46,167 nucleotides of DNA, taken from Bacteroidales bacterium (GTDB taxonomy: Bacteria > Bacteroidota > Bacteroidia > Bacteroidales > F082). Positions 1-46,167 of this stretch are shown piece after piece. Within the stretch, counting starts at the first letter, position 1. Each line of letters starts with the position of its first letter. The notes beneath the pieces were generated by a model. The model did not search any database. It had not been told where the DNA came from and saw only the letters and a program-made list of their open reading frames with translations. The DNA lies in contig JAFSJF010000065.1 in assembly GCA_017439405.1 (NCBI GenBank), positions 1-46,167 of the forward strand, in the 5' to 3' direction. Made by a program: the position numbers and the translations under genes.

Positions 1-141
1 GGACCAGCGGCAAGGGTTGCCAATTTGTACGTATTGGCAATGGACCTACAAAGGCGCTTATACGTTACCGAAAGAAGGACCTAGACGAATGGCTTGCTGG
101 AAACACAGTGAGGACCAACGGGGGCCAATGATGCGCACGAA
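1..141. repeat. Terminal direct repeat, left copy (circular overlap)
   Basis: These 141 bases are identical to 46027-46167. A reading frame runs uninterrupted through the joined ends, and 141 is a usual final k-mer size of metagenome assemblers. The repeat is therefore best read as the closure overlap of a circular molecule of about 46,026 bp, not a biological terminal repeat. Confidence 0.9.
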
Positions 142-334
142 CTTGCGCAACGCACGGCGGACCGCTGGATTTAGTCAAGGCAGACTTGCGGCGAAGGTAG
201 GGGTGACGCAGCAGGCTCTATCGAAGCACGAACGGGCAACCTCGGCCCCCGGTCATTTCTCGACCATAAGGCTATACGAGAAGGCGTTGAACGTGCCCGC
301 AGAACATCTTTTCCCGGACATATTCAATTCGTGA
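1..334 (+). CDS. XRE helix-turn-helix domain, C-terminal part of a recombinase-XRE fusion frame
   Basis: This is the end of the frame that begins at 45317 and crosses the circle junction (347 aa in total). From the Met at 131 the last 67 residues form a complete XRE-type DNA-binding protein: an opening LRNARRTAGFSQ helix, the HTH core AAKVGVTQQALSKHE, and a YEKALNVPAEHLFPDIF tail typical of small phage repressor-like proteins. ATG codons at 128 and 131 follow a G-rich stretch (gggggcca), so the XRE protein could also be made alone. It probably binds operator DNA in the cytoplasm and may control lysogeny, since no other obvious repressor is present. Whether it works fused or free is not decided by the sequence. 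Confidence 0.75.
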   Translation, partial: DQRQGLPICTYWQWTYKGAYTLPKEGPRRMACWKHSEDQRGPMMRTNLRNARRTAGFSQGRLAAKVGVTQQALSKHERATSAPGHFSTIRLYEKALNVPAEHLFPDIFNS

Positions 335-377
335 GCCATTATTCGATATTTTTTTGTGATTTTTTATGCCCGAACTA

Positions 378-405
378 TTGACGGGGCCTTGAAATAATCT
401 ATATT
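378..405 (+). promoter_or_regulatory. Sigma70-type promoter for candidate structured RNA
   Basis: TTGACG at 378-383, a 16-base spacer, and TATATT at 400-405. The -35 context (ctattgacgggg) matches that of the cassette promoters at 1470 and 2819. Transcription would begin near 411, just at the first paired strand of the RNA described next. Confidence 0.65.
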
Positions 406-409
406 TCTA

Positions 410-1030
410 GCACCACCCATTGATTCGCAAAGCAGAATAAAAGATTTTTTGAACTCCCGTTTGTCTTTATGAGTTTTGCGATTCGTAAGGGTGGTGCCAA
501 ACGGGAGTTCTTTTATTTTGTCCCCGCACCGCTTGAATCTTGCGCGGCGGCGCGGGTCCAAACCGCCGGGGCCTTTCGGTGCAGGACGCAGGCAGGGGGC
601 TTCGGCAGGTGGCGCAGCGACACGGCATGTTGCGTACAAATTAAGGCCGTGAAGGGACGTTGAAAGAACAACGGCGGCAACGCCGATGTTTTCCGACCTT
701 GACAAATAGACCAAGGGCACCGCCGGAATCAATAAAGGCGGCGCGAAATGGGCGAGCGAGCCGAAGGAATGGCAGCGATGCACGGACTTTTCGGCACACC
801 TTGAAACGGGGTGAGAAACGGCAATCGCAGGGCGTGACCGTCCTTGTGCATTCCTACCTTTTTTCAAAAAGCACCCGCGGACGTTACCGCCATGATTCCC
901 ACCGCCCTTGCGTGGTGCTGGCGTTTCGACGTTTGTGCAAGTAGCTTAATGGTACTTGCCGGAGATAAAGACCGCGATCCGACCGGGTGTTTTCTCTTTC
1001 CGTCCTTTTCCGTAAGGGCGGATTGTCCCC
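410..1030 (+). ncRNA. Candidate large structured noncoding RNA (about 600 nt)
   Basis: GC-rich, gene-free, preceded by a promoter and full of complementary segments. Crossing helices at the 5' end: 410-418 with 489-497 (9 bp) and 451-463 with 498-510 (13 bp), so strand 489-510 pairs without a break with two separate strands. Further stems: 621-626/646-651; 672-676/681-685 closed by a GCAA tetraloop; 697-701/712-716; 720-724/737-741; 797-802/808-813; 779-787 with 840-850; 870-875/914-919; 922-924/929-931 with a UUCG loop; 937-943/953-959; 999-1007/1014-1022. Phages of gut bacteria are known to carry large ornate RNAs (GOLLD, ROOL) of this size near early genes. Membership in either family cannot be decided by eye, and the 3' end is not certain because no clear U-run follows the last stem. 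Confidence 0.55.
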
Positions 1031-1080
1031 GCTCACCTCCCAAGTGTTTAATTTATTGGGTATATTGTATTTTAATTTAC

Positions 1081-1109
1081 TTGCATAAATGAAAATAAAT
1101 TTCTATATT
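1081..1109 (+). promoter_or_regulatory. Promoter of the 1135 gene
   Basis: TTGCAT at 1081-1086, 17-base spacer, TATATT at 1104-1109, set in very AT-rich DNA and followed by a GGAG ribosome binding site ahead of the ATG at 1135. It separates this small gene from the upstream RNA region. Confidence 0.6.
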
Positions 1110-1134
1110 TGAAAATAAAAATGGAGATTGATAA

Positions 1135-1386
1135 ATGGCTATCGGACAAAGTAAAGAAAGACTTGCAGCGGTAAGGAAACACTATCCCGATGACGAATTA
1201 TTGGTTGCTGCATGCGATCACCTTTTTAACTTATTCGACAAGGAAGATGACCTCAAGCGAGAAATCAAGGTGAGCAACGGGGCTTGGGTCCACTTCTTGC
1301 AGGGAAAATCCCGTCAAGGTGTGCGGCTGGCAATCATCCACCGGGCGGCTAGGACGGCCATTCATGACTGTTTGCTTGGTCACTAA
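1135..1386 (+). CDS. Small hypothetical protein, 83 aa
   Basis: Not recognised. The protein is soluble and mixed-charge, with an acidic middle (FDKEDDLKRE) followed by a basic stretch (QGKSRQGVRLAIIHRAAR), so it may bind nucleic acid; this is a guess from composition. The ATG is preceded by GGAG with good spacing and by its own promoter at 1081. It is a one-gene transcription unit: a hairpin with a T-run follows at 1410. Lying between the candidate RNA and the first regulon cassette, it may be an early regulator. Confidence 0.65.
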   Translation: MAIGQSKERLAAVRKHYPDDELLVAACDHLFNLFDKEDDLKREIKVSNGAWVHFLQGKSRQGVRLAIIHRAARTAIHDCLLGH

Positions 1387-1409
1387 TGTAAAAAGGTGTA
1401 AACAAGTAA

Positions 1410-1437
1410 GCGTTTTTGAGCAAAAAACGGCATTTTT
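1410..1437 (+). terminator. Hairpin terminator after the 1135 gene
   Basis: cgttttt (1411-1417) pairs with aaaaacg (1423-1429) and is followed by attttta. Its loop and stem closely resemble the stronger terminator at 13978. It also forms the upstream edge of promoter cassette A. Confidence 0.55.
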
Positions 1438-1548
1438 AGAAAAATTTTGAAAAAAGTTTGTTTAACCTATTGACGGGCGGTTTTTAAAATTCTATATATA
1501 GAAACGTGAGCGGGAGGTAACCCGCCACGAAAAACAAGAGGTAACAAA
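1424..1548 (+). promoter_or_regulatory. Promoter-leader cassette A
   Basis: First of three related control cassettes (others end at 2892 and 9504). It shares the AT-rich run ending in gtttgtttaacctatt, then TTGACG (1470-1475), a 17-base spacer and TATATA (1493-1498). The leader carries a hairpin (cgtg, bulged A, gcggg / cccgc, cacg) and then the shared aacaagaggtaacaaaATG ribosome binding site. The hairpin bases differ between copies while pairing is kept, which points to selection on RNA structure. Confidence 0.75.
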
Positions 1549-1989
1549 ATGAAATTAGAAACTTTCAAGAACAATCACCCGGCAGCATATCTTCTTTGCG
1601 CTGATAACGTTGATATGCGTTATATTTCTCTCGTAACAATCGAGATTCTCGAAGAACTTGCGAATTTCGGTTATTGCCGTCCGTGCAAGTGCAAAGGTCA
1701 TGGCCGTTTTTCAAAGAATGATGATAGAACGGCAGTAATCGAAAGCCTGCTCGCAGAAGGCAAGACCGATTATGTAAAGATTAACGATGCTCCGCGCGGA
1801 AGCGATACGGGCAATGTTATTATTCTCGCTGGCAAAGATTCTTTTGGGTCTTGCTGGAGCAGGACTATTGCGGGCGATGGCGAATATATGCTGCATTATG
1901 CAGGGCAATATTTTGTTACAGAGTCGCGCAAAGAAAAGTACATTGCCCCGGCAATCGTCGCGAAAATAAACGAAATGATTGGCAAATAA
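1549..1989 (+). CDS. Hypothetical protein with CxxCxC cluster, 146 aa
   Basis: Not recognised. The start is fixed by the strong AGAGG site of cassette A eight bases upstream. The middle has a compact Cys/His cluster, YCRPCKCKGHGRF (about residues 43-55), resembling one half of a zinc knuckle. The rest is mixed alpha/beta without membrane segments. As the first gene behind a regulon cassette shared with the SpoVG-like gene (2893) and the 9505 gene, it is probably an early, highly expressed protein acting on host or phage regulation; this is inference from context only. Confidence 0.7.
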   Translation: MKLETFKNNHPAAYLLCADNVDMRYISLVTIEILEELANFGYCRPCKCKGHGRFSKNDDRTAVIESLLAEGKTDYVKINDAPRGSDTGNVIILAGKDSFGSCWSRTIAGDGEYMLHYAGQYFVTESRKEKYIAPAIVAKINEMIGK

Positions 1990-2059
1990 TTGCGGCCCTA
2001 GACAAGCCCGTCCGCCGGGGGCGTTCCCCGGCAACTTTTTTACTCAAGAGGAAATGAAA

Positions 2060-2326
2060 ATGTGCATGGATGATTACGAATTTTGGAATCAAAAAAAAGT
2101 GAACAACGCCCGCGAGCGAAACGAAGCCAATGACGCTGCCGTGTATGCCCGGAAAGGCTTGGAGATTGCCGCCCGCACCTACGTTCCCGATGATACCTCC
2201 GAATACGTCATTTTGGCCAATTATCCGGGCGAAAATGATTTTGATGTGCTGGGAGTAGGCACGAAGTCTTTCGGGCTTAAATTGGGCCTAGAAATGGACC
2301 GTGACGTGAATATTTTCTTTATGTAG
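2060..2326 (+). CDS. Small hypothetical protein, 88 aa
   Basis: Not recognised. Two in-frame ATGs lie close together (2054 and 2060). 2060 is preferred because it places the AAGAGG site at normal spacing, as in the cassette genes. The protein is acidic, with a helical N-terminal half rich in Asn, Glu and Ala and a beta-like C-terminal half (YVILANYPGENDFDVLGVG). It sits 70 bp after the previous gene and probably shares its transcript. Confidence 0.6.
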   Translation: MCMDDYEFWNQKKVNNARERNEANDAAVYARKGLEIAARTYVPDDTSEYVILANYPGENDFDVLGVGTKSFGLKLGLEMDRDVNIFFM

Positions 2327-2333
2327 TGGGTGG

Positions 2334-2552
2334 ATGATGCAGGGCGTGAAATTCGAGCAGAAAGGCACGGGATTCGTAATTAGTGCGCCGGGATTTTCTA
2401 TCGAGGTCCACGCGGAAGGCACTAACGTTTTCGTCCAATATTCGGGTAACGTTCCGAACAAGTTAAAAAGACTACTCGAAAAGTACAAGCCCCTATTCTT
2501 CAATCCGACGGTTGCGAAATCCTTAATTTGTTCGGAATTGTACCGTTTGTAA
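2334..2552 (+). CDS. Small hypothetical protein, 72 aa
   Basis: Not recognised. It starts at one of two adjacent ATGs (2334 or 2337) just 7 bases after the preceding stop, with a GGGTGG site close by, so it is likely translationally coupled. The sequence alternates beta-like segments (GVKFEQKGTGFVISAPGF, VFVQYSG) with a basic helix (NKLKRLLEKYK). It is the last gene of the operon that opens at 1549; a run of hairpins and a strong terminator follow. Confidence 0.6.
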   Translation: MMQGVKFEQKGTGFVISAPGFSIEVHAEGTNVFVQYSGNVPNKLKRLLEKYKPLFFNPTVAKSLICSELYRL

Positions 2553-2558
2553 TTATTC

Positions 2559-2620
2559 GGTGGCGGCGGGTTTTTGTTACCTCACTAAAACTATCACCTC
2601 TTGTTTTACCGCCGTCACCT
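2559..2620 (+). promoter_or_regulatory. 3'UTR hairpin with two anti-ribosome-binding-site segments
   Basis: The outer arms ggtggcgg and ccgccgtcacc pair. Inside the loop, 2571-2583 is the reverse complement of gaggtaacaaaa and 2596-2607 is the reverse complement of aaaacaagaggt. These are the two halves of the conserved ribosome binding site shared by the three cassette leaders. The transcript end could pair with its own leader or with the leaders of 2893 and 9505. Confidence 0.5.
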
Positions 2621-2627
2621 TGATTTT

Positions 2628-2658
2628 CCAGCGCGTCTTGTGTCTCTATCGCGCTGGC
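2628..2658 (+). other. Short hairpin between genes
   Basis: ccagcgcg and cgcgctgg form a perfect 8-bp stem. It lies between the anti-leader hairpin and the terminator and may stabilise the 3' end of the transcript. Confidence 0.4.
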
Positions 2659-2664
2659 TCCGTG

Positions 2665-2712
2665 CCCCGGAATCGGTTTTGATGCCTTTGTACCGATTCC
2701 GGGGTATTTTTT
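2665..2712 (+). terminator. Strong intrinsic terminator
   Basis: ccccggaatcggt (2665-2677) pairs perfectly over 13 bp with accgattccgggg (2692-2704), followed by tatttttta. It closes the 1549-2552 operon just before cassette B. Confidence 0.85.
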
Positions 2713-2729
2713 ATGCTTTTTTTGTGTTT

Positions 2730-2892
2730 TGTTAATGTAAAATTTATTTAATTAAATACTGAAATTTGCGTAAAAACGGCACTTTTTGAAAAATTGTGAA
2801 AAAAGTTTGTTTAACCTATTGACCGGGGTAAAATAAAATTCTATATATAGAAACGTAGGGCGATGAAGCCCACAAAAACAAGAGGTAACAAA
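2730..2892 (+). promoter_or_regulatory. Promoter-leader cassette B
   Basis: Near-identical to cassette C over about 100 bp upstream of the promoter (aatgtaaaatttatttaatt and onwards) and to cassette A from the -35 region. TTGACC at 2819-2824, 17-base spacer, TATATA at 2842-2847. The leader hairpin here is gggc/gccc with GT/AC and a bulged A, structurally matching A and C although the bases differ. It ends in the same AACAAGAGGTAACAAAATG. Confidence 0.8.
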
Positions 2893-3198
2893 ATGAGTAC
2901 AAACGAACAGAAACAGAAATTCGACTGCCTTGCGGTCACTCACGTTGAAGTCTTTCCATTCCAAGAAGGGCCAAGCATGGGACACATGAAAGGGCTTGCA
3001 ACTGTGGTCTTGAACGACCAACTTCACATTCGCGGGCTTCGTATCATGGAAGGCGAGAACGGTCTTTTTGTAGGCTACCCGGTCGATCCGTTTTTCAAGG
3101 GCGATTATTTCCGGCATCTAGTCCAGCCGATGACGCGGGAACTTCGCGAACACATCGAAAATTGCGTTCTCGAAAAATACCAGCAAGCAATAGGTTAA
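2893..3198 (+). CDS. SpoVG-like RNA/DNA-binding regulator
   Basis: The 101-aa protein carries the SpoVG pattern: MKGLATVVLNDQLHIRGLRI (about residues 31-50), then GENGLFVGYP (about 53-62), and a C-terminal helix ending LEKYQQ. In Bacillus and spirochaetes SpoVG binds RNA and DNA and tunes expression of many genes; in this phage it is probably an early global regulator. Its N-terminal 25 residues are longer than usual. The start is fixed by cassette B. It lies 3 bp upstream of the methylase gene and is cotranscribed with it. Confidence 0.8.
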   Translation: MSTNEQKQKFDCLAVTHVEVFPFQEGPSMGHMKGLATVVLNDQLHIRGLRIMEGENGLFVGYPVDPFFKGDYFRHLVQPMTRELREHIENCVLEKYQQAIG

Positions 3199-3201
3199 TT
3201 T

Positions 3202-4032
3202 ATGGCGAAGTCTTCGACAAACGAAATCGCGAAAGTCCTCAATCGTATTCAAGGTCACGATAACTACACCGTCATTCGTGACTTTTTCGAGATTTCCGCT
3301 ATCGCCGTGCGGAATAATGTTGATTATGGCAAGGAGCGGGATTCTTACGAACAACGTTATCTTTCCATTGTCAAGAAGTACCGAAAGGAAGATTTGGAAG
3401 TTTTTGTCGAAGCGTTGGGCGTGTTCATGGGCTGGATTGACAAGGCCATGAAGGGTGACATTCCGTTCCGCGATTTCGCCAGCGAAATCTACATGGAATC
3501 GGGCACCAGCAGCGACAAGGCCGGGCAATTCTTCACGCCTTACCATGTGTCGCACCTCATGGCCGAAGTCAACTTCGACAAGGACAAATTAAAGGCCGAA
3601 ATTGCGGAGGACCCGGACCGTGTGATCACCATTGCCGAACCGACTTGCGGCGCAGGCGGTCTTATCGTTGCTGCCATCGACGTTCTGAAAGATGCGGGCA
3701 TAAATTACGCTTGGAACGCCTTCGTCGATTGCGGCGACATTGATGCGCGGTGCGTACACATGACCTATCTTACCTTGTCATTGCTGGGCGTTCCCGCCGT
3801 CGTGCGCCGTGGCGATGCGCTGGCCCTTGACTATTCCGAAACGTGGTACACGCCCGCTTATATCTTCGCTTGGCCGCACTTCAAGAGCCGCTTGCGTGGC
3901 GGAAGATACCCGGCAACGCCCACGGTGCAGGTGGCCCCGGAACCCGTGCCCGTCCCGGTCGTGGAAGTCCCGAAGGATGAACCCGTGCCCGTGCCTTTGA
4001 TGGACGAAAACGGCCAATATTCACTTTTTTAA
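3202..4032 (+). CDS. N6-adenine methylase-like protein (HsdM family), phage type
   Basis: 276 aa. The family signature QFFTPYHVS (109-117) and AdoMet-binding PTCGAGG (147-153) are those of type I/N6 DNA methylases, followed by an acidic DCGDID loop (176-181) that would contact the cofactor. The catalytic (N/D)PP(F/Y) motif expected around residue 210-225 is not visible; WYTPAYIF stands there instead. The protein may thus methylate by a diverged motif or only bind DNA and AdoMet. A Pro/Val-rich linker (239-267) leads to a C-terminal GQYSLF, which fits the QxxLF sliding-clamp-binding pentapeptide. Cotranscribed with the SpoVG-like gene. No restriction or specificity subunit is nearby. Confidence 0.75.
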   Translation: MAKSSTNEIAKVLNRIQGHDNYTVIRDFFEISAIAVRNNVDYGKERDSYEQRYLSIVKKYRKEDLEVFVEALGVFMGWIDKAMKGDIPFRDFASEIYMESGTSSDKAGQFFTPYHVSHLMAEVNFDKDKLKAEIAEDPDRVITIAEPTCGAGGLIVAAIDVLKDAGINYAWNAFVDCGDIDARCVHMTYLTLSLLGVPAVVRRGDALALDYSETWYTPAYIFAWPHFKSRLRGGRYPATPTVQVAPEPVPVPVVEVPKDEPVPVPLMDENGQYSLF

Positions 4033-4046
4033 ACAAAGGAATCATT

Positions 4047-4439
4047 ATGTACAATTACGTCGAACAAAAAAAACAAAATAATACATGCGCTGGCTGCATG
4101 ATCCTAATGGCCGCAGTGCTTCTTTTTGTTGCCGGATGCTTGAGTATGTGCGGAGAATCGCCCGAAAAAATAAAGGCTAGGCAGGATAGCGAGGTGAAAA
4201 GTTTTCTTGACGAAAAGAACCTTGCCCTTGACTTGATGGCAGCGGAAACGATGACGCAAAAAGAATTTCGGTGCTATGCCTTGAGGTTCCGCCTAGTCAT
4301 TGATCCGGCGGTGAGCGAACGCCGTGCGGCCCTTGATGCGGGCTATATATCCCTTGAACAGTTCAAGTCAAATATAGACTTGATTTTTCAAGAGAATGGC
4401 GAACAAGTTTTCTTGGAGTGCGCAAGTGAAACAAAGTAA
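4047..4439 (+). CDS. Small membrane protein or lipoprotein, 130 aa
   Basis: A basic-polar N-terminus is followed by one hydrophobic segment (CMILMAAVLLFVAGC, about residues 17-31) whose end, FVAGC, fits a lipobox. The rest is a helical, charged domain. It is either a lipoprotein exported after cleavage at that Cys or a single-span membrane protein with its domain outside the cytoplasm. In phages, lipoproteins of this kind can serve in superinfection exclusion, but nothing here shows that function. A GGA-containing site precedes the ATG. Confidence 0.65.
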   Translation: MYNYVEQKKQNNTCAGCMILMAAVLLFVAGCLSMCGESPEKIKARQDSEVKSFLDEKNLALDLMAAETMTQKEFRCYALRFRLVIDPAVSERRAALDAGYISLEQFKSNIDLIFQENGEQVFLECASETK

Positions 4440-4476
4440 CTTGACAAGGCAAAAAAGATAATACAGGAGTTTAAGA

Positions 4477-4812
4477 ATGTACATATTCAACGTAGATCGT
4501 CCGAAACAGGCCATTGAAGATTATCATGTCAAAGGTACAACGGCGACAATAAAGTTCAGTTATAGCGAACTCGTTCTTATCGACCATGCTTTGACCGAAT
4601 ACAAGAAAAATAATGAAATGACAGAAGAAGAGCGTTTGTTCGAATGGCGATTTTCTGCATTCCGCGCAATGCTTAAAGATGGTATGCCCGATATGTTTTC
4701 CGCTGAAAGATTCGTTCATGAATTTAAGGGCGATAAAACTATTTTCCAAGAGATTTCCGAAATGAAAAAAAAGGAGTTGAAGAAACATGAGAACGACCGT
4801 ACAAATAGGTGA
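4477..4812 (+). CDS. Hypothetical helical protein, 111 aa
   Basis: Not recognised. An N-terminal beta-rich part (MYIFNVDRPKQAIEDYHVKG) is followed by long helices rich in Glu and Lys. The CAGGAG site lies 7 bases before the ATG. Its last 26 bases overlap the next gene, so the two are translationally coupled. Probable cytoplasmic early protein of unknown role. Confidence 0.6.
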   Translation: MYIFNVDRPKQAIEDYHVKGTTATIKFSYSELVLIDHALTEYKKNNEMTEEERLFEWRFSAFRAMLKDGMPDMFSAERFVHEFKGDKTIFQEISEMKKKELKKHENDRTNR

Positions 4813-4969
4813 CACTATACGAATTATTGAAATGGTTGGTGAACCTACCTATACCGGGAAAATCGGCATTGTAAAGATTATCGACGATATAGGACAGATT
4901 CACGGCACTTGGGGCGGTTGCGCTATCCAGCCCGAACACGACCGTTACGAAATCTTGCAACACGCATGA
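4787..4969 (+). CDS. DUF4314-like SH3/KOW-fold small protein, 60 aa
   Basis: The pattern GDTIRIIEM...YTGKIGIVKIIDDIGQIHGTWGG matches the DUF4314 type of small phage and plasmid proteins, in which a KOW/SH3-like barrel ends with a GQIHxxWxxG signature. Function in the family is unknown; the fold suggests binding to nucleic acid or protein. It begins inside the preceding gene and ends 9 bp before the next, in a tightly packed operon. Confidence 0.65.
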   Translation: MRTTVQIGDTIRIIEMVGEPTYTGKIGIVKIIDDIGQIHGTWGGCAIQPEHDRYEILQHA

Positions 4970-4978
4970 GGTAAATAA

Positions 4979-5338
4979 ATGAAGTTTGAAGAAATTTATA
5001 AAAAGGTTCTTGATGCTGATAAAAAGTTTAAGGAGCAAGGCATCCCAATAAATTTGGATTTTAAGATTGAAGATTTGCGCGACGCGCTTATAGAATCGTT
5101 CGAAACATTATCGTCAATCAATGCAGAGCGTGACGCGTTACAAAAGGAAAACGCCTACTTGCGGCGGCTTGCGCTTCATGCCTTGAGCGGGTGGGCCATG
5201 GGAATGAGCGTTGCAAATGTTTATCTTTCAAAAGGTTCAAGAAAAAGGCAAATTAATTATTTTATGGTGTTCAAAAAATTCGAGAATCTGCACAACATCG
5301 AAAAGGACAAGTGGAGAAAAGAAAGATGGAAAAAGTAA
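4979..5338 (+). CDS. Hypothetical coiled-coil protein, paralogue of 5490
   Basis: 119 aa, not recognised. It has a predicted coiled-coil middle (ERDALQKENAYLRRLALHAL) that closely resembles KQNAYLRMLAAKAI in the 5490 product, followed by a basic C-terminus. The two genes look like diverged duplicates separated by one small gene. GAGG precedes the ATG. Oligomer formation through the coiled coil is likely. Confidence 0.6.
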   Translation: MKFEEIYKKVLDADKKFKEQGIPINLDFKIEDLRDALIESFETLSSINAERDALQKENAYLRRLALHALSGWAMGMSVANVYLSKGSRKRQINYFMVFKKFENLHNIEKDKWRKERWKK

Positions 5339-5493
5339 AGCTATACGATTTTATCGTGCATTACGTCCGTTCGGACGGCACGAAGGCATCCGTTCCCGTA
5401 TTTCACGTCAAGGGGCCGCAATATGCGATAGCTGTTGCATCGAAATATATTTCCGACTTCAAATCCATGCGAGCGGTGAGGGTAAGAAAATGA
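5326..5493 (+). CDS. Small hypothetical protein, 55 aa
   Basis: Not recognised. Beta-rich start (KLYDFIVHYVRSDGTKASVP) and a helical, basic end. The ATG at 5326 is chosen over the GTG at 5311 because GGAG at 5313-5316 gives normal spacing. It overlaps the previous gene by 13 bp and the next by 4 bp (ATGA), so it is translationally coupled on both sides. Confidence 0.55.
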   Translation: MEKVKLYDFIVHYVRSDGTKASVPVFHVKGPQYAIAVASKYISDFKSMRAVRVRK

Positions 5494-5855
5494 GCATGAG
5501 TGATGAACCGAATAAAACTGAAAAAGAACTTGAGTTACTTGGAATGAAGGGTTTTTGCAATCCGTGTTTTATGCCGCCCGTTGAATGGATTAACGGTGTT
5601 CCTTATTACCAAGCATACAAGGCCCGTTCTTGCATATACGAAAAACTGAATGAACTAGAAAAACAAAACGCTTACCTTCGTATGCTTGCGGCAAAAGCAA
5701 TTTCGAGAATTTACCGAATGCGTTATTCGATGGCATGGATTGGCCATCCGTTTGAAAATGGCCGCAAAAAAGAACGTTACGAAAAATGGATTGATAAATT
5801 TGTCGTTTTATACAGAAAAGCAAAAAAGGAATTTGAAAATTTAAAAGGTATGTGA
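5490..5855 (+). CDS. Hypothetical coiled-coil protein, paralogue of 4979
   Basis: 121 aa, not recognised. It shares the NELEKQNAYLRMLAAKAI coiled-coil segment with the 4979 product and has a basic, aromatic C-terminal half (RYEKWIDKFVVLYRKAKKEF). The ATG sits in an ATGA overlap with the previous stop and has GAGGG upstream. A longer frame from 5211 is rejected because it would cover the whole preceding gene. Confidence 0.6.
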   Translation: MSMSDEPNKTEKELELLGMKGFCNPCFMPPVEWINGVPYYQAYKARSCIYEKLNELEKQNAYLRMLAAKAISRIYRMRYSMAWIGHPFENGRKKERYEKWIDKFVVLYRKAKKEFENLKGM

Positions 5856-5857
5856 AA

Positions 5858-6046
5858 ATGAACAATGACGCAACGAAAGCAGAACTAAAAGGCAAATACC
5901 TTGAAACAGTTTTGCATCAAAACGGTGACTTTGTTTCACTTGAATTTTTCCCGAACGACAAGCAGAAGGCTTTCGTAGAGAACATGAAAAGGATCGCGAA
6001 GGAATTTCACCTCCAAATAGTTTGGAAAAGTAAAGATGAAAGATAA
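5858..6046 (+). CDS. Small hypothetical protein, 62 aa
   Basis: Not recognised. A charged helical start (NNDATKAELKGKYLETVL) is followed by a beta-like FVSLEFFP segment and a basic helix. The ATG at 5858 has AAGG upstream; a GTG at 5852 is possible and would add two residues. It overlaps the next mini-gene by 11 bp. Confidence 0.5.
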   Translation: MNNDATKAELKGKYLETVLHQNGDFVSLEFFPNDKQKAFVENMKRIAKEFHLQIVWKSKDER

Positions 6047-6176
6047 AAGGGAATTTCCCGACTACCTCGCTTGCGACAAGTGCGGTTATACAAAGTATTG
6101 CAAACTTACTCCGATCGGCTTTATTTGCCGTTCATGCGCTCGAATCGAAAAGGAAAAACAGAATGAAAAAGTTTAG
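6036..6176 (+). CDS. Zinc-ribbon mini-protein, 46 aa
   Basis: It has two CxxC knuckles, CDKC (about residues 13-16) and CRSC (31-34), spaced as in a zinc ribbon, with a Lys/Glu-rich tail. Small treble-clef or ribbon proteins often bind DNA, RNA or RNA polymerase, but no partner can be named here. It overlaps both neighbours and lies in a run of very short genes. Confidence 0.6.
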   Translation: MKDKREFPDYLACDKCGYTKYCKLTPIGFICRSCARIEKEKQNEKV

Positions 6177-6486
6177 TTGGTACACGATTATTCACCCGGA
6201 TTGGCATAAAGGCGAACCGCCGCTTTTTCGTCTTGTCGGTCCTGCAATATTGCCAGATGAACATACTTGCGACATTTACTTCAAGCCGAACCGCAAAGGC
6301 GGCTATAACCGTAAAGAATCGCATTTGTTCAACATTGATGGCAAAAAATTTTGGGGTAAAAAGAAATGGCGCAAAGTAAAAAGACATTTTTATAAAAATG
6401 TTAGTTTTTTTGAAGGATTGCCAAAAAGATATTTGAGAGGTGTATATTTATATAAATTGGGCCTTATGCTTTTGGGGGAGTTATAA
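6163..6486 (+). CDS. Basic hypothetical protein, 107 aa
   Basis: Not recognised. Strongly basic and aromatic (KKFWGKKKWRKVKRHFYK in the middle), which suggests nucleic-acid binding. AAGGAAAAA precedes the ATG and the gene overlaps the zinc mini-gene by 14 bp. Its stop overlaps the next start (TAATG). Confidence 0.55.
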   Translation: MKKFSWYTIIHPDWHKGEPPLFRLVGPAILPDEHTCDIYFKPNRKGGYNRKESHLFNIDGKKFWGKKKWRKVKRHFYKNVSFFEGLPKRYLRGVYLYKLGLMLLGEL

Positions 6487-6659
6487 TGACAACCCCGACA
6501 AATGACACTCCCCGTATTGCGACCGATTGGCACCATATCGGCAACCGCCCCCATCAATTAAACTCAACGCAGAAATACAGAAGAAAGCATGGCTTGAGTA
6601 TCTATGAACGCGATAGACAAGTAGAGCCATACGAAGTGAATAAAGGCGAATTTGTATGA
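6486..6659 (+). CDS. Small hypothetical protein, 57 aa
   Basis: Not recognised. It is polar, with His and Arg clusters (DWHHIGNRPHQL, KYRRKHG). It begins inside the previous stop (TAATG), with GGGGGAG upstream, and ends in an ATGA overlap with the next gene, which supports real, coupled translation in spite of its size. Confidence 0.5.
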   Translation: MTTPTNDTPRIATDWHHIGNRPHQLNSTQKYRRKHGLSIYERDRQVEPYEVNKGEFV

Positions 6660-7108
6660 AAGATAATAAGGACAAGGTAAACAAGTACGCGGCTTGCAGC
6701 AAGTGCGCGAACAACGGCTGCAAGTTTTGCCCGAAGTGCGACGGATATTTCTATTGGAAGTTGCTACCCGCCGATCCCGTCGTGTTCAACGATGAAAAGA
6801 AGAAGAAGCGGGAATTTGCAAAACAGTATTTCCAAGAACATAAGGCAGAAATAAACGAGAAACGCCGTTCGTACATGCTTAATTACTATCATGAAGTCAT
6901 TAAGAACAACCCGGACGAAATGGCGAAACGCCGTGCCCGTGGAAATAAGTATTATTGGGAGCATCACGACGAAATCCGTGCGAAGCGCAACGCAAAAAAG
7001 AAGGCCGACTTGCTGGACCCGGCGAAGGGTGACAAGATGCGCAAGGAGCATACAGAATATATGCGCGGTTATCGCAGCAAGAAAAAGGAAACTCAAAAGG
7101 AAAATTAA
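6656..7108 (+). CDS. Zinc-cluster protein with Tyr/Arg-rich repeats, 150 aa
   Basis: The N-terminus carries five close cysteines, CSKCANNGCKFCPKC (residues 14-28), fit for a zinc ribbon. After a linker come repeated helical units of the type YYxEHxxEIxxKRxxY (around residues 55-115), a pattern often seen beside HNH or AP2 domains in phage DNA-binding proteins. No nuclease motif is present. A DNA- or RNA-binding role is likely from this composition, without further proof. Confidence 0.6.
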   Translation: MKDNKDKVNKYAACSKCANNGCKFCPKCDGYFYWKLLPADPVVFNDEKKKKREFAKQYFQEHKAEINEKRRSYMLNYYHEVIKNNPDEMAKRRARGNKYYWEHHDEIRAKRNAKKKADLLDPAKGDKMRKEHTEYMRGYRSKKKETQKEN

Positions 7109-7109
7109 A

Positions 7110-7442
7110 ATGGCAGCGATTCCGAATAAGATGTTTTCGCACAAGCGAATACAGAAGATGCTGGAAGCATACCGCGATGATCCTACCGTGTTTGCTACTG
7201 AAAACGAATACTATCTTGCCTTGTATGCAAAGGAAATGTGGCAGCGTTTGAACGCGCTGAAAGAGTGGACAGAGCGGTATAGGCTGAACACCGAAAGCAT
7301 CGAAGCGTTCATGAAAAGAGAAACGGCGAAGCCCAAAAAGAACCGCGTGGATTGGCCCACGTTCGAGAAGTTTATGCACAAGCGTAAGTTGGCCCTGCAC
7401 GATTGCGAACTTGGCCGACGCGAAATCATGGATATTGAATAA
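7110..7442 (+). CDS. Hypothetical helical protein, 110 aa
   Basis: Not recognised. Mostly alpha-helical and charged, with aromatic patches (EYYLALYAKEMWQRLNALKEW). AAAGG lies before the ATG at 7110; a longer frame from 6891 would run inside the preceding gene and is rejected. It follows that gene directly and closes the main part of the first early block. Confidence 0.6.
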   Translation: MAAIPNKMFSHKRIQKMLEAYRDDPTVFATENEYYLALYAKEMWQRLNALKEWTERYRLNTESIEAFMKRETAKPKKNRVDWPTFEKFMHKRKLALHDCELGRREIMDIE

Positions 7443-7473
7443 CGTATCACCATCAACCAAAAGGAGGCCGATC

Positions 7474-7524
7474 ATGGCTTGCGGAAGTAAGAAGTCCGGC
7501 GGCAAAAAACCGCCCAAGAAGTAA
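7474..7524 (+). CDS. Tiny Lys-rich peptide, 16 aa
   Basis: MACGSKKSGGKKPPKK. A near-perfect AAAAGGAGG site lies at the right distance, and the mini-gene is the last before a bidirectional terminator, so translation is plausible. There is one Cys at position 3 and eight further residues are Lys or Gly, hence a highly basic peptide. Role unknown. Confidence 0.45.
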   Translation: MACGSKKSGGKKPPKK

Positions 7525-7549
7525 AGGTTAGCACGCCCGAACAAAAAGG

Positions 7550-7580
7550 CCCGCCCGGATTTCTCCGGGCGGGTTTTTGT
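7550..7580. terminator. Bidirectional terminator between convergent operons
   Basis: cccgcccgga (7550-7559) pairs perfectly over 10 bp with tccgggcggg (7564-7573), loop tttc. Runs of T follow on the + strand and, read on the - strand, follow after ggcc. It separates the rightward early block from the leftward integrase unit. Confidence 0.85.
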
Positions 7581-7702
7581 CGAAAGCGACGGACAAGACA
7601 GAAGATGCAGTTGCTGGGGAATCCGTATCCATCGCGTGGTGTATCTACATCGGACAGAGCACGTGACTTTACTGCCTTTCGACGAAACAAAATATATAAA
7701 AT

Positions 7703-8722
7703 TTACGCAAGGTTCACCGCGTCCGTCAAATCTTCCTTGAGTACGTGCGAATAAACAGATAACGTAATCATGGGCGTGGAGTGCCGCAAGAGCCGCTGGG
7801 TCGTGACAACAGATGCGCCGCCCCTCAAGAGGTTCGATGCGAACGAGTGGCGGAAGCGGTGACAGTTGGCGCGGCCTTCGTACTTTATTCCGGCCATGGC
7901 ACACGCCTTCTTTACTTCCCGATTGGTTGCCGTGTTCGTCACTCGGTCCGAAAACACGGCCCCGGAATCGGGCCTTTGCTGCCCGTCCAAGAAACGCCCG
8001 ATTTCGGCGCGTAGTTTCGCCGATGCGGGCACTTTGGCGAACTTCCCGCCCTTACCCATTACCTTGATGAAATCGCCCTCGAAATCGCCCCAAACGGCCT
8101 TTTGCGCTTCGAAGAAACGGAACCCCGCGTAAGCCATGAGCGCGAAGCAGAAGCGGAACTCCTTGTCTTTTTCTGAATCAAGGATTTTTTCGACTTGCTC
8201 CGGGGTCCAAAAACTTTTTTCGTTCTTGCGTATTTTCGGGTACTTTATGCGCGAAAAAGGATTTTCGGCCTTGAGGTCCCACGTCTTGAAAGCCCACTTG
8301 AAGAAAAGGCGGCACACCTTCAATTTTTGTGCGATTGTGTTAGGCTTCAAACCCTTGAACTTGCATATAAATTCATTTGCGAGGTCGAAAGAAAGTCCCG
8401 TGATTGATTGCAGCCCGCATTCGTCGGCGAAGTTTACAAGCGGCGAAAGTTGGCTCCTGTAATTGCGTATTGTCAAGCCGTCGCCTTTCGTCATTTCCGT
8501 GTCGTCGAGAAACGCCATGAACGCCTTGCGGAACGTCGGGGCCTTCGCCCAATCCTCGCCCATCATTTCGCCGTTCTTTTGCAGCAGTAAGCGGTGGGCT
8601 TCGTTTCGGTTCTCGGTCTTGAGCGACTTGTAGCGCATGGCCTTCGTCTTAGGATCATACCAGCGCAGATACCACGTAAAGATTCCCTTCGACTTGTTCT
8701 TTTGCTCGATTTCGTATTTCAT
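7703..8722 (-). CDS. int: Tyrosine recombinase (phage integrase), complete
   Basis: 339 aa, the usual length. An N-terminal SAM-like core-binding domain (about 60-165) precedes the catalytic domain with Arg202 (AGFRFFEA), Lys in GKGGK (223-227), His288/Arg291 in HRFRH, His314 in LLRHS and the nucleophile Tyr324 (SVYSHV). It would join the circular phage to a host attB and help excise it. All catalytic residues are present, unlike the recombinase frame at 45317, so this is the probable working integrase. It is read leftward behind a small TM protein gene, 24 bp away. Confidence 0.92.
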   Translation of the reverse strand: MKYEIEQKNKSKGIFTWYLRWYDPKTKAMRYKSLKTENRNEAHRLLLQKNGEMMGEDWAKAPTFRKAFMAFLDDTEMTKGDGLTIRNYRSQLSPLVNFADECGLQSITGLSFDLANEFICKFKGLKPNTIAQKLKVCRLFFKWAFKTWDLKAENPFSRIKYPKIRKNEKSFWTPEQVEKILDSEKDKEFRFCFALMAYAGFRFFEAQKAVWGDFEGDFIKVMGKGGKFAKVPASAKLRAEIGRFLDGQQRPDSGAVFSDRVTNTATNREVKKACAMAGIKYEGRANCHRFRHSFASNLLRGGASVVTTQRLLRHSTPMITLSVYSHVLKEDLTDAVNLA

Positions 8723-8746
8723 ACGGTCCCCCTATGAATGCGTAAT

Positions 8747-8995
8747 TTATTCGTCCTCTTTGTTGACGCTATTCTTGCCCTCGATGAATCCGCGAATAAA
8801 TGAAACGTCCGACCGTATCGCCCCCATGGAATCCTTCACCGCGTCCGTTTCTTTTTCTTGCTCATGGAATCTTTGTTCGCCGTTGTCAAGACGTTTCTGC
8901 ATTTCCTTCACTTTGTTATAGAGCCAAAAAATGAGCAGCATTGCCGGGTAGCCGATCATTTGTCCTATGTCACCGAATACGGACAAGTTATCCAT
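8747..8995 (-). CDS. Single-TM coiled-coil protein, 82 aa
   Basis: It has an N-terminal membrane span (YPAMLLIFWLYN, about residues 15-26) followed by a charged coiled coil (KVKEMQKRLDNGEQRFHEQEKE). The ATG at 8995 has GAGG at good spacing; the longer frame to 9091 lacks one. This topology is seen in small phage membrane proteins, including holin-like and XhlA-like accessory proteins (which usually have the span at the other end). Being in the integrase unit, it may act in lysogeny or exclusion instead of lysis. Function unproven. Confidence 0.6.
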   Translation of the reverse strand: MDNLSVFGDIGQMIGYPAMLLIFWLYNKVKEMQKRLDNGEQRFHEQEKETDAVKDSMGAIRSDVSFIRGFIEGKNSVNKEDE

Positions 8996-9273
8996 GTGTT
9001 TTCCTCGTTTATATGTCTTTTGTATGCAATATAAAATTTTCCATTGACAGAAAAGATTATTTATTTTGTACAAAATGATGCCCGGACGCAACCCCGAAAA
9101 AAACTAGATAAAAAAATAGTAAACCTTGAAAAAGTCGCACGGAAAGCCCGTAAAATGGCGGGGAAAATTATATCATAGTGTAATTACACAAGCGCGAAAA
9201 CCGGGGCCGCTGGACCATCCCGACGGCGCGGGCGGGATGCTATCAATTTGCCGCCGCTGGCAAAATGGTTACC

Positions 9274-9304
9274 GTCTATTCACGTCTATTCACAGTCTAT
9301 AAAC
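9274..9304 (+). repeat. Three tandem GTCTATTCAC repeats
   Basis: GTCTATTCAC at 9274-9283 and 9284-9293 is exact; GTCTATAAAC follows at 9295-9304. The 10-bp period sets the copies on one face of the helix, as for operator sites or iterons. They lie about 120 bp upstream of the -35 of cassette C. Confidence 0.6.
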
Positions 9305-9334
9305 ATTTAGGGGTTTTCGACGCACATTTTTTGT

Positions 9335-9504
9335 TTTTATTAATGTAAAATTTATTTAATTAAATGCTTAAATTTGCGTAAAAACGGCACTTTTTGAAAA
9401 AGTTTGAAAAAAGTTTGTTTAACCTATTTACCGGGCAAAAATAAAATTCTATATATAGAAACGTGAGAGCGGGAAAGCCCCACGAAAAAACAAGAGGTAA
9501 CAAA
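9335..9504 (+). promoter_or_regulatory. Promoter-leader cassette C
   Basis: Third copy of the regulon cassette. It matches cassette B nearly base for base upstream (ttaatgtaaaatttatttaa and onwards), then TTTACC (9427-9432), a 17-base spacer and TATATA (9450-9455). The leader pairs cgtg with cacg and ggg with ccc and ends in AACAAGAGGTAACAAAATG. Its -35 is weaker than in A and B (TTTACC against TTGACC), so expression may be lower or activator dependent. Confidence 0.8.
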
Positions 9505-10314
9505 ATGGAATACAGAATCATCAAGAACGAAGAACATAACGGCTTGGAAATCTACTTCGGCGAAAAGCCGTCCGAAGAAATCCGTGCCGCCCTCAAGGAA
9601 ATCAAGTTCCGCTGGCACGGCGTGAAAAAGTGCTGGTATGGCCGCGCCGAACTCTCGACAGTTGAAAACATTCTTGGCGGCAAGGTTTCCGAAGTGAAAA
9701 CAGAACGCGCCGAAATCTTGAAGAAGTGCTTCTGCAAGACGGTCGATGCCTACCTTGACCCGGATGGCGGTTACAAGGGCAGCAATTCCGGCGTGAGCGC
9801 GTATGACGTGCCGGACAAGGCCCGCGAAATTATCAAGGCTTGCGGCATCAAGGGCGTGACCGTTTCGAAGCATTGCGCGTCGATGTGCGTGGAAATCACC
9901 GTGAAAGTGCGTCTCTTGGATGGCGACGTGAAGCCGTTCGAGGAATGCCGCGAAGCCCTTGAGGACGTGAATGCCAACGGCTATTTGCATGGCGGCTGGA
10001 TGGTTGACCCCGATGAACGCCGCGAAGTTAGTGTATCTTTTTGGAACGAATGGGACGGTGAAAAGCAGCGCCGCGCCGTGGCTCTTTGGGCTAGAAATAA
10101 ATATGATACATACGTCAACGGCTACCCGTTCAGCATTTGCCACGGATGGCAGTTGAAGCGCGAAGAAGCCCCGATGTTCACGGAACAGTTCTTCGACCGC
10201 TGGGAAGCCATGACAAAGATCATTTCTTCTTTTAATTGGAATCGGAGCAATAGCAAAGTAGATTACTTCGATGTGAATTTCTACGAAGAATGGAAAATCC
10301 TTTCCGCCGCATAG
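9505..10314 (+). CDS. Hypothetical protein with phage/plasmid LPD-like N-terminal domain, 269 aa
   Basis: The first 60 residues (FGEKPSEEIRAALKE, then FRWHGVKKCWYGRA) resemble a small domain common at the ends of large plasmid and phage polyvalent proteins and in stand-alone phage genes; its role is unknown. The rest is an alpha/beta domain with many Cys and Trp residues and no catalytic motif that I recognise. The start is fixed by the strong site of cassette C. As first gene of the second early operon and member of the three-cassette regulon, it is likely made early in quantity. Confidence 0.6.
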   Translation: MEYRIIKNEEHNGLEIYFGEKPSEEIRAALKEIKFRWHGVKKCWYGRAELSTVENILGGKVSEVKTERAEILKKCFCKTVDAYLDPDGGYKGSNSGVSAYDVPDKAREIIKACGIKGVTVSKHCASMCVEITVKVRLLDGDVKPFEECREALEDVNANGYLHGGWMVDPDERREVSVSFWNEWDGEKQRRAVALWARNKYDTYVNGYPFSICHGWQLKREEAPMFTEQFFDRWEAMTKIISSFNWNRSNSKVDYFDVNFYEEWKILSAA

Positions 10315-10393
10315 CGGAATGCTCGGCAAAGCAGGTGCCCCCGCCACCGAAAAAACGGGCTTTTTTAACCACCCAAAACAAGAGGATAGCACC

Positions 10394-10672
10394 ATGACGA
10401 AAGCAGATTTGCAGAAATTCGAACTTATCAAGTCGCTTTGGAAAATTGTAAAGGCCGCAGACAATATTGATATTGTGAATGCCGATTTGTATGAAGGGAT
10501 TGCGGACGGCGACACGCCAGAAGAATACGTGGAAGAAATCACGAAGGATTTCAAGCGATTCTTTGGCCTGTATGCTGGATTGGCCGTCGAGGCCTTAAAA
10601 AGTGGCCTGTATCTCGGTGACAAAGAAAGTTATAAAGCAGACGATTGGAGCGGCGCATTTGATGAATTATAA
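10394..10672 (+). CDS. Small acidic helical protein, 92 aa
   Basis: Not recognised. It is acidic and alpha-helical, with no cysteines or membrane segment. The ATG at 10394 follows a partial copy of the cassette ribosome binding region (aaaacaagaggatagcacc), so its translation may respond to the same pairing control as the cassette genes. Cotranscribed with the 9505 gene; 79 bp lie between them. Confidence 0.6.
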   Translation: MTKADLQKFELIKSLWKIVKAADNIDIVNADLYEGIADGDTPEEYVEEITKDFKRFFGLYAGLAVEALKSGLYLGDKESYKADDWSGAFDEL

Positions 10673-10693
10673 AATCGTTAAGAGGTTACTAAA

Positions 10694-11740
10694 ATGCAAC
10701 AGAACGAAAGCACCATAGTTCAGTTTGATGGGTTGACACGCGAACAAGTACTTAGCGCACTTTACGACGCTTCGAAACCTCAAGGCTTGGGCATTCTTCA
10801 CTATGACCCGAAGACCTTGACGATTGCAGAATCAAAGGAAGTGCTATCCAAAAGCGAATACGTCGATTACTTGAAGGGGCGTGTCATCAAGGTTTGGCTG
10901 CCCGAAAATGCAAAGGATTTTGACGCGCGTCTTTATGACCGCGATTGCGGCACGGGGGCAGCAAAGGCAGCTATTGAACGCTATAAAAAAAATGTGATTT
11001 TTTTTTTAACAAAAGGAAAAAAACAAATGTCAAAAGAAAAAACTCCATTCGAAAAGACCGCAGCGGCCCTCAAGGTGATGGGAAAGAAGATTGCGGCCAA
11101 AAAGAACGAACCGCGCCGCGAATTGCAATGCGTTTGGATTGCGCGCAATTCGGGCCACGCCGTCTCCACGGACGGCCACGTTCTCGCTTGTCTCGACCTC
11201 AACCATTGGAAAAACCTTTCACGCGCTGAAATGCTCCCCGAACTCGCATTTTACGCTGATATGCAAGCTATTGAATATGTGAACGGCTATGCGCTGATTT
11301 CGGCGGACAAAAAAGAAGAATTTATTAAAGTATTCGGTCCCGGCGTTATAATCACCACGGATCATGTGCCGGAATTGGAAAAGGATGTTATCCCTTATCC
11401 CGATTGGAAGGTGACGGTGCCGCCCGCCGAAAAGTTGCAACACGTTTCCAAGACCGGGGCCGTGTTCTATCCGGGACAATTGGGCGTTCTCGACTTGGTT
11501 GCCTATGCCTTCGAAGTCATGCTTACCGATGCAAGCACAATCGCGTATAACCTTTACGGCAGCGATGACATGAGCGGACACATTGCAATTTATCCGGGGC
11601 TTTTGCTCATGGCCATGCCGCTGAATTTTTCCAAGGAAAGAATTTCCGTTGTCCCCTCGAAAGATGATGTGGAAGCATTTTTTAAGCCCTCAAAATTTGA
11701 CCAAATAGAAATGAACTTTGATGAAAAGGGAGAATCCTAA
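10694..11740 (+). CDS. Two-domain frame: DYLKGRV-type phage protein joined to a sliding-clamp-like protein
   Basis: 348 aa. Residues 1-100 match a small phage family with SEYVDYLKGRVIKV and LYDRDCGTGAAKAAIE signatures, which normally is a stand-alone protein of about 90-110 aa. Residues from 112 form a second protein: VSTDGHVLACLDL recalls the STDGHRL turn of DnaN-type clamps and later segments alternate beta strands. An internal ATG at 11027 has its own AAAAGG site, so the second part may be made separately (237 aa). The link is coded by a run of 8 A and a run of 10 T (10984-11008), where slippage or sequencing error could change frame. The clamp relation is by motif only. Confidence 0.55.
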   Translation: MQQNESTIVQFDGLTREQVLSALYDASKPQGLGILHYDPKTLTIAESKEVLSKSEYVDYLKGRVIKVWLPENAKDFDARLYDRDCGTGAAKAAIERYKKNVIFFLTKGKKQMSKEKTPFEKTAAALKVMGKKIAAKKNEPRRELQCVWIARNSGHAVSTDGHVLACLDLNHWKNLSRAEMLPELAFYADMQAIEYVNGYALISADKKEEFIKVFGPGVIITTDHVPELEKDVIPYPDWKVTVPPAEKLQHVSKTGAVFYPGQLGVLDLVAYAFEVMLTDASTIAYNLYGSDDMSGHIAIYPGLLLMAMPLNFSKERISVVPSKDDVEAFFKPSKFDQIEMNFDEKGES

Positions 11741-11741
11741 A

Positions 11742-12470
11742 ATGAAAAACACGCTGATGATTGACCTTGAAACGACGGGGAAACGCCCCGGATGCTGCAT
11801 CCTCACTATCGGTGCGGCTGGAATCGACAAGAACGGCCTAGAAGTCAATTTCTACGCCCGTATTCACCACGATAAAAGTAAGGACGAAGGATTTGACGAT
11901 GATCCCGAAACTCTCGATTGGTGGCGAAAGCAGGACACCGCGACACTCAAAGAAGCATTCGCCGGGACGACCGAAGGACCGCAAGACGTTGTGAACGAAT
12001 TTGTCGATTTTGTAAACAAGAATTTCGACACGTCTGCAAAAGATTTCACCGTGTGGAGCAAGGGCAGCGATTTCGATTTCCCCATCTTGAAAGCGTATCT
12101 TGACGCTTACGATCTCGCGACACCGTGGCCGTTTTGGTCCCAGCGCGATTACAGGACGCTTCAAGCCGTTTTCCCGTTCATCAAAAAGGCAGAAAGCAAC
12201 GTCGAGAAACATAACGCCCTAGAGGACGCACTGGCGCAAATGCGCGGCCTTATGCACTTCATGAGCCTTGAAGCCGTCTTTAAGGAAAAGCCGCAAAACA
12301 TGATAAACCAGCCGCCCGTAAGTAAACAAAGGAATGTGGGTATGAATTGTTGGTGGTGTAGGCGTACAAAACAGTGTAATGAGTATCGTTTAAAATATAT
12401 GCGCGGATTTGTCCCATTGTGCAAAAATTGCGCGGAAGGATTTAGAACAAAAATAAAGGAGCAAAAATGA
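11742..12470 (+). CDS. DEDD-type 3'-5' exonuclease with C-terminal zinc cluster
   Basis: 242 aa. Exonuclease residues Asp8/Glu10 (MIDLETT), Asp112 (SDFDFPIL) and His157/Asp162 (HNALED) fit the DnaQ-like RNase T/Rv2179c-like group common in phages, acting on single-stranded DNA or RNA 3' ends with two metal ions. The C-terminus adds an extra cluster, Cys203, 206, 212, 227 and 230 (CWWC, CKNC), that would bind zinc and is not part of the usual fold. The ATG at 11742 has GGGAG upstream; an earlier in-frame ATG (11718) lies inside the preceding gene. Confidence 0.82.
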   Translation: MKNTLMIDLETTGKRPGCCILTIGAAGIDKNGLEVNFYARIHHDKSKDEGFDDDPETLDWWRKQDTATLKEAFAGTTEGPQDVVNEFVDFVNKNFDTSAKDFTVWSKGSDFDFPILKAYLDAYDLATPWPFWSQRDYRTLQAVFPFIKKAESNVEKHNALEDALAQMRGLMHFMSLEAVFKEKPQNMINQPPVSKQRNVGMNCWWCRRTKQCNEYRLKYMRGFVPLCKNCAEGFRTKIKEQK

Positions 12471-12601
12471 AAACGGCTTTAATGATTGCAGGAATATTTT
12501 GTTTGATTTTTTCTATTTACGTTAATATAAAAGACGATCAATTGACGGGCATCGTGAGCGGCGTTGCTGCAATGGTTTTGTTCGTGTTGAGCCTTTTGTA
12601 A
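12467..12601 (+). CDS. Two-span membrane mini-protein, 44 aa
   Basis: Two hydrophobic stretches (ALMIAGIFCLIFSIYV and IVSGVAAMVLFVLSLL) are joined by a short acidic loop. AAAGGAG precedes the ATG, which overlaps the exonuclease stop. Size and topology suit a small holin or an immunity-type membrane protein, but its place in an early operon, far from the endolysin, makes holin uncertain. Confidence 0.5.
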   Translation: MKTALMIAGIFCLIFSIYVNIKDDQLTGIVSGVAAMVLFVLSLL

Positions 12602-12665
12602 GAATGTTAGAAGTTGCATTCCTCAATGGAATGCTATGTGCCTTAAAAATGACGGAGACTGACAA

Positions 12666-12860
12666 ATGACACTTAAAGACAAAAAAGCACTCATAATAGC
12701 ACTTACGTGGTTAGATTCTGCATTACTGACTTTTATAATTTATAAGGATGAAATGAGCGTGTTATTATGCCATACAACGTGGATTGTGTTATTGAGTGTT
12801 CTTTATTTCTGTAAGCCTTTTATGCGATGGCTTTGCAAAAAAGGGGACTCGGAAAAATGA
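12666..12860 (+). CDS. Two-span membrane protein, 64 aa
   Basis: Two hydrophobic spans (ALIIALTWLDSALLTFII and HTTWIVLLSVLYFC) with short loops and a basic end (MRWLCKKGDSEK). GGAG lies before the ATG. It forms a pair with the 12467 product; such pairs can be holin/antiholin, but there is no lysis gene beside them. A 7-bp hairpin (12616-12634) lies in the gap before it. It overlaps the next gene by 4 bp. Confidence 0.55.
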   Translation: MTLKDKKALIIALTWLDSALLTFIIYKDEMSVLLCHTTWIVLLSVLYFCKPFMRWLCKKGDSEK

Positions 12861-13276
12861 ACATTATTTTGTCTATCAAGCCGAAGTGGGCCGAACTGAT
12901 TTATTCGGGAAAGAAAACTATCGAATGGCGAAAAAGTTTCCCGAAGCGGGAAAATATTGAATGTGTTTATCTGTATGAAACGGCCCCGGTGAAAAAGATT
13001 ACAGGCTTTTTTGTATGGAACGGTTTTGAGAAACTTGTTTTTAGTGAACCAAAAGAAAAGAAAGATATTCACCCCGATGCTCAGAAAATTATTGATGCAG
13101 GATGCGTTCCATTTGAGGATTTGAAAAAATATAAAGGTGATAGATTTAATTTGTTTGGGTGGAAAATCAAGAATCCGCAAAAGTATAAAGAACCTCTAAA
13201 TCTTTCTTTTTTCAATTTCGAAAGAGAAAGACCGCCGCAAAGTTGGTGCTATGATTTGAGCGATTTGCCGTTCTAG
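12857..13276 (+). CDS. ASCH/PUA-like domain protein, 139 aa
   Basis: The opening MNIILSIKPKWAELIYSGKK followed by TIEWRKSFP is the signature of the ASCH superfamily, a PUA-like barrel that binds RNA or modified nucleobases. Members in phages are thought to recognise modified bases or RNA. The ATG at 12857 overlaps the preceding stop (ATGA) and has GGGGA upstream. The long middle loop with KKYKGDRFNLFGWKI is charged and could contact nucleic acid. Confidence 0.7.
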   Translation: MNIILSIKPKWAELIYSGKKTIEWRKSFPKRENIECVYLYETAPVKKITGFFVWNGFEKLVFSEPKEKKDIHPDAQKIIDAGCVPFEDLKKYKGDRFNLFGWKIKNPQKYKEPLNLSFFNFERERPPQSWCYDLSDLPF

Positions 13277-13284
13277 GAGTTTAC

Positions 13285-13437
13285 ATGAAAAACAACCGAA
13301 AAAACAGAAAGAAATTCATGCTGCATAAATGCAACCATTGCGGACAAACTTTCCGCGCTTTTCGTTGTCCTCATATTAACATTACATTATGGCTTCGTAA
13401 TTGTCCGAATTGTGGATATATACCGTTGACGTTCTAG
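13285..13437 (+). CDS. Zinc-ribbon mini-protein, 50 aa
   Basis: CNHC, CPH and CPNC clusters at about residues 16-19, 28-30 and 40-43 give a zinc ribbon after a very basic N-terminus (KNNRKNRKKF). The TAGGAG site overlaps the previous stop. It probably binds nucleic acid or a polymerase; unproven. It is the second stand-alone zinc mini-protein of the phage. Confidence 0.6.
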   Translation: MKNNRKNRKKFMLHKCNHCGQTFRAFRCPHINITLWLRNCPNCGYIPLTF

Positions 13438-13445
13438 GGGATAAT

Positions 13446-13727
13446 ATGCAATTATCTTTTTTACCGCAAATTATTCCGTCAAAGCATGATTATATTTTAG
13501 AACGTTTGAAAAAAAATGATTGCTACGATTTGCGCGATGACAAAAAACTTAATGATGGCGATATTGTGGGATTTTGCCGAAAGTGTGGTCGTCCTGTTTC
13601 CGTCGATGATGTTAAATGCGTAAATGCAATTACGTTCACTTGTAGAAAACTTGGGCCGAATGCAAATGGAATACTTTCTGTTACTCAAGAGTACGAATGC
13701 TGGAATGATGGTTGCAAGCGCGTTTAA
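13446..13727 (+). CDS. Cys-rich hypothetical protein, 93 aa
   Basis: It has six cysteines in the second half: CRKC at about 44-47, then singles, ending CWNDGCKRV, consistent with one zinc site. The N-terminus (MQLSFLPQIIPSKHDYILERL) is hydrophobic-helical. GGGG precedes the ATG 8 bp after the previous stop. Last gene of the second early block; function unknown. Confidence 0.55.
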   Translation: MQLSFLPQIIPSKHDYILERLKKNDCYDLRDDKKLNDGDIVGFCRKCGRPVSVDDVKCVNAITFTCRKLGPNANGILSVTQEYECWNDGCKRV

Positions 13728-13914
13728 GGCGCATATAAGGTGCGATGATGTTGCAAGGCTCCTGCACCTTGGAACATACAGAACGGACGCGTACAAGCGC
13801 ACGGAAGGCCGCTGCAAGCCCGTTGAACGTGCGCGTGGTGACGGGCACCCTCCCGACCATGGCGGCAGCGGTTGCACCCCCCCCGGTTCGGGTCCTCCCA
13901 AGGGGGGGTGGGTC

Positions 13915-13945
13915 CCTAGCGGGTCGGGGCGAGCCCGTTTTTTGT
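13915..13945 (+). terminator. GC hairpin with T-run
   Basis: cggg and cccg arms around tcggggcgag, followed by seven T. It ends the GC-rich segment after the second early block. The stem is short, so this is the weakest of the three terminators here. Confidence 0.5.
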
Positions 13946-13977
13946 CTAGCTGCATAGACAAAAAAGCGGTAACAATG

Positions 13978-14011
13978 GCGTTTTTGAGCTAAAAACGCCA
14001 CTTTTTTATTT
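13978..14011 (+). terminator. Intrinsic terminator
   Basis: ggcgttttt pairs perfectly with aaaaacgcc around gagct, followed by cttttttattt. The same stem-loop sequence recurs at 1410. Confidence 0.75.
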
Positions 14012-14086
14012 GTGGAAAAATCGCTGGGTTTTAGTGTGCTGGATTTTCCCCGAAAAAATATTTGCAGATATGGAACAAAACTAGAT

Positions 14087-14111
14087 GCCCCAAAGGTCCG
14101 GGGCTTTTTTC
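14087..14111 (+). terminator. Intrinsic terminator
   Basis: gcccc (14087-14091) pairs with ggggc (14100-14104), followed by six T. It lies amid the DnaA-box-like sites and insulates the late operon from early transcription. Confidence 0.65.
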
Positions 14112-14175
14112 ATTTGTGGAAAAAATGTTGAAAATGTGGATAAAATGTTGAACGTTTTTTCGGGATGCCTTTTGT

Positions 14176-14222
14176 GGTAATGGTAACTTTTTTTTGGTAA
14201 TGGTAACAAAATTTTTTATAAA
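14176..14222 (+). promoter_or_regulatory. Probable late promoter with repeated GGTAATGGTAAC operator
   Basis: TTGGTA at 14194-14199, 17-base spacer, TATAAA at 14217-14222. The 12-base sequence GGTAATGGTAAC occurs at 14176-14187 and 14196-14207, exactly 20 bp apart (two helix turns), the second overlapping the -35. This suits a regulator bound cooperatively at the start of the late operon. Confidence 0.5.
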
Positions 14223-14299
14223 TTTACAACTGATGCACCGCCTTTCTGTTAATTCCGTATGTGGAAAGCGGTAATATGTTTTCCATAAGGAGTAAAAAA

Positions 14300-14932
14300 A
14301 TGGCGAAAGGTGAAAGCATAGGCGTTCGGGAATTTGCCCGACAAGTAGGATGTTCCCATGTACTTATTTTGAATTTGATTAAGGCCGGAAAAATGCCGCA
14401 AAACGAAGACGGCAGCATTCCCCTTGATGAAGGTCTTATCGCTTACGAAAATCGAAAGAAAAAAAAGGAACCGAAAGAAAAAGACCCGAAGAAAAAAAAG
14501 ACCGCCCCGAAAAAACGGAAAAGCCCAAAGAAAATAAAAGAGTTGCCCGACGATGATCCGCCCGAAGATGGTGAGGAATCGACGTACACGGCTACAAAAC
14601 TGACTTCGGAAAAATTGATTAATGCCCGTGACATTACGACGCAGTTCAACAAGGCGCGACTAGCAGAAAAGACCTATCAAGCGAAGTTACGCGAAATTGA
14701 ATATAAATTAAAAAAAGGTGAACTTGTCACCCGTGCAGATGTGGAAGCTGACGCGTCGGCGGTTGCTGCCGAAGTCCGGGAACGCTTATTCTCGATACCC
14801 GTGAGGATTTCGGCTTTGTGCGAACACCAACCAGCCCGAAAGATTGAAGAAGTGATGACCGATGCGATACAGGATGCGCTTATCTCTTTTTCGAAATCCA
14901 AATTTGTAAAGGCTCATGGCGATGGCGAATGA
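14300..14932 (+). CDS. Terminase small subunit (Nu1-like)
   Basis: 210 aa. An N-terminal winged-helix domain (GVREFARQVGCSHVLILNLI, then KAGKMP) like lambda Nu1 recognises the packaging site. A highly basic linker of Lys, Pro and Glu (about 52-85) follows, then the oligomerising helices with YQAKLREIEYKLKKGELV and RERLFSIPVRISALC typical of the Nu1 group. AAGGAG lies before the ATG at 14300. It overlaps the large-subunit gene by 17 bp. Confidence 0.88.
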   Translation: MAKGESIGVREFARQVGCSHVLILNLIKAGKMPQNEDGSIPLDEGLIAYENRKKKKEPKEKDPKKKKTAPKKRKSPKKIKELPDDDPPEDGEESTYTATKLTSEKLINARDITTQFNKARLAEKTYQAKLREIEYKLKKGELVTRADVEADASAVAAEVRERLFSIPVRISALCEHQPARKIEEVMTDAIQDALISFSKSKFVKAHGDGE

Positions 14933-16760
14933 TTGGGGAAAAACATTCTTCAAGGTTTGCCGTCCACGTTCGCGCTTGACGGGTTCGCAATGGGCGGACA
15001 AGTTTCGCTATGTTGCGCCAGGAACTTCGCCGGAGCCGGGGGATTGGCGAACCGACCGTGTACCGTATTTGCGCGAACCGATGGATGCCGCAACGGACAA
15101 GGTGACGGAGCGCGTCGTAATGATGTTTTCTTCGCAGGTTGGAAAATCCGAAGCGTTACTGAACATCATGGGTTATTACGTGGACCAAGAACCCGCGCCA
15201 CAACTTTTCTTGCAGCCGACTATCGAAGCGGCTGAAAACTTTTCGAAAGAGCGCATCGAGCCTACGTTCCAATATTCGCCGGGGCTTAAAGACAAGTTGG
15301 AGGAAGGCAAGGAAGGCCGCGGGACAAGCCGCAAGAAATCTACCACAATCCGCATGAAGCATTATCCGGGCGGCTACATTGCGCTTGTCGGGGCGAACTC
15401 CCCGGCGGGACTTGCGTCGCGCCCGATCCGTGTTTTGCTTGCTGACGAAATAGACCGTTACGGCGTTACGAAGGAAGGCTCTCCGCTTAAACTTGCTATC
15501 CAGCGCACGACAAACTTTCACAATAAGAAGCACGTCTTTGTTTCGACACCGACAATAAAGGGGGCTTCGGAAATTGAAAAGTATTATCTCGAAAGCGACC
15601 AGCGAATTTATATGCTGCCGTGCCCGCATTGCGGATGTGAATTTGAATACAAGTGGGAGTACGTTGTTTGGGACAAGGACAAGGATGGTGCATCGCTGCC
15701 GCTTACCGCCCGTATAGTCTGCCCCCATTGCAAAGAAGTTGCCCGTGGTGCTTACAGGCCGGACCCCGAAATATTGGCGTTGGGTCGATGGGTGCCGCAG
15801 AATCCCGGAGCAAATACAAAGGGCTATCATATAAATTCGCTTTGCTCTCCGTGGGTAAACTTATATGAACTTGTAGATGAATTTGTGACCGTTTCCCACA
15901 ATAAGGACAAAGACGGCCTTATGGAATTTGTCAACTTGAAATTGGGTGAAACGTGGGACGAACAACTTACGCGGGATGATTGGCAGCGTCTTTATGAGCG
16001 GCGTGAAAACTACCCGGCAAACACGTTGCCGCCCGGTGCGCTTGTGCTTACTTGCGGCGTTGACGTGCAGCATGACCGCCTTGAAGCGAGCGTTTACGCA
16101 TGGGGGAGCGGGAAGGAATCTTGGGGAATCGAACACCGGGTATTTTACGGATCGCCCGAAAGTTCCGATACATGGGCGCAATTGGACCAGCTATTGCAAA
16201 AGAAATACAAACTATTCCTTGGTGCAGAAGTCACGATTTCCTGCACTTGCGTCGATTCGGGCGACGGCTCTTATACAAACGAGGTTTACAAGTACACGGC
16301 CCAGCGGCAAGCGTTGCGCGTGTTCTCCATCAAGGGCCGCGGCGGCATAGGCATTCCGTTTATTTCACCCCCGACAAAGAACAACGCCGTGGGGGCTACC
16401 CTTTTCACTCTTGGGGTAGATTCGGGAAAATCTATCTTTATGAACCGCTTGAAGATAAACGATTTTGGCCCCGGCTTTGTTCATTATGACGCGCTCGAAG
16501 CGGCTGGATTTAGTGAGAATTTTTTCAAACAACTTACCGCCGAAGTATTCAAGCAAACTTTTGAGCGTGGCCGGGTAAAGATGGAATGGGTCAAGATTCG
16601 CGAACGAAACGAAGCCCTTGACTGTGCCATATATGCAACCGCAGGGCTTGAACTCTTGAACCCGAACTTTGAATTTCTCCAAGAATTTTACGCCCGTGGC
16701 GGCATTGCGAATGCCCCGGCGAGGTCAAAAAGACCGCCTTCGAAGGGGATTTCTCTATAA
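14916..16760 (+). CDS. Terminase large subunit (GpA family)
   Basis: 614 aa, full length. Walker A SSQVGKSE (72-79) and Walker B VLLADEID (173-180) power DNA translocation. The C-terminal nuclease, marked by CGVDVQHDRLE and DCAIYATAGLELL, cuts the concatemer. A CPHCGCEF/CPHC pair forms a zinc knuckle between the two domains, as in many GpA proteins. With the small subunit it docks on the portal. The start is one of two Mets (MAMAN) inside the small-subunit gene; AAAGG is upstream. Confidence 0.95.
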   Translation: MAMANDWGKTFFKVCRPRSRLTGSQWADKFRYVAPGTSPEPGDWRTDRVPYLREPMDAATDKVTERVVMMFSSQVGKSEALLNIMGYYVDQEPAPQLFLQPTIEAAENFSKERIEPTFQYSPGLKDKLEEGKEGRGTSRKKSTTIRMKHYPGGYIALVGANSPAGLASRPIRVLLADEIDRYGVTKEGSPLKLAIQRTTNFHNKKHVFVSTPTIKGASEIEKYYLESDQRIYMLPCPHCGCEFEYKWEYVVWDKDKDGASLPLTARIVCPHCKEVARGAYRPDPEILALGRWVPQNPGANTKGYHINSLCSPWVNLYELVDEFVTVSHNKDKDGLMEFVNLKLGETWDEQLTRDDWQRLYERRENYPANTLPPGALVLTCGVDVQHDRLEASVYAWGSGKESWGIEHRVFYGSPESSDTWAQLDQLLQKKYKLFLGAEVTISCTCVDSGDGSYTNEVYKYTAQRQALRVFSIKGRGGIGIPFISPPTKNNAVGATLFTLGVDSGKSIFMNRLKINDFGPGFVHYDALEAAGFSENFFKQLTAEVFKQTFERGRVKMEWVKIRERNEALDCAIYATAGLELLNPNFEFLQEFYARGGIANAPARSKRPPSKGISL

Positions 16761-16776
16761 ATGAACTAAATTTTTT

Positions 16777-16805
16777 TTGCACTTGTTAAAAAATTAAACT
16801 ATATT
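16777..16805 (+). promoter_or_regulatory. Internal late promoter before the head genes
   Basis: TTGCAC (16777-16782), 17-base spacer, TATATT (16800-16805), in the only AT-rich gap of the packaging/head region. It would raise portal, protease and capsid expression over terminase. Confidence 0.6.
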
Positions 16806-16830
16806 CTTTGACGAATTGGAGGCCCTTTTT

Positions 16831-17076
16831 ATGCCCGTACATCCTATTACGGCATGGACTAAAGAAGAAGCACGGGATATGCTCGCGCTTTGGATTGAAG
16901 CAGAAAAGGCGGTTGCCACCGGGCAATCGTACAAGATCGGGACGCGCTCTTTGACCCGTGCCGACTTGTCCGACATTGCCGCAAGAATCAAGTTTTGGCG
17001 CGGTGAACTCGAAGCGTTGGAAGATGGTAAAGGGCAGGGGATGCGCGTATTCCGTGGAGTGCCAAGGGATTTATGA
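16831..17076 (+). CDS. gpW/DUF6148-like head-tail joining protein, 81 aa
   Basis: The sequence SYKIGTRSLTRADLSDIAAR followed by IKFW matches the small DUF6148/gpW-like proteins found between terminase and portal; lambda gpW closes the filled head. GGAGG lies 8 bases before the ATG at 16831. The stop overlaps the portal start. Confidence 0.8.
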   Translation: MPVHPITAWTKEEARDMLALWIEAEKAVATGQSYKIGTRSLTRADLSDIAARIKFWRGELEALEDGKGQGMRVFRGVPRDL

Positions 17077-18677
17077 TGAACATTTTCGATAAAGTGATTT
17101 CTGTTATATCTCCCGAAAAAGCGTTGAAAAGAACGCTTGCACGCAAGCGTATTGAAATGGCCGACCGTCTACTTATAGGCGGCGCGGGATATGGAAGCCA
17201 CGGTGCATCCTATGCGAAAAAGAGTTTAATCGGCTGGAGCGTTTCGGGGCAGGATGCTGACGATGACATCGTGGCCAACCTGCCAACCTTGCGCGACCGT
17301 TCCCGTGACTTGTACATGGGCGGCGGCTTTGCGGCAGGTGCGCTCAAGACGATTCGAACAAACGTTGTCGGGTCCGGGCTTATGTTGTCCGCGTTGCCAG
17401 ATGCTGAATTTTTGAACCTTACCGATGACGAAGCCCGCGAATGGCGAAAAAACGTAGAACGTGAATGGAACCTGTTTGCAAGCGACGTGAATTGCGATGC
17501 CGAACGGCGGCAGAATTTCTACCAGTTGCAAAGCCTTGTCCTTTTGTCCGCACTCATGAGCGGTGACGTTTTCGTTTATATGCCCATCATTAAACGCGCT
17601 GGCGTTCCTTATGATTTGTGCATCGGCCTTATCGAAGCGGACCGCGTTTGTGATCCGATGCCGTACCCCGTAGGAAAGAACGTTTGGGGCGGCGTGGAAC
17701 TTGGGCCGTATGGCGAAACAGTAGCCTACTACGTGGCGAAGTATCACCCCGGTTCTACTTTACCGCTGAATGTGAAAAGTCCCATACAGGAATGGAAAAG
17801 GGTGCTTGCGTTTGGCAAAACAACCGGGCGAAAGAACGTGCTGCACATCATGTGCGATGTTGAAAGACCCGCACAACGGCGCGGCGTTCCGTTGCTGGCC
17901 CCGGTGATCGAAGCCTTGAAGCAACTATCTCGATATACCGAAGCCGAACTTATGGCGGCGGTGATTTCGGGAATGTTTACCGTGTTTGTTAAATCAAACT
18001 CTCCAAGCACTCCGCTTGCCCCGATGTTCCCGGCTGGCATGGAAGTTGACAAGAGGGACCCGAACGCCTACGAAATGGGCAACGGTGCCATTGTTAGTTT
18101 GGACGAAGGCGAGGAAATTCAAACGGCAAATCCGGGCAGGCCGAACACGGCCTTTGACGGGTTCGTGATGGCGATTTGCAGACAAATTGGTTCCGCTATC
18201 GAAGTGCCTTACGAATTGCTTATCAAGCATTTTACCGCGTCCTATTCCGCCGCCCGTGCTAGTTTGCTCGAAGCGTGGAAAATGTTCAGAATGCGCCGTG
18301 AGTGGATGGCTTCGGGTTTCTGCCAACCTGTTTACGAGGAATGGCTTACCGAAGCCGTTTTGAAAGGCCGTGTCAAGGCCCCCGGATTTTTTGACGATCC
18401 GGCCATACGTGCGGCATGGTGCAAGGCCGATTGGTACGGCGACGCTCAAGGACAACTTGACCCGCTCAAGGAAGCGAATGCGGCGAAGGTCCGTGTCGAT
18501 GAAGGATTCTCGACAAGGGAACGCGAAGCGGCTGAACTTACGGGAATGAAGTTTGACGAAATCCATGCGGCCCGATCCCGTGAAGAATCCATGCGGCGTG
18601 AAGCCGGACTTGTTAGGGATTCTCAAGGCCAAATAGTTACAAATCCAAACACGCAGGGTGGAACAGATGACGAATAA
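17073..18677 (+). CDS. Portal protein (lambda gpB family)
   Basis: 534 aa. N-terminal features SRDLYMGGGFAAGALKTIRT and NVVGSGL, followed by a REW(R/K)xxVExEW region and a long helical crown, fit the lambda-type portal family. A dodecamer at the head vertex forms the DNA channel and docks terminase and the neck. It starts in an ATGATG that overlaps the previous stop and overlaps the protease gene at its end. Full length, no oddity seen. Confidence 0.93.
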   Translation: MMNIFDKVISVISPEKALKRTLARKRIEMADRLLIGGAGYGSHGASYAKKSLIGWSVSGQDADDDIVANLPTLRDRSRDLYMGGGFAAGALKTIRTNVVGSGLMLSALPDAEFLNLTDDEAREWRKNVEREWNLFASDVNCDAERRQNFYQLQSLVLLSALMSGDVFVYMPIIKRAGVPYDLCIGLIEADRVCDPMPYPVGKNVWGGVELGPYGETVAYYVAKYHPGSTLPLNVKSPIQEWKRVLAFGKTTGRKNVLHIMCDVERPAQRRGVPLLAPVIEALKQLSRYTEAELMAAVISGMFTVFVKSNSPSTPLAPMFPAGMEVDKRDPNAYEMGNGAIVSLDEGEEIQTANPGRPNTAFDGFVMAICRQIGSAIEVPYELLIKHFTASYSAARASLLEAWKMFRMRREWMASGFCQPVYEEWLTEAVLKGRVKAPGFFDDPAIRAAWCKADWYGDAQGQLDPLKEANAAKVRVDEGFSTREREAAELTGMKFDEIHAARSREESMRREAGLVRDSQGQIVTNPNTQGGTDDE

Positions 18678-19797
18678 TTTTTTCTACAAAGTAACGGCGC
18701 AAGCCGACGCGACGCAACCAGCCCGCCTTGACCTTTTCGGGGTAATTGGCGGTGGTTGGTGGGAAGAAGGCTTTGACGAAAAGTCTTTCAAGGACGCAAT
18801 GAGCGTAGTCAAGGAAACGCAGCCCCTTGACATTTACTTGAACTCTCCCGGCGGATCCGTGTTTGCTGGAATTGCGATCCTTAACCTTTTGAAACAACAC
18901 AAAGGGGCTATCCGCATCTTCGTCATGGGAATTGCCGCAAGTGCCGCAACGCTTATCACAAGCGCACCGAACGCCCGCGTGATTATGCCTACGGGGTCCA
19001 TGCTCATGGTACACGCTCCGCGCCTGTCCGCAAGCAGCATGACCGCAAAGCAGTTGAAGGAAGCGGGAATCGCCCTTGAGAAAATCGAAGAATCGGTTAA
19101 ACAAATTTACGTTGAAAAGACGGGCATGAAGGAAGCAGACCTTGCCGAAATGATTTCGCACGAAACCTACATGACCGCTGCCGAAGCCGTGGCAAAGGGC
19201 TTTGCCGACGAGGTTGACACAACTCAAAAGGTGACAAATTCCTTTGAGGATAACGTTGTCATGCTTGGCGGAATGCCCGTTCAAAAGACTTTCTTCGACA
19301 ACGCACCCGAAGATTTTTTGAATAAATTGCACGAAGATGTTAAACAAACGGAAAAAAAATCTATATTAAACCAAAACGAGGAGGTCGCTATGACTCTTGA
19401 AGAAATCAAGGCGCAGCATCCCGAACTTTACAAACAGATTCGCGACGAAGGCCGGGAAGAAGGTTTGCAGGCGGGAATGACGCAGGAAAGAAACCGCATC
19501 AAGGCGATTGAGGAAATGGCTCTTACGGGTCATGAAGCCCTTGTCGCAAAGGCAAAGTTCGAAACGGGTATGACCGCAGAACAGATGGCCGTGGAAATGA
19601 TCAAGGCCGAAAAGGCCAAGACCGCCACCATGGTTCAAAACCGCGAAAAGGATGCCGCAGAACTTAAAGACGTTGGTTCGGCAACGGCTTCGGTCGATGC
19701 CACGCCGTCTATGACCGACGAAGAAAAAGAACGTGCAGAACTCTTGAAGGGCGCAAACGACCGCCTTACCAAAATGCACAAAACGATGGAGGGCTAA
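18667..19797 (+). CDS. ClpP-like head maturation protease fused to scaffold domain
   Basis: 376 aa. The serine protease half carries the oxyanion loop NSPGGSV (59-65), nucleophile Ser92 in GIAASAAT and His116 in MVHAPR, as in lambda gpC. The C-terminal 135 residues are a charged, helical scaffold. A separate start for the scaffold lies at residue 242. The protease trims scaffold and portal during prohead maturation. ATG 18667 is chosen over GTG 18658 for spacing to GGGTGG. Confidence 0.9.
   Translation: MTNNFFYKVTAQADATQPARLDLFGVIGGGWWEEGFDEKSFKDAMSVVKETQPLDIYLNSPGGSVFAGIAILNLLKQHKGAIRIFVMGIAASAATLITSAPNARVIMPTGSMLMVHAPRLSASSMTAKQLKEAGIALEKIEESVKQIYVEKTGMKEADLAEMISHETYMTAAEAVAKGFADEVDTTQKVTNSFEDNVVMLGGMPVQKTFFDNAPEDFLNKLHEDVKQTEKKSILNQNEEVAMTLEEIKAQHPELYKQIRDEGREEGLQAGMTQERNRIKAIEEMALTGHEALVAKAKFETGMTAEQMAVEMIKAEKAKTATMVQNREKDAAELKDVGSATASVDATPSMTDEEKERAELLKGANDRLTKMHKTMEG
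19390..19797 (+). CDS. Nested scaffold protein (Nu3-like), internal start
   Basis: An in-frame ATG inside the protease gene is preceded by a strong GAGGAGG site and an AT-rich stretch, giving MTLEEIKAQHPELYKQ and a 135-aa helical, acidic/basic protein. This copies the lambda C/Nu3 arrangement, in which the scaffold is made alone in excess and also as the protease tail. It would guide capsid assembly and then be degraded. Confidence 0.8.
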   Translation: MTLEEIKAQHPELYKQIRDEGREEGLQAGMTQERNRIKAIEEMALTGHEALVAKAKFETGMTAEQMAVEMIKAEKAKTATMVQNREKDAAELKDVGSATASVDATPSMTDEEKERAELLKGANDRLTKMHKTMEG

Positions 19798-19800
19798 ACT

Positions 19801-20472
19801 ATGGCCATGAACAAAGTATTGGGAACTTACGAACCCGACAACCTTTTTGCCGCGAATCAAGAATTGCCCGCCGTGGCCGATGTGCTTGAAATCGCCGCAA
19901 GTCAAGACCTCAAGCGCGGTTCGCTTGTCAATGTGAACGGCGCACAGATCGCCGCCACAACCGACGGCGTGAAGGCTTCCGGCACTATCACGTTTGCCGA
20001 CCAGCCGTCCGCAAATGATACCGTGACCATCGACACAAAGACGCTCACGTTCAAGTCCGCCGATCCGGGCGAAAACGAAGTGCTTATCGGCACGGACCTT
20101 GCCGCGACTATCGACAACGTAATTGACGCCTTGCCCGATTCCGTTACCGGGTCCAAATCTTCCGGCGTTCTTACCATTACTGCCGCAACCGCTGGCACCG
20201 CTGGCAACAGCATTGCCCTTGCAAAGAGCGGCAGCAACATCACCGTAAGCGGTGCCACCCTTTCCGGCGGCGTTGACGAAGTGGTAGACACTGACGTTTA
20301 TGCCGTGCTTGCCGAAGATTGCGACACCACCGAAGGCGCAAAGGATGCCGCCGTGTATCTCACGGGTGAATTTAACATTGATGCCGTGAAGGTCAACGAA
20401 AACGTTGATGACATGGCAGCGGTCAAGATTGCCGCCCGCAAGGTCGGTATCTTCTTGAAGAAAAACATTTAA
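19801..20472 (+). CDS. Head decoration protein (gpD-like) with inserted beta domain
   Basis: 223 aa against about 110-130 for plain gpD-like proteins. Residues 1-58 (VLGTYEPDNLFA, LKRGSLVNV) and about 160-223 (VYAVLAEDCDT, AAVYLTGEFN) are the two halves of the decoration fold. Between them sits an inserted module of about 100 residues (GTITFADQPSANDTVTID, TAATAGTAGNSIALAKSG, TLSGGVDE), a domain seen in many phage head and tail proteins. Trimers would stabilise the capsid and display the insert outward. Confidence 0.85.
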   Translation: MAMNKVLGTYEPDNLFAANQELPAVADVLEIAASQDLKRGSLVNVNGAQIAATTDGVKASGTITFADQPSANDTVTIDTKTLTFKSADPGENEVLIGTDLAATIDNVIDALPDSVTGSKSSGVLTITAATAGTAGNSIALAKSGSNITVSGATLSGGVDEVVDTDVYAVLAEDCDTTEGAKDAAVYLTGEFNIDAVKVNENVDDMAAVKIAARKVGIFLKKNI

Positions 20473-20484
20473 GGAGGTTGAAAA

Positions 20485-21546
20485 ATGGCTATTGACATTT
20501 TCGAAACCCGCACCCTTTTTGGTGCAATCAACGAAGGCCGCTTTGGTGCCAGATCCTATTTCCGCGACCGTTTCTTTAACCGTATCAAGACCTTTGTTAC
20601 GGAAAACATCGACTTCGACTTGAAGGACGCACAGGGCCGTAAACTTGCCCCGTTCGTCAATCCCCGCATCGGCGGGCAGGTCGTGAACCGTCTCGGCTTC
20701 CATACCGAAACGTACAAGGTGCCGCTTGTCGCTCCCGAAATGGTTACGACCGCCGACGAACTCATGAAGCGTATGGCTGGCGAAAGCATTTACGGTGGCA
20801 AGACCCCGGAGCAGCGTGGCTTGGAAATCGCGCAGGACAACATGCTTGAACTCGAAAAGATGATTACGCGCCGTGAAGAAGCCATGTGCGCACAGGCTCT
20901 TTTTGAAGGCAAGATCAACGTCAAGGGCGAAGGCGTGGACGATGTTGTCGATTTTTGGGCTTCGCTCAAGCCCGCCGACAAGCCCACGGCAACTTCGGCA
21001 ACCTATTGGGATGACGCTTCCGTTGATGGACAGAAGATCATGGAAGAAATTCGCAAGTATTCTCGCGAACGCGTGAAGAAAAGCGGGTTCAAGCCGCGTG
21101 AAATCTTCGTCGGCAGCAAGGTCATTGACGTGCTGATTCCGAAACTTTCGGAAAAGGAATTGCTCAACGGTCGCCGCGTTGACCTTGGCGAAATCCGCCC
21201 GCAGGAACTCCCGGACGGCTTGCACTATTGGGGCTATCTCCGTGACGCTGGCATTGACATTTATTCGTATGACGAATATTACGAAAATGCCGACGGCGAT
21301 ATGGTGCCGATGGTGCCGGAAAACAAGGTCCTCTTTGCCGCAAGCGAAGTAGAAACCACCATGGCCTACGGTGCCGTCTGCATTGCAGACAAGCCGAAGA
21401 ACATGATGGAATGGTACGCCGCCCGCCGTGTGCCGCATTCCTACATCCAGGAACGTCCGGCGGCTCGAATCATTCAGTTGAACGCCCGTCCGCTCCCGAT
21501 TATCAACCAAGTGCAGGGATTCTCCGTCTTGCAGCCGCTGGCCTAA
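20485..21546 (+). CDS. Major capsid protein (gpE family)
   Basis: 353 aa, normal length for the lambda gpE type. Recognisable segments are FRDRFFNRIKTFVTENIDFD, PFVNPRIGGQVV, the central TPEQRGLEIAQDNM loop and the C-terminal RPLPIINQV. HK97-fold subunits form the shell around the scaffold. It follows the decoration protein by 12 bp with AAGGAGG before the ATG. A tgcgc/gcgca hairpin with T-rich tail follows the stop and may adjust downstream expression. Confidence 0.95.
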   Translation: MAIDIFETRTLFGAINEGRFGARSYFRDRFFNRIKTFVTENIDFDLKDAQGRKLAPFVNPRIGGQVVNRLGFHTETYKVPLVAPEMVTTADELMKRMAGESIYGGKTPEQRGLEIAQDNMLELEKMITRREEAMCAQALFEGKINVKGEGVDDVVDFWASLKPADKPTATSATYWDDASVDGQKIMEEIRKYSRERVKKSGFKPREIFVGSKVIDVLIPKLSEKELLNGRRVDLGEIRPQELPDGLHYWGYLRDAGIDIYSYDEYYENADGDMVPMVPENKVLFAASEVETTMAYGAVCIADKPKNMMEWYAARRVPHSYIQERPAARIIQLNARPLPIINQVQGFSVLQPLA

Positions 21547-21600
21547 TCGGTGATAAAGTGCGCTACACCACGGCGCATATTTCTTTTAGGAGTGATCCGA

Positions 21601-21972
21601 ATGAAGAAAATAGTTTGTTTGCACAATGTTTATCACGAAGGGCGTTTTCTTTCCGCCGGGACCGACGTGGGCCTTCCCGACGATGTTGCCAGTAATTGGG
21701 TAGAACGTGGCCTTGCAAAGTTTGTGAGCGAAGAAACGCCCGTGAACCCGCCCGCCGTTCCGCCCGTTGAAAAGCCGGAAGTCAAACCCGAAGAAAAGGC
21801 ACCTGTAAAGTACGACTTTACAACTGAAATTCCGAAGGCCGAAGAAAATGCAGTTATTAAGGATAACTTAACAACTGAAAAAATGGCTATCGAAGAAACG
21901 CCCGCAGCGGTGGATGATACCCCAAAGCGTGGCCGTCCCCCGAAAAAGAAGCACGGGGGCAAGCGCAAATGA
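21601..21972 (+). CDS. Head-associated protein with AT-hook-like tail, 123 aa
   Basis: The N-terminal 45 residues (HNVYHEGRFLSAGTDVGLP, then NWVERGLAKFV) resemble small proteins found after the capsid gene in many phages. A Pro/Glu/Lys linker follows, and the last 17 residues, KRGRPPKKKHGGKRK, include the RGRPP core of an AT-hook that inserts in the DNA minor groove. It may link capsid or neck to packaged DNA; inferred. AGGAG precedes the ATG at 21601. Confidence 0.6.
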   Translation: MKKIVCLHNVYHEGRFLSAGTDVGLPDDVASNWVERGLAKFVSEETPVNPPAVPPVEKPEVKPEEKAPVKYDFTTEIPKAEENAVIKDNLTTEKMAIEETPAAVDDTPKRGRPPKKKHGGKRK

Positions 21973-22292
21973 TGGGCTTCAAGGAACAGGTTCGCAAGGA
22001 CGTTAAAGGCGTGTTTATCAATTTCGCGGAGTTCGCGGATTGGCACAACCTAAACGGAAAAGATACCTTGTGCGTAATTTCCCGTGACTTCACGGACGAA
22101 TTGCCGCTTGGTCAAAAGAACCTTGAGGGAGTGTTCCTTAATGACTTGACAATTTACGTTGAAGATTTGGATATGCAGCCGCGCCCGGTCGAGGGCGAAT
22201 TGATGCGCGTCGATGGCTCTTTACATTTGGTGAAATCCGTGTCCGATGAAATGGGTGTTTACGTCATAATTTGCGAGGCGAACGAATCGTGA
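21969..22292 (+). CDS. Head-tail connector/stopper-like protein, 107 aa
   Basis: Size, beta-rich sequence (DTLCVISRDF, LTIYVEDLDM, VYVIICEA) and position between the capsid and gpZ-like genes match the gpFII-like head-tail joining group. It would sit below the portal and stop DNA leakage until the tail attaches. It starts in an ATGATG overlapping the previous stop. Family assigned mainly by gene order. Confidence 0.6.
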   Translation: MMGFKEQVRKDVKGVFINFAEFADWHNLNGKDTLCVISRDFTDELPLGQKNLEGVFLNDLTIYVEDLDMQPRPVEGELMRVDGSLHLVKSVSDEMGVYVIICEANES

Positions 22293-22849
22293 AAATAAGG
22301 CTTGAAAAGAACGAAAGCGATATGCAGAAGGCGACCCGGCTCTTGTCGGGTTGCTCCGAAGCCATACCCTCCGTTTTCTCCAATGCCATGAACCGCGCAG
22401 CGGAGCAGGGCCGCACGGCGGCGATCCGTTGCGTGACGAAGGAATACACGGTAAAGGCCCGCACGGTGCGCGAAACCATGCGCATCAAGAAGGCGACGAA
22501 AGATGACTTAAATACGGAACTTACAAGCCGTGGCGCACGTTTGCCGTTGCGCGACTTCAAGCATTCTCCAAGCAGCGGGGACACCACCGGGGCGAACCGC
22601 AAGCAGATTCGCGTGGCTGTAAAGCGTGGCGGTATGCGACCGCTGGAAAACGCATTTATCTACCGGGGCCGCATCTTTCAAAGGCTCGGTTCTGCACGTT
22701 TGCCCGTTGAGCAGAAGTTCTCGAACGCGGTGCCCGTGATGCTGAATAATGATGTAGTTGTGAACGAAGTAACGGAAACCATGGAAAGCGCAATGAGCCG
22801 CCGCCTTGATTACGAGGTGAAGCGGACACTGCAAAAGGCGGTGAAGTAA
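22289..22849 (+). CDS. Minor tail protein Z-like (gpZ)
   Basis: 186 aa. The order YTVKARTVRETMRIKKAT, SRGARLPLRDFKHSP and the basic GANRKQIRVAVKRGG matches the GPZ family of tail-completion proteins, which prepare the tail end for joining to the head. A GTG start at 22289 with GAGG at 10 bases is preferred; the frame also opens at a TTG 18 bases earlier. It overlaps both neighbours. Confidence 0.75.
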   Translation: MKIRLEKNESDMQKATRLLSGCSEAIPSVFSNAMNRAAEQGRTAAIRCVTKEYTVKARTVRETMRIKKATKDDLNTELTSRGARLPLRDFKHSPSSGDTTGANRKQIRVAVKRGGMRPLENAFIYRGRIFQRLGSARLPVEQKFSNAVPVMLNNDVVVNEVTETMESAMSRRLDYEVKRTLQKAVK

Positions 22850-23304
22850 TGGTTACTAACTTTTTGACAAAGGCTTTGCGCGAACTTTGCGAACAGGCGG
22901 TGAAGGATTTCCGATTGCCAACGAAAGATGGGAAAACGCTACGCGCCCCGCAAATCGTGAACGGGTTCCTGCCGCCAAAAAGAAGCACGGACCTTGACGA
23001 TTTCCCGTTTGTTCTTGTGCGCCCGGAACAATGCACCACTGACCGCGAATCCGAAGAAGTCCGGGTAAACATTATTGTCGGTTGCTATTCCGAAGAATAC
23101 GACGGATTCGAATATGGCGTGAACGTGGTCGAGCGAATCAAGGAAAAGATTTGCACTTTACCTGACGAAACGCTGGCCAAACGCTACCAAATGCGCTACC
23201 CGATTAAGTGGACCATGGTTCCCGAACAACCGTGGCCGCAATGGCAGATTGACATGGAAACGATATGGATTTTTAACAGTCCGCGCAATACGGGCGATTT
23301 TTGA
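22849..23304 (+). CDS. Tail terminator/completion-like protein, 151 aa
   Basis: An alpha/beta protein with segments DDFPFVLVRPEQ and VNIIVGCYSEEYDGFEYGVN, typical of the gpU/tail-terminator fold that caps the growing tube and fixes its length. Position between gpZ-like and sheath genes supports it. Its ATG shares bases with the previous stop (TAATGG). Confidence 0.65.
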   Translation: MVTNFLTKALRELCEQAVKDFRLPTKDGKTLRAPQIVNGFLPPKRSTDLDDFPFVLVRPEQCTTDRESEEVRVNIIVGCYSEEYDGFEYGVNVVERIKEKICTLPDETLAKRYQMRYPIKWTMVPEQPWPQWQIDMETIWIFNSPRNTGDF

Positions 23305-23313
23305 GGTGAAAAA

Positions 23314-23601
23314 ATGGCAAATCCGAAAAAGAAATTTGTTCCGGCACCGAAAAAAAATATACCTTTAATCTACGTGGGTTCTAGTTTCCCGGACTGCTCT
23401 TTGAGTAGGTTTCGCATCTACTCGAACGGCATACCCGAATACGTTCTGAAAAGCGTCAAGAACAAGGCCGCATTAAAGAATTTGTTCGTAACGCCCGACA
23501 AACTTAGTTCCGCAATGCTGAACGTAAAGGCGCAAGGGCACCCGTTGTTTCTTTGCAATCGGCAAATCGAAAATGAACTTCTTTCCAAGGAGGATAGATA
23601 A
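23314..23601 (+). CDS. Hypothetical protein before the sheath gene, 95 aa
   Basis: Not recognised. The N-terminus is basic and Pro-rich (KKKFVPAPKKNIPL); the rest has alternating beta and helix. Many Mu-like phages have a small gene of unknown role (such as Mu gp38) at this place, but no sequence likeness is visible. Its stop is followed directly by the sheath ATG; the AAGGAGG site of the sheath lies inside its end. Confidence 0.6.
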   Translation: MANPKKKFVPAPKKNIPLIYVGSSFPDCSLSRFRIYSNGIPEYVLKSVKNKAALKNLFVTPDKLSSAMLNVKAQGHPLFLCNRQIENELLSKEDR

Positions 23602-25092
23602 ATGCCTTACGTTCATGGCGTACAAACATCCGAAGTTCCTACCTCGCTCTTGCCCCCGGTACAGAGTGACGCGGGAATCCCGTTCGTTGTCGGTATGGCT
23701 CCGGTCAATATGACCGACCCGACCAACGTAAACAAGCCCGTGCTTTGCAGTTCCTATGCCGAAGCCGTCGCCAAATTTGGCTATGCGGCCCCGGTGGATG
23801 ATCCCGTTTCGGGACTGAAAAAGCACGCGTTCACCATTAGCGAATTTATTCAAAGTCAATTCGCTTTGTTCCAATCCGCGCCCGTCGTGATTGTGAACGT
23901 TCTTGACCCGGCCACCCACTACACGGCGGCGACCGCGACAAAGATCAAGTTTGACGCGCAGACCGCAACCGTTACCGTTAAGGAACAGGGCATCATCCTT
24001 TCTTCCGTCAAGTTGGGACCGTCCGGCTCTCAAGACGGCATTGAATCCGGCAAGTTTAGTGCCGCCTTCGATGACGAAGGAAACCTTGTCCTTGCAGCGA
24101 ACAAGGATGAAAACGAAGATTACTACTACACGCTCGACACGGATGTAAATTTTGCGGCAAACAAACTCGACCCGTCCGCCGTTACCGACACGCAGATTAT
24201 CGGCGGTATTTCTGCCGCTGGTGTCCGCACGGGCTTCGAACTTATCGAAGAAGTGTTCCCGCGCTTCCGCGTGGTTCCGGGCACTCTCGTTTGTCCGTGG
24301 CGTTCGCAGTCCGCAAGCGTTGCCGCCGTCATGGCTGCAAAAGCAACCAAGATCAATGAAGTGTTTGCCGCTGGTGCCGCCCTCATTGACGCGCCTACTT
24401 CGGTCGACCAAGCCGTTTATTCGGGCGTTGCCGCTTGGAAAAACACGAACAACGTCATGAACAAGAAGCAGGTCGTTTGCTGGCCCCGCTTGAACAATGA
24501 CGGCGTTATTACCGCCATGAGTACGGAACTTGCTGGCCTTATGCAGCAGGTGGACGGGAACAATGACGGTGTGCCGTATGTTTCCCCGTCGAACAACAAT
24601 TTTGTTTGCACGGGCACCGTACTTGAAAACGGAACCGAAGTTTTCCTTACGCAGGGCGAAGCCGCGAACCTCAACGGCAACGGCGTTGTTACCGCGTTGA
24701 ACTTCATTGGCGGGTGGAAGTGCTGGGGCAACCGCACGGCTATTTACCCGGCGACCACCGACCCGAAGGATTCCTTTATCCCGGTGGAGCGTATGTTCAC
24801 TTGGATTGCGAACACGCTTGTTCAGAACTATTGGTCGCGCGTCGATTTCCCGCTTACCCGCAGGCAGGTTGACACGGTGCTTGATTCCGTGAACATTTGG
24901 CTGAACGGCCTTGCAGCCCGTCAATACATTCTTGGCGGTCGCGTGGAATTTTTGGCAGACGAGAACCCGACCACCGACCTTATGGACGGCATCTTGCGCT
25001 TCCACTTGTACGTAACCCCGCCGGGTCCGAACCGCGAGATTGATTTCATTCTCGAATACGACCCGGAATATCTTTCTACTTTGTTCGCATAA
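23602..25092 (+). CDS. Contractile tail sheath protein
   Basis: 496 aa. Starts MPYVHGVQTSEVPTSLLPP, as sheath proteins of the P2/Mu type do, with an internal YPATTDPKDSFIPVERMF and the conserved C-terminal LRFHLYVTPPGPNREIDFIL region that links neighbours in the sheath. It surrounds the tube and contracts at injection. AAGGAGG precedes the ATG. The gene proves a myovirus morphology. Confidence 0.93.
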   Translation: MPYVHGVQTSEVPTSLLPPVQSDAGIPFVVGMAPVNMTDPTNVNKPVLCSSYAEAVAKFGYAAPVDDPVSGLKKHAFTISEFIQSQFALFQSAPVVIVNVLDPATHYTAATATKIKFDAQTATVTVKEQGIILSSVKLGPSGSQDGIESGKFSAAFDDEGNLVLAANKDENEDYYYTLDTDVNFAANKLDPSAVTDTQIIGGISAAGVRTGFELIEEVFPRFRVVPGTLVCPWRSQSASVAAVMAAKATKINEVFAAGAALIDAPTSVDQAVYSGVAAWKNTNNVMNKKQVVCWPRLNNDGVITAMSTELAGLMQQVDGNNDGVPYVSPSNNNFVCTGTVLENGTEVFLTQGEAANLNGNGVVTALNFIGGWKCWGNRTAIYPATTDPKDSFIPVERMFTWIANTLVQNYWSRVDFPLTRRQVDTVLDSVNIWLNGLAARQYILGGRVEFLADENPTTDLMDGILRFHLYVTPPGPNREIDFILEYDPEYLSTLFA

Positions 25093-25105
25093 GGAGGTAT
25101 GACTT

Positions 25106-25639
25106 ATGGCAACTGGTGAAAACAAGATTCCCGAACGCCTTATCAATTTCCGTGTTTACAACAACGGAAATGACTTGCTCGGCGTTGCAACAGTTGAACT
25201 CCCGGAACTCGAAGCGATGAGCGACACCGTTTCGGGTGCTGGCATTGCGGGCGAAGTTGAAAGCCCCGTGATGGGACATTTCAGTTCGATGACGACCACG
25301 CTCACATGGCGCACTATCGAAAAGTCCCTTGCGACGCTTGCAAAGCCCGGTTCCCATGCGCTTGAAGTGCGCGGATCCCAACAGGTTTACGATGCCGCCA
25401 ACGGCATTTATTCCACGGTGCCGATTCGTTGCTCCATGCGCGTAAGCCCCAAGACCGTTTCCCTCGGTTCGCTCGAACCCGGTAGCACTACCGATTCCGA
25501 ACAGGAATTTGAAGTGACCTACATTAAACTCGAAGTGAACAAGAAGGAAGTCGTGGAGATTGACAAGTACAACTATATCGCCCGTTTTGACGGTGTAGAT
25601 GTGCTGGCGACCGTCCGCGCTGACCTCGGATTGACCTAA
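25106..25639 (+). CDS. Major tail tube protein (P2 FII family)
   Basis: 177 aa, usual length. Segments IPERLINFRVYNNGNDLLGV, ELPELEAMSDTVSGAG and the late GSTTDSEQEFEVTYIKLE match the P2 FII tube family. Hexamer rings stack into the inner tube within the sheath. AAGGAGG lies before the ATG, 13 bp after the sheath stop. A weak hairpin (gagcg/cgctc, around 25660-25680) follows. Confidence 0.92.
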   Translation: MATGENKIPERLINFRVYNNGNDLLGVATVELPELEAMSDTVSGAGIAGEVESPVMGHFSSMTTTLTWRTIEKSLATLAKPGSHALEVRGSQQVYDAANGIYSTVPIRCSMRVSPKTVSLGSLEPGSTTDSEQEFEVTYIKLEVNKKEVVEIDKYNYIARFDGVDVLATVRADLGLT

Positions 25640-25715
25640 AATTTCGTGCAAACAAACGGGAGCGTGAAGCCGCCGCGCTCTTGTTTCTTTGAATTTGCGG
25701 CAAGGAGTTGATTAT

Positions 25716-25994
25716 ATGAAGCATATCTTTTCCAAACCTGTCAAGTTCGAAGATGAACCCGAAATCAAGGAAATCGAAATCGACCTTGAAGGGCTTAACG
25801 GCTATGACATTTCCGAAGTCAAAAAGCAATTTTCGGCGGCGGGTAACTACTCCCCGATTCTTGCGACCGACACGGATTTCTGCATTATGATTGCCGCCCG
25901 CCGTTCCAAAAGGCCGATTGAGTTTTTCAAGGAATTGCCCGGTAAAGACTACCTCGCTATTGCGCAGGGAGTGCAGAATTTTTTGTTAGGTTAG
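25716..25994 (+). CDS. Tail assembly chaperone, short form (gpE-like)
   Basis: 92 aa. Position between tube and tape measure and the pattern DLEGLNGYDISEVKKQF fit the short tail-assembly chaperone. It ends NFLLG at a TAG that comes right after a T TTT TTG slippery run (25979-25985), so part of translation would shift into the next frame. The ATG at 25716 has AAGGAG upstream. Confidence 0.8.
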   Translation: MKHIFSKPVKFEDEPEIKEIEIDLEGLNGYDISEVKKQFSAAGNYSPILATDTDFCIMIAARRSKRPIEFFKELPGKDYLAIAQGVQNFLLG

Positions 25995-26176
25995 GTCTTG
26001 ACGTTAAAGAACCGCTGCACTTGATCCGGGTTGCTTGCTTGAATCTTGCAGCGGCTGATACTTTCACAAGCGTTCTCGATTGGTTCAAGATTCCTATATT
26101 GGACTTGAGCGAATGGGGTGAAGCCGTGAAGGAAGTATCGGAAAAACGCCAAAAGGGTATGAAAAGAAAACGCTAA
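25716..26176 (+). CDS. Tail assembly chaperone, -1 frameshift product (E+E'-like)
   Basis: A -1 shift at TTTTTTG (25979-25985) leads from frame 0 into an open frame from 25985 to the TAA at 26174-26176. It adds 63 residues (RLGLDVKEPLHLIRVACLNL at the start, EKRQKGMKRKR at the end). P2 E/E' uses the same slippery heptamer at the same place before the tape-measure gene. The long form would coat the tape measure protein and bring tube subunits to it. The shifted frame has no start of its own. Confidence 0.82.
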
Positions 26177-26207
26177 AAGGGCGGGCGGTCGCCCGTCCTT
26201 TTTCGGA
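26177..26207 (+). terminator. GC hairpin with T-run before the tape measure gene
   Basis: gggcgggcg pairs with cgcccgtcc (one G-T), followed by ctttttc. Within an operon this would be a partial terminator, or an attenuator lowering tape-measure expression relative to the tube. Confidence 0.55.
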
Positions 26208-26224
26208 CAAAGGAAGTTTTGTTT

Positions 26225-28867
26225 ATGGCAGGAAAAGTTTATGAGATAGGATTCAAGATTGCGGGCGACTTGTCCGGGAACTTTGCCAAATCGTTCAAGA
26301 CCGCGAACGATGCCGTCAAGAATTTTTCCGGCAACATAAACAAGATGAACAAACAAGCCGCCGACGTTGCTTCGATGGTGAAATTGAAGCAGGAGATAGG
26401 CGAGAACGCCCGTGCATATACGCAAGCGAAGCAGAAGGTAGCCGAACTAGGGCGGCAGATTTCGGCCACAAAAAACCCGTCGAAGGAACTTGTCGCGGAG
26501 TTCAACCGCCAACAGGCCGCAATGCAGAAGGCACGTTCCGCTATCGAGCGGCAACGCGCTTCGTTGAAACAACTTGAAAGCCAAAACGGACTTGCTGGCG
26601 CAAGCCTTAAACAGTTGATCGCCCGCGAAAAGGAACTTGCACGTAATGCCGAACGTGTAACAAAAGCGCAGGAAGCGCAAGCACGGGCGGCAAGTGCCAT
26701 TAGCAAGAACAACGCTACGATTTCAAGCACGGCCCCGTATGCAAGCGGTGTGGGCATGGCGATGGGTGCGGGGCTTATGAAATCCGTTTCAATCGGAGCG
26801 GCGTTCGAAAGCGATATGGCGAAGGTCGCCGCCGTTTCACGCGCAAGCGACGAAGAATTAAAAACGCTTACAAAAACGGCGCGTCAACTTGGAGCCGAAA
26901 CGCAATGGAGCGCAAGCGAAGCGGCCCAAGGTATGCAGTATTTGGCGATGGCTGGTTTCAAGACAAACGATATTGTCAAGACCATGCCCGGAATGCTCAA
27001 CCTAGCAAGCGCGGGCGCGATAGACCTTGCTTCGGCTTCTGATATTGCATCAAATATCTTGACGGGTTTCGGCTTGAGCGCAAGCGACATGAACCGCGTT
27101 GGCGATATTCTCACGAATACTTTCACACAAAGTAATACGACCCTTGAAGGGTTGGGCCAAACGATGAAATATGCCGCCCCGGTAGCGAAGGCGATGGGCG
27201 TTTCCATCGAAGAAGCGGCGGCAATGGCTGGTAAATTGGGCGATGCAGGTATTCAGGGCGAAATGGCTGGTACTACTTTGCGCTCCGTAATGCTTCGACT
27301 TTCGGCACCGACGGATCAAGCGGCGGCGGCACTCGATGCGCTTGGCGTAAAGACAACGGATTCGAACGGAAAGATGAAATCTTTCCCTGCAATCTTGAAG
27401 GAATTAAATTCCGCAATGAGCGGCATGAGCGAAAGCGCAAAAGCTAATTTTACCAAGACGATTTTTGAAACCGAAGCCATGAGCGGTGCGCTTGTCCTTA
27501 TGGAACAGGCGGGGAGCGGTGCGCTTGATTCATTTGTCGGTAGTGTGAAAGAAGTCGGTAGTGCCGAAGCGGTAGCGGGAAAACAGATTGACAACCTCAA
27601 AGGCGACGTGACGATTCTCAATTCGGCAATGCAGGAAATGGCGTTGAAGATTTACGATTCCGTTAAACCCGCGTTGCGAGCATTTGCACAAGGAGCGACC
27701 GAAATTGTTACAAAAATCGGTGCTTGGGCCGCTGAAAATCCGGGTCTTGTACAGAAAATCGTTGCCGTGGCCGGGGCTATTGCCGGGTTTACGGCGGCAG
27801 CGTTGCCGATGTTGGCGGCTCTCAAGACGGCTCAATTCCTTTTTGCGCTAATCAAGGCCCCGATCTTGGCGGCACGCGCCGCTATCATGGCGGTTCGCAT
27901 GGGCTGGCTACTCTATAAAGGGGCTGTCGTTGCCGGAACGGTCGTGACGAAGGGCGCACGGGCTGCACAAATTGCGTTCGCGGCGGCTGCAAAGGTCATG
28001 GCGGCGTCTCAATGGGCGTTAAATGCGGCCATGAGCGCAAACCCTATCGGCCTTGTTATCGTTGCAATAGCGGCCCTTATCGCTATTGGGGTGCTACTTT
28101 ATCGAAATTGGGACACCATACGCGAAAAAGTGCTTGCTTTGTGGGGGTCTTTTGCCGAAAAGTTCCCGGCGATTGCCGAAATCGTGCGAAATTATATCGG
28201 GCAAGTTATCAAGATTTGGGAAAAGGTGAAGAAAACATTTTCCAGCATCATAGACTTTGTGAAAAACGTCTTTGCCGGGGAGTGGGGGGCCGCTTGGGAA
28301 AGCATCAAGGATGCCTTCGGAAACGCGTTCGGCGCACTTGTTGGACTTGTGAAGTTGCCGTTCAACACCATTATTTCGATGGTAAACGGCGTAACAGGTT
28401 CGATAAACAAGGCCCTTTCAAAAGTGAAAGTTCCCGATTGGGTCCCAGTGCTTGGCGGCAAGTCCATTGATTTCCGCATCCCGAAAATTCCGCAACTTGC
28501 GGAAGGCGGTATCGCCACGCGCTCGACTATTGCGAATATCGGCGAAGGTGGTGAGCCCGAAGCCGTCCTGCCGTTGTCGAAATTGTTCTTGATGCTTGAT
28601 AACGCAAATAAAGCCGCCGCAGCAAACAAAGTAAACAACAATCCGCTTGAATTAGAAATTTCTTTGTCTAAACTGTCTTCGCCGATTGGAAGTAACATTG
28701 GCGGAGGGAATAGCATTACCGTTTCGTTCTCTCCCACAATTAACGTTTCGGGCGGCAGCGGTGACGTGTATGCCGAAGTAAGGCGTGGGCTTGATGCAGG
28801 GCGCACCGACCTTGAACGCAGTCTCGAAAAACTCATGGCGAACAACCGCCGACTTTCGTTTGCATAA
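26225..28867 (+). CDS. Tape measure protein (TP901 type)
   Basis: 880 aa. An N-terminal coiled coil (to about 160) precedes the conserved TP901 core with AMSGALVLMEQAGSGAL and KQIDNLKGDVTILNSAMQEM. Several hydrophobic helices (about 510-640, including SANPIGLVIVAIAALIAIGV) may enter the host membrane at ejection. A C-terminal AEGGIATRSTIANIGEGGEP loop is usual. Its length sets tail length, here predicted near 130 nm by the rule of 0.15 nm per residue. ATG 26225 is preferred over the TTG six bases earlier. Confidence 0.93.
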   Translation: MAGKVYEIGFKIAGDLSGNFAKSFKTANDAVKNFSGNINKMNKQAADVASMVKLKQEIGENARAYTQAKQKVAELGRQISATKNPSKELVAEFNRQQAAMQKARSAIERQRASLKQLESQNGLAGASLKQLIAREKELARNAERVTKAQEAQARAASAISKNNATISSTAPYASGVGMAMGAGLMKSVSIGAAFESDMAKVAAVSRASDEELKTLTKTARQLGAETQWSASEAAQGMQYLAMAGFKTNDIVKTMPGMLNLASAGAIDLASASDIASNILTGFGLSASDMNRVGDILTNTFTQSNTTLEGLGQTMKYAAPVAKAMGVSIEEAAAMAGKLGDAGIQGEMAGTTLRSVMLRLSAPTDQAAAALDALGVKTTDSNGKMKSFPAILKELNSAMSGMSESAKANFTKTIFETEAMSGALVLMEQAGSGALDSFVGSVKEVGSAEAVAGKQIDNLKGDVTILNSAMQEMALKIYDSVKPALRAFAQGATEIVTKIGAWAAENPGLVQKIVAVAGAIAGFTAAALPMLAALKTAQFLFALIKAPILAARAAIMAVRMGWLLYKGAVVAGTVVTKGARAAQIAFAAAAKVMAASQWALNAAMSANPIGLVIVAIAALIAIGVLLYRNWDTIREKVLALWGSFAEKFPAIAEIVRNYIGQVIKIWEKVKKTFSSIIDFVKNVFAGEWGAAWESIKDAFGNAFGALVGLVKLPFNTIISMVNGVTGSINKALSKVKVPDWVPVLGGKSIDFRIPKIPQLAEGGIATRSTIANIGEGGEPEAVLPLSKLFLMLDNANKAAAANKVNNNPLELEISLSKLSSPIGSNIGGGNSITVSFSPTINVSGGSGDVYAEVRRGLDAGRTDLERSLEKLMANNRRLSFA

Positions 28868-28877
28868 GGGGGCCTAA

Positions 28878-29087
28878 ATGAGAACTATCCGAACCATACA
28901 GGGCGACACATGGGACAAGATTTCCCTTCGTGTTTACGGATCCGAAAACTTTATGGATAAACTTATTGCGGCGAATATGGATCACCGCAAAAAGATTATA
29001 TTTAATTCCGGGGACGTTGTGAACATTCCCGAAATCGACACCGAAGCGGCCCTTGTGAACAAAAGTTTGCCGCCGTGGAAACTTTGA
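28878..29087 (+). CDS. Tail protein X (gpX, LysM-like)
   Basis: 69 aa with the pattern RTIQGDTWDKISLRVYGSEN and VVNIPEI of the P2 gpX family, a LysM-like fold at the baseplate hub, which may touch peptidoglycan. Order tape measure, X, D is as in P2. GGGGG lies before the ATG. Confidence 0.88.
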   Translation: MRTIRTIQGDTWDKISLRVYGSENFMDKLIAANMDHRKKIIFNSGDVVNIPEIDTEAALVNKSLPPWKL

Positions 29088-29106
29088 TAAAAGGACGTGA
29101 AGGAAG

Positions 29107-30243
29107 ATGGCGATTACCGATACACTTACCGACTTACTGAAAAGTAATCAACCTCGCGAAACGGTGCTGGGTCTTTACTTTACAGAAGCCGAAAAAGACG
29201 TTTGGGAAGAAATTTCACCGGACCTTCTTTCCTTTTCGTTCTCGGATTCCGAAACGAACGAAGCCGATAGTTTGTCTATTACCTTGAAAGATGAAACAGG
29301 CAAGTGGGCGAAGCGGTGGAACCCGGACCCCGGAGAACGTGTAAGAGCATACATCAAGCAGAAAGTCAATGGTAAAATTTCCGGGACCTTGAATTGTGGC
29401 AAGTTCTTTGTCGATACGATGAAGGTACAAGGAGCACCGCGCATCTTTGAAATGGGCGCGGTTTCCGTGCCGCTTAACAAGCCCATAAGAAAGCGCATCA
29501 AGTCGAAGGCGTGGGAAAAGACGACGCTCAAGAAGATAGCGTCCGCCATTGCCGACGAAGCGAAAATCAAGTTGCTTTGGGATTCCGAAAGCGACCCGGA
29601 ATATGACCGGGTGGATCAAAAGAAAGAAAGCGACTTGAAGATGATTTCAAGGCTTTGCGACGAAGCGGGTCTCTCGCTGAAAGTGACCGATGACAAACTT
29701 GTAATTTTTGACCAACATTCCTATGAAAACAAGAAGCCCATAAAGACGATTACTTTGGGCGAAAGCCCGGTGCTCAACTATTCCTTTGAAACATGCCAAT
29801 CGGACCTGTACAAATCCGTCACCGTATCTTACAGGAGCCCGAAGAAAAAGAAGAAGGGCAAGGCGGGCGGCTATACGTTCGACCTCAAGACGGGCCGCAA
29901 GGTTACAAAGAAAAAGACGAGAAACCCCGCCGTTTTCACGTACACGGCGACGGACCCGGCGGCGGACGAGAACGGGCAGGAATACTACTTGAAATCCCGT
30001 TGCACGTCCATTGACGAAGCGAAACGCAAGGCGACAGCGATGCTCCGCAAGTTGAACCGCCGTGGCGTTACGGGGGATTTGTCCGTAATCGGTGATGTTG
30101 ACCTTGTGGCGGGTGCGGTCGTTGCCGTAAAGGGCTTCGGAATCTTTGACGGAAATTTCATCATCGGAAACGCAAAACATGACTACGGATCAAACGGCTA
30201 TATAACTTCGATTCAGTTGCGCCGTGTGCAGAAGGGGTATTGA
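29107..30243 (+). CDS. Baseplate hub protein (P2 gpD family, late control D)
   Basis: 378 aa. N-terminal PDLLSFSFSDSETNEADSLS and the GERVRAYIK and FFVDTMKVQGAPRIFEMGAV segments match gpD-like hub proteins related to T4 gp27. The trimer joins tube and spike. Despite the family name, no role in gene control is implied. A basic PKKKKKGKAGG loop at about residue 245 is an addition to the usual fold. Confidence 0.88.
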   Translation: MAITDTLTDLLKSNQPRETVLGLYFTEAEKDVWEEISPDLLSFSFSDSETNEADSLSITLKDETGKWAKRWNPDPGERVRAYIKQKVNGKISGTLNCGKFFVDTMKVQGAPRIFEMGAVSVPLNKPIRKRIKSKAWEKTTLKKIASAIADEAKIKLLWDSESDPEYDRVDQKKESDLKMISRLCDEAGLSLKVTDDKLVIFDQHSYENKKPIKTITLGESPVLNYSFETCQSDLYKSVTVSYRSPKKKKKGKAGGYTFDLKTGRKVTKKKTRNPAVFTYTATDPAADENGQEYYLKSRCTSIDEAKRKATAMLRKLNRRGVTGDLSVIGDVDLVAGAVVAVKGFGIFDGNFIIGNAKHDYGSNGYITSIQLRRVQKGY

Positions 30244-30245
30244 TT

Positions 30246-30827
30246 ATGCGTAATATCTTCGGTGATGATTTCAGACAAAACGAGGACGCGACTAATTGGA
30301 TTCGCATAGGTGAAGTTTCTTCGGTTGACACGAAAAACTGCACTGCCCGCGTCGTTTTCGATGACGAGGACGGCTACATTTCCGATGACTTGCCAATAGT
30401 CCAGCGCAACACGCAGAACACGAAAGACTATTGGTTGCCCGCCGTAGGCGAGGACGTGCTTTGTCTTTTCCTTCCGTGCGGCGAAGAGGACGGCTTTATT
30501 CTCGGCTCCTTTTATGCCGACGAAATCGAGCCGCCTGTAAATAGCGAGACTAAACGTTATACGGAATACCCGGACGGGACCGTTACCGAATACGATTGGG
30601 AATCCCACGAACTGAAAGTGACGGGGGCCAAAAAGATAAAGGTCACGGTTCCCGATATAGAATTTATCGGCAATTTGTCCGTTGATGGCAACATTACGAC
30701 AACGGGCGGCGTTTCGGCGGACGGCGAAGTTACCGCCATGGCGAAAAAGACGAACGTCAAGCTATCTACTCACATGCACCCGACGGCAGTCTTGGGGCCC
30801 CCAAGTTCGCCGACACCCGGAACGTAA
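30246..30827 (+). CDS. Baseplate spike protein (gpV family)
   Basis: 193 aa. An OB-fold N-terminus (WIRIGEVSSVDTKNCTARVV, LPIVQRNTQNTKDYWLPAVG) leads to a short beta-helix and an HMHP tip segment, the His pair that binds iron at the spike apex in P2 gpV. It pierces the outer membrane, which fits a Gram-negative host. ATG at 30246 chosen over TTG at 30240. Confidence 0.9.
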   Translation: MRNIFGDDFRQNEDATNWIRIGEVSSVDTKNCTARVVFDDEDGYISDDLPIVQRNTQNTKDYWLPAVGEDVLCLFLPCGEEDGFILGSFYADEIEPPVNSETKRYTEYPDGTVTEYDWESHELKVTGAKKIKVTVPDIEFIGNLSVDGNITTTGGVSADGEVTAMAKKTNVKLSTHMHPTAVLGPPSSPTPGT

Positions 30828-30839
30828 GGAGGTTTAGAA

Positions 30840-31061
30840 ATGCTGAATAAAGACGCATTAAAAAACGCATTAAAAACGATTATGCAGACGGAAGGCAATG
30901 ATGCCGATTCGGCAGCGAACGCTCTTGCGAACGCTATTGATGCTTACGTGAAATCGGCAAAGGTGACGGTGACGGCTCCGATCGGGGCTATCGCGGTACA
31001 AGGTTCGCCGACGGCCCAAAGCAACGTTGCGCCTATTTCGATTGAAGGTGAACTTTCTTGA
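30840..31061 (+). CDS. Small baseplate-region protein, 73 aa
   Basis: Helical start with ANALANAIDAYVKSAKVTVT, then a Gly/Ala/Pro-rich end (GAIAVQGSPTAQSNVAP). Proteins with this AxAIxAYVKS pattern are common next to gpV/gpW genes in myoviruses, and their role is unknown. AAGGAGG precedes the ATG. Confidence 0.65.
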   Translation: MLNKDALKNALKTIMQTEGNDADSAANALANAIDAYVKSAKVTVTAPIGAIAVQGSPTAQSNVAPISIEGELS

Positions 31062-31072
31062 GGTGGTGACTT

Positions 31073-31474
31073 ATGGCTTTTGGAGTTATTGGAATGTTCG
31101 GGCTTATCCCGTTTTATTGTTCGCAAGATGCGGTCCTTACTTTCAAGGACTTGTCCCGAACGAACAAGATGCGCTTTGCGAAGCATGATGTGATAGGCAA
31201 GAAGCCCGTTCTCGAAAAGATCGGCGAGGACTTGAGGACCGTATCTTTTTCGATGCGGCTAGATTCTGCACTTTTGAAGAATATGCCCGTCGCGGCGGCA
31301 ATTCTTGTTTATACGAAGTTGCTTGAGCAGGGCGAATCGCACACCTTGCTTATTGGCGGGGAAATAATGGGCAATTACGTTATTGAAAGCATCGAAGAAA
31401 ATCGTAAATTTTTTACGGGAGCCGGAATTTGTATCGGTGCCGAACTCACTTTTTCACTTATGGAGGCGGGGTAG
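31073..31474 (+). CDS. Tail protein U (gpU family)
   Basis: 133 aa, usual size. It opens MAFGVIGMFGLIPFYC and has KKPVLEKIGEDLRTVSFSMR and GESHTLLIGGEIMGNYVIES, which match the P2 gpU family needed for tail completion. It lies between the spike and gpW genes. The gene ends 3 bases before the next ATG. Confidence 0.85.
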   Translation: MAFGVIGMFGLIPFYCSQDAVLTFKDLSRTNKMRFAKHDVIGKKPVLEKIGEDLRTVSFSMRLDSALLKNMPVAAAILVYTKLLEQGESHTLLIGGEIMGNYVIESIEENRKFFTGAGICIGAELTFSLMEAG

Positions 31475-31477
31475 ATT

Positions 31478-31813
31478 ATGGAGTATGAAGTTTCCCTTAC
31501 GGACAAGGTGGATTTCGCCCCGTCAACGGTGGCGAAAGAAGTCATGCAGAATGTGCGCACGATTCTTGATACGGTTGTCGGTACGGTGCCGCTCGAACGC
31601 AATATAGGCATTTCGTGGGACTACGTAGGAAAGCCGATGCCCGTTGCTATGGATTTGTTACGCATTGCGGTAAATGATGCGATAGCAAGGCAGGAGCCGC
31701 GAGCGCAAATCTTGTCTATAAAATTCGACCAACCCGAAAATAATATAGAATTTGCGGAGCAGGGCATACTTAAACCTCGCGTAAGAATCTATATTGATGA
31801 ACAAGGAGGCTAG
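31478..31813 (+). CDS. Baseplate wedge protein W (gp25-like)
   Basis: 111 aa with VMQNVRTILDTVVGTVPLER and NIGISWDY, the gp25/gpW hallmark (helix, then LxRxxG), and a beta-strand end. It nucleates sheath assembly at the baseplate. Order W-J-I is kept as in P2. Confidence 0.9.
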   Translation: MEYEVSLTDKVDFAPSTVAKEVMQNVRTILDTVVGTVPLERNIGISWDYVGKPMPVAMDLLRIAVNDAIARQEPRAQILSIKFDQPENNIEFAEQGILKPRVRIYIDEQGG

Positions 31814-31816
31814 ACC

Positions 31817-32971
31817 ATGGCAGAAACTTTACCGCGTTGGGACTTGCCCGAAGTTTCGTTTGTAAAGACTGACCCGGAAGCTATCAAGGCCGAAATCATA
31901 AGCCGTTACGAAGCGGCGGCGGGGCGTACGTTGGCGACCGCCGACCCGATCCGTATTTTCCTTTTGGCGGTTGCGGCCGAAATCATCCAGCAGCGCGTTC
32001 TTATCAACATGGCCGCACAAAATAACCTTTTGAGTTATGCGACCGGGGAATACTTGGACGCTCTCGGGGAATACCTCTTGGTTTCCCGCTTGCCCGCATC
32101 CAAGGCGGTAACAAACATTCGTTTTACTTTGTCCCAAGCACTCGAAGAAGTGTACATCATTCCGTCGGGAACGGAAATCACGAACGGCATTGTAACGTTT
32201 GCCACCGATAGCGAATTGCTTATTGCGGCGGGGGACCTTACGGGCGATGTTTCCGCATCCTGCACGGTTGCTGGCGAAGTCGGTAATGGCTATTTGCCGG
32301 GGCAGCTCACCACGATTGTAAGGCCGATGACCTTTGTGGATTCGGCGGAAAACACGAACGCCACTTATGGCGGCGCGGACGTTGAAAGCGATGCAGACTA
32401 TGCCGAAAGAATAAGACTTGCCCCGAACGCCTTCTCCGTTGCCGGACCTATCAAGGCTTATAAGTTCTATACACAAAGCGTGTCGAGCGCAATTATTGAT
32501 GTTTCCGTGGATTCTCCCACTCCTGGCGTTGTAAACATTTATCCGCTCTTGGAAGGCGGCGTTATTCCCGACCAAACTTTGCTTGACAAGGTGCTTGAAA
32601 AATTGAGCGACGAAGATGTTCGCCCGCTCACAGATGACGTTCACGCGCTGCAAGCGACGGCGGTTCCCTATACGATTGAAGTTCATTACTTTATCAAGAA
32701 GTCTGACCAAAACAAGGGAACGGCAATTCAAGCCGCTGTTTTTGAAGCCGTGGAAAAATACCGATTGTGGCAGCAAGGAAAGATCGGGCGTGACATTGTG
32801 CCCGCCGAACTTATACGTGCAGTAATGAACGCCGGGGCTTGCCGCATTAACGATACACAAGAACATCCGTTTTCGCCACACGCGTTCCAAGAACTGACGA
32901 AAACGCAGGTCGCTCAATGCGACCCGGAAACAGACGTGACCGTTATATTTGACGGGTACGTGGAAGGGTGA
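31817..32971 (+). CDS. Baseplate protein J
   Basis: 384 aa. Segments LPEVSFVKTDPEAIKAEII, NNLLSYATGEYLDALGEYL and ADYAERIRLAPNAFSVAGP mark the gpJ family, which forms the wedge periphery and carries the fibres. AAGGAGG precedes the ATG. Full length. Confidence 0.93.
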   Translation: MAETLPRWDLPEVSFVKTDPEAIKAEIISRYEAAAGRTLATADPIRIFLLAVAAEIIQQRVLINMAAQNNLLSYATGEYLDALGEYLLVSRLPASKAVTNIRFTLSQALEEVYIIPSGTEITNGIVTFATDSELLIAAGDLTGDVSASCTVAGEVGNGYLPGQLTTIVRPMTFVDSAENTNATYGGADVESDADYAERIRLAPNAFSVAGPIKAYKFYTQSVSSAIIDVSVDSPTPGVVNIYPLLEGGVIPDQTLLDKVLEKLSDEDVRPLTDDVHALQATAVPYTIEVHYFIKKSDQNKGTAIQAAVFEAVEKYRLWQQGKIGRDIVPAELIRAVMNAGACRINDTQEHPFSPHAFQELTKTQVAQCDPETDVTVIFDGYVEG

Positions 32972-32975
32972 CTCC

Positions 32976-33641
32976 ATGACTGAAATCAAGGACGTTAAAC
33001 TTTCCCAACTTATCCCGGAGAATCTTGTAGAGGATTCGAACGTCAAGGCTAGTGCCGCCGCGCTCGATCCGGCCTTGCAGGAAGTTTCGAACAAGGTAGA
33101 TATTCCGTCTATCTATATTCGGATTGATACCCTTACTTCCGAACAGTTGGACCACATGGCGGCGGCGTGGGATGCGTCCGTTTGGCGGCAATCGTGGCCC
33201 ATACAGATAAAGCGAAACATCCTGCACAACGTTATTATTGAAAAGAGCAAGCGCGGAACGCTCGGCGCGGTAAAGAAGGCAATCGAAACTATCGGCACAT
33301 ATACTAGCATTACAGAATGGTGGCAGGAAACGCCGAAGGGAGTACCGCACACGTTCAAAGTCATTGCAAGTTTGAACCATTACGACGGTGTGCTTGAAAG
33401 CGAATTGCAGGAAGACTTGTTCGGACTTATCGACGATGCGAAACCCGTGCGCTCGCATTACGATTTTATTTTGCAAATAAGATTCTCCGGCGAAATCGGG
33501 GCTATCGGGCTTTATCGAAAACTAGCCTATGCCCGCGTAAAAGGTGTGAACGTCAATAGCGAAGATACCAGCGTCGGGCTTGCCGTTGCGCCGGGTGTGC
33601 GACCCGTTATAATTAGAAACATTTTAGGAACCGCCGAATAA
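32976..33641 (+). CDS. Tail protein I
   Basis: 221 aa. LSQLIPENLVEDSNVKASAA, then LTSEQLDHMAAAWDASVWR, as in the P2 gpI family of baseplate proteins linking wedge and fibres. ATG at 32976 has AAGGG; a TTG at 32949 lies inside gene J and is rejected. Confidence 0.9.
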   Translation: MTEIKDVKLSQLIPENLVEDSNVKASAAALDPALQEVSNKVDIPSIYIRIDTLTSEQLDHMAAAWDASVWRQSWPIQIKRNILHNVIIEKSKRGTLGAVKKAIETIGTYTSITEWWQETPKGVPHTFKVIASLNHYDGVLESELQEDLFGLIDDAKPVRSHYDFILQIRFSGEIGAIGLYRKLAYARVKGVNVNSEDTSVGLAVAPGVRPVIIRNILGTAE

Positions 33642-33652
33642 ATGGAGGATAA

Positions 33653-36600
33653 ATGAACATTGTCTTGACAAATGCAGGATTGCAGAAAATCATCAATGCC
33701 GAACAGACGGGAACCGCACCTGTCGTAATTTCACAAATTGCTTTTGGTAGCGGTCAATACGTTGCGAACGCTTCGCAAATTGCGCTGCAAAACGAAATCA
33801 AGCGTTTGCCCGTGATTTCGGGCGGAACAGACGATGACCATTCGATACACGTTGCGGCGCAAGATGTTTCGTCGGATTCGTATTCGGTCTATGAGTTTGG
33901 TCTTTTCTTTGAAGATGGGACATTGTTTGCAGTCTATTCGCAGACGGAAACGCCTATTCTGCAAAAAACAATTTCTTCGGTTGCGCAGTTCGAATGCGGA
34001 ATTGCTCTGCAAGGCGTGAACATAGAAAGTATTTCTTTTGGTGATGTTGCATTCTCATATCCGTATGCTACCGAAACGAACCCCGGCATTGCGGAAATCG
34101 CAACCGAAGCGGAAGCGCAAGCGGGAATTGACAATACACGAATTATTACCCCGGCGAATTTGCAGCAGGTCACGGCGACAACGGATCGAAAAGGCGTTAT
34201 TAAAATCGCCACTAATGCCGAAGCACAGGCCGGAACGGATAATTCCCTTGCAATTACCCCGGAGAACTTACAGGCGGTCACGGCCACGGAATCGCGAAAG
34301 GGCGTTATCGAGATTGCCACCAATGCGGAAGCGCAAGCGGGAACCGATAACACCCGCGCACTCACCCCGGCGAATTTGCAGCAGGTCACGGCCACGGAAT
34401 CGCGAAAGGGCGTTATCGAGATCGCCACCAATGCGGAAGCGCAAGCGGGAACCGATAACACCCGCGCACTCACCCCGGCGAATTTGCAGCAGGTCACGGC
34501 CACGGAATCGCGAAAGGGCGTTATCGAGATCGCAACGCAAGCCGAAACGGACGGCGGTACAGATGACGCAAAAGCCGTCACTCCTTTAAAACTCAAGACA
34601 ATGTTGCCAAATTATACGGGCTACATTTCGAAGGCGGCGGTTAAGGCCACGGGTGGAAATTCAAGCCGTAGGCTTCAAGACCGTTTTGGCGATGTTCTCA
34701 ACATGCTTGACTTTGGCGCGAAGGGTGACGGCACCACGAACGATACGGCGGCATTTACTTCGCTGGAAAATGCCTTTACAGGGCGTGACGTGAACTTGTA
34801 CGGGAAAACATACGTTGTCACGGCGCGTCCTACCGGGAACAATTATTACAATGGTTTCTTCAAGGTCGGAAACGTTACGGTAAAACCCGTCTATGATTTC
34901 TTCAAGTTCGGCGGGACCGCAAAGGACTTCTTGAATATCCGCCGTGACTTTTCGGAGTTCTCGCGTGGTGGCGGCGCGTTGCTCGCCGCTGATGTTGTCC
35001 GTAAAGGTGAAAATCCGGGAAACGTCGTGCAGGGTGCCGTGGTAGATTCCGTGAACCGCTACCTTTACACTCTGCATCTTACGACGAATGGGCAAGCGGT
35101 CATCAACCGATTCCCGTTCACGAAACTTGGCGGGGCCATGAAGATTGATTCGACGGGCTATTCTGCAAAGTCGAACTATGTAGGAAATCAAGGCCTCGGC
35201 ATTGAATACAGGTCGGGCGGCTCCGTAAAACTTTGGGGGTCCGTTGCCTATAACAACGTCGGCACGGCTTCGATTACTTCACGTGGAACAAAGGCAGTTC
35301 GTTTCAACCCGCCGACGGGCAACGGCACAAACGTCGATTCGGGAATAGAAGTCTTTAACTTGTTCCCCGAAGTCGCCAATTCCTCACAGGCTACAACCGT
35401 TTGCGTTTCCTATTCGGGAAAATACCTAGTCGCAAAGTACAATCTTTCCGGCTATCAATTCAAGGTCCGTATTTTCAAGATTTCGGATTTTACAAGTGCT
35501 GGAGATTATTCGAACAAGTTCATCCATGAATTTACCGCTGAATTTACTCATGACACGGGTAGCGGCGTTGAACGCGCCTTGCAGGGTATCGCTTGCGATG
35601 ACCGCTTTATCTATTTCTTGGCCGGGGGAATCGGCGTAAACGTCGGGCATACCATCTACGTTTACGATATGTACGGAAACGAGGTTGACGAATACCGCGA
35701 TGTTTCCGTTGGCAAGGAAATCGGCGAGGATGTAGGCACGACTTACTACGAACCGGAATCCCTTTTCTTTACTGAAATAAACGGATGCCCGCGTCTTTGC
35801 TTGCAGATTGCGACGGGCGACACCGTTGAGCAGCGGCTATGCCATGTTATCGCCTTGAACTTGCGGCAGAGTTACTATTTCCCGGTCGGCGTGAATACAG
35901 GTTCGTATCACGGCGTAGCCATCGACGAACAGGGCCGCATGATCAATGCGGAGGGTGCGGAAAATATTTCGTTCTATCCTTCGGGCTTGTCCGCTGAATT
36001 TACGGCACGGACCGGGGCGGCACAAAAGACGATTGCCCGTTTCTCCAACGACAACGCAGGAGCGGTTTTTAACTTGTTCAAGTCGCGCGGTGCGAAGGTA
36101 GGGACAAGCCGAAGCATCTTGCCCGGTGACATGGTTGCGCAAGTCAACTTCATGGCGGACAACGGCAAGATTGACTATGCTGGCGAAACAATCGGGGACA
36201 GTGTAGGCTACCTGCAATGCAGCGTACTTTCAAGTTCTTCGGCTTCGGACGCTGGAAATACAAACCTTGGAATAAAGGGCGTTGTGCGCGTGTACGCTTG
36301 CGAGGATGGAAGTTCCAATGCTGGAAAGGGTATCGAGGTCATGGCCGACCAAATCCGCCCATCGAACGACAACGCTCTTTCCAATGGCAGCAGTTCCCGC
36401 CGTTGGTCCACCGTCTATGCGGCTACGGGAACCATTCAGACTTCGGACGAAAACTTGAAAGAAGAAATCGGGGAAATCCCCGAAGCCGTTTTCAAGGCGT
36501 GGGAAAATGTAAAGTTTGTTCAATACAAATTCAAGGATGCAGTCAAGGAAAAGGGCGCAAAGGCCCGTTACCATATAGGGCTTATCGCTCAAAGGATCGT

Positions 36601-36781
36601 AGCGGCTTTTGAAGCCGAAGGGCTTGACGCTTTCGAATACGGCCTTGTATGCCGTGACGCGCTGGAAGATGGCGGCGAAATTCTATCTTTGCGTTATGAC
36701 GAATGTTTGTCCCTAGAATGCGCCTACGAGCGCAACCGCTTTGACCAAATTTTGATTAAATTAAAGGGTGGAGATAATTAA
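33653..36781 (+). CDS. Large tail fibre with tandem repeats, pectate-lyase-like segment and S74 autoprotease
   Basis: 1042 aa. The N-terminal 140 residues (LTNAGLQKIINAEQTGTAPV) are a baseplate-attachment domain. Five 36-residue repeats (GVIEIATNAEAQAGTDN type) form a shaft around 140-320. MLDFGAKGDGTTNDTAAF (about 350) opens a beta-helix of pectate-lyase type. The C-terminus, from SDENLK at about 932, is a peptidase S74 intramolecular chaperone (Ser and Lys dyad) that trims itself after trimer folding. It is probably the main receptor-binding fibre; the beta-helix may bind or cut glycans. Confidence 0.88.
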   Translation: MNIVLTNAGLQKIINAEQTGTAPVVISQIAFGSGQYVANASQIALQNEIKRLPVISGGTDDDHSIHVAAQDVSSDSYSVYEFGLFFEDGTLFAVYSQTETPILQKTISSVAQFECGIALQGVNIESISFGDVAFSYPYATETNPGIAEIATEAEAQAGIDNTRIITPANLQQVTATTDRKGVIKIATNAEAQAGTDNSLAITPENLQAVTATESRKGVIEIATNAEAQAGTDNTRALTPANLQQVTATESRKGVIEIATNAEAQAGTDNTRALTPANLQQVTATESRKGVIEIATQAETDGGTDDAKAVTPLKLKTMLPNYTGYISKAAVKATGGNSSRRLQDRFGDVLNMLDFGAKGDGTTNDTAAFTSLENAFTGRDVNLYGKTYVVTARPTGNNYYNGFFKVGNVTVKPVYDFFKFGGTAKDFLNIRRDFSEFSRGGGALLAADVVRKGENPGNVVQGAVVDSVNRYLYTLHLTTNGQAVINRFPFTKLGGAMKIDSTGYSAKSNYVGNQGLGIEYRSGGSVKLWGSVAYNNVGTASITSRGTKAVRFNPPTGNGTNVDSGIEVFNLFPEVANSSQATTVCVSYSGKYLVAKYNLSGYQFKVRIFKISDFTSAGDYSNKFIHEFTAEFTHDTGSGVERALQGIACDDRFIYFLAGGIGVNVGHTIYVYDMYGNEVDEYRDVSVGKEIGEDVGTTYYEPESLFFTEINGCPRLCLQIATGDTVEQRLCHVIALNLRQSYYFPVGVNTGSYHGVAIDEQGRMINAEGAENISFYPSGLSAEFTARTGAAQKTIARFSNDNAGAVFNLFKSRGAKVGTSRSILPGDMVAQVNFMADNGKIDYAGETIGDSVGYLQCSVLSSSSASDAGNTNLGIKGVVRVYACEDGSSNAGKGIEVMADQIRPSNDNALSNGSSSRRWSTVYAATGTIQTSDENLKEEIGEIPEAVFKAWENVKFVQYKFKDAVKEKGAKARYHIGLIAQRIVAAFEAEGLDAFEYGLVCRDALEDGGEILSLRYDECLSLECAYERNRFDQILIKLKGGDN
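34277..34530 (+). repeat. 108-bp tandem repeats in the fibre gene
   Basis: Two full 108-bp units (34277-34384, 34385-34492) are nearly identical in DNA, followed by the start of a third. More diverged units lie on both sides, so the protein has five copies. Such near-identical units can gain or lose copies by recombination and alter fibre length. Confidence 0.8.
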
Positions 36782-36782
36782 A

Positions 36783-37685
36783 ATGTACGCAAGCATTATC
36801 GTAACAGACGCAGGTATTCAAGAGGTTATCAATGCCGAACGTACCGGGACCGCACCCGTGGTGCTTACGGAAGTCGGATTCGGCACGGGGCAATACACGC
36901 CTACACCCGACCAAACGGCTTTGCATGACGAGTTCAAGCGGCTACCTGCAAACGCGCTTTCGGGCGGCAACGTGGGGGACAACGTTATCTATATAAACGC
37001 CCGCGACACTTCGAGCGATGCCTATACGTTGTTCGAGTTCGGCGTTTACACGGCAAGCGGTACACTCTTTGCGGTGTGCTCGCAGAACGTGCCAATCTTG
37101 CAGAAGGCGGCAGGGGCGCAAGCATACCTTGACATTGAATTTCTTCTTACCAACGTGAACCCGGCAAGCGTCACGCTTGGCGACACGAACTTTTTCAACC
37201 CGCCCGCGACAACCGAAACGGCGGGTGTCGTGGAACTTGCGACCGCAGCGGAAACGGCAGCGGGTGCGGCGGCAGACAAGGCCGTGACCCCCGCCGGACT
37301 TCTTGAGCGCACGGCGACAACCGAACGGATTGGCCTTGTGCAGTTGGCGACCGACGAGGAAGCCCGCGCCGGGTCGAATACCTTAAAGGCAATAACGCCC
37401 GAAACGTTGTCCGCAACGTTCCAAAACATCCATGACGATTACGGTTTCCAAAAGATGCCGAACGGCATGATTCTTCAATGGGGCAAGGCGACCGTCACGG
37501 GCGTTGCGGAGCCGGGGGAAATCCTTTTCCCGACCGCTTTTCCGAACAAATGCACGAACATTTCAATCACGCCGATTGATTCGACCGCAAGCGTTCGCGT
37601 TCAAAGTTCCACCACGGGACACTTCAAGGCAGCTCACGATATGAATGGAGCCGTGCAAATCTTTTGGTTCGCAATCGGATATTAA
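36783..37685 (+). CDS. Second tail fibre, 300 aa
   Basis: Its N-terminal 145 residues (VTDAGIQEVINAERTGTAPV) are clearly paralogous to those of the 33653 fibre, so both use the same attachment site. Two shaft repeats (GVVELATAAETAAG, GLVQLATDEEARAG) follow, then a C-terminal domain starting NGMILQWGKATVTG, like the gp53-type receptor-binding tip. The two fibres may be alternatives or form a mixed set. ATG at 36783 has GGTGGAG upstream. Confidence 0.82.
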   Translation: MYASIIVTDAGIQEVINAERTGTAPVVLTEVGFGTGQYTPTPDQTALHDEFKRLPANALSGGNVGDNVIYINARDTSSDAYTLFEFGVYTASGTLFAVCSQNVPILQKAAGAQAYLDIEFLLTNVNPASVTLGDTNFFNPPATTETAGVVELATAAETAAGAAADKAVTPAGLLERTATTERIGLVQLATDEEARAGSNTLKAITPETLSATFQNIHDDYGFQKMPNGMILQWGKATVTGVAEPGEILFPTAFPNKCTNISITPIDSTASVRVQSSTTGHFKAAHDMNGAVQIFWFAIGY

Positions 37686-37697
37686 GGAGGTGTAATT

Positions 37698-39053
37698 ATG
37701 GCTTTCTATTTCAGTTCTGTAACAAAAGCACTTTACGATACCGATGTTTTCCCGGTTGCTAGTTTACCCGCGAACAAGGTAGAGATTTCCGAAGCGGCCT
37801 ATTCCGAATTGATGACAAAACAGAATCAAGGCTATGTGATCTTGGCGAACGGATCGGGTAATCCTTACACGGTCAACCAAAGCGAAGCGTCCGCCACCGA
37901 CATCAAGCACGCCGCAAGCGTTGCGACAACCGTTGCGCTTGGCCATGTGAAAATCGGCAACACCATGACGGCGGCGAACGATGGAACCCTTGACATGAAA
38001 GATGGTGCGGTTGGTACGTCGAAGTTGGCGGACGATGCCATCACCGCAGACAAGGTAAAGGACAACGAGACGTTGCCCGTGAATATCTCAGGTAGTGCTA
38101 ATAGTCTTCGTGGTTATATTACTCAAAAATCTGGTATAGCAGTTGGTTCAGTACAGTATCAAGAACTTGGAACTTCACCTGTAAGAAGTACAGCGGGTGG
38201 ACCTACTATTATTCTTCTTCAAGGACAAGGTGATATTGGTAAATTACCATCAACTTGGATTTTTACATTTAATTGTCGTGAATCTGAGAACGTTGTAATG
38301 GAAGCATATTCATTTGGTCCAACATATTCAAGAATCATGTTTGGTTATTGGAAAGATTCAAGTAATATATATCACTTGTTTGCTAAATATCCTGCATGGT
38401 GTAGGGCATCTATTACAATTCAGTGCATCAACAAGGATTATGGATTTACATTTGACGTAAAAAATGCTACTTCAACAGAGCCAACTGGTGCGTCTTATGC
38501 ACCTACTTATAACGCAGTTTCTGCACCTTATGGACAGAATGTAGGTAATCAAGCAACACCTATCTATGTTGCCGCCAACGGGCATGTGCAGCCGTGCGAT
38601 GCAAGCCCTTTTATCATTAATAAAATGGTGAAAGAAGATGGTACAGATTTTGGTTATTATGTAACAATTCCTTTTGCAGTTGGTTATGATGAAGGATTTA
38701 AAACAATTGGAAAATTAAATATTTCACCTTCTAATAAAAATTGCATTATAGATATTACTTTTATGGTGAGATTCAAAGAACTTGATGAAAATGATAATTC
38801 GAGAGAAACTCCTGCGGCAACTTTTGCGGTTTTTGTTGGTAATACAGAAATTTCGACTTATTATTTAGCTGGTTCGATAGATCATTTAGATCCAAATTTC
38901 AATCATTATGAAAGTTCTCCGTCATTTAGGTGTACTTTTTCTGCAAATATCAATAACACTATTTATATTAAGGTGAAAAAAACATCTTATTACGCAAGGA
39001 AATTAGATCTTTATGATTTTAAAGTTCAAGGATTGGCTTTCTATACCAATTAA
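37698..39053 (+). CDS. Third tail fibre / receptor-binding protein, mosaic, 451 aa
   Basis: The first 65 residues (FYFSSVTKALYDTDVFPV, NKVEISEAAYSELM, QNQGYVILANGSGNP) look like a tail-fibre-assembly (Tfa) domain. A short shaft (GHVKIGNTMTAANDGTLDMK) follows to about residue 130. From about base 38085 composition turns AT-rich, apart from a GC-rich island at 38565-38610 coding YVAANGHVQPCDASP. The two AT-rich modules (about 38085-38565, 38615-39053) look imported and probably form the variable receptor-binding tip. Confidence 0.75.
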   Translation: MAFYFSSVTKALYDTDVFPVASLPANKVEISEAAYSELMTKQNQGYVILANGSGNPYTVNQSEASATDIKHAASVATTVALGHVKIGNTMTAANDGTLDMKDGAVGTSKLADDAITADKVKDNETLPVNISGSANSLRGYITQKSGIAVGSVQYQELGTSPVRSTAGGPTIILLQGQGDIGKLPSTWIFTFNCRESENVVMEAYSFGPTYSRIMFGYWKDSSNIYHLFAKYPAWCRASITIQCINKDYGFTFDVKNATSTEPTGASYAPTYNAVSAPYGQNVGNQATPIYVAANGHVQPCDASPFIINKMVKEDGTDFGYYVTIPFAVGYDEGFKTIGKLNISPSNKNCIIDITFMVRFKELDENDNSRETPAATFAVFVGNTEISTYYLAGSIDHLDPNFNHYESSPSFRCTFSANINNTIYIKVKKTSYYARKLDLYDFKVQGLAFYTN

Positions 39054-39089
39054 ATTTTCCAAATAAACTAAAAGAAAGTCGGTGATTTC

Positions 39090-40450
39090 TTGGAGGGTCT
39101 TTTCATCCTCTTTGCCTACAGGTCGTTATCCTCTTTTTGACGATTGATGACCGGGCAAACGGATCAAGACAGTACAACACCGGGGGCGGCAAGTTAAGCC
39201 CCTTGAGCGGGTCCTTGTCTATTGCGGCGGCGTGGATATGGGCACCCGCCTTCTTTGTAAGTTCCGAACGCGGCTACCTTTACGGCTGGCAGGGGCTCGC
39301 TTGGTTCATAGTCCCGAATGTGCTCTGCCTTTTATTGTTCGCGCCGTTTGCGGACAAGGTGCGGCGCATTTTCCCGGCGGGTGTCACCTTGTCCGGGTTC
39401 ATGGAAATACGCTACAAGTCCCGCGCCGTGGGCAACGTTTACCGCTTCCAGTTGGGGGCCTTGGCAATGTTCTCGACCGGGGTGCAGTTGCTCGCGGGCG
39501 GGAAGGTTCTTTCGGCGGTGACGGGCGTTCCTTTTTGGCTCATGACCTTTATCTTGTCCTTGATAGCGTTTTCGTATTCGCAGCGGGCCGGGATAGTATC
39601 GAGCGTAAAGACGAACGCCTTACAAATGCTTCTGATGCTCCTTGTGGCCGTTTTAGCGGTTGCCCTTACTTTCACCCTCGAAGGCACCGAAACGGCCCGT
39701 GATGGGCTTGCTGGCGTGTCGAATTTTGTCGGATGGGAACTTGCCCTTGCCTTCGGCATCCCGAACGCGATAGGGCTAATTAGTGGCCCGTTCGGGGATC
39801 AAAGTTTTTGGCAGCGGGCATTCTCGATTAAAAGAAAATCCGTGTTCAAGTCTTTCGTTTTCGGGGCTATGCTTTTTGCGGTGGTCCCGTTGTCAATGGG
39901 AATTATCGGCATTGTCGCGGGCGGCATCGGCTTCGCTGCAAATGACCCGTCATTCGTGAACCTTGAATTTATAAACGGCTATTTCCCGCCGTGGTTCATG
40001 GCCCTATTCCTAGTCATGATCTTGAGCGGCCTTCTATCGTCGGTGGATAGCAACCTTTGTTCGGTTTCGTCGCTGGCTTCGGATTTCCGGGGCGACCTCA
40101 AGACGGCGAAGTTTTCGATGCTCGCGCTCTTGGCTTGCGGCATCCTCATTGCGAACATTCCGGGCATCACCGTGACGGGCCTATTCCTTTTTTACGGCAC
40201 GTTGCGGGCTTCGACCTTGTTTGTAACCTTGCTTACCTTGTCGGGAAAGCGGCTCGCTGCAAGGGGTGTTTTTTACGGCGTTGTGTTGTCGGTTCTTGTC
40301 GGCTTGCCTGTTTTCGCATTCGGAAGCGTTGCGGACATTCCCGAAATGAAGGTGGCCGGGTCCGTTCTTTCGGTCGGTATTTCGGGAGCGTTCGCCCTAA
40401 TCTATACGGGAAGGATGAAGAAAAATGAAGATTACCAAAGTAAACATTGA
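39090..40450 (+). CDS. Sodium:solute symporter-like transporter, damaged or frameshifted at the start
   Basis: From TTG 39137 the frame codes 437 aa with about twelve hydrophobic spans. GPFGDQSFWQRAFS and SGLLSSVDSNLCSVSSLASDF are family-like positions of SSS (LeuT-fold) carriers. The first span is outside this frame: 39090-39137 reads LEGLFILFAYRSLSSF in the frame that meets TGA at 39138. Adding one T to the CTCTTTTT run, or a -1 slip there, joins the two parts in order (SSF then LTIDDRAN). Neither start has a good ribosome site. It may be a recent pseudogene, a slippage-switched gene or a frameshifted gene. Substrate unknown. It overlaps the ParB gene by 26 bp. Confidence 0.7.
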
Positions 40451-41033
40451 CACGCTCAAAAGCCCGGAGAAAAACGTAAGGAAGCACAACGAAAAGCAGA
40501 TAAAGGAACTCGCCCGGAGCATCGAGAAGTTCGGGCAAATCCGCCCGGTAGTCATCGACGAAAACAACGTTGTCTATTGCGGGAACGGGCTTGTAGAAGC
40601 CGCCAAATTTGCGGGCTGGACCCATGTAGAGGCTTTGAAGAAAACTGGCATGAGTGAAGCGGACAAGAAAAAGTTCATGATTGCGGACAACCGCATTTAT
40701 ACTTTGGGCTTTGACGACTTCGAGAATATAAATTCCATACTCGAAGAAATCGGGGACTTCGACATTCCGGGCTTCGACACCGAAACGCTGGAAGCCATGT
40801 TCGGGGACATTGACGAAGAAATCGAATCTTTCGGGGTGCTTGACGATACGGAAAAAAGGGAAGCGCAGGAATCGTCAAGGCAACAGGAATACGGGCAGGG
40901 GAACTATTCGGAAACCCCGACAAGTTCGGACGGCTCGGACAACGTAACGGACGATGAAAATACGGCGGGCGAAGATTCTACAACCGATAACGCCGAACAT
41001 ATATGCCCCCATTGCGGGCAAGTGATACGATGA
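40425..41033 (+). CDS. ParB-like N-terminal domain protein, 202 aa
   Basis: Residues 1-130 (SPEKNVRKHNEKQIKELARS, VVYCGNGLVEAAKFAGW, KKFMIADNRIYTLG) match the ParB/sulfiredoxin-like domain found at the front of phage ParB-methyltransferase proteins, including the 43747 product, but the methyltransferase half is absent. An acidic, Ser/Thr-rich linker leads to a C-terminal CPHCG knuckle. It starts inside the symporter gene and its stop overlaps the next ATG, so three genes are coupled. Confidence 0.8.
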   Translation: MKITKVNIDTLKSPEKNVRKHNEKQIKELARSIEKFGQIRPVVIDENNVVYCGNGLVEAAKFAGWTHVEALKKTGMSEADKKKFMIADNRIYTLGFDDFENINSILEEIGDFDIPGFDTETLEAMFGDIDEEIESFGVLDDTEKREAQESSRQQEYGQGNYSETPTSSDGSDNVTDDENTAGEDSTTDNAEHICPHCGQVIR

Positions 41034-42118
41034 TTATAAAGCGCGTTTCCGAAATGGACGTGGTGACGGCTGCAAAGATTAGGGTCAAGAACATTTTTGC
41101 AAACGGGGTCCCAGTGAACCTCGCATTTTCCGGGGGCAAGGATTCGCTTTGCTTGGCGGGAATTGTCGAGGAACTTATACAGGCTGGGGAGATCGACCCG
41201 GCAATGCTTACAGTGCAATTCATCGACGAAGAAGCCATTTTCCCCTGCATCGAGAAGATGGTAAAGAAGTGGCGTTTGCGTTTCTTGGCGATGGGCGCAA
41301 AGTTCGAATGGTACGCGCTCGAAGTCAAGCACTATTCTTGCTTGAACTCATTGCAGAACGACGAGAGTTTCATTTGTTGGGACAGTACGAAAAAGGCCGT
41401 ATGGATTAGGCAACCGCCGCCGTTCGCCATAAGGCGGCACCCGGCGCACCGTGGACCGAAAGAGACTTACCAGCAATTTTTCGAGCGGCGCAACAAGGGG
41501 GCCATAGCCATTACTGGCGTGCGCATTTACGAGAGTATACAACGTAAAAAGAACTTTGCCGTGAAGTACACAAAGACGCGGCTCGAACCGCTTTACGATT
41601 GGACGGACAAGGACGTTTGGCTATATCTAAAAATGCGACAAATAGAAATTCCGATGATTTACCTTTACTTGTACCAATCCGGGCGGGGAGTGAACCGCTT
41701 GAGGGTATCGCAGTTTTTCAGTATTGACACGGTTTCGAGCCTTGTCAAGATGAACGAGTTCTACCCCGGACTTATGGAGCGCATACAGGCGCGAGAGGAA
41801 AACGCCTACCTTGTCGCGCTCTATTGGGATTCCGAAATGTTCGGGCGCACCACGCGCACCCGCGCACAAAACGAGGAAAAAAAGGACTACCGAAAACTTT
41901 GTTATGAGTTGCTACGGAATCCGGGCGACAGGTTCGCCACAAAGAGCAAACAGAAGTCTTTCGAGACTTACAAAAGGCAGTTCTTGAAGTGGGAATTTGC
42001 CTTCGACGATACTCTTTACAAGAGGTTCTACGAGGGCCTTTTGGCGGGTGATCCGAAGGGGCGGACCATAAGGGCGATAATAAACCATGCCGCCATGCTT
42101 GCGGCAAGAAAGGCGTGA
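41030..42118 (+). CDS. PAPS-reductase-family PP-loop protein (IbrA/DUF3440-like), 362 aa
   Basis: The PP-loop SGGKDS at residues 34-39 binds ATP as in PAPS reductases and DndC-like sulfur-handling enzymes. The second half (LRVSQFFSIDTVSSLVKMNE, YPGLMERIQAREEN) is like the DUF3440 part of E. coli IbrA. With the IbrB-like gene next to it the pair resembles IbrAB, known as regulators of prophage-borne genes; a role in nucleic-acid thiolation or modification is possible. ATG at 41030 overlaps the ParB stop (ATGA). Confidence 0.8.
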   Translation: MIIKRVSEMDVVTAAKIRVKNIFANGVPVNLAFSGGKDSLCLAGIVEELIQAGEIDPAMLTVQFIDEEAIFPCIEKMVKKWRLRFLAMGAKFEWYALEVKHYSCLNSLQNDESFICWDSTKKAVWIRQPPPFAIRRHPAHRGPKETYQQFFERRNKGAIAITGVRIYESIQRKKNFAVKYTKTRLEPLYDWTDKDVWLYLKMRQIEIPMIYLYLYQSGRGVNRLRVSQFFSIDTVSSLVKMNEFYPGLMERIQAREENAYLVALYWDSEMFGRTTRTRAQNEEKKDYRKLCYELLRNPGDRFATKSKQKSFETYKRQFLKWEFAFDDTLYKRFYEGLLAGDPKGRTIRAIINHAAMLAARKA

Positions 42119-42122
42119 TTCG

Positions 42123-42641
42123 TTGAACAAGTTGAGATACCCGCTTTCTACCTTGCAATGGGTCCCACGCGAAGCGTTGCGGGCCAACGACTACAACCCG
42201 AACAAGGTAAGCAAGGAAAACTTGAAGCTCTTGGAACAAAGTATCTTGTCGAACGGCTGGACGCTCCCAATCGTGGCGAAGCCGGACGGCACGATCATTG
42301 ACGGGTTCCACCGTTGGACCGTGGCGGGGCGGGAGCCTTTGCGCTCCATGCTGAACGGGATGGTCCCCGTTGTGCGCGTGGCGCACGATAACAAGGCCGG
42401 GGACATATTCGGCACGGTCACTCATAACCGGGCGCGTGGCGTTCACTTGCTGGAGCCGATGAAGAAAATCGTGCAGGAACTCTTGGCCGAAGGAAAGAGC
42501 ATCGAGGAAATAGGCAAGCAAATGGGAATGAAGCCCGAAGAAGTGTTTCGGCTTTCTGACTTTTCCCGCGACGATTTTTTAGATTTAATGACGAGTGGCA
42601 CGAAGGATTTTTCCCGTGCCGAAATAATCAAGGACGTGTAA
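42123..42641 (+). CDS. IbrB-like ParB domain protein, 172 aa
   Basis: ANDYNPNKVSKENLKLLEQS, then SILSNGWTLPIVAKPDG and TIIDGFHRW are the IbrB/ParB pattern with the DGFHRW nucleotide-binding motif. The rest is a helical DNA-binding-like domain with an HTH-type IEEIGKQMGMKPEEVFRLSD. A TTG start at 42123 with AAAGG is the only one giving the full domain. It forms a tight unit with the IbrA-like gene, 4 bp apart. Confidence 0.75.
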   Translation: MNKLRYPLSTLQWVPREALRANDYNPNKVSKENLKLLEQSILSNGWTLPIVAKPDGTIIDGFHRWTVAGREPLRSMLNGMVPVVRVAHDNKAGDIFGTVTHNRARGVHLLEPMKKIVQELLAEGKSIEEIGKQMGMKPEEVFRLSDFSRDDFLDLMTSGTKDFSRAEIIKDV

Positions 42642-42662
42642 CGCTCAATAGCAGGAAACAAA

Positions 42663-43142
42663 ATGAAAGTCAAGAACATCCTAATCGACACGGCGGACAG
42701 ACGGAACGAAATTTGCGTTTGTCCCCTCGGCAACAGATACTATCGGCTTGCAGCCGATACGCTCATTCGAATCGTAACCGATGAAGGCGACTTCGTTTTT
42801 TCTTTCGATGCCGGATTCGTGACGAACTTTCGGAGCGGTGCGATTTTCATTGATTACTTTATCGACCAACTCGGCGACCGTTTGCTGCAAGTGGCCTACC
42901 TTTGCCACGATGCGGCATACACGCCTTGCGCTGCCTTGAAGATGGAGCACCCCGTTTCACGAAAACTTGCGGACGAACTTTTGCGGGCCGTGATTATACA
43001 TGCCGGAATGAGCACGTTCAAGGCTTCGCTTGTATATAATTCCGTCCGCTTGTTCGGGAAATCCGCATACGAGGATGATGACAAGTTGACCGAATCAAAT
43101 TCAAAACTATTTACTTTCGAATGGAGTGCTTATAATGGCTAA
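42663..43142 (+). CDS. DUF1353-like phage protein, 159 aa
   Basis: FVTNFRSGAIF, VAYLCHDAAY and SRKLADELLRAVIIHAGM match the DUF1353 pattern (LHDxxY then RxxAD) found next to phage lysis genes. Function is unknown; the conserved His and Asp suggest a metal site. AGGAAAC precedes the ATG. It overlaps the amidase start by 8 bp, supporting a lysis or late role. Confidence 0.7.
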   Translation: MKVKNILIDTADRRNEICVCPLGNRYYRLAADTLIRIVTDEGDFVFSFDAGFVTNFRSGAIFIDYFIDQLGDRLLQVAYLCHDAAYTPCAALKMEHPVSRKLADELLRAVIIHAGMSTFKASLVYNSVRLFGKSAYEDDDKLTESNSKLFTFEWSAYNG

Positions 43143-43671
43143 AAGAATTTGTATCGACGCAGGTCACGGCGGGAGCGATCCCGGCGCGAAAAACGGGACT
43201 TACAAGGAAAAGAACGCGGCTCTAGGGATCGCGTTCGAATTGGGCCTTGTTCTTTACCGGGGCGGCTATGAAGTCTATTTCACGCGCACAAACGACACGG
43301 CGGTTTCACTTGCGGACCGATGCACTATTTCCAATCTTGCAGGGGCCGACCTTTTCGTTTCGGTGCATCTAAATTCAAGCACCAGCGCAAGCGCGGCGGG
43401 AATCGAAACCTACGTTTACAGGAACGCAAGCGCGACAGCCCGCAACGTTGCGGACAACGTGCAGAAGAAACTAATAGAAGCAACGGGATCAAAGAACCGT
43501 GGCGTGAAGGAATCCGGGTTCTACGTGCTTAAAAATACCAAGTCCCCGGCAATCCTTGTCGAGACGGGCTTCATTTCGAACACGACAGAATGCAAGAAAC
43601 TTTTTACAACCGACTACCAGCGGACACTTGCGAAAGCCATTTACGGCGGCATACGTCAAGTGGTAAAATAA
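43135..43671 (+). CDS. N-acetylmuramoyl-L-alanine amidase (endolysin)
   Basis: 178 aa, a bare Amidase_3 catalytic domain. Zinc and catalytic residues His11 (DAGHGG), Glu25 (YKEKN), His78 (VHLNS) and Glu143 (VETGFISN) are all present. It cuts the bond between muramic acid and the peptide. No signal peptide is seen, so it needs a holin to reach the wall; candidates are the small TM proteins at 8747, 12467 and 12666. ATG 43135 has GGAG; a GTG at 43126 is less likely. Confidence 0.92.
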   Translation: MAKRICIDAGHGGSDPGAKNGTYKEKNAALGIAFELGLVLYRGGYEVYFTRTNDTAVSLADRCTISNLAGADLFVSVHLNSSTSASAAGIETYVYRNASATARNVADNVQKKLIEATGSKNRGVKESGFYVLKNTKSPAILVETGFISNTTECKKLFTTDYQRTLAKAIYGGIRQVVK

Positions 43672-43704
43672 GGGCATCCCCTTCTTTCAAGCACTAAAGA
43701 AAAT

Positions 43705-43735
43705 CCCCCGGGCCGTTCCCGGGGTATTTTTATTA
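43705..43735 (+). terminator. Terminator after the endolysin gene
   Basis: ccccggg and cccgggg arms around ccgtt, then tatttttattatatttt. It ends the late/lysis transcript. Confidence 0.8.
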
Positions 43736-43746
43736 TATTTTCATTT

Positions 43747-44946
43747 ATGGAAAAAAAACACTCTTACGAAAAAGTCAAAGTTTCCGACTTGAGGGATTAT
43801 GAGCGGAACGCCCGCACTCATTCGGAAAAGCAGGTCAAGCAGGTTGCCGAATCTATCAAGCAGTTCGGATTCACGAACCCGGTCTTGATTGATTCAGAAA
43901 ACGTTCTTATCGCGGGGCATGGACGCTTGAAGGCCGCAAAGATGCTAGGCCTTGAAACGGTCCCCGCGATACGTGTAAACGGGCTTACAGAAACGGAAAT
44001 AAAGGCCTTGCGAATAGCGGACAACCAAATTGCGCTCAATAGCGGATGGGATGAAGATTTGCTTGCGCAAGAGTTGAACGACATTAGGCTTGACGATTTC
44101 GACCTTGATGTTATCGGCTTCGATGAAGATTTCCTTGACGGTCTTTTGTCCGATGATGAACAAACTAATAACGACAACGAAGCAGCCGAAGCCGTGCCCG
44201 AAAAGCCCAAGGCTTTACGGGTCAAGAAGGGAGATGTTTGGATATTGGGGGAACATCGCCTTTGTTGTGGTGATTCCACGAAAAAAGAGTACGTGGAAAA
44301 ACTGATGGTCGGCGAGAAAGCAGATTTGTTTTTAAGCGATCCGCCTTATGGAATAAATGTTGTCACAAATAAAGAACCAATAGAAACGGATGAAGAAGGG
44401 GTCGGCGGCGGCAATATCGTAAATGGTAATAATTACGTTCCGATTATTGGCGACGATTCGACAGAATCGGCAGAAAAATCATATAAATTAGCGTGTGAAT
44501 ATACAACCGAACAAATTATTTTTGGTGGAAACTACTTTACAAAATTCCTTCCGCCTAAAAGATGTTGGATTGTTTGGGATAAACAGAATGGCGAAAATGA
44601 CTTTGCAGACTTTGAATTAGCTTGGACTTCGTTTGACAAATCGGCGCGTTTGTTCAAATATCTATGGAATGGAATTGTTAGAGAAGGAAGCAAAAAAGTT
44701 GAAGGTAAAAAAAGAGTTCACCCGACACAAAAGCCCGTAGGGTTATTGGTGCAAATCGTTGAAAAACTTTATCCAAAATGCGAGAGTATTCTTGATTTGT
44801 TTGGCGGCAGCGGTTCTACTCTTATTGCTGCGCAGAAACTTGACAAGAAATGTTTCATTATGGAATTAAGCCCCGATTATTGTGACATTATCATTGACCG
44901 TTGGGAAGAATTTACGGGAAAGAAAGCGCACAAGGAAAATAAATAA
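43747..44946 (+). CDS. ParB-DNA methyltransferase fusion (beta-class N4/N6)
   Basis: 399 aa. Residues 1-140 form a ParB-like domain (NARTHSEKQVKQVAESIKQF, IAGHGRLKAAKMLGL, LRIADNQIALNSGWDED). The methyltransferase half has catalytic DPPYG (198-202) before the AdoMet motif LDLFGGSGST (about 350), the beta-class order. It would methylate adenine or cytosine amino groups and protect phage DNA from restriction or mark it. The catalytic half (from about base 44330) is more AT-rich than the ParB half, a sign of domain exchange. No clear ribosome site is seen; the ATG lies 20 bp after the terminator. Confidence 0.85.
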   Translation: MEKKHSYEKVKVSDLRDYERNARTHSEKQVKQVAESIKQFGFTNPVLIDSENVLIAGHGRLKAAKMLGLETVPAIRVNGLTETEIKALRIADNQIALNSGWDEDLLAQELNDIRLDDFDLDVIGFDEDFLDGLLSDDEQTNNDNEAAEAVPEKPKALRVKKGDVWILGEHRLCCGDSTKKEYVEKLMVGEKADLFLSDPPYGINVVTNKEPIETDEEGVGGGNIVNGNNYVPIIGDDSTESAEKSYKLACEYTTEQIIFGGNYFTKFLPPKRCWIVWDKQNGENDFADFELAWTSFDKSARLFKYLWNGIVREGSKKVEGKKRVHPTQKPVGLLVQIVEKLYPKCESILDLFGGSGSTLIAAQKLDKKCFIMELSPDYCDIIIDRWEEFTGKKAHKENK

Positions 44947-44983
44947 ACTATATTTGAAATACCTTATGCTTGAGGTTCCGCAG

Positions 44984-45020
44984 CGTGCCGCATCTTTCGA
45001 AGATCGCGGCACGTTTTTTA
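44984..45020 (+). terminator. Terminator after the methyltransferase gene
   Basis: cgtgccgcatctt pairs with aagat, bulged C, gcggcacg over 13 bp; six T follow. Confidence 0.82.
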
Positions 45021-45065
45021 TGTTGTGCCGTTTTTGTGCCGTTTCGGGTCCGACGCGAAACGCGA

Positions 45066-45085
45066 AATCCCGCCATGGCGGGATT
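45066..45085. repeat. Perfect 20-bp palindrome
   Basis: The sequence aatcccgccatggcgggatt equals its own reverse complement. It lies just upstream of the promoter at 45099 and could bind a dimeric regulator or form a cruciform. Confidence 0.6.
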
Positions 45086-45098
45086 GGCAAAGAATTGC

Positions 45099-45127
45099 TG
45101 GACAATATATTTGAATTGTGGTATAAA
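45099..45127 (+). promoter_or_regulatory. Promoter for the recombinase-XRE gene
   Basis: TGGACA (45099-45104), 17-base spacer, TATAAA (45122-45127). It lies 190 bp upstream of the ATG at 45317, giving a long leader that includes the second repeat pair. Confidence 0.5.
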
Positions 45128-45316
45128 TTATTTAAAGAAACAGTAATGACGGTAAAACCCGCGCCGTTATTGGGTTTTGTGGCTTGGGAACATACGTTGT
45201 TTTATTCCTAATTATTCCGCATAGTATCCAATTACACCTAATGATGTGCCGCTTTGTGCCGTTTTATGCTGTCTTGTGTGACGCTAATTTATACATAATT
45301 TTTGGGGGCTTGACAG

Positions 45317-46167
45317 ATGACAAAGGAAATGAAATCGAAAAAATATGCAGGTGTTTTTTATAGGGACTTGGCAAACGGCGACCGCTCGTATTTCTTGCGC
45401 TTGAGAATTGGCGGCAAGATAAAGCGTTTTGCGATAGGCAAGAAATCCGAAGGCGTGACCGAAGCGTTCTGCAATCAAGAGAAAATCCGAATTGTGAACG
45501 AATCGAAATTTGGCAAGGGCGTTGCGGCAGACCTGCAAAGGCTTTCGAAGGTGCTGCCTTCTTTCGTCGATATGGTCGATTTCTACATACAGACTTCTCA
45601 ATGTGCAGAAGGAACTAAAAAACAGGTGCTTTACTTGAAGAACGAACCTATTGCGGAAATACCGAACCCGACAAGGTACGATATACAACAGTTCTTGCTG
45701 AAAGAACTCTCACGCATAAAGCCGGGAACGGTAAACCTCAAGATGAAGCGCATCCGTGGAGTTTACCGCCATGCGATAGCGCACGGCTTTTACAACGGCG
45801 AGGACCCGACCTTCGGCATGAAGCCTTTTAAGGGAGAGGAAGCACGGCGGCGTTCGCTTTCGCACGAAGAAATAGTTACCTTGCTCGAAGCGTTCAAGAA
45901 AAAGCCGCGTCACTATCTATTCTTGAAGATAGCGTTATGCACGGGAGCGCGGTCCGGCTCCATCCTACGCATACATAGGCACGACATAAGGGATGACGGG
46001 CGCGTTATTTTGTTCAACGAAAAGACGGACCAGCGGCAAGGGTTGCCAATTTGTACGTATTGGCAATGGACCTACAAAGGCGCTTATACGTTACCGAAAG
46101 AAGGACCTAGACGAATGGCTTGCTGGAAACACAGTGAGGACCAACGGGGGCCAATGATGCGCACGAA
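45317..46167 (+). CDS. Tyrosine recombinase, N-terminal two thirds, running in frame into an XRE domain
   Basis: The frame continues from the window end into bases 142-334 of the closed circle (347 aa). Residues 10-60 form an arm-binding-like domain (VFYRDLANGDRSYFLRLRIG), 85-170 the core-binding helices, and 180-235 the start of the catalytic domain with Arg212 in CTGARSGSIL and Lys in FNEKTD. The HxxRH, second His and Tyr motifs are missing; after about residue 240 the likeness stops and XRE begins at 281. It cannot be catalytic in this form. It may be a DNA-binding regulator made from an integrase, or a gene cut at an attachment site. GGGGG precedes the ATG. Confidence 0.75.
   Translation, partial: MTKEMKSKKYAGVFYRDLANGDRSYFLRLRIGGKIKRFAIGKKSEGVTEAFCNQEKIRIVNESKFGKGVAADLQRLSKVLPSFVDMVDFYIQTSQCAEGTKKQVLYLKNEPIAEIPNPTRYDIQQFLLKELSRIKPGTVNLKMKRIRGVYRHAIAHGFYNGEDPTFGMKPFKGEEARRRSLSHEEIVTLLEAFKKKPRHYLFLKIALCTGARSGSILRIHRHDIRDDGRVILFNEKTDQRQGLPICTYWQWTYKGAYTLPKEGPRRMACWKHSEDQRGPMMRT
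46027..46167. repeat. Terminal direct repeat, right copy
   Basis: Exact second copy of bases 1-141. It should be removed when the circle is closed; position 46026 is then followed by position 1. Confidence 0.9.

Follow-up and report, generated by a model that had tools for sequence, protein, structure and literature searches.

A large structured noncoding RNA, conserved in shape beside a small protein gene in six phages and without a match in Rfam

The contig that we analysed (the window, 46,167 nt) is probably a temperate myophage, as judged from its genes for terminase, portal, capsid E and baseplate J and from an integrase match below the cutoff. Its ends repeat each other exactly over 141 bases (1-141 and 46027-46167), and for this reason we consider the contig probably complete and circular, with a length of about 46.03 kb once closed. 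Where the ends join, the integrase frame, followed by eye, runs into a part that in relatives belongs to an excisionase-like gene. The late part carries an odd cargo, a sodium:solute symporter family protein (39137-40450; Pfam SSF, E 1.5e-12), and at 43747-44946 one protein combines ParB N-terminal and N6/N4 DNA methylase domains. Two similar promoter/leader stretches (TATTGAC...TCTATATATAGAAACG...AACAAGAGGTAACAAAATG), at 1470-1560 and 2814-2896, precede two early genes and have matches in relatives.

At the locus under study a GC-rich region without a conserved gene lies between a sigma70-type promoter and the gene of an 83-aa protein (Table 1). Judged by the shape and the compensatory changes kept across homologues, positions 410-1041 of the + strand are a conserved noncoding structured RNA, and its assignment to the structured RNAs is almost certain. 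Three modules can be distinguished: an H-type pseudoknot at the 5′ end, closed off by a U-run, two kissing hairpins, and a closed multibranch core that carries a conserved 16-nt C-rich loop.

Table 1. Coordinates of the features at the RNA locus, in window positions
Feature	Position	Strand	Segments and support
Sigma70-type promoter TTGACG-16-TATATT	378..405	+	TTGAC, TATATT kept in 5/5 aligned loci
Structured RNA, about 632 nt	410..1041	+	3′ boundary placed where conservation stops
P1 + P3, one long hairpin	410..497	+	P1 410-418/489-497, P3 422-433/473-484
P2, crossing P1/P3 (H-type pseudoknot)	451..510	+	451-463/498-510; 64/64 cells, 2 two-sided changes
U-run, terminator-like, right after P2	511..520	+	8-9 T per 10, six/six sequences
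P4 hairpin, kissing strand 538-543 in loop	523..556	+	523-533/546-556; 4 two-sided, 51/55 cells
P5 hairpin, kissing strand 581-586 in loop	565..606	+	565-574/597-606; 6 pairs two-sided
P6	621..651	+	621-625/647-651; two-sided change in 3/5 pairs, 25/25 cells
Long-range closing helix of multibranch core	654..1029	+	654-658/1025-1029; 25/25 cells, 1 one-sided change
Long-range helix	658..931	+	658-664/925-931; 35/35 cells, 1 two-sided, 2 one-sided
P7, GNRA loop 677-680	665..692	+	665-670/687-692, 672-676/681-685
P10, inner GCA/UGC	760..795	+	760-767/788-795; 2 two-sided in 8 pairs, 40/40 cells
P11	801..867	+	801-806/862-867; two-sided change in 4/6 pairs, 30/30 cells
P12	880..925	+	880-886/919-925, 888-894/911-917; 35/35 cells each
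16-nt apical loop AUUCnnACCnCCCUUG on P12	895-910	+	
P13	937..959	+	937-943/953-959; 2 two-sided, 33/35 cells
Proposed loop-arm pairing	902..1021	+	902-909 CCGCCCUU with 1014-1021 AAGGGCGG
83-aa all-helical protein gene	1135..1386	+	Downstream neighbour in all six phages

With the 83-aa protein as query we found four IMG/VR contigs, all of which carry an alignable RNA upstream of it. Three IMG/VR pattern scans built from conserved pieces, in which the protein was not used, recovered these four contigs and nothing else; when the pseudoknot of the window itself served as the pattern, there was no match. Relatives of the terminase supplied 16 IMG/VR loci (17 records with L036 added). In these 17 phage records R1, a 149-nt covariance model of positions 878-1026, made real matches in four, the known four; its extra matches were two of 18 nt at 9.9 bits, and it did not find a diverged sixth homologue, L064 (IMG/VR 3300012983_000069, minus strand, about 11,834 to 11,320), which lies in record G598, whose terminase is 83% identical. 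There, too, the small protein is encoded downstream of the RNA, in a copy that is 41% identical. The collection amounts to six sequences, five of them alike, and five of the six were reached via the small protein or its neighbours; the pairing of RNA and protein is partly by construction, the four close relatives having come through the protein.

A strict pseudoknot descriptor, fitted to the known copies, matched only the window, L029, L030, L032 and L064 among 20 sources (309,081 bases), the match in L064 being the sole site in three stretches covering G598; the known copy in L031 and L074, which are the same contig, escaped it. The strict descriptor made no match in 517,002 shuffled bases (one strand), and three matches across a set of twenty genome loci (55,320 bases) to which a copy of the window belongs. 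A relaxed descriptor was rejected as a finder: it matches many AT-rich loci and had eight matches in 1,034,004 shuffled bases. A pattern of the 16-nt loop, drawn from the comparison with L064, occurs in one of the 13 records that have no strong R1 match, namely G598.

R1 recovered only the window in 99 same-genus genomes; in 395 genomes of the phylum it recovered the window and one further match (E 0.033), treated as chance. Profile A6 found the window only, in both the 99 and the 395 genomes, and scans of genome contigs found nothing. The loop pattern occurs in six of the 99 genomes versus one for the reversed control, and we read the five non-window matches as chance because their flanks are without a stem. 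Whole-genome blastn recovered the window's own locus in its genome. Matches at E ≤ 0.1 were obtained in 91 of 199 genomes, the window's own included; the best of the others (E 1.1e-5) spans 46 bases at 1085-1130 of the window, outside the RNA, and these matches too were read as chance. Against phage records blastn gave seven weak matches, none spanning more than 7% of the query, and against plasmids it gave no match.

Since the region contains open reading frames as long as 167 aa, one might take it for a coding stretch, or else for a GC-rich spacer or a DNA element. Each of the five aligned sequences, however, has at least two stops in every frame, the internal indels of the alignment are 1, 3 and 4 nt long and substitutions fall evenly across codon positions, so that the conserved protein frame which the earlier note had named as evidence against an RNA was not found. 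The G-U pairs, the preference for the + strand and the compensatory changes described below argue against all readings of this kind, to which we give next to no weight.

Single-sequence folding is modest (z −2.68 on the + strand and −2.31 on the − strand) and settles little by itself, and for this reason homologues were needed. Our main alignment has five sequences in 651 columns, with the 5′ part aligned manually to suit P3. All possible helices with four or more pairs were listed, and the census was compared with column shuffles that preserve the relatedness of the sequences. Nine possible helices had at least two two-sided compensations, versus a mean of 0.49 and a maximum of 3 in 100 column shuffles; for at least three such compensations the count was three helices versus none in the shuffles. 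RNAalifold gave −411.7 on the + strand versus −378.7 on the − strand, so that comparative folding favours the + strand, and the z value of the + alignment, which is partly hand-made, was −12.6 (60 column shuffles averaging −305.7, sd 8.4). Because the manually aligned 5′ part leans toward P3, the analysis was repeated on a MAFFT-only alignment, which yielded eight helices versus a mean of 0.6 and a maximum of 2 (50 shuffles) and an RNAalifold z of −10.0 (40 shuffles). The region after the U-run alone, again MAFFT-only, gave seven helices versus a mean of 0.48 and a maximum of 4, with z −9.0. At least one two-sided change was present in 13 helices and the kissing pair of the five-sequence alignment.

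Compensations are thus far above those of column shuffles, the opposite of the other outcome that the earlier note had counted against itself, and its proposal of a large, ornate noncoding RNA in a phage is borne out by them together with the missing protein frame. The extent that it gave, 410-1030, needs correction at one end: the RNA runs from about 410 to 1041. We saw no 3′ terminator for it. In the relatives the folds are kept while many letters have changed, so that conservation concerns shape more than sequence, and sequence identity climbs toward the 3′ end. One of the nine covarying helices, 612-616/845-849, lies outside the adopted structure. Closing helices near 607-619/1030-1040 had no clean support in the alignment, and a 16S-like UCACCUCC near 1033-1040, absent from L021, was dropped.

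The promoter had likewise been pointed out before, and its conservation confirms it: TTGAC and TATATT are kept throughout the aligned loci and also, read by eye, in L064, while by itself such a promoter is at chance level (one found versus a shuffle mean of 1.0). The expected start site would be at most about 3 nt from the first base of P1 in the window; in L064, P1 starts 14 nt past the −10. We propose that the RNA is transcribed independently from this promoter, and a free-standing transcript appears probable from the sequence.

The two crossing helices with which the RNA was said to begin are found as P1 and P2. Two-sided changes affect 11 of the 12 pairs of P3, whose letters differ widely between phages and of which 54 of 55 cells pair (in the hand-made alignment). 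P1 pairs in 43 of 45 cells, its two outermost pairs being broken in L023. The 3′ strand of P2 abuts that of P1, and P2 is also present in L064. The first module can be read in two ways, either as a true pseudoknot heading one long RNA or as a conditional terminator with read-through. On the latter reading there would be two units: a pseudoknotted small RNA of ∼110 nt (410-520) that stops at an intrinsic terminator, and another structured RNA that arises when transcription reads through, with P1+P3 and P2 as the alternative folds of an attenuator. Such an arrangement would account for the stem of 12-13 bp followed at once by eight or nine T in ten in all six sequences, and for the best folds built on P1+P3 and on P2, which are at most 2.4 kcal/mol apart in all six. 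Yet the loop of P2, at 26-34 nt, is long for a terminator, and a standard terminator scan (loops of 3-8) made no call there. P1 and P2 have no bases in common and need not be mutually exclusive, and in five of six sequences their 3′ strands follow each other without a gap, as fits stacking within one pseudoknot; the exception is L023, with its two broken outermost P1 pairs. We consider two units rather unlikely. If a single long RNA is made, the U-run past the pseudoknot may let just a fraction of transcripts reach full length.

Downstream of the U-run the loops of P4 and P5 pair with each other (UCUUGC/GCAGGA in the window; 30/30 cells with one two-sided change, L023 having UCAUGC/GCAUGA). 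The corresponding pair in L064, matched by eye, is GAUUAC/GUAAUC, in which three pairs differ from the window on both sides, one differs on one side and two are unchanged. In the core, the long-range helix 658-664/925-931 has end bases in common with adjacent helices. The GNRA loops claimed earlier do occur, the one at 677-680 being conserved as GCAA/GUAA/GUGA, and P10 has a conserved GCGA loop (775-778); the UUCG tetraloops that were claimed with them are absent from the consensus, the UUCG sitting within the 3′ strand of P5 (597-606).

L064 repeats the same architecture in different letters, with P1 UAGCUACC/GGUAGCUA, P3 UGACAACA/UGUUGUCA and P2 AGCACUUGUCAAG/CUUGGCAGGUGCU, then AUUUUUGUUUU. 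It keeps P1, P3, P2, the U-run, the kissing pair and the 16-nt loop, 13 positions of which are common to it and the window. The architecture of L064 was spotted by eye before the strict descriptor picked it up, and its helices were matched by eye; MAFFT aligns it poorly outside the 16-nt loop. Its RNA folds with z −6.0 (60 shuffles). The stem below the loop is 7 bp long (AAUAAGG/CCUUAUU), with four pairs changed on both sides relative to the window, one changed on one side and two unchanged.

The C-rich loop could pair with the 3′ arm of the RNA (Table 1). This loop-arm pairing of eight pairs is satisfied in 40/40 cells and is invariant across the five sequences; a competing local hairpin, 1000-1007/1014-1021 (38/38 cells), is invariant across the five as well. 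In L064 a two-sided change has altered one loop-arm pair (CCCCCCUU/AAGGGGGG), and at the same place the local partner of the arm forms a U-G pair, in the window and in L064. As 8-nt duplexes the loop-arm pairing is the stronger, −15.3 versus −11.4 for the local one in the window and −16.1 versus −9.9 in L064. As a whole hairpin the local fold reaches −33.0 in L064, compared with −13.4 in the window, and the L064 value speaks against a loop-arm swap in that sequence. A loop-arm pairing that could drive oligomers is thus a weak proposal. Because whole-hairpin energies oppose the swap in L064, we revised the oligomer from unlikely to improbable, and the mechanism as a whole from evenly balanced to slightly under that.

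In all six phages the RNA is followed by the small protein (83-87 aa; in L024 the contig ends within the copy). The upstream side, compared partly by eye, differs: an HTH gene in the window, L021, L022 and L024, no match in L023, and in L064 a gene that we take to be a DnaC-type helicase loader. The constant order next to a changing upstream side suggests that the RNA and the protein form a cassette, although relatives were reached via the protein or the phage and other settings could be missed. A model of the 83-aa protein has five helices (pLDDT 89.6); its fold matches were not significant (E ≥ 1.1 in BFVD, ≥ 3.3 in PDB), the weak ones including HTH proteins, and we assume that its sequence, too, is HTH-like. 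Pfam searches at E ≤ 10 gave nothing for the copy in the window and two weak, unrelated families among five members, and no match to the protein was found in phage records.

An RNA in such a place might act in cis, as a leader through which the gene of the 83-aa protein is controlled. The identical order in six of six phages and the lack of a visible terminator between RNA and gene would agree with that; 630 nt would be exceptional for a leader, however, a variable stretch lies directly past the RNA, and a conserved −10-like TCTATATT at 1102-1109, between RNA and gene, makes the gene seem self-promoted. We regard a leader as unlikely. A reading in the style of the type III toxin-antitoxin systems, in which the small protein would be the toxin that goes with the RNA, is very improbable. 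ToxI and CptI, as far as the accessible part of the source describes them, are alike in being pseudoknot RNAs beside a small protein gene; unlike them, the present RNA is far larger and without repeats (no tandem repeat arrays in 380-1150), and the protein in the window has no Pfam match. Type III toxins are larger, with mostly beta folds, whereas the protein here is modelled as all-helical, with 83 aa and neither a ToxN-like Pfam nor a significant fold match.

The earlier note had suggested kinship with ROOL or GOLLD, or else a new class. By cmscan at gathering thresholds no Rfam model matched the whole window, and the loci of five relatives (L029-L032 and L036) gave only a tRNA, in L036; no match was found for GOLLD, ROOL, OLE or HEARO, of which ROOL alone had a positive control. 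Permissive scans (E ≤ 10) of the window, L031 and L064 returned four, one and five matches, all far below gathering scores, among them microRNA models; the best had E 0.022. The ROOL model scores 130.4 bits on the pMP118 control, and a ROOL copy here would probably have been seen, the model having found that of pMP118. In same-genus genomes this model was silent as well (0/99), as it was in 14 control genomes. Kinship with ROOL is thus not supported, nor is kinship with GOLLD, for which the model was used without a positive control. As far as Rfam goes, the results support a new RNA class, seen in six phages; a literature search with limited coverage of subscription papers turned up no description of an RNA like this one.

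One might still consider that the RNA belongs, in diverged form, to ROOL, GOLLD or some other large RNA family already known, given a phage setting and a size like those of ROOL, of which the imaged example has 659 nt (in the accessible part of PMC12286853); the ROOL model, RF03087, has 574 positions. Against it stand the lack of gathering-level matches in the window and L029-L032, the lack of a plausible match at E ≤ 10 in three homologues and the working positive control for ROOL, and we hold this reading for scarcely credible. ROOL is alike in being a large phage or prophage noncoding RNA with pseudoknots and kissing loops (PMC12286853, accessible part). It differs in that the present RNA has no covariance match, begins with a 5′ pseudoknot and then a U-run, has a small protein gene as constant neighbour and has no tRNA in the window (ARAGORN found none), ROOL often being near tRNA islands. 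ROOL itself is known as an octameric nanocage. The rise in identity toward the 3′ end is a likeness to GOLLD, from which the present RNA differs by being shorter, with no tRNA in the window and no match to the Rfam model (used without a positive control). OLE is also about 600 nt, highly structured and has protein partners, and has been described from Bacillota extremophiles and anaerobes (PMC12054373, accessible part); its model, without a positive control, made no match here, and neither did that of HEARO, likewise without one.

What the RNA does can be proposed only tentatively. A trans-acting scaffold or RNP RNA is favoured because the structure is large, starts near the expected start site, is kept in shape over sequence and ends about 90 nt before a gene seemingly with its own promoter; we put this role, like the overall explanation of which it is part, at not quite an even chance. 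The RNA would serve the phage in trans, as a scaffold or as the RNA of an RNP; its C-rich loop would dock at another site, the 3′ arm being one candidate, whether within one molecule or from copy to copy; and the adjacent small helical, HTH-like protein would regulate or bind it. A more specific version is improbable: a new phage RNP encoded by a two-gene cassette, the large RNA and its own small helical protein, in which the conserved C-rich loop of one RNA would reach the 3′ arm of the next and so give a homo-oligomer unrelated to ROOL or GOLLD in sequence. The list of known large ornate RNAs is short, and two of them, ROOL and GOLLD, build RNA-only cages whose purpose is unknown according to the accessible part of PMC12286853. 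A further, unrelated phage family of similar size, whose protein neighbour does not change and whose divergent relative pins down large parts of the structure, offers a handle on the function of such RNAs, since an RNA of this kind can be expressed, probed, imaged and deleted.

Among the 99 same-genus genomes the RNA was found in one, the window's own genome bin (G000). Shine-Dalgarno-like sites and a promoter of the sigma70 type are present in the phage, whereas the genes near the chance matches in the same-genus genomes are, we presume, Bacteroidales-like; from these signals and the single occurrence we consider that the contig may be misbinned. The related phage L036, in whose fetched stretch the RNA was not found, has two segments of note, 317-390 and 560-1240: they comprise a tRNA-Thr, then what by eye is a tRNA-like sequence containing a long insert, and a stretch whose folding reaches z −2.36 despite an overlapping 129-aa ORF and which is possibly another structured RNA.
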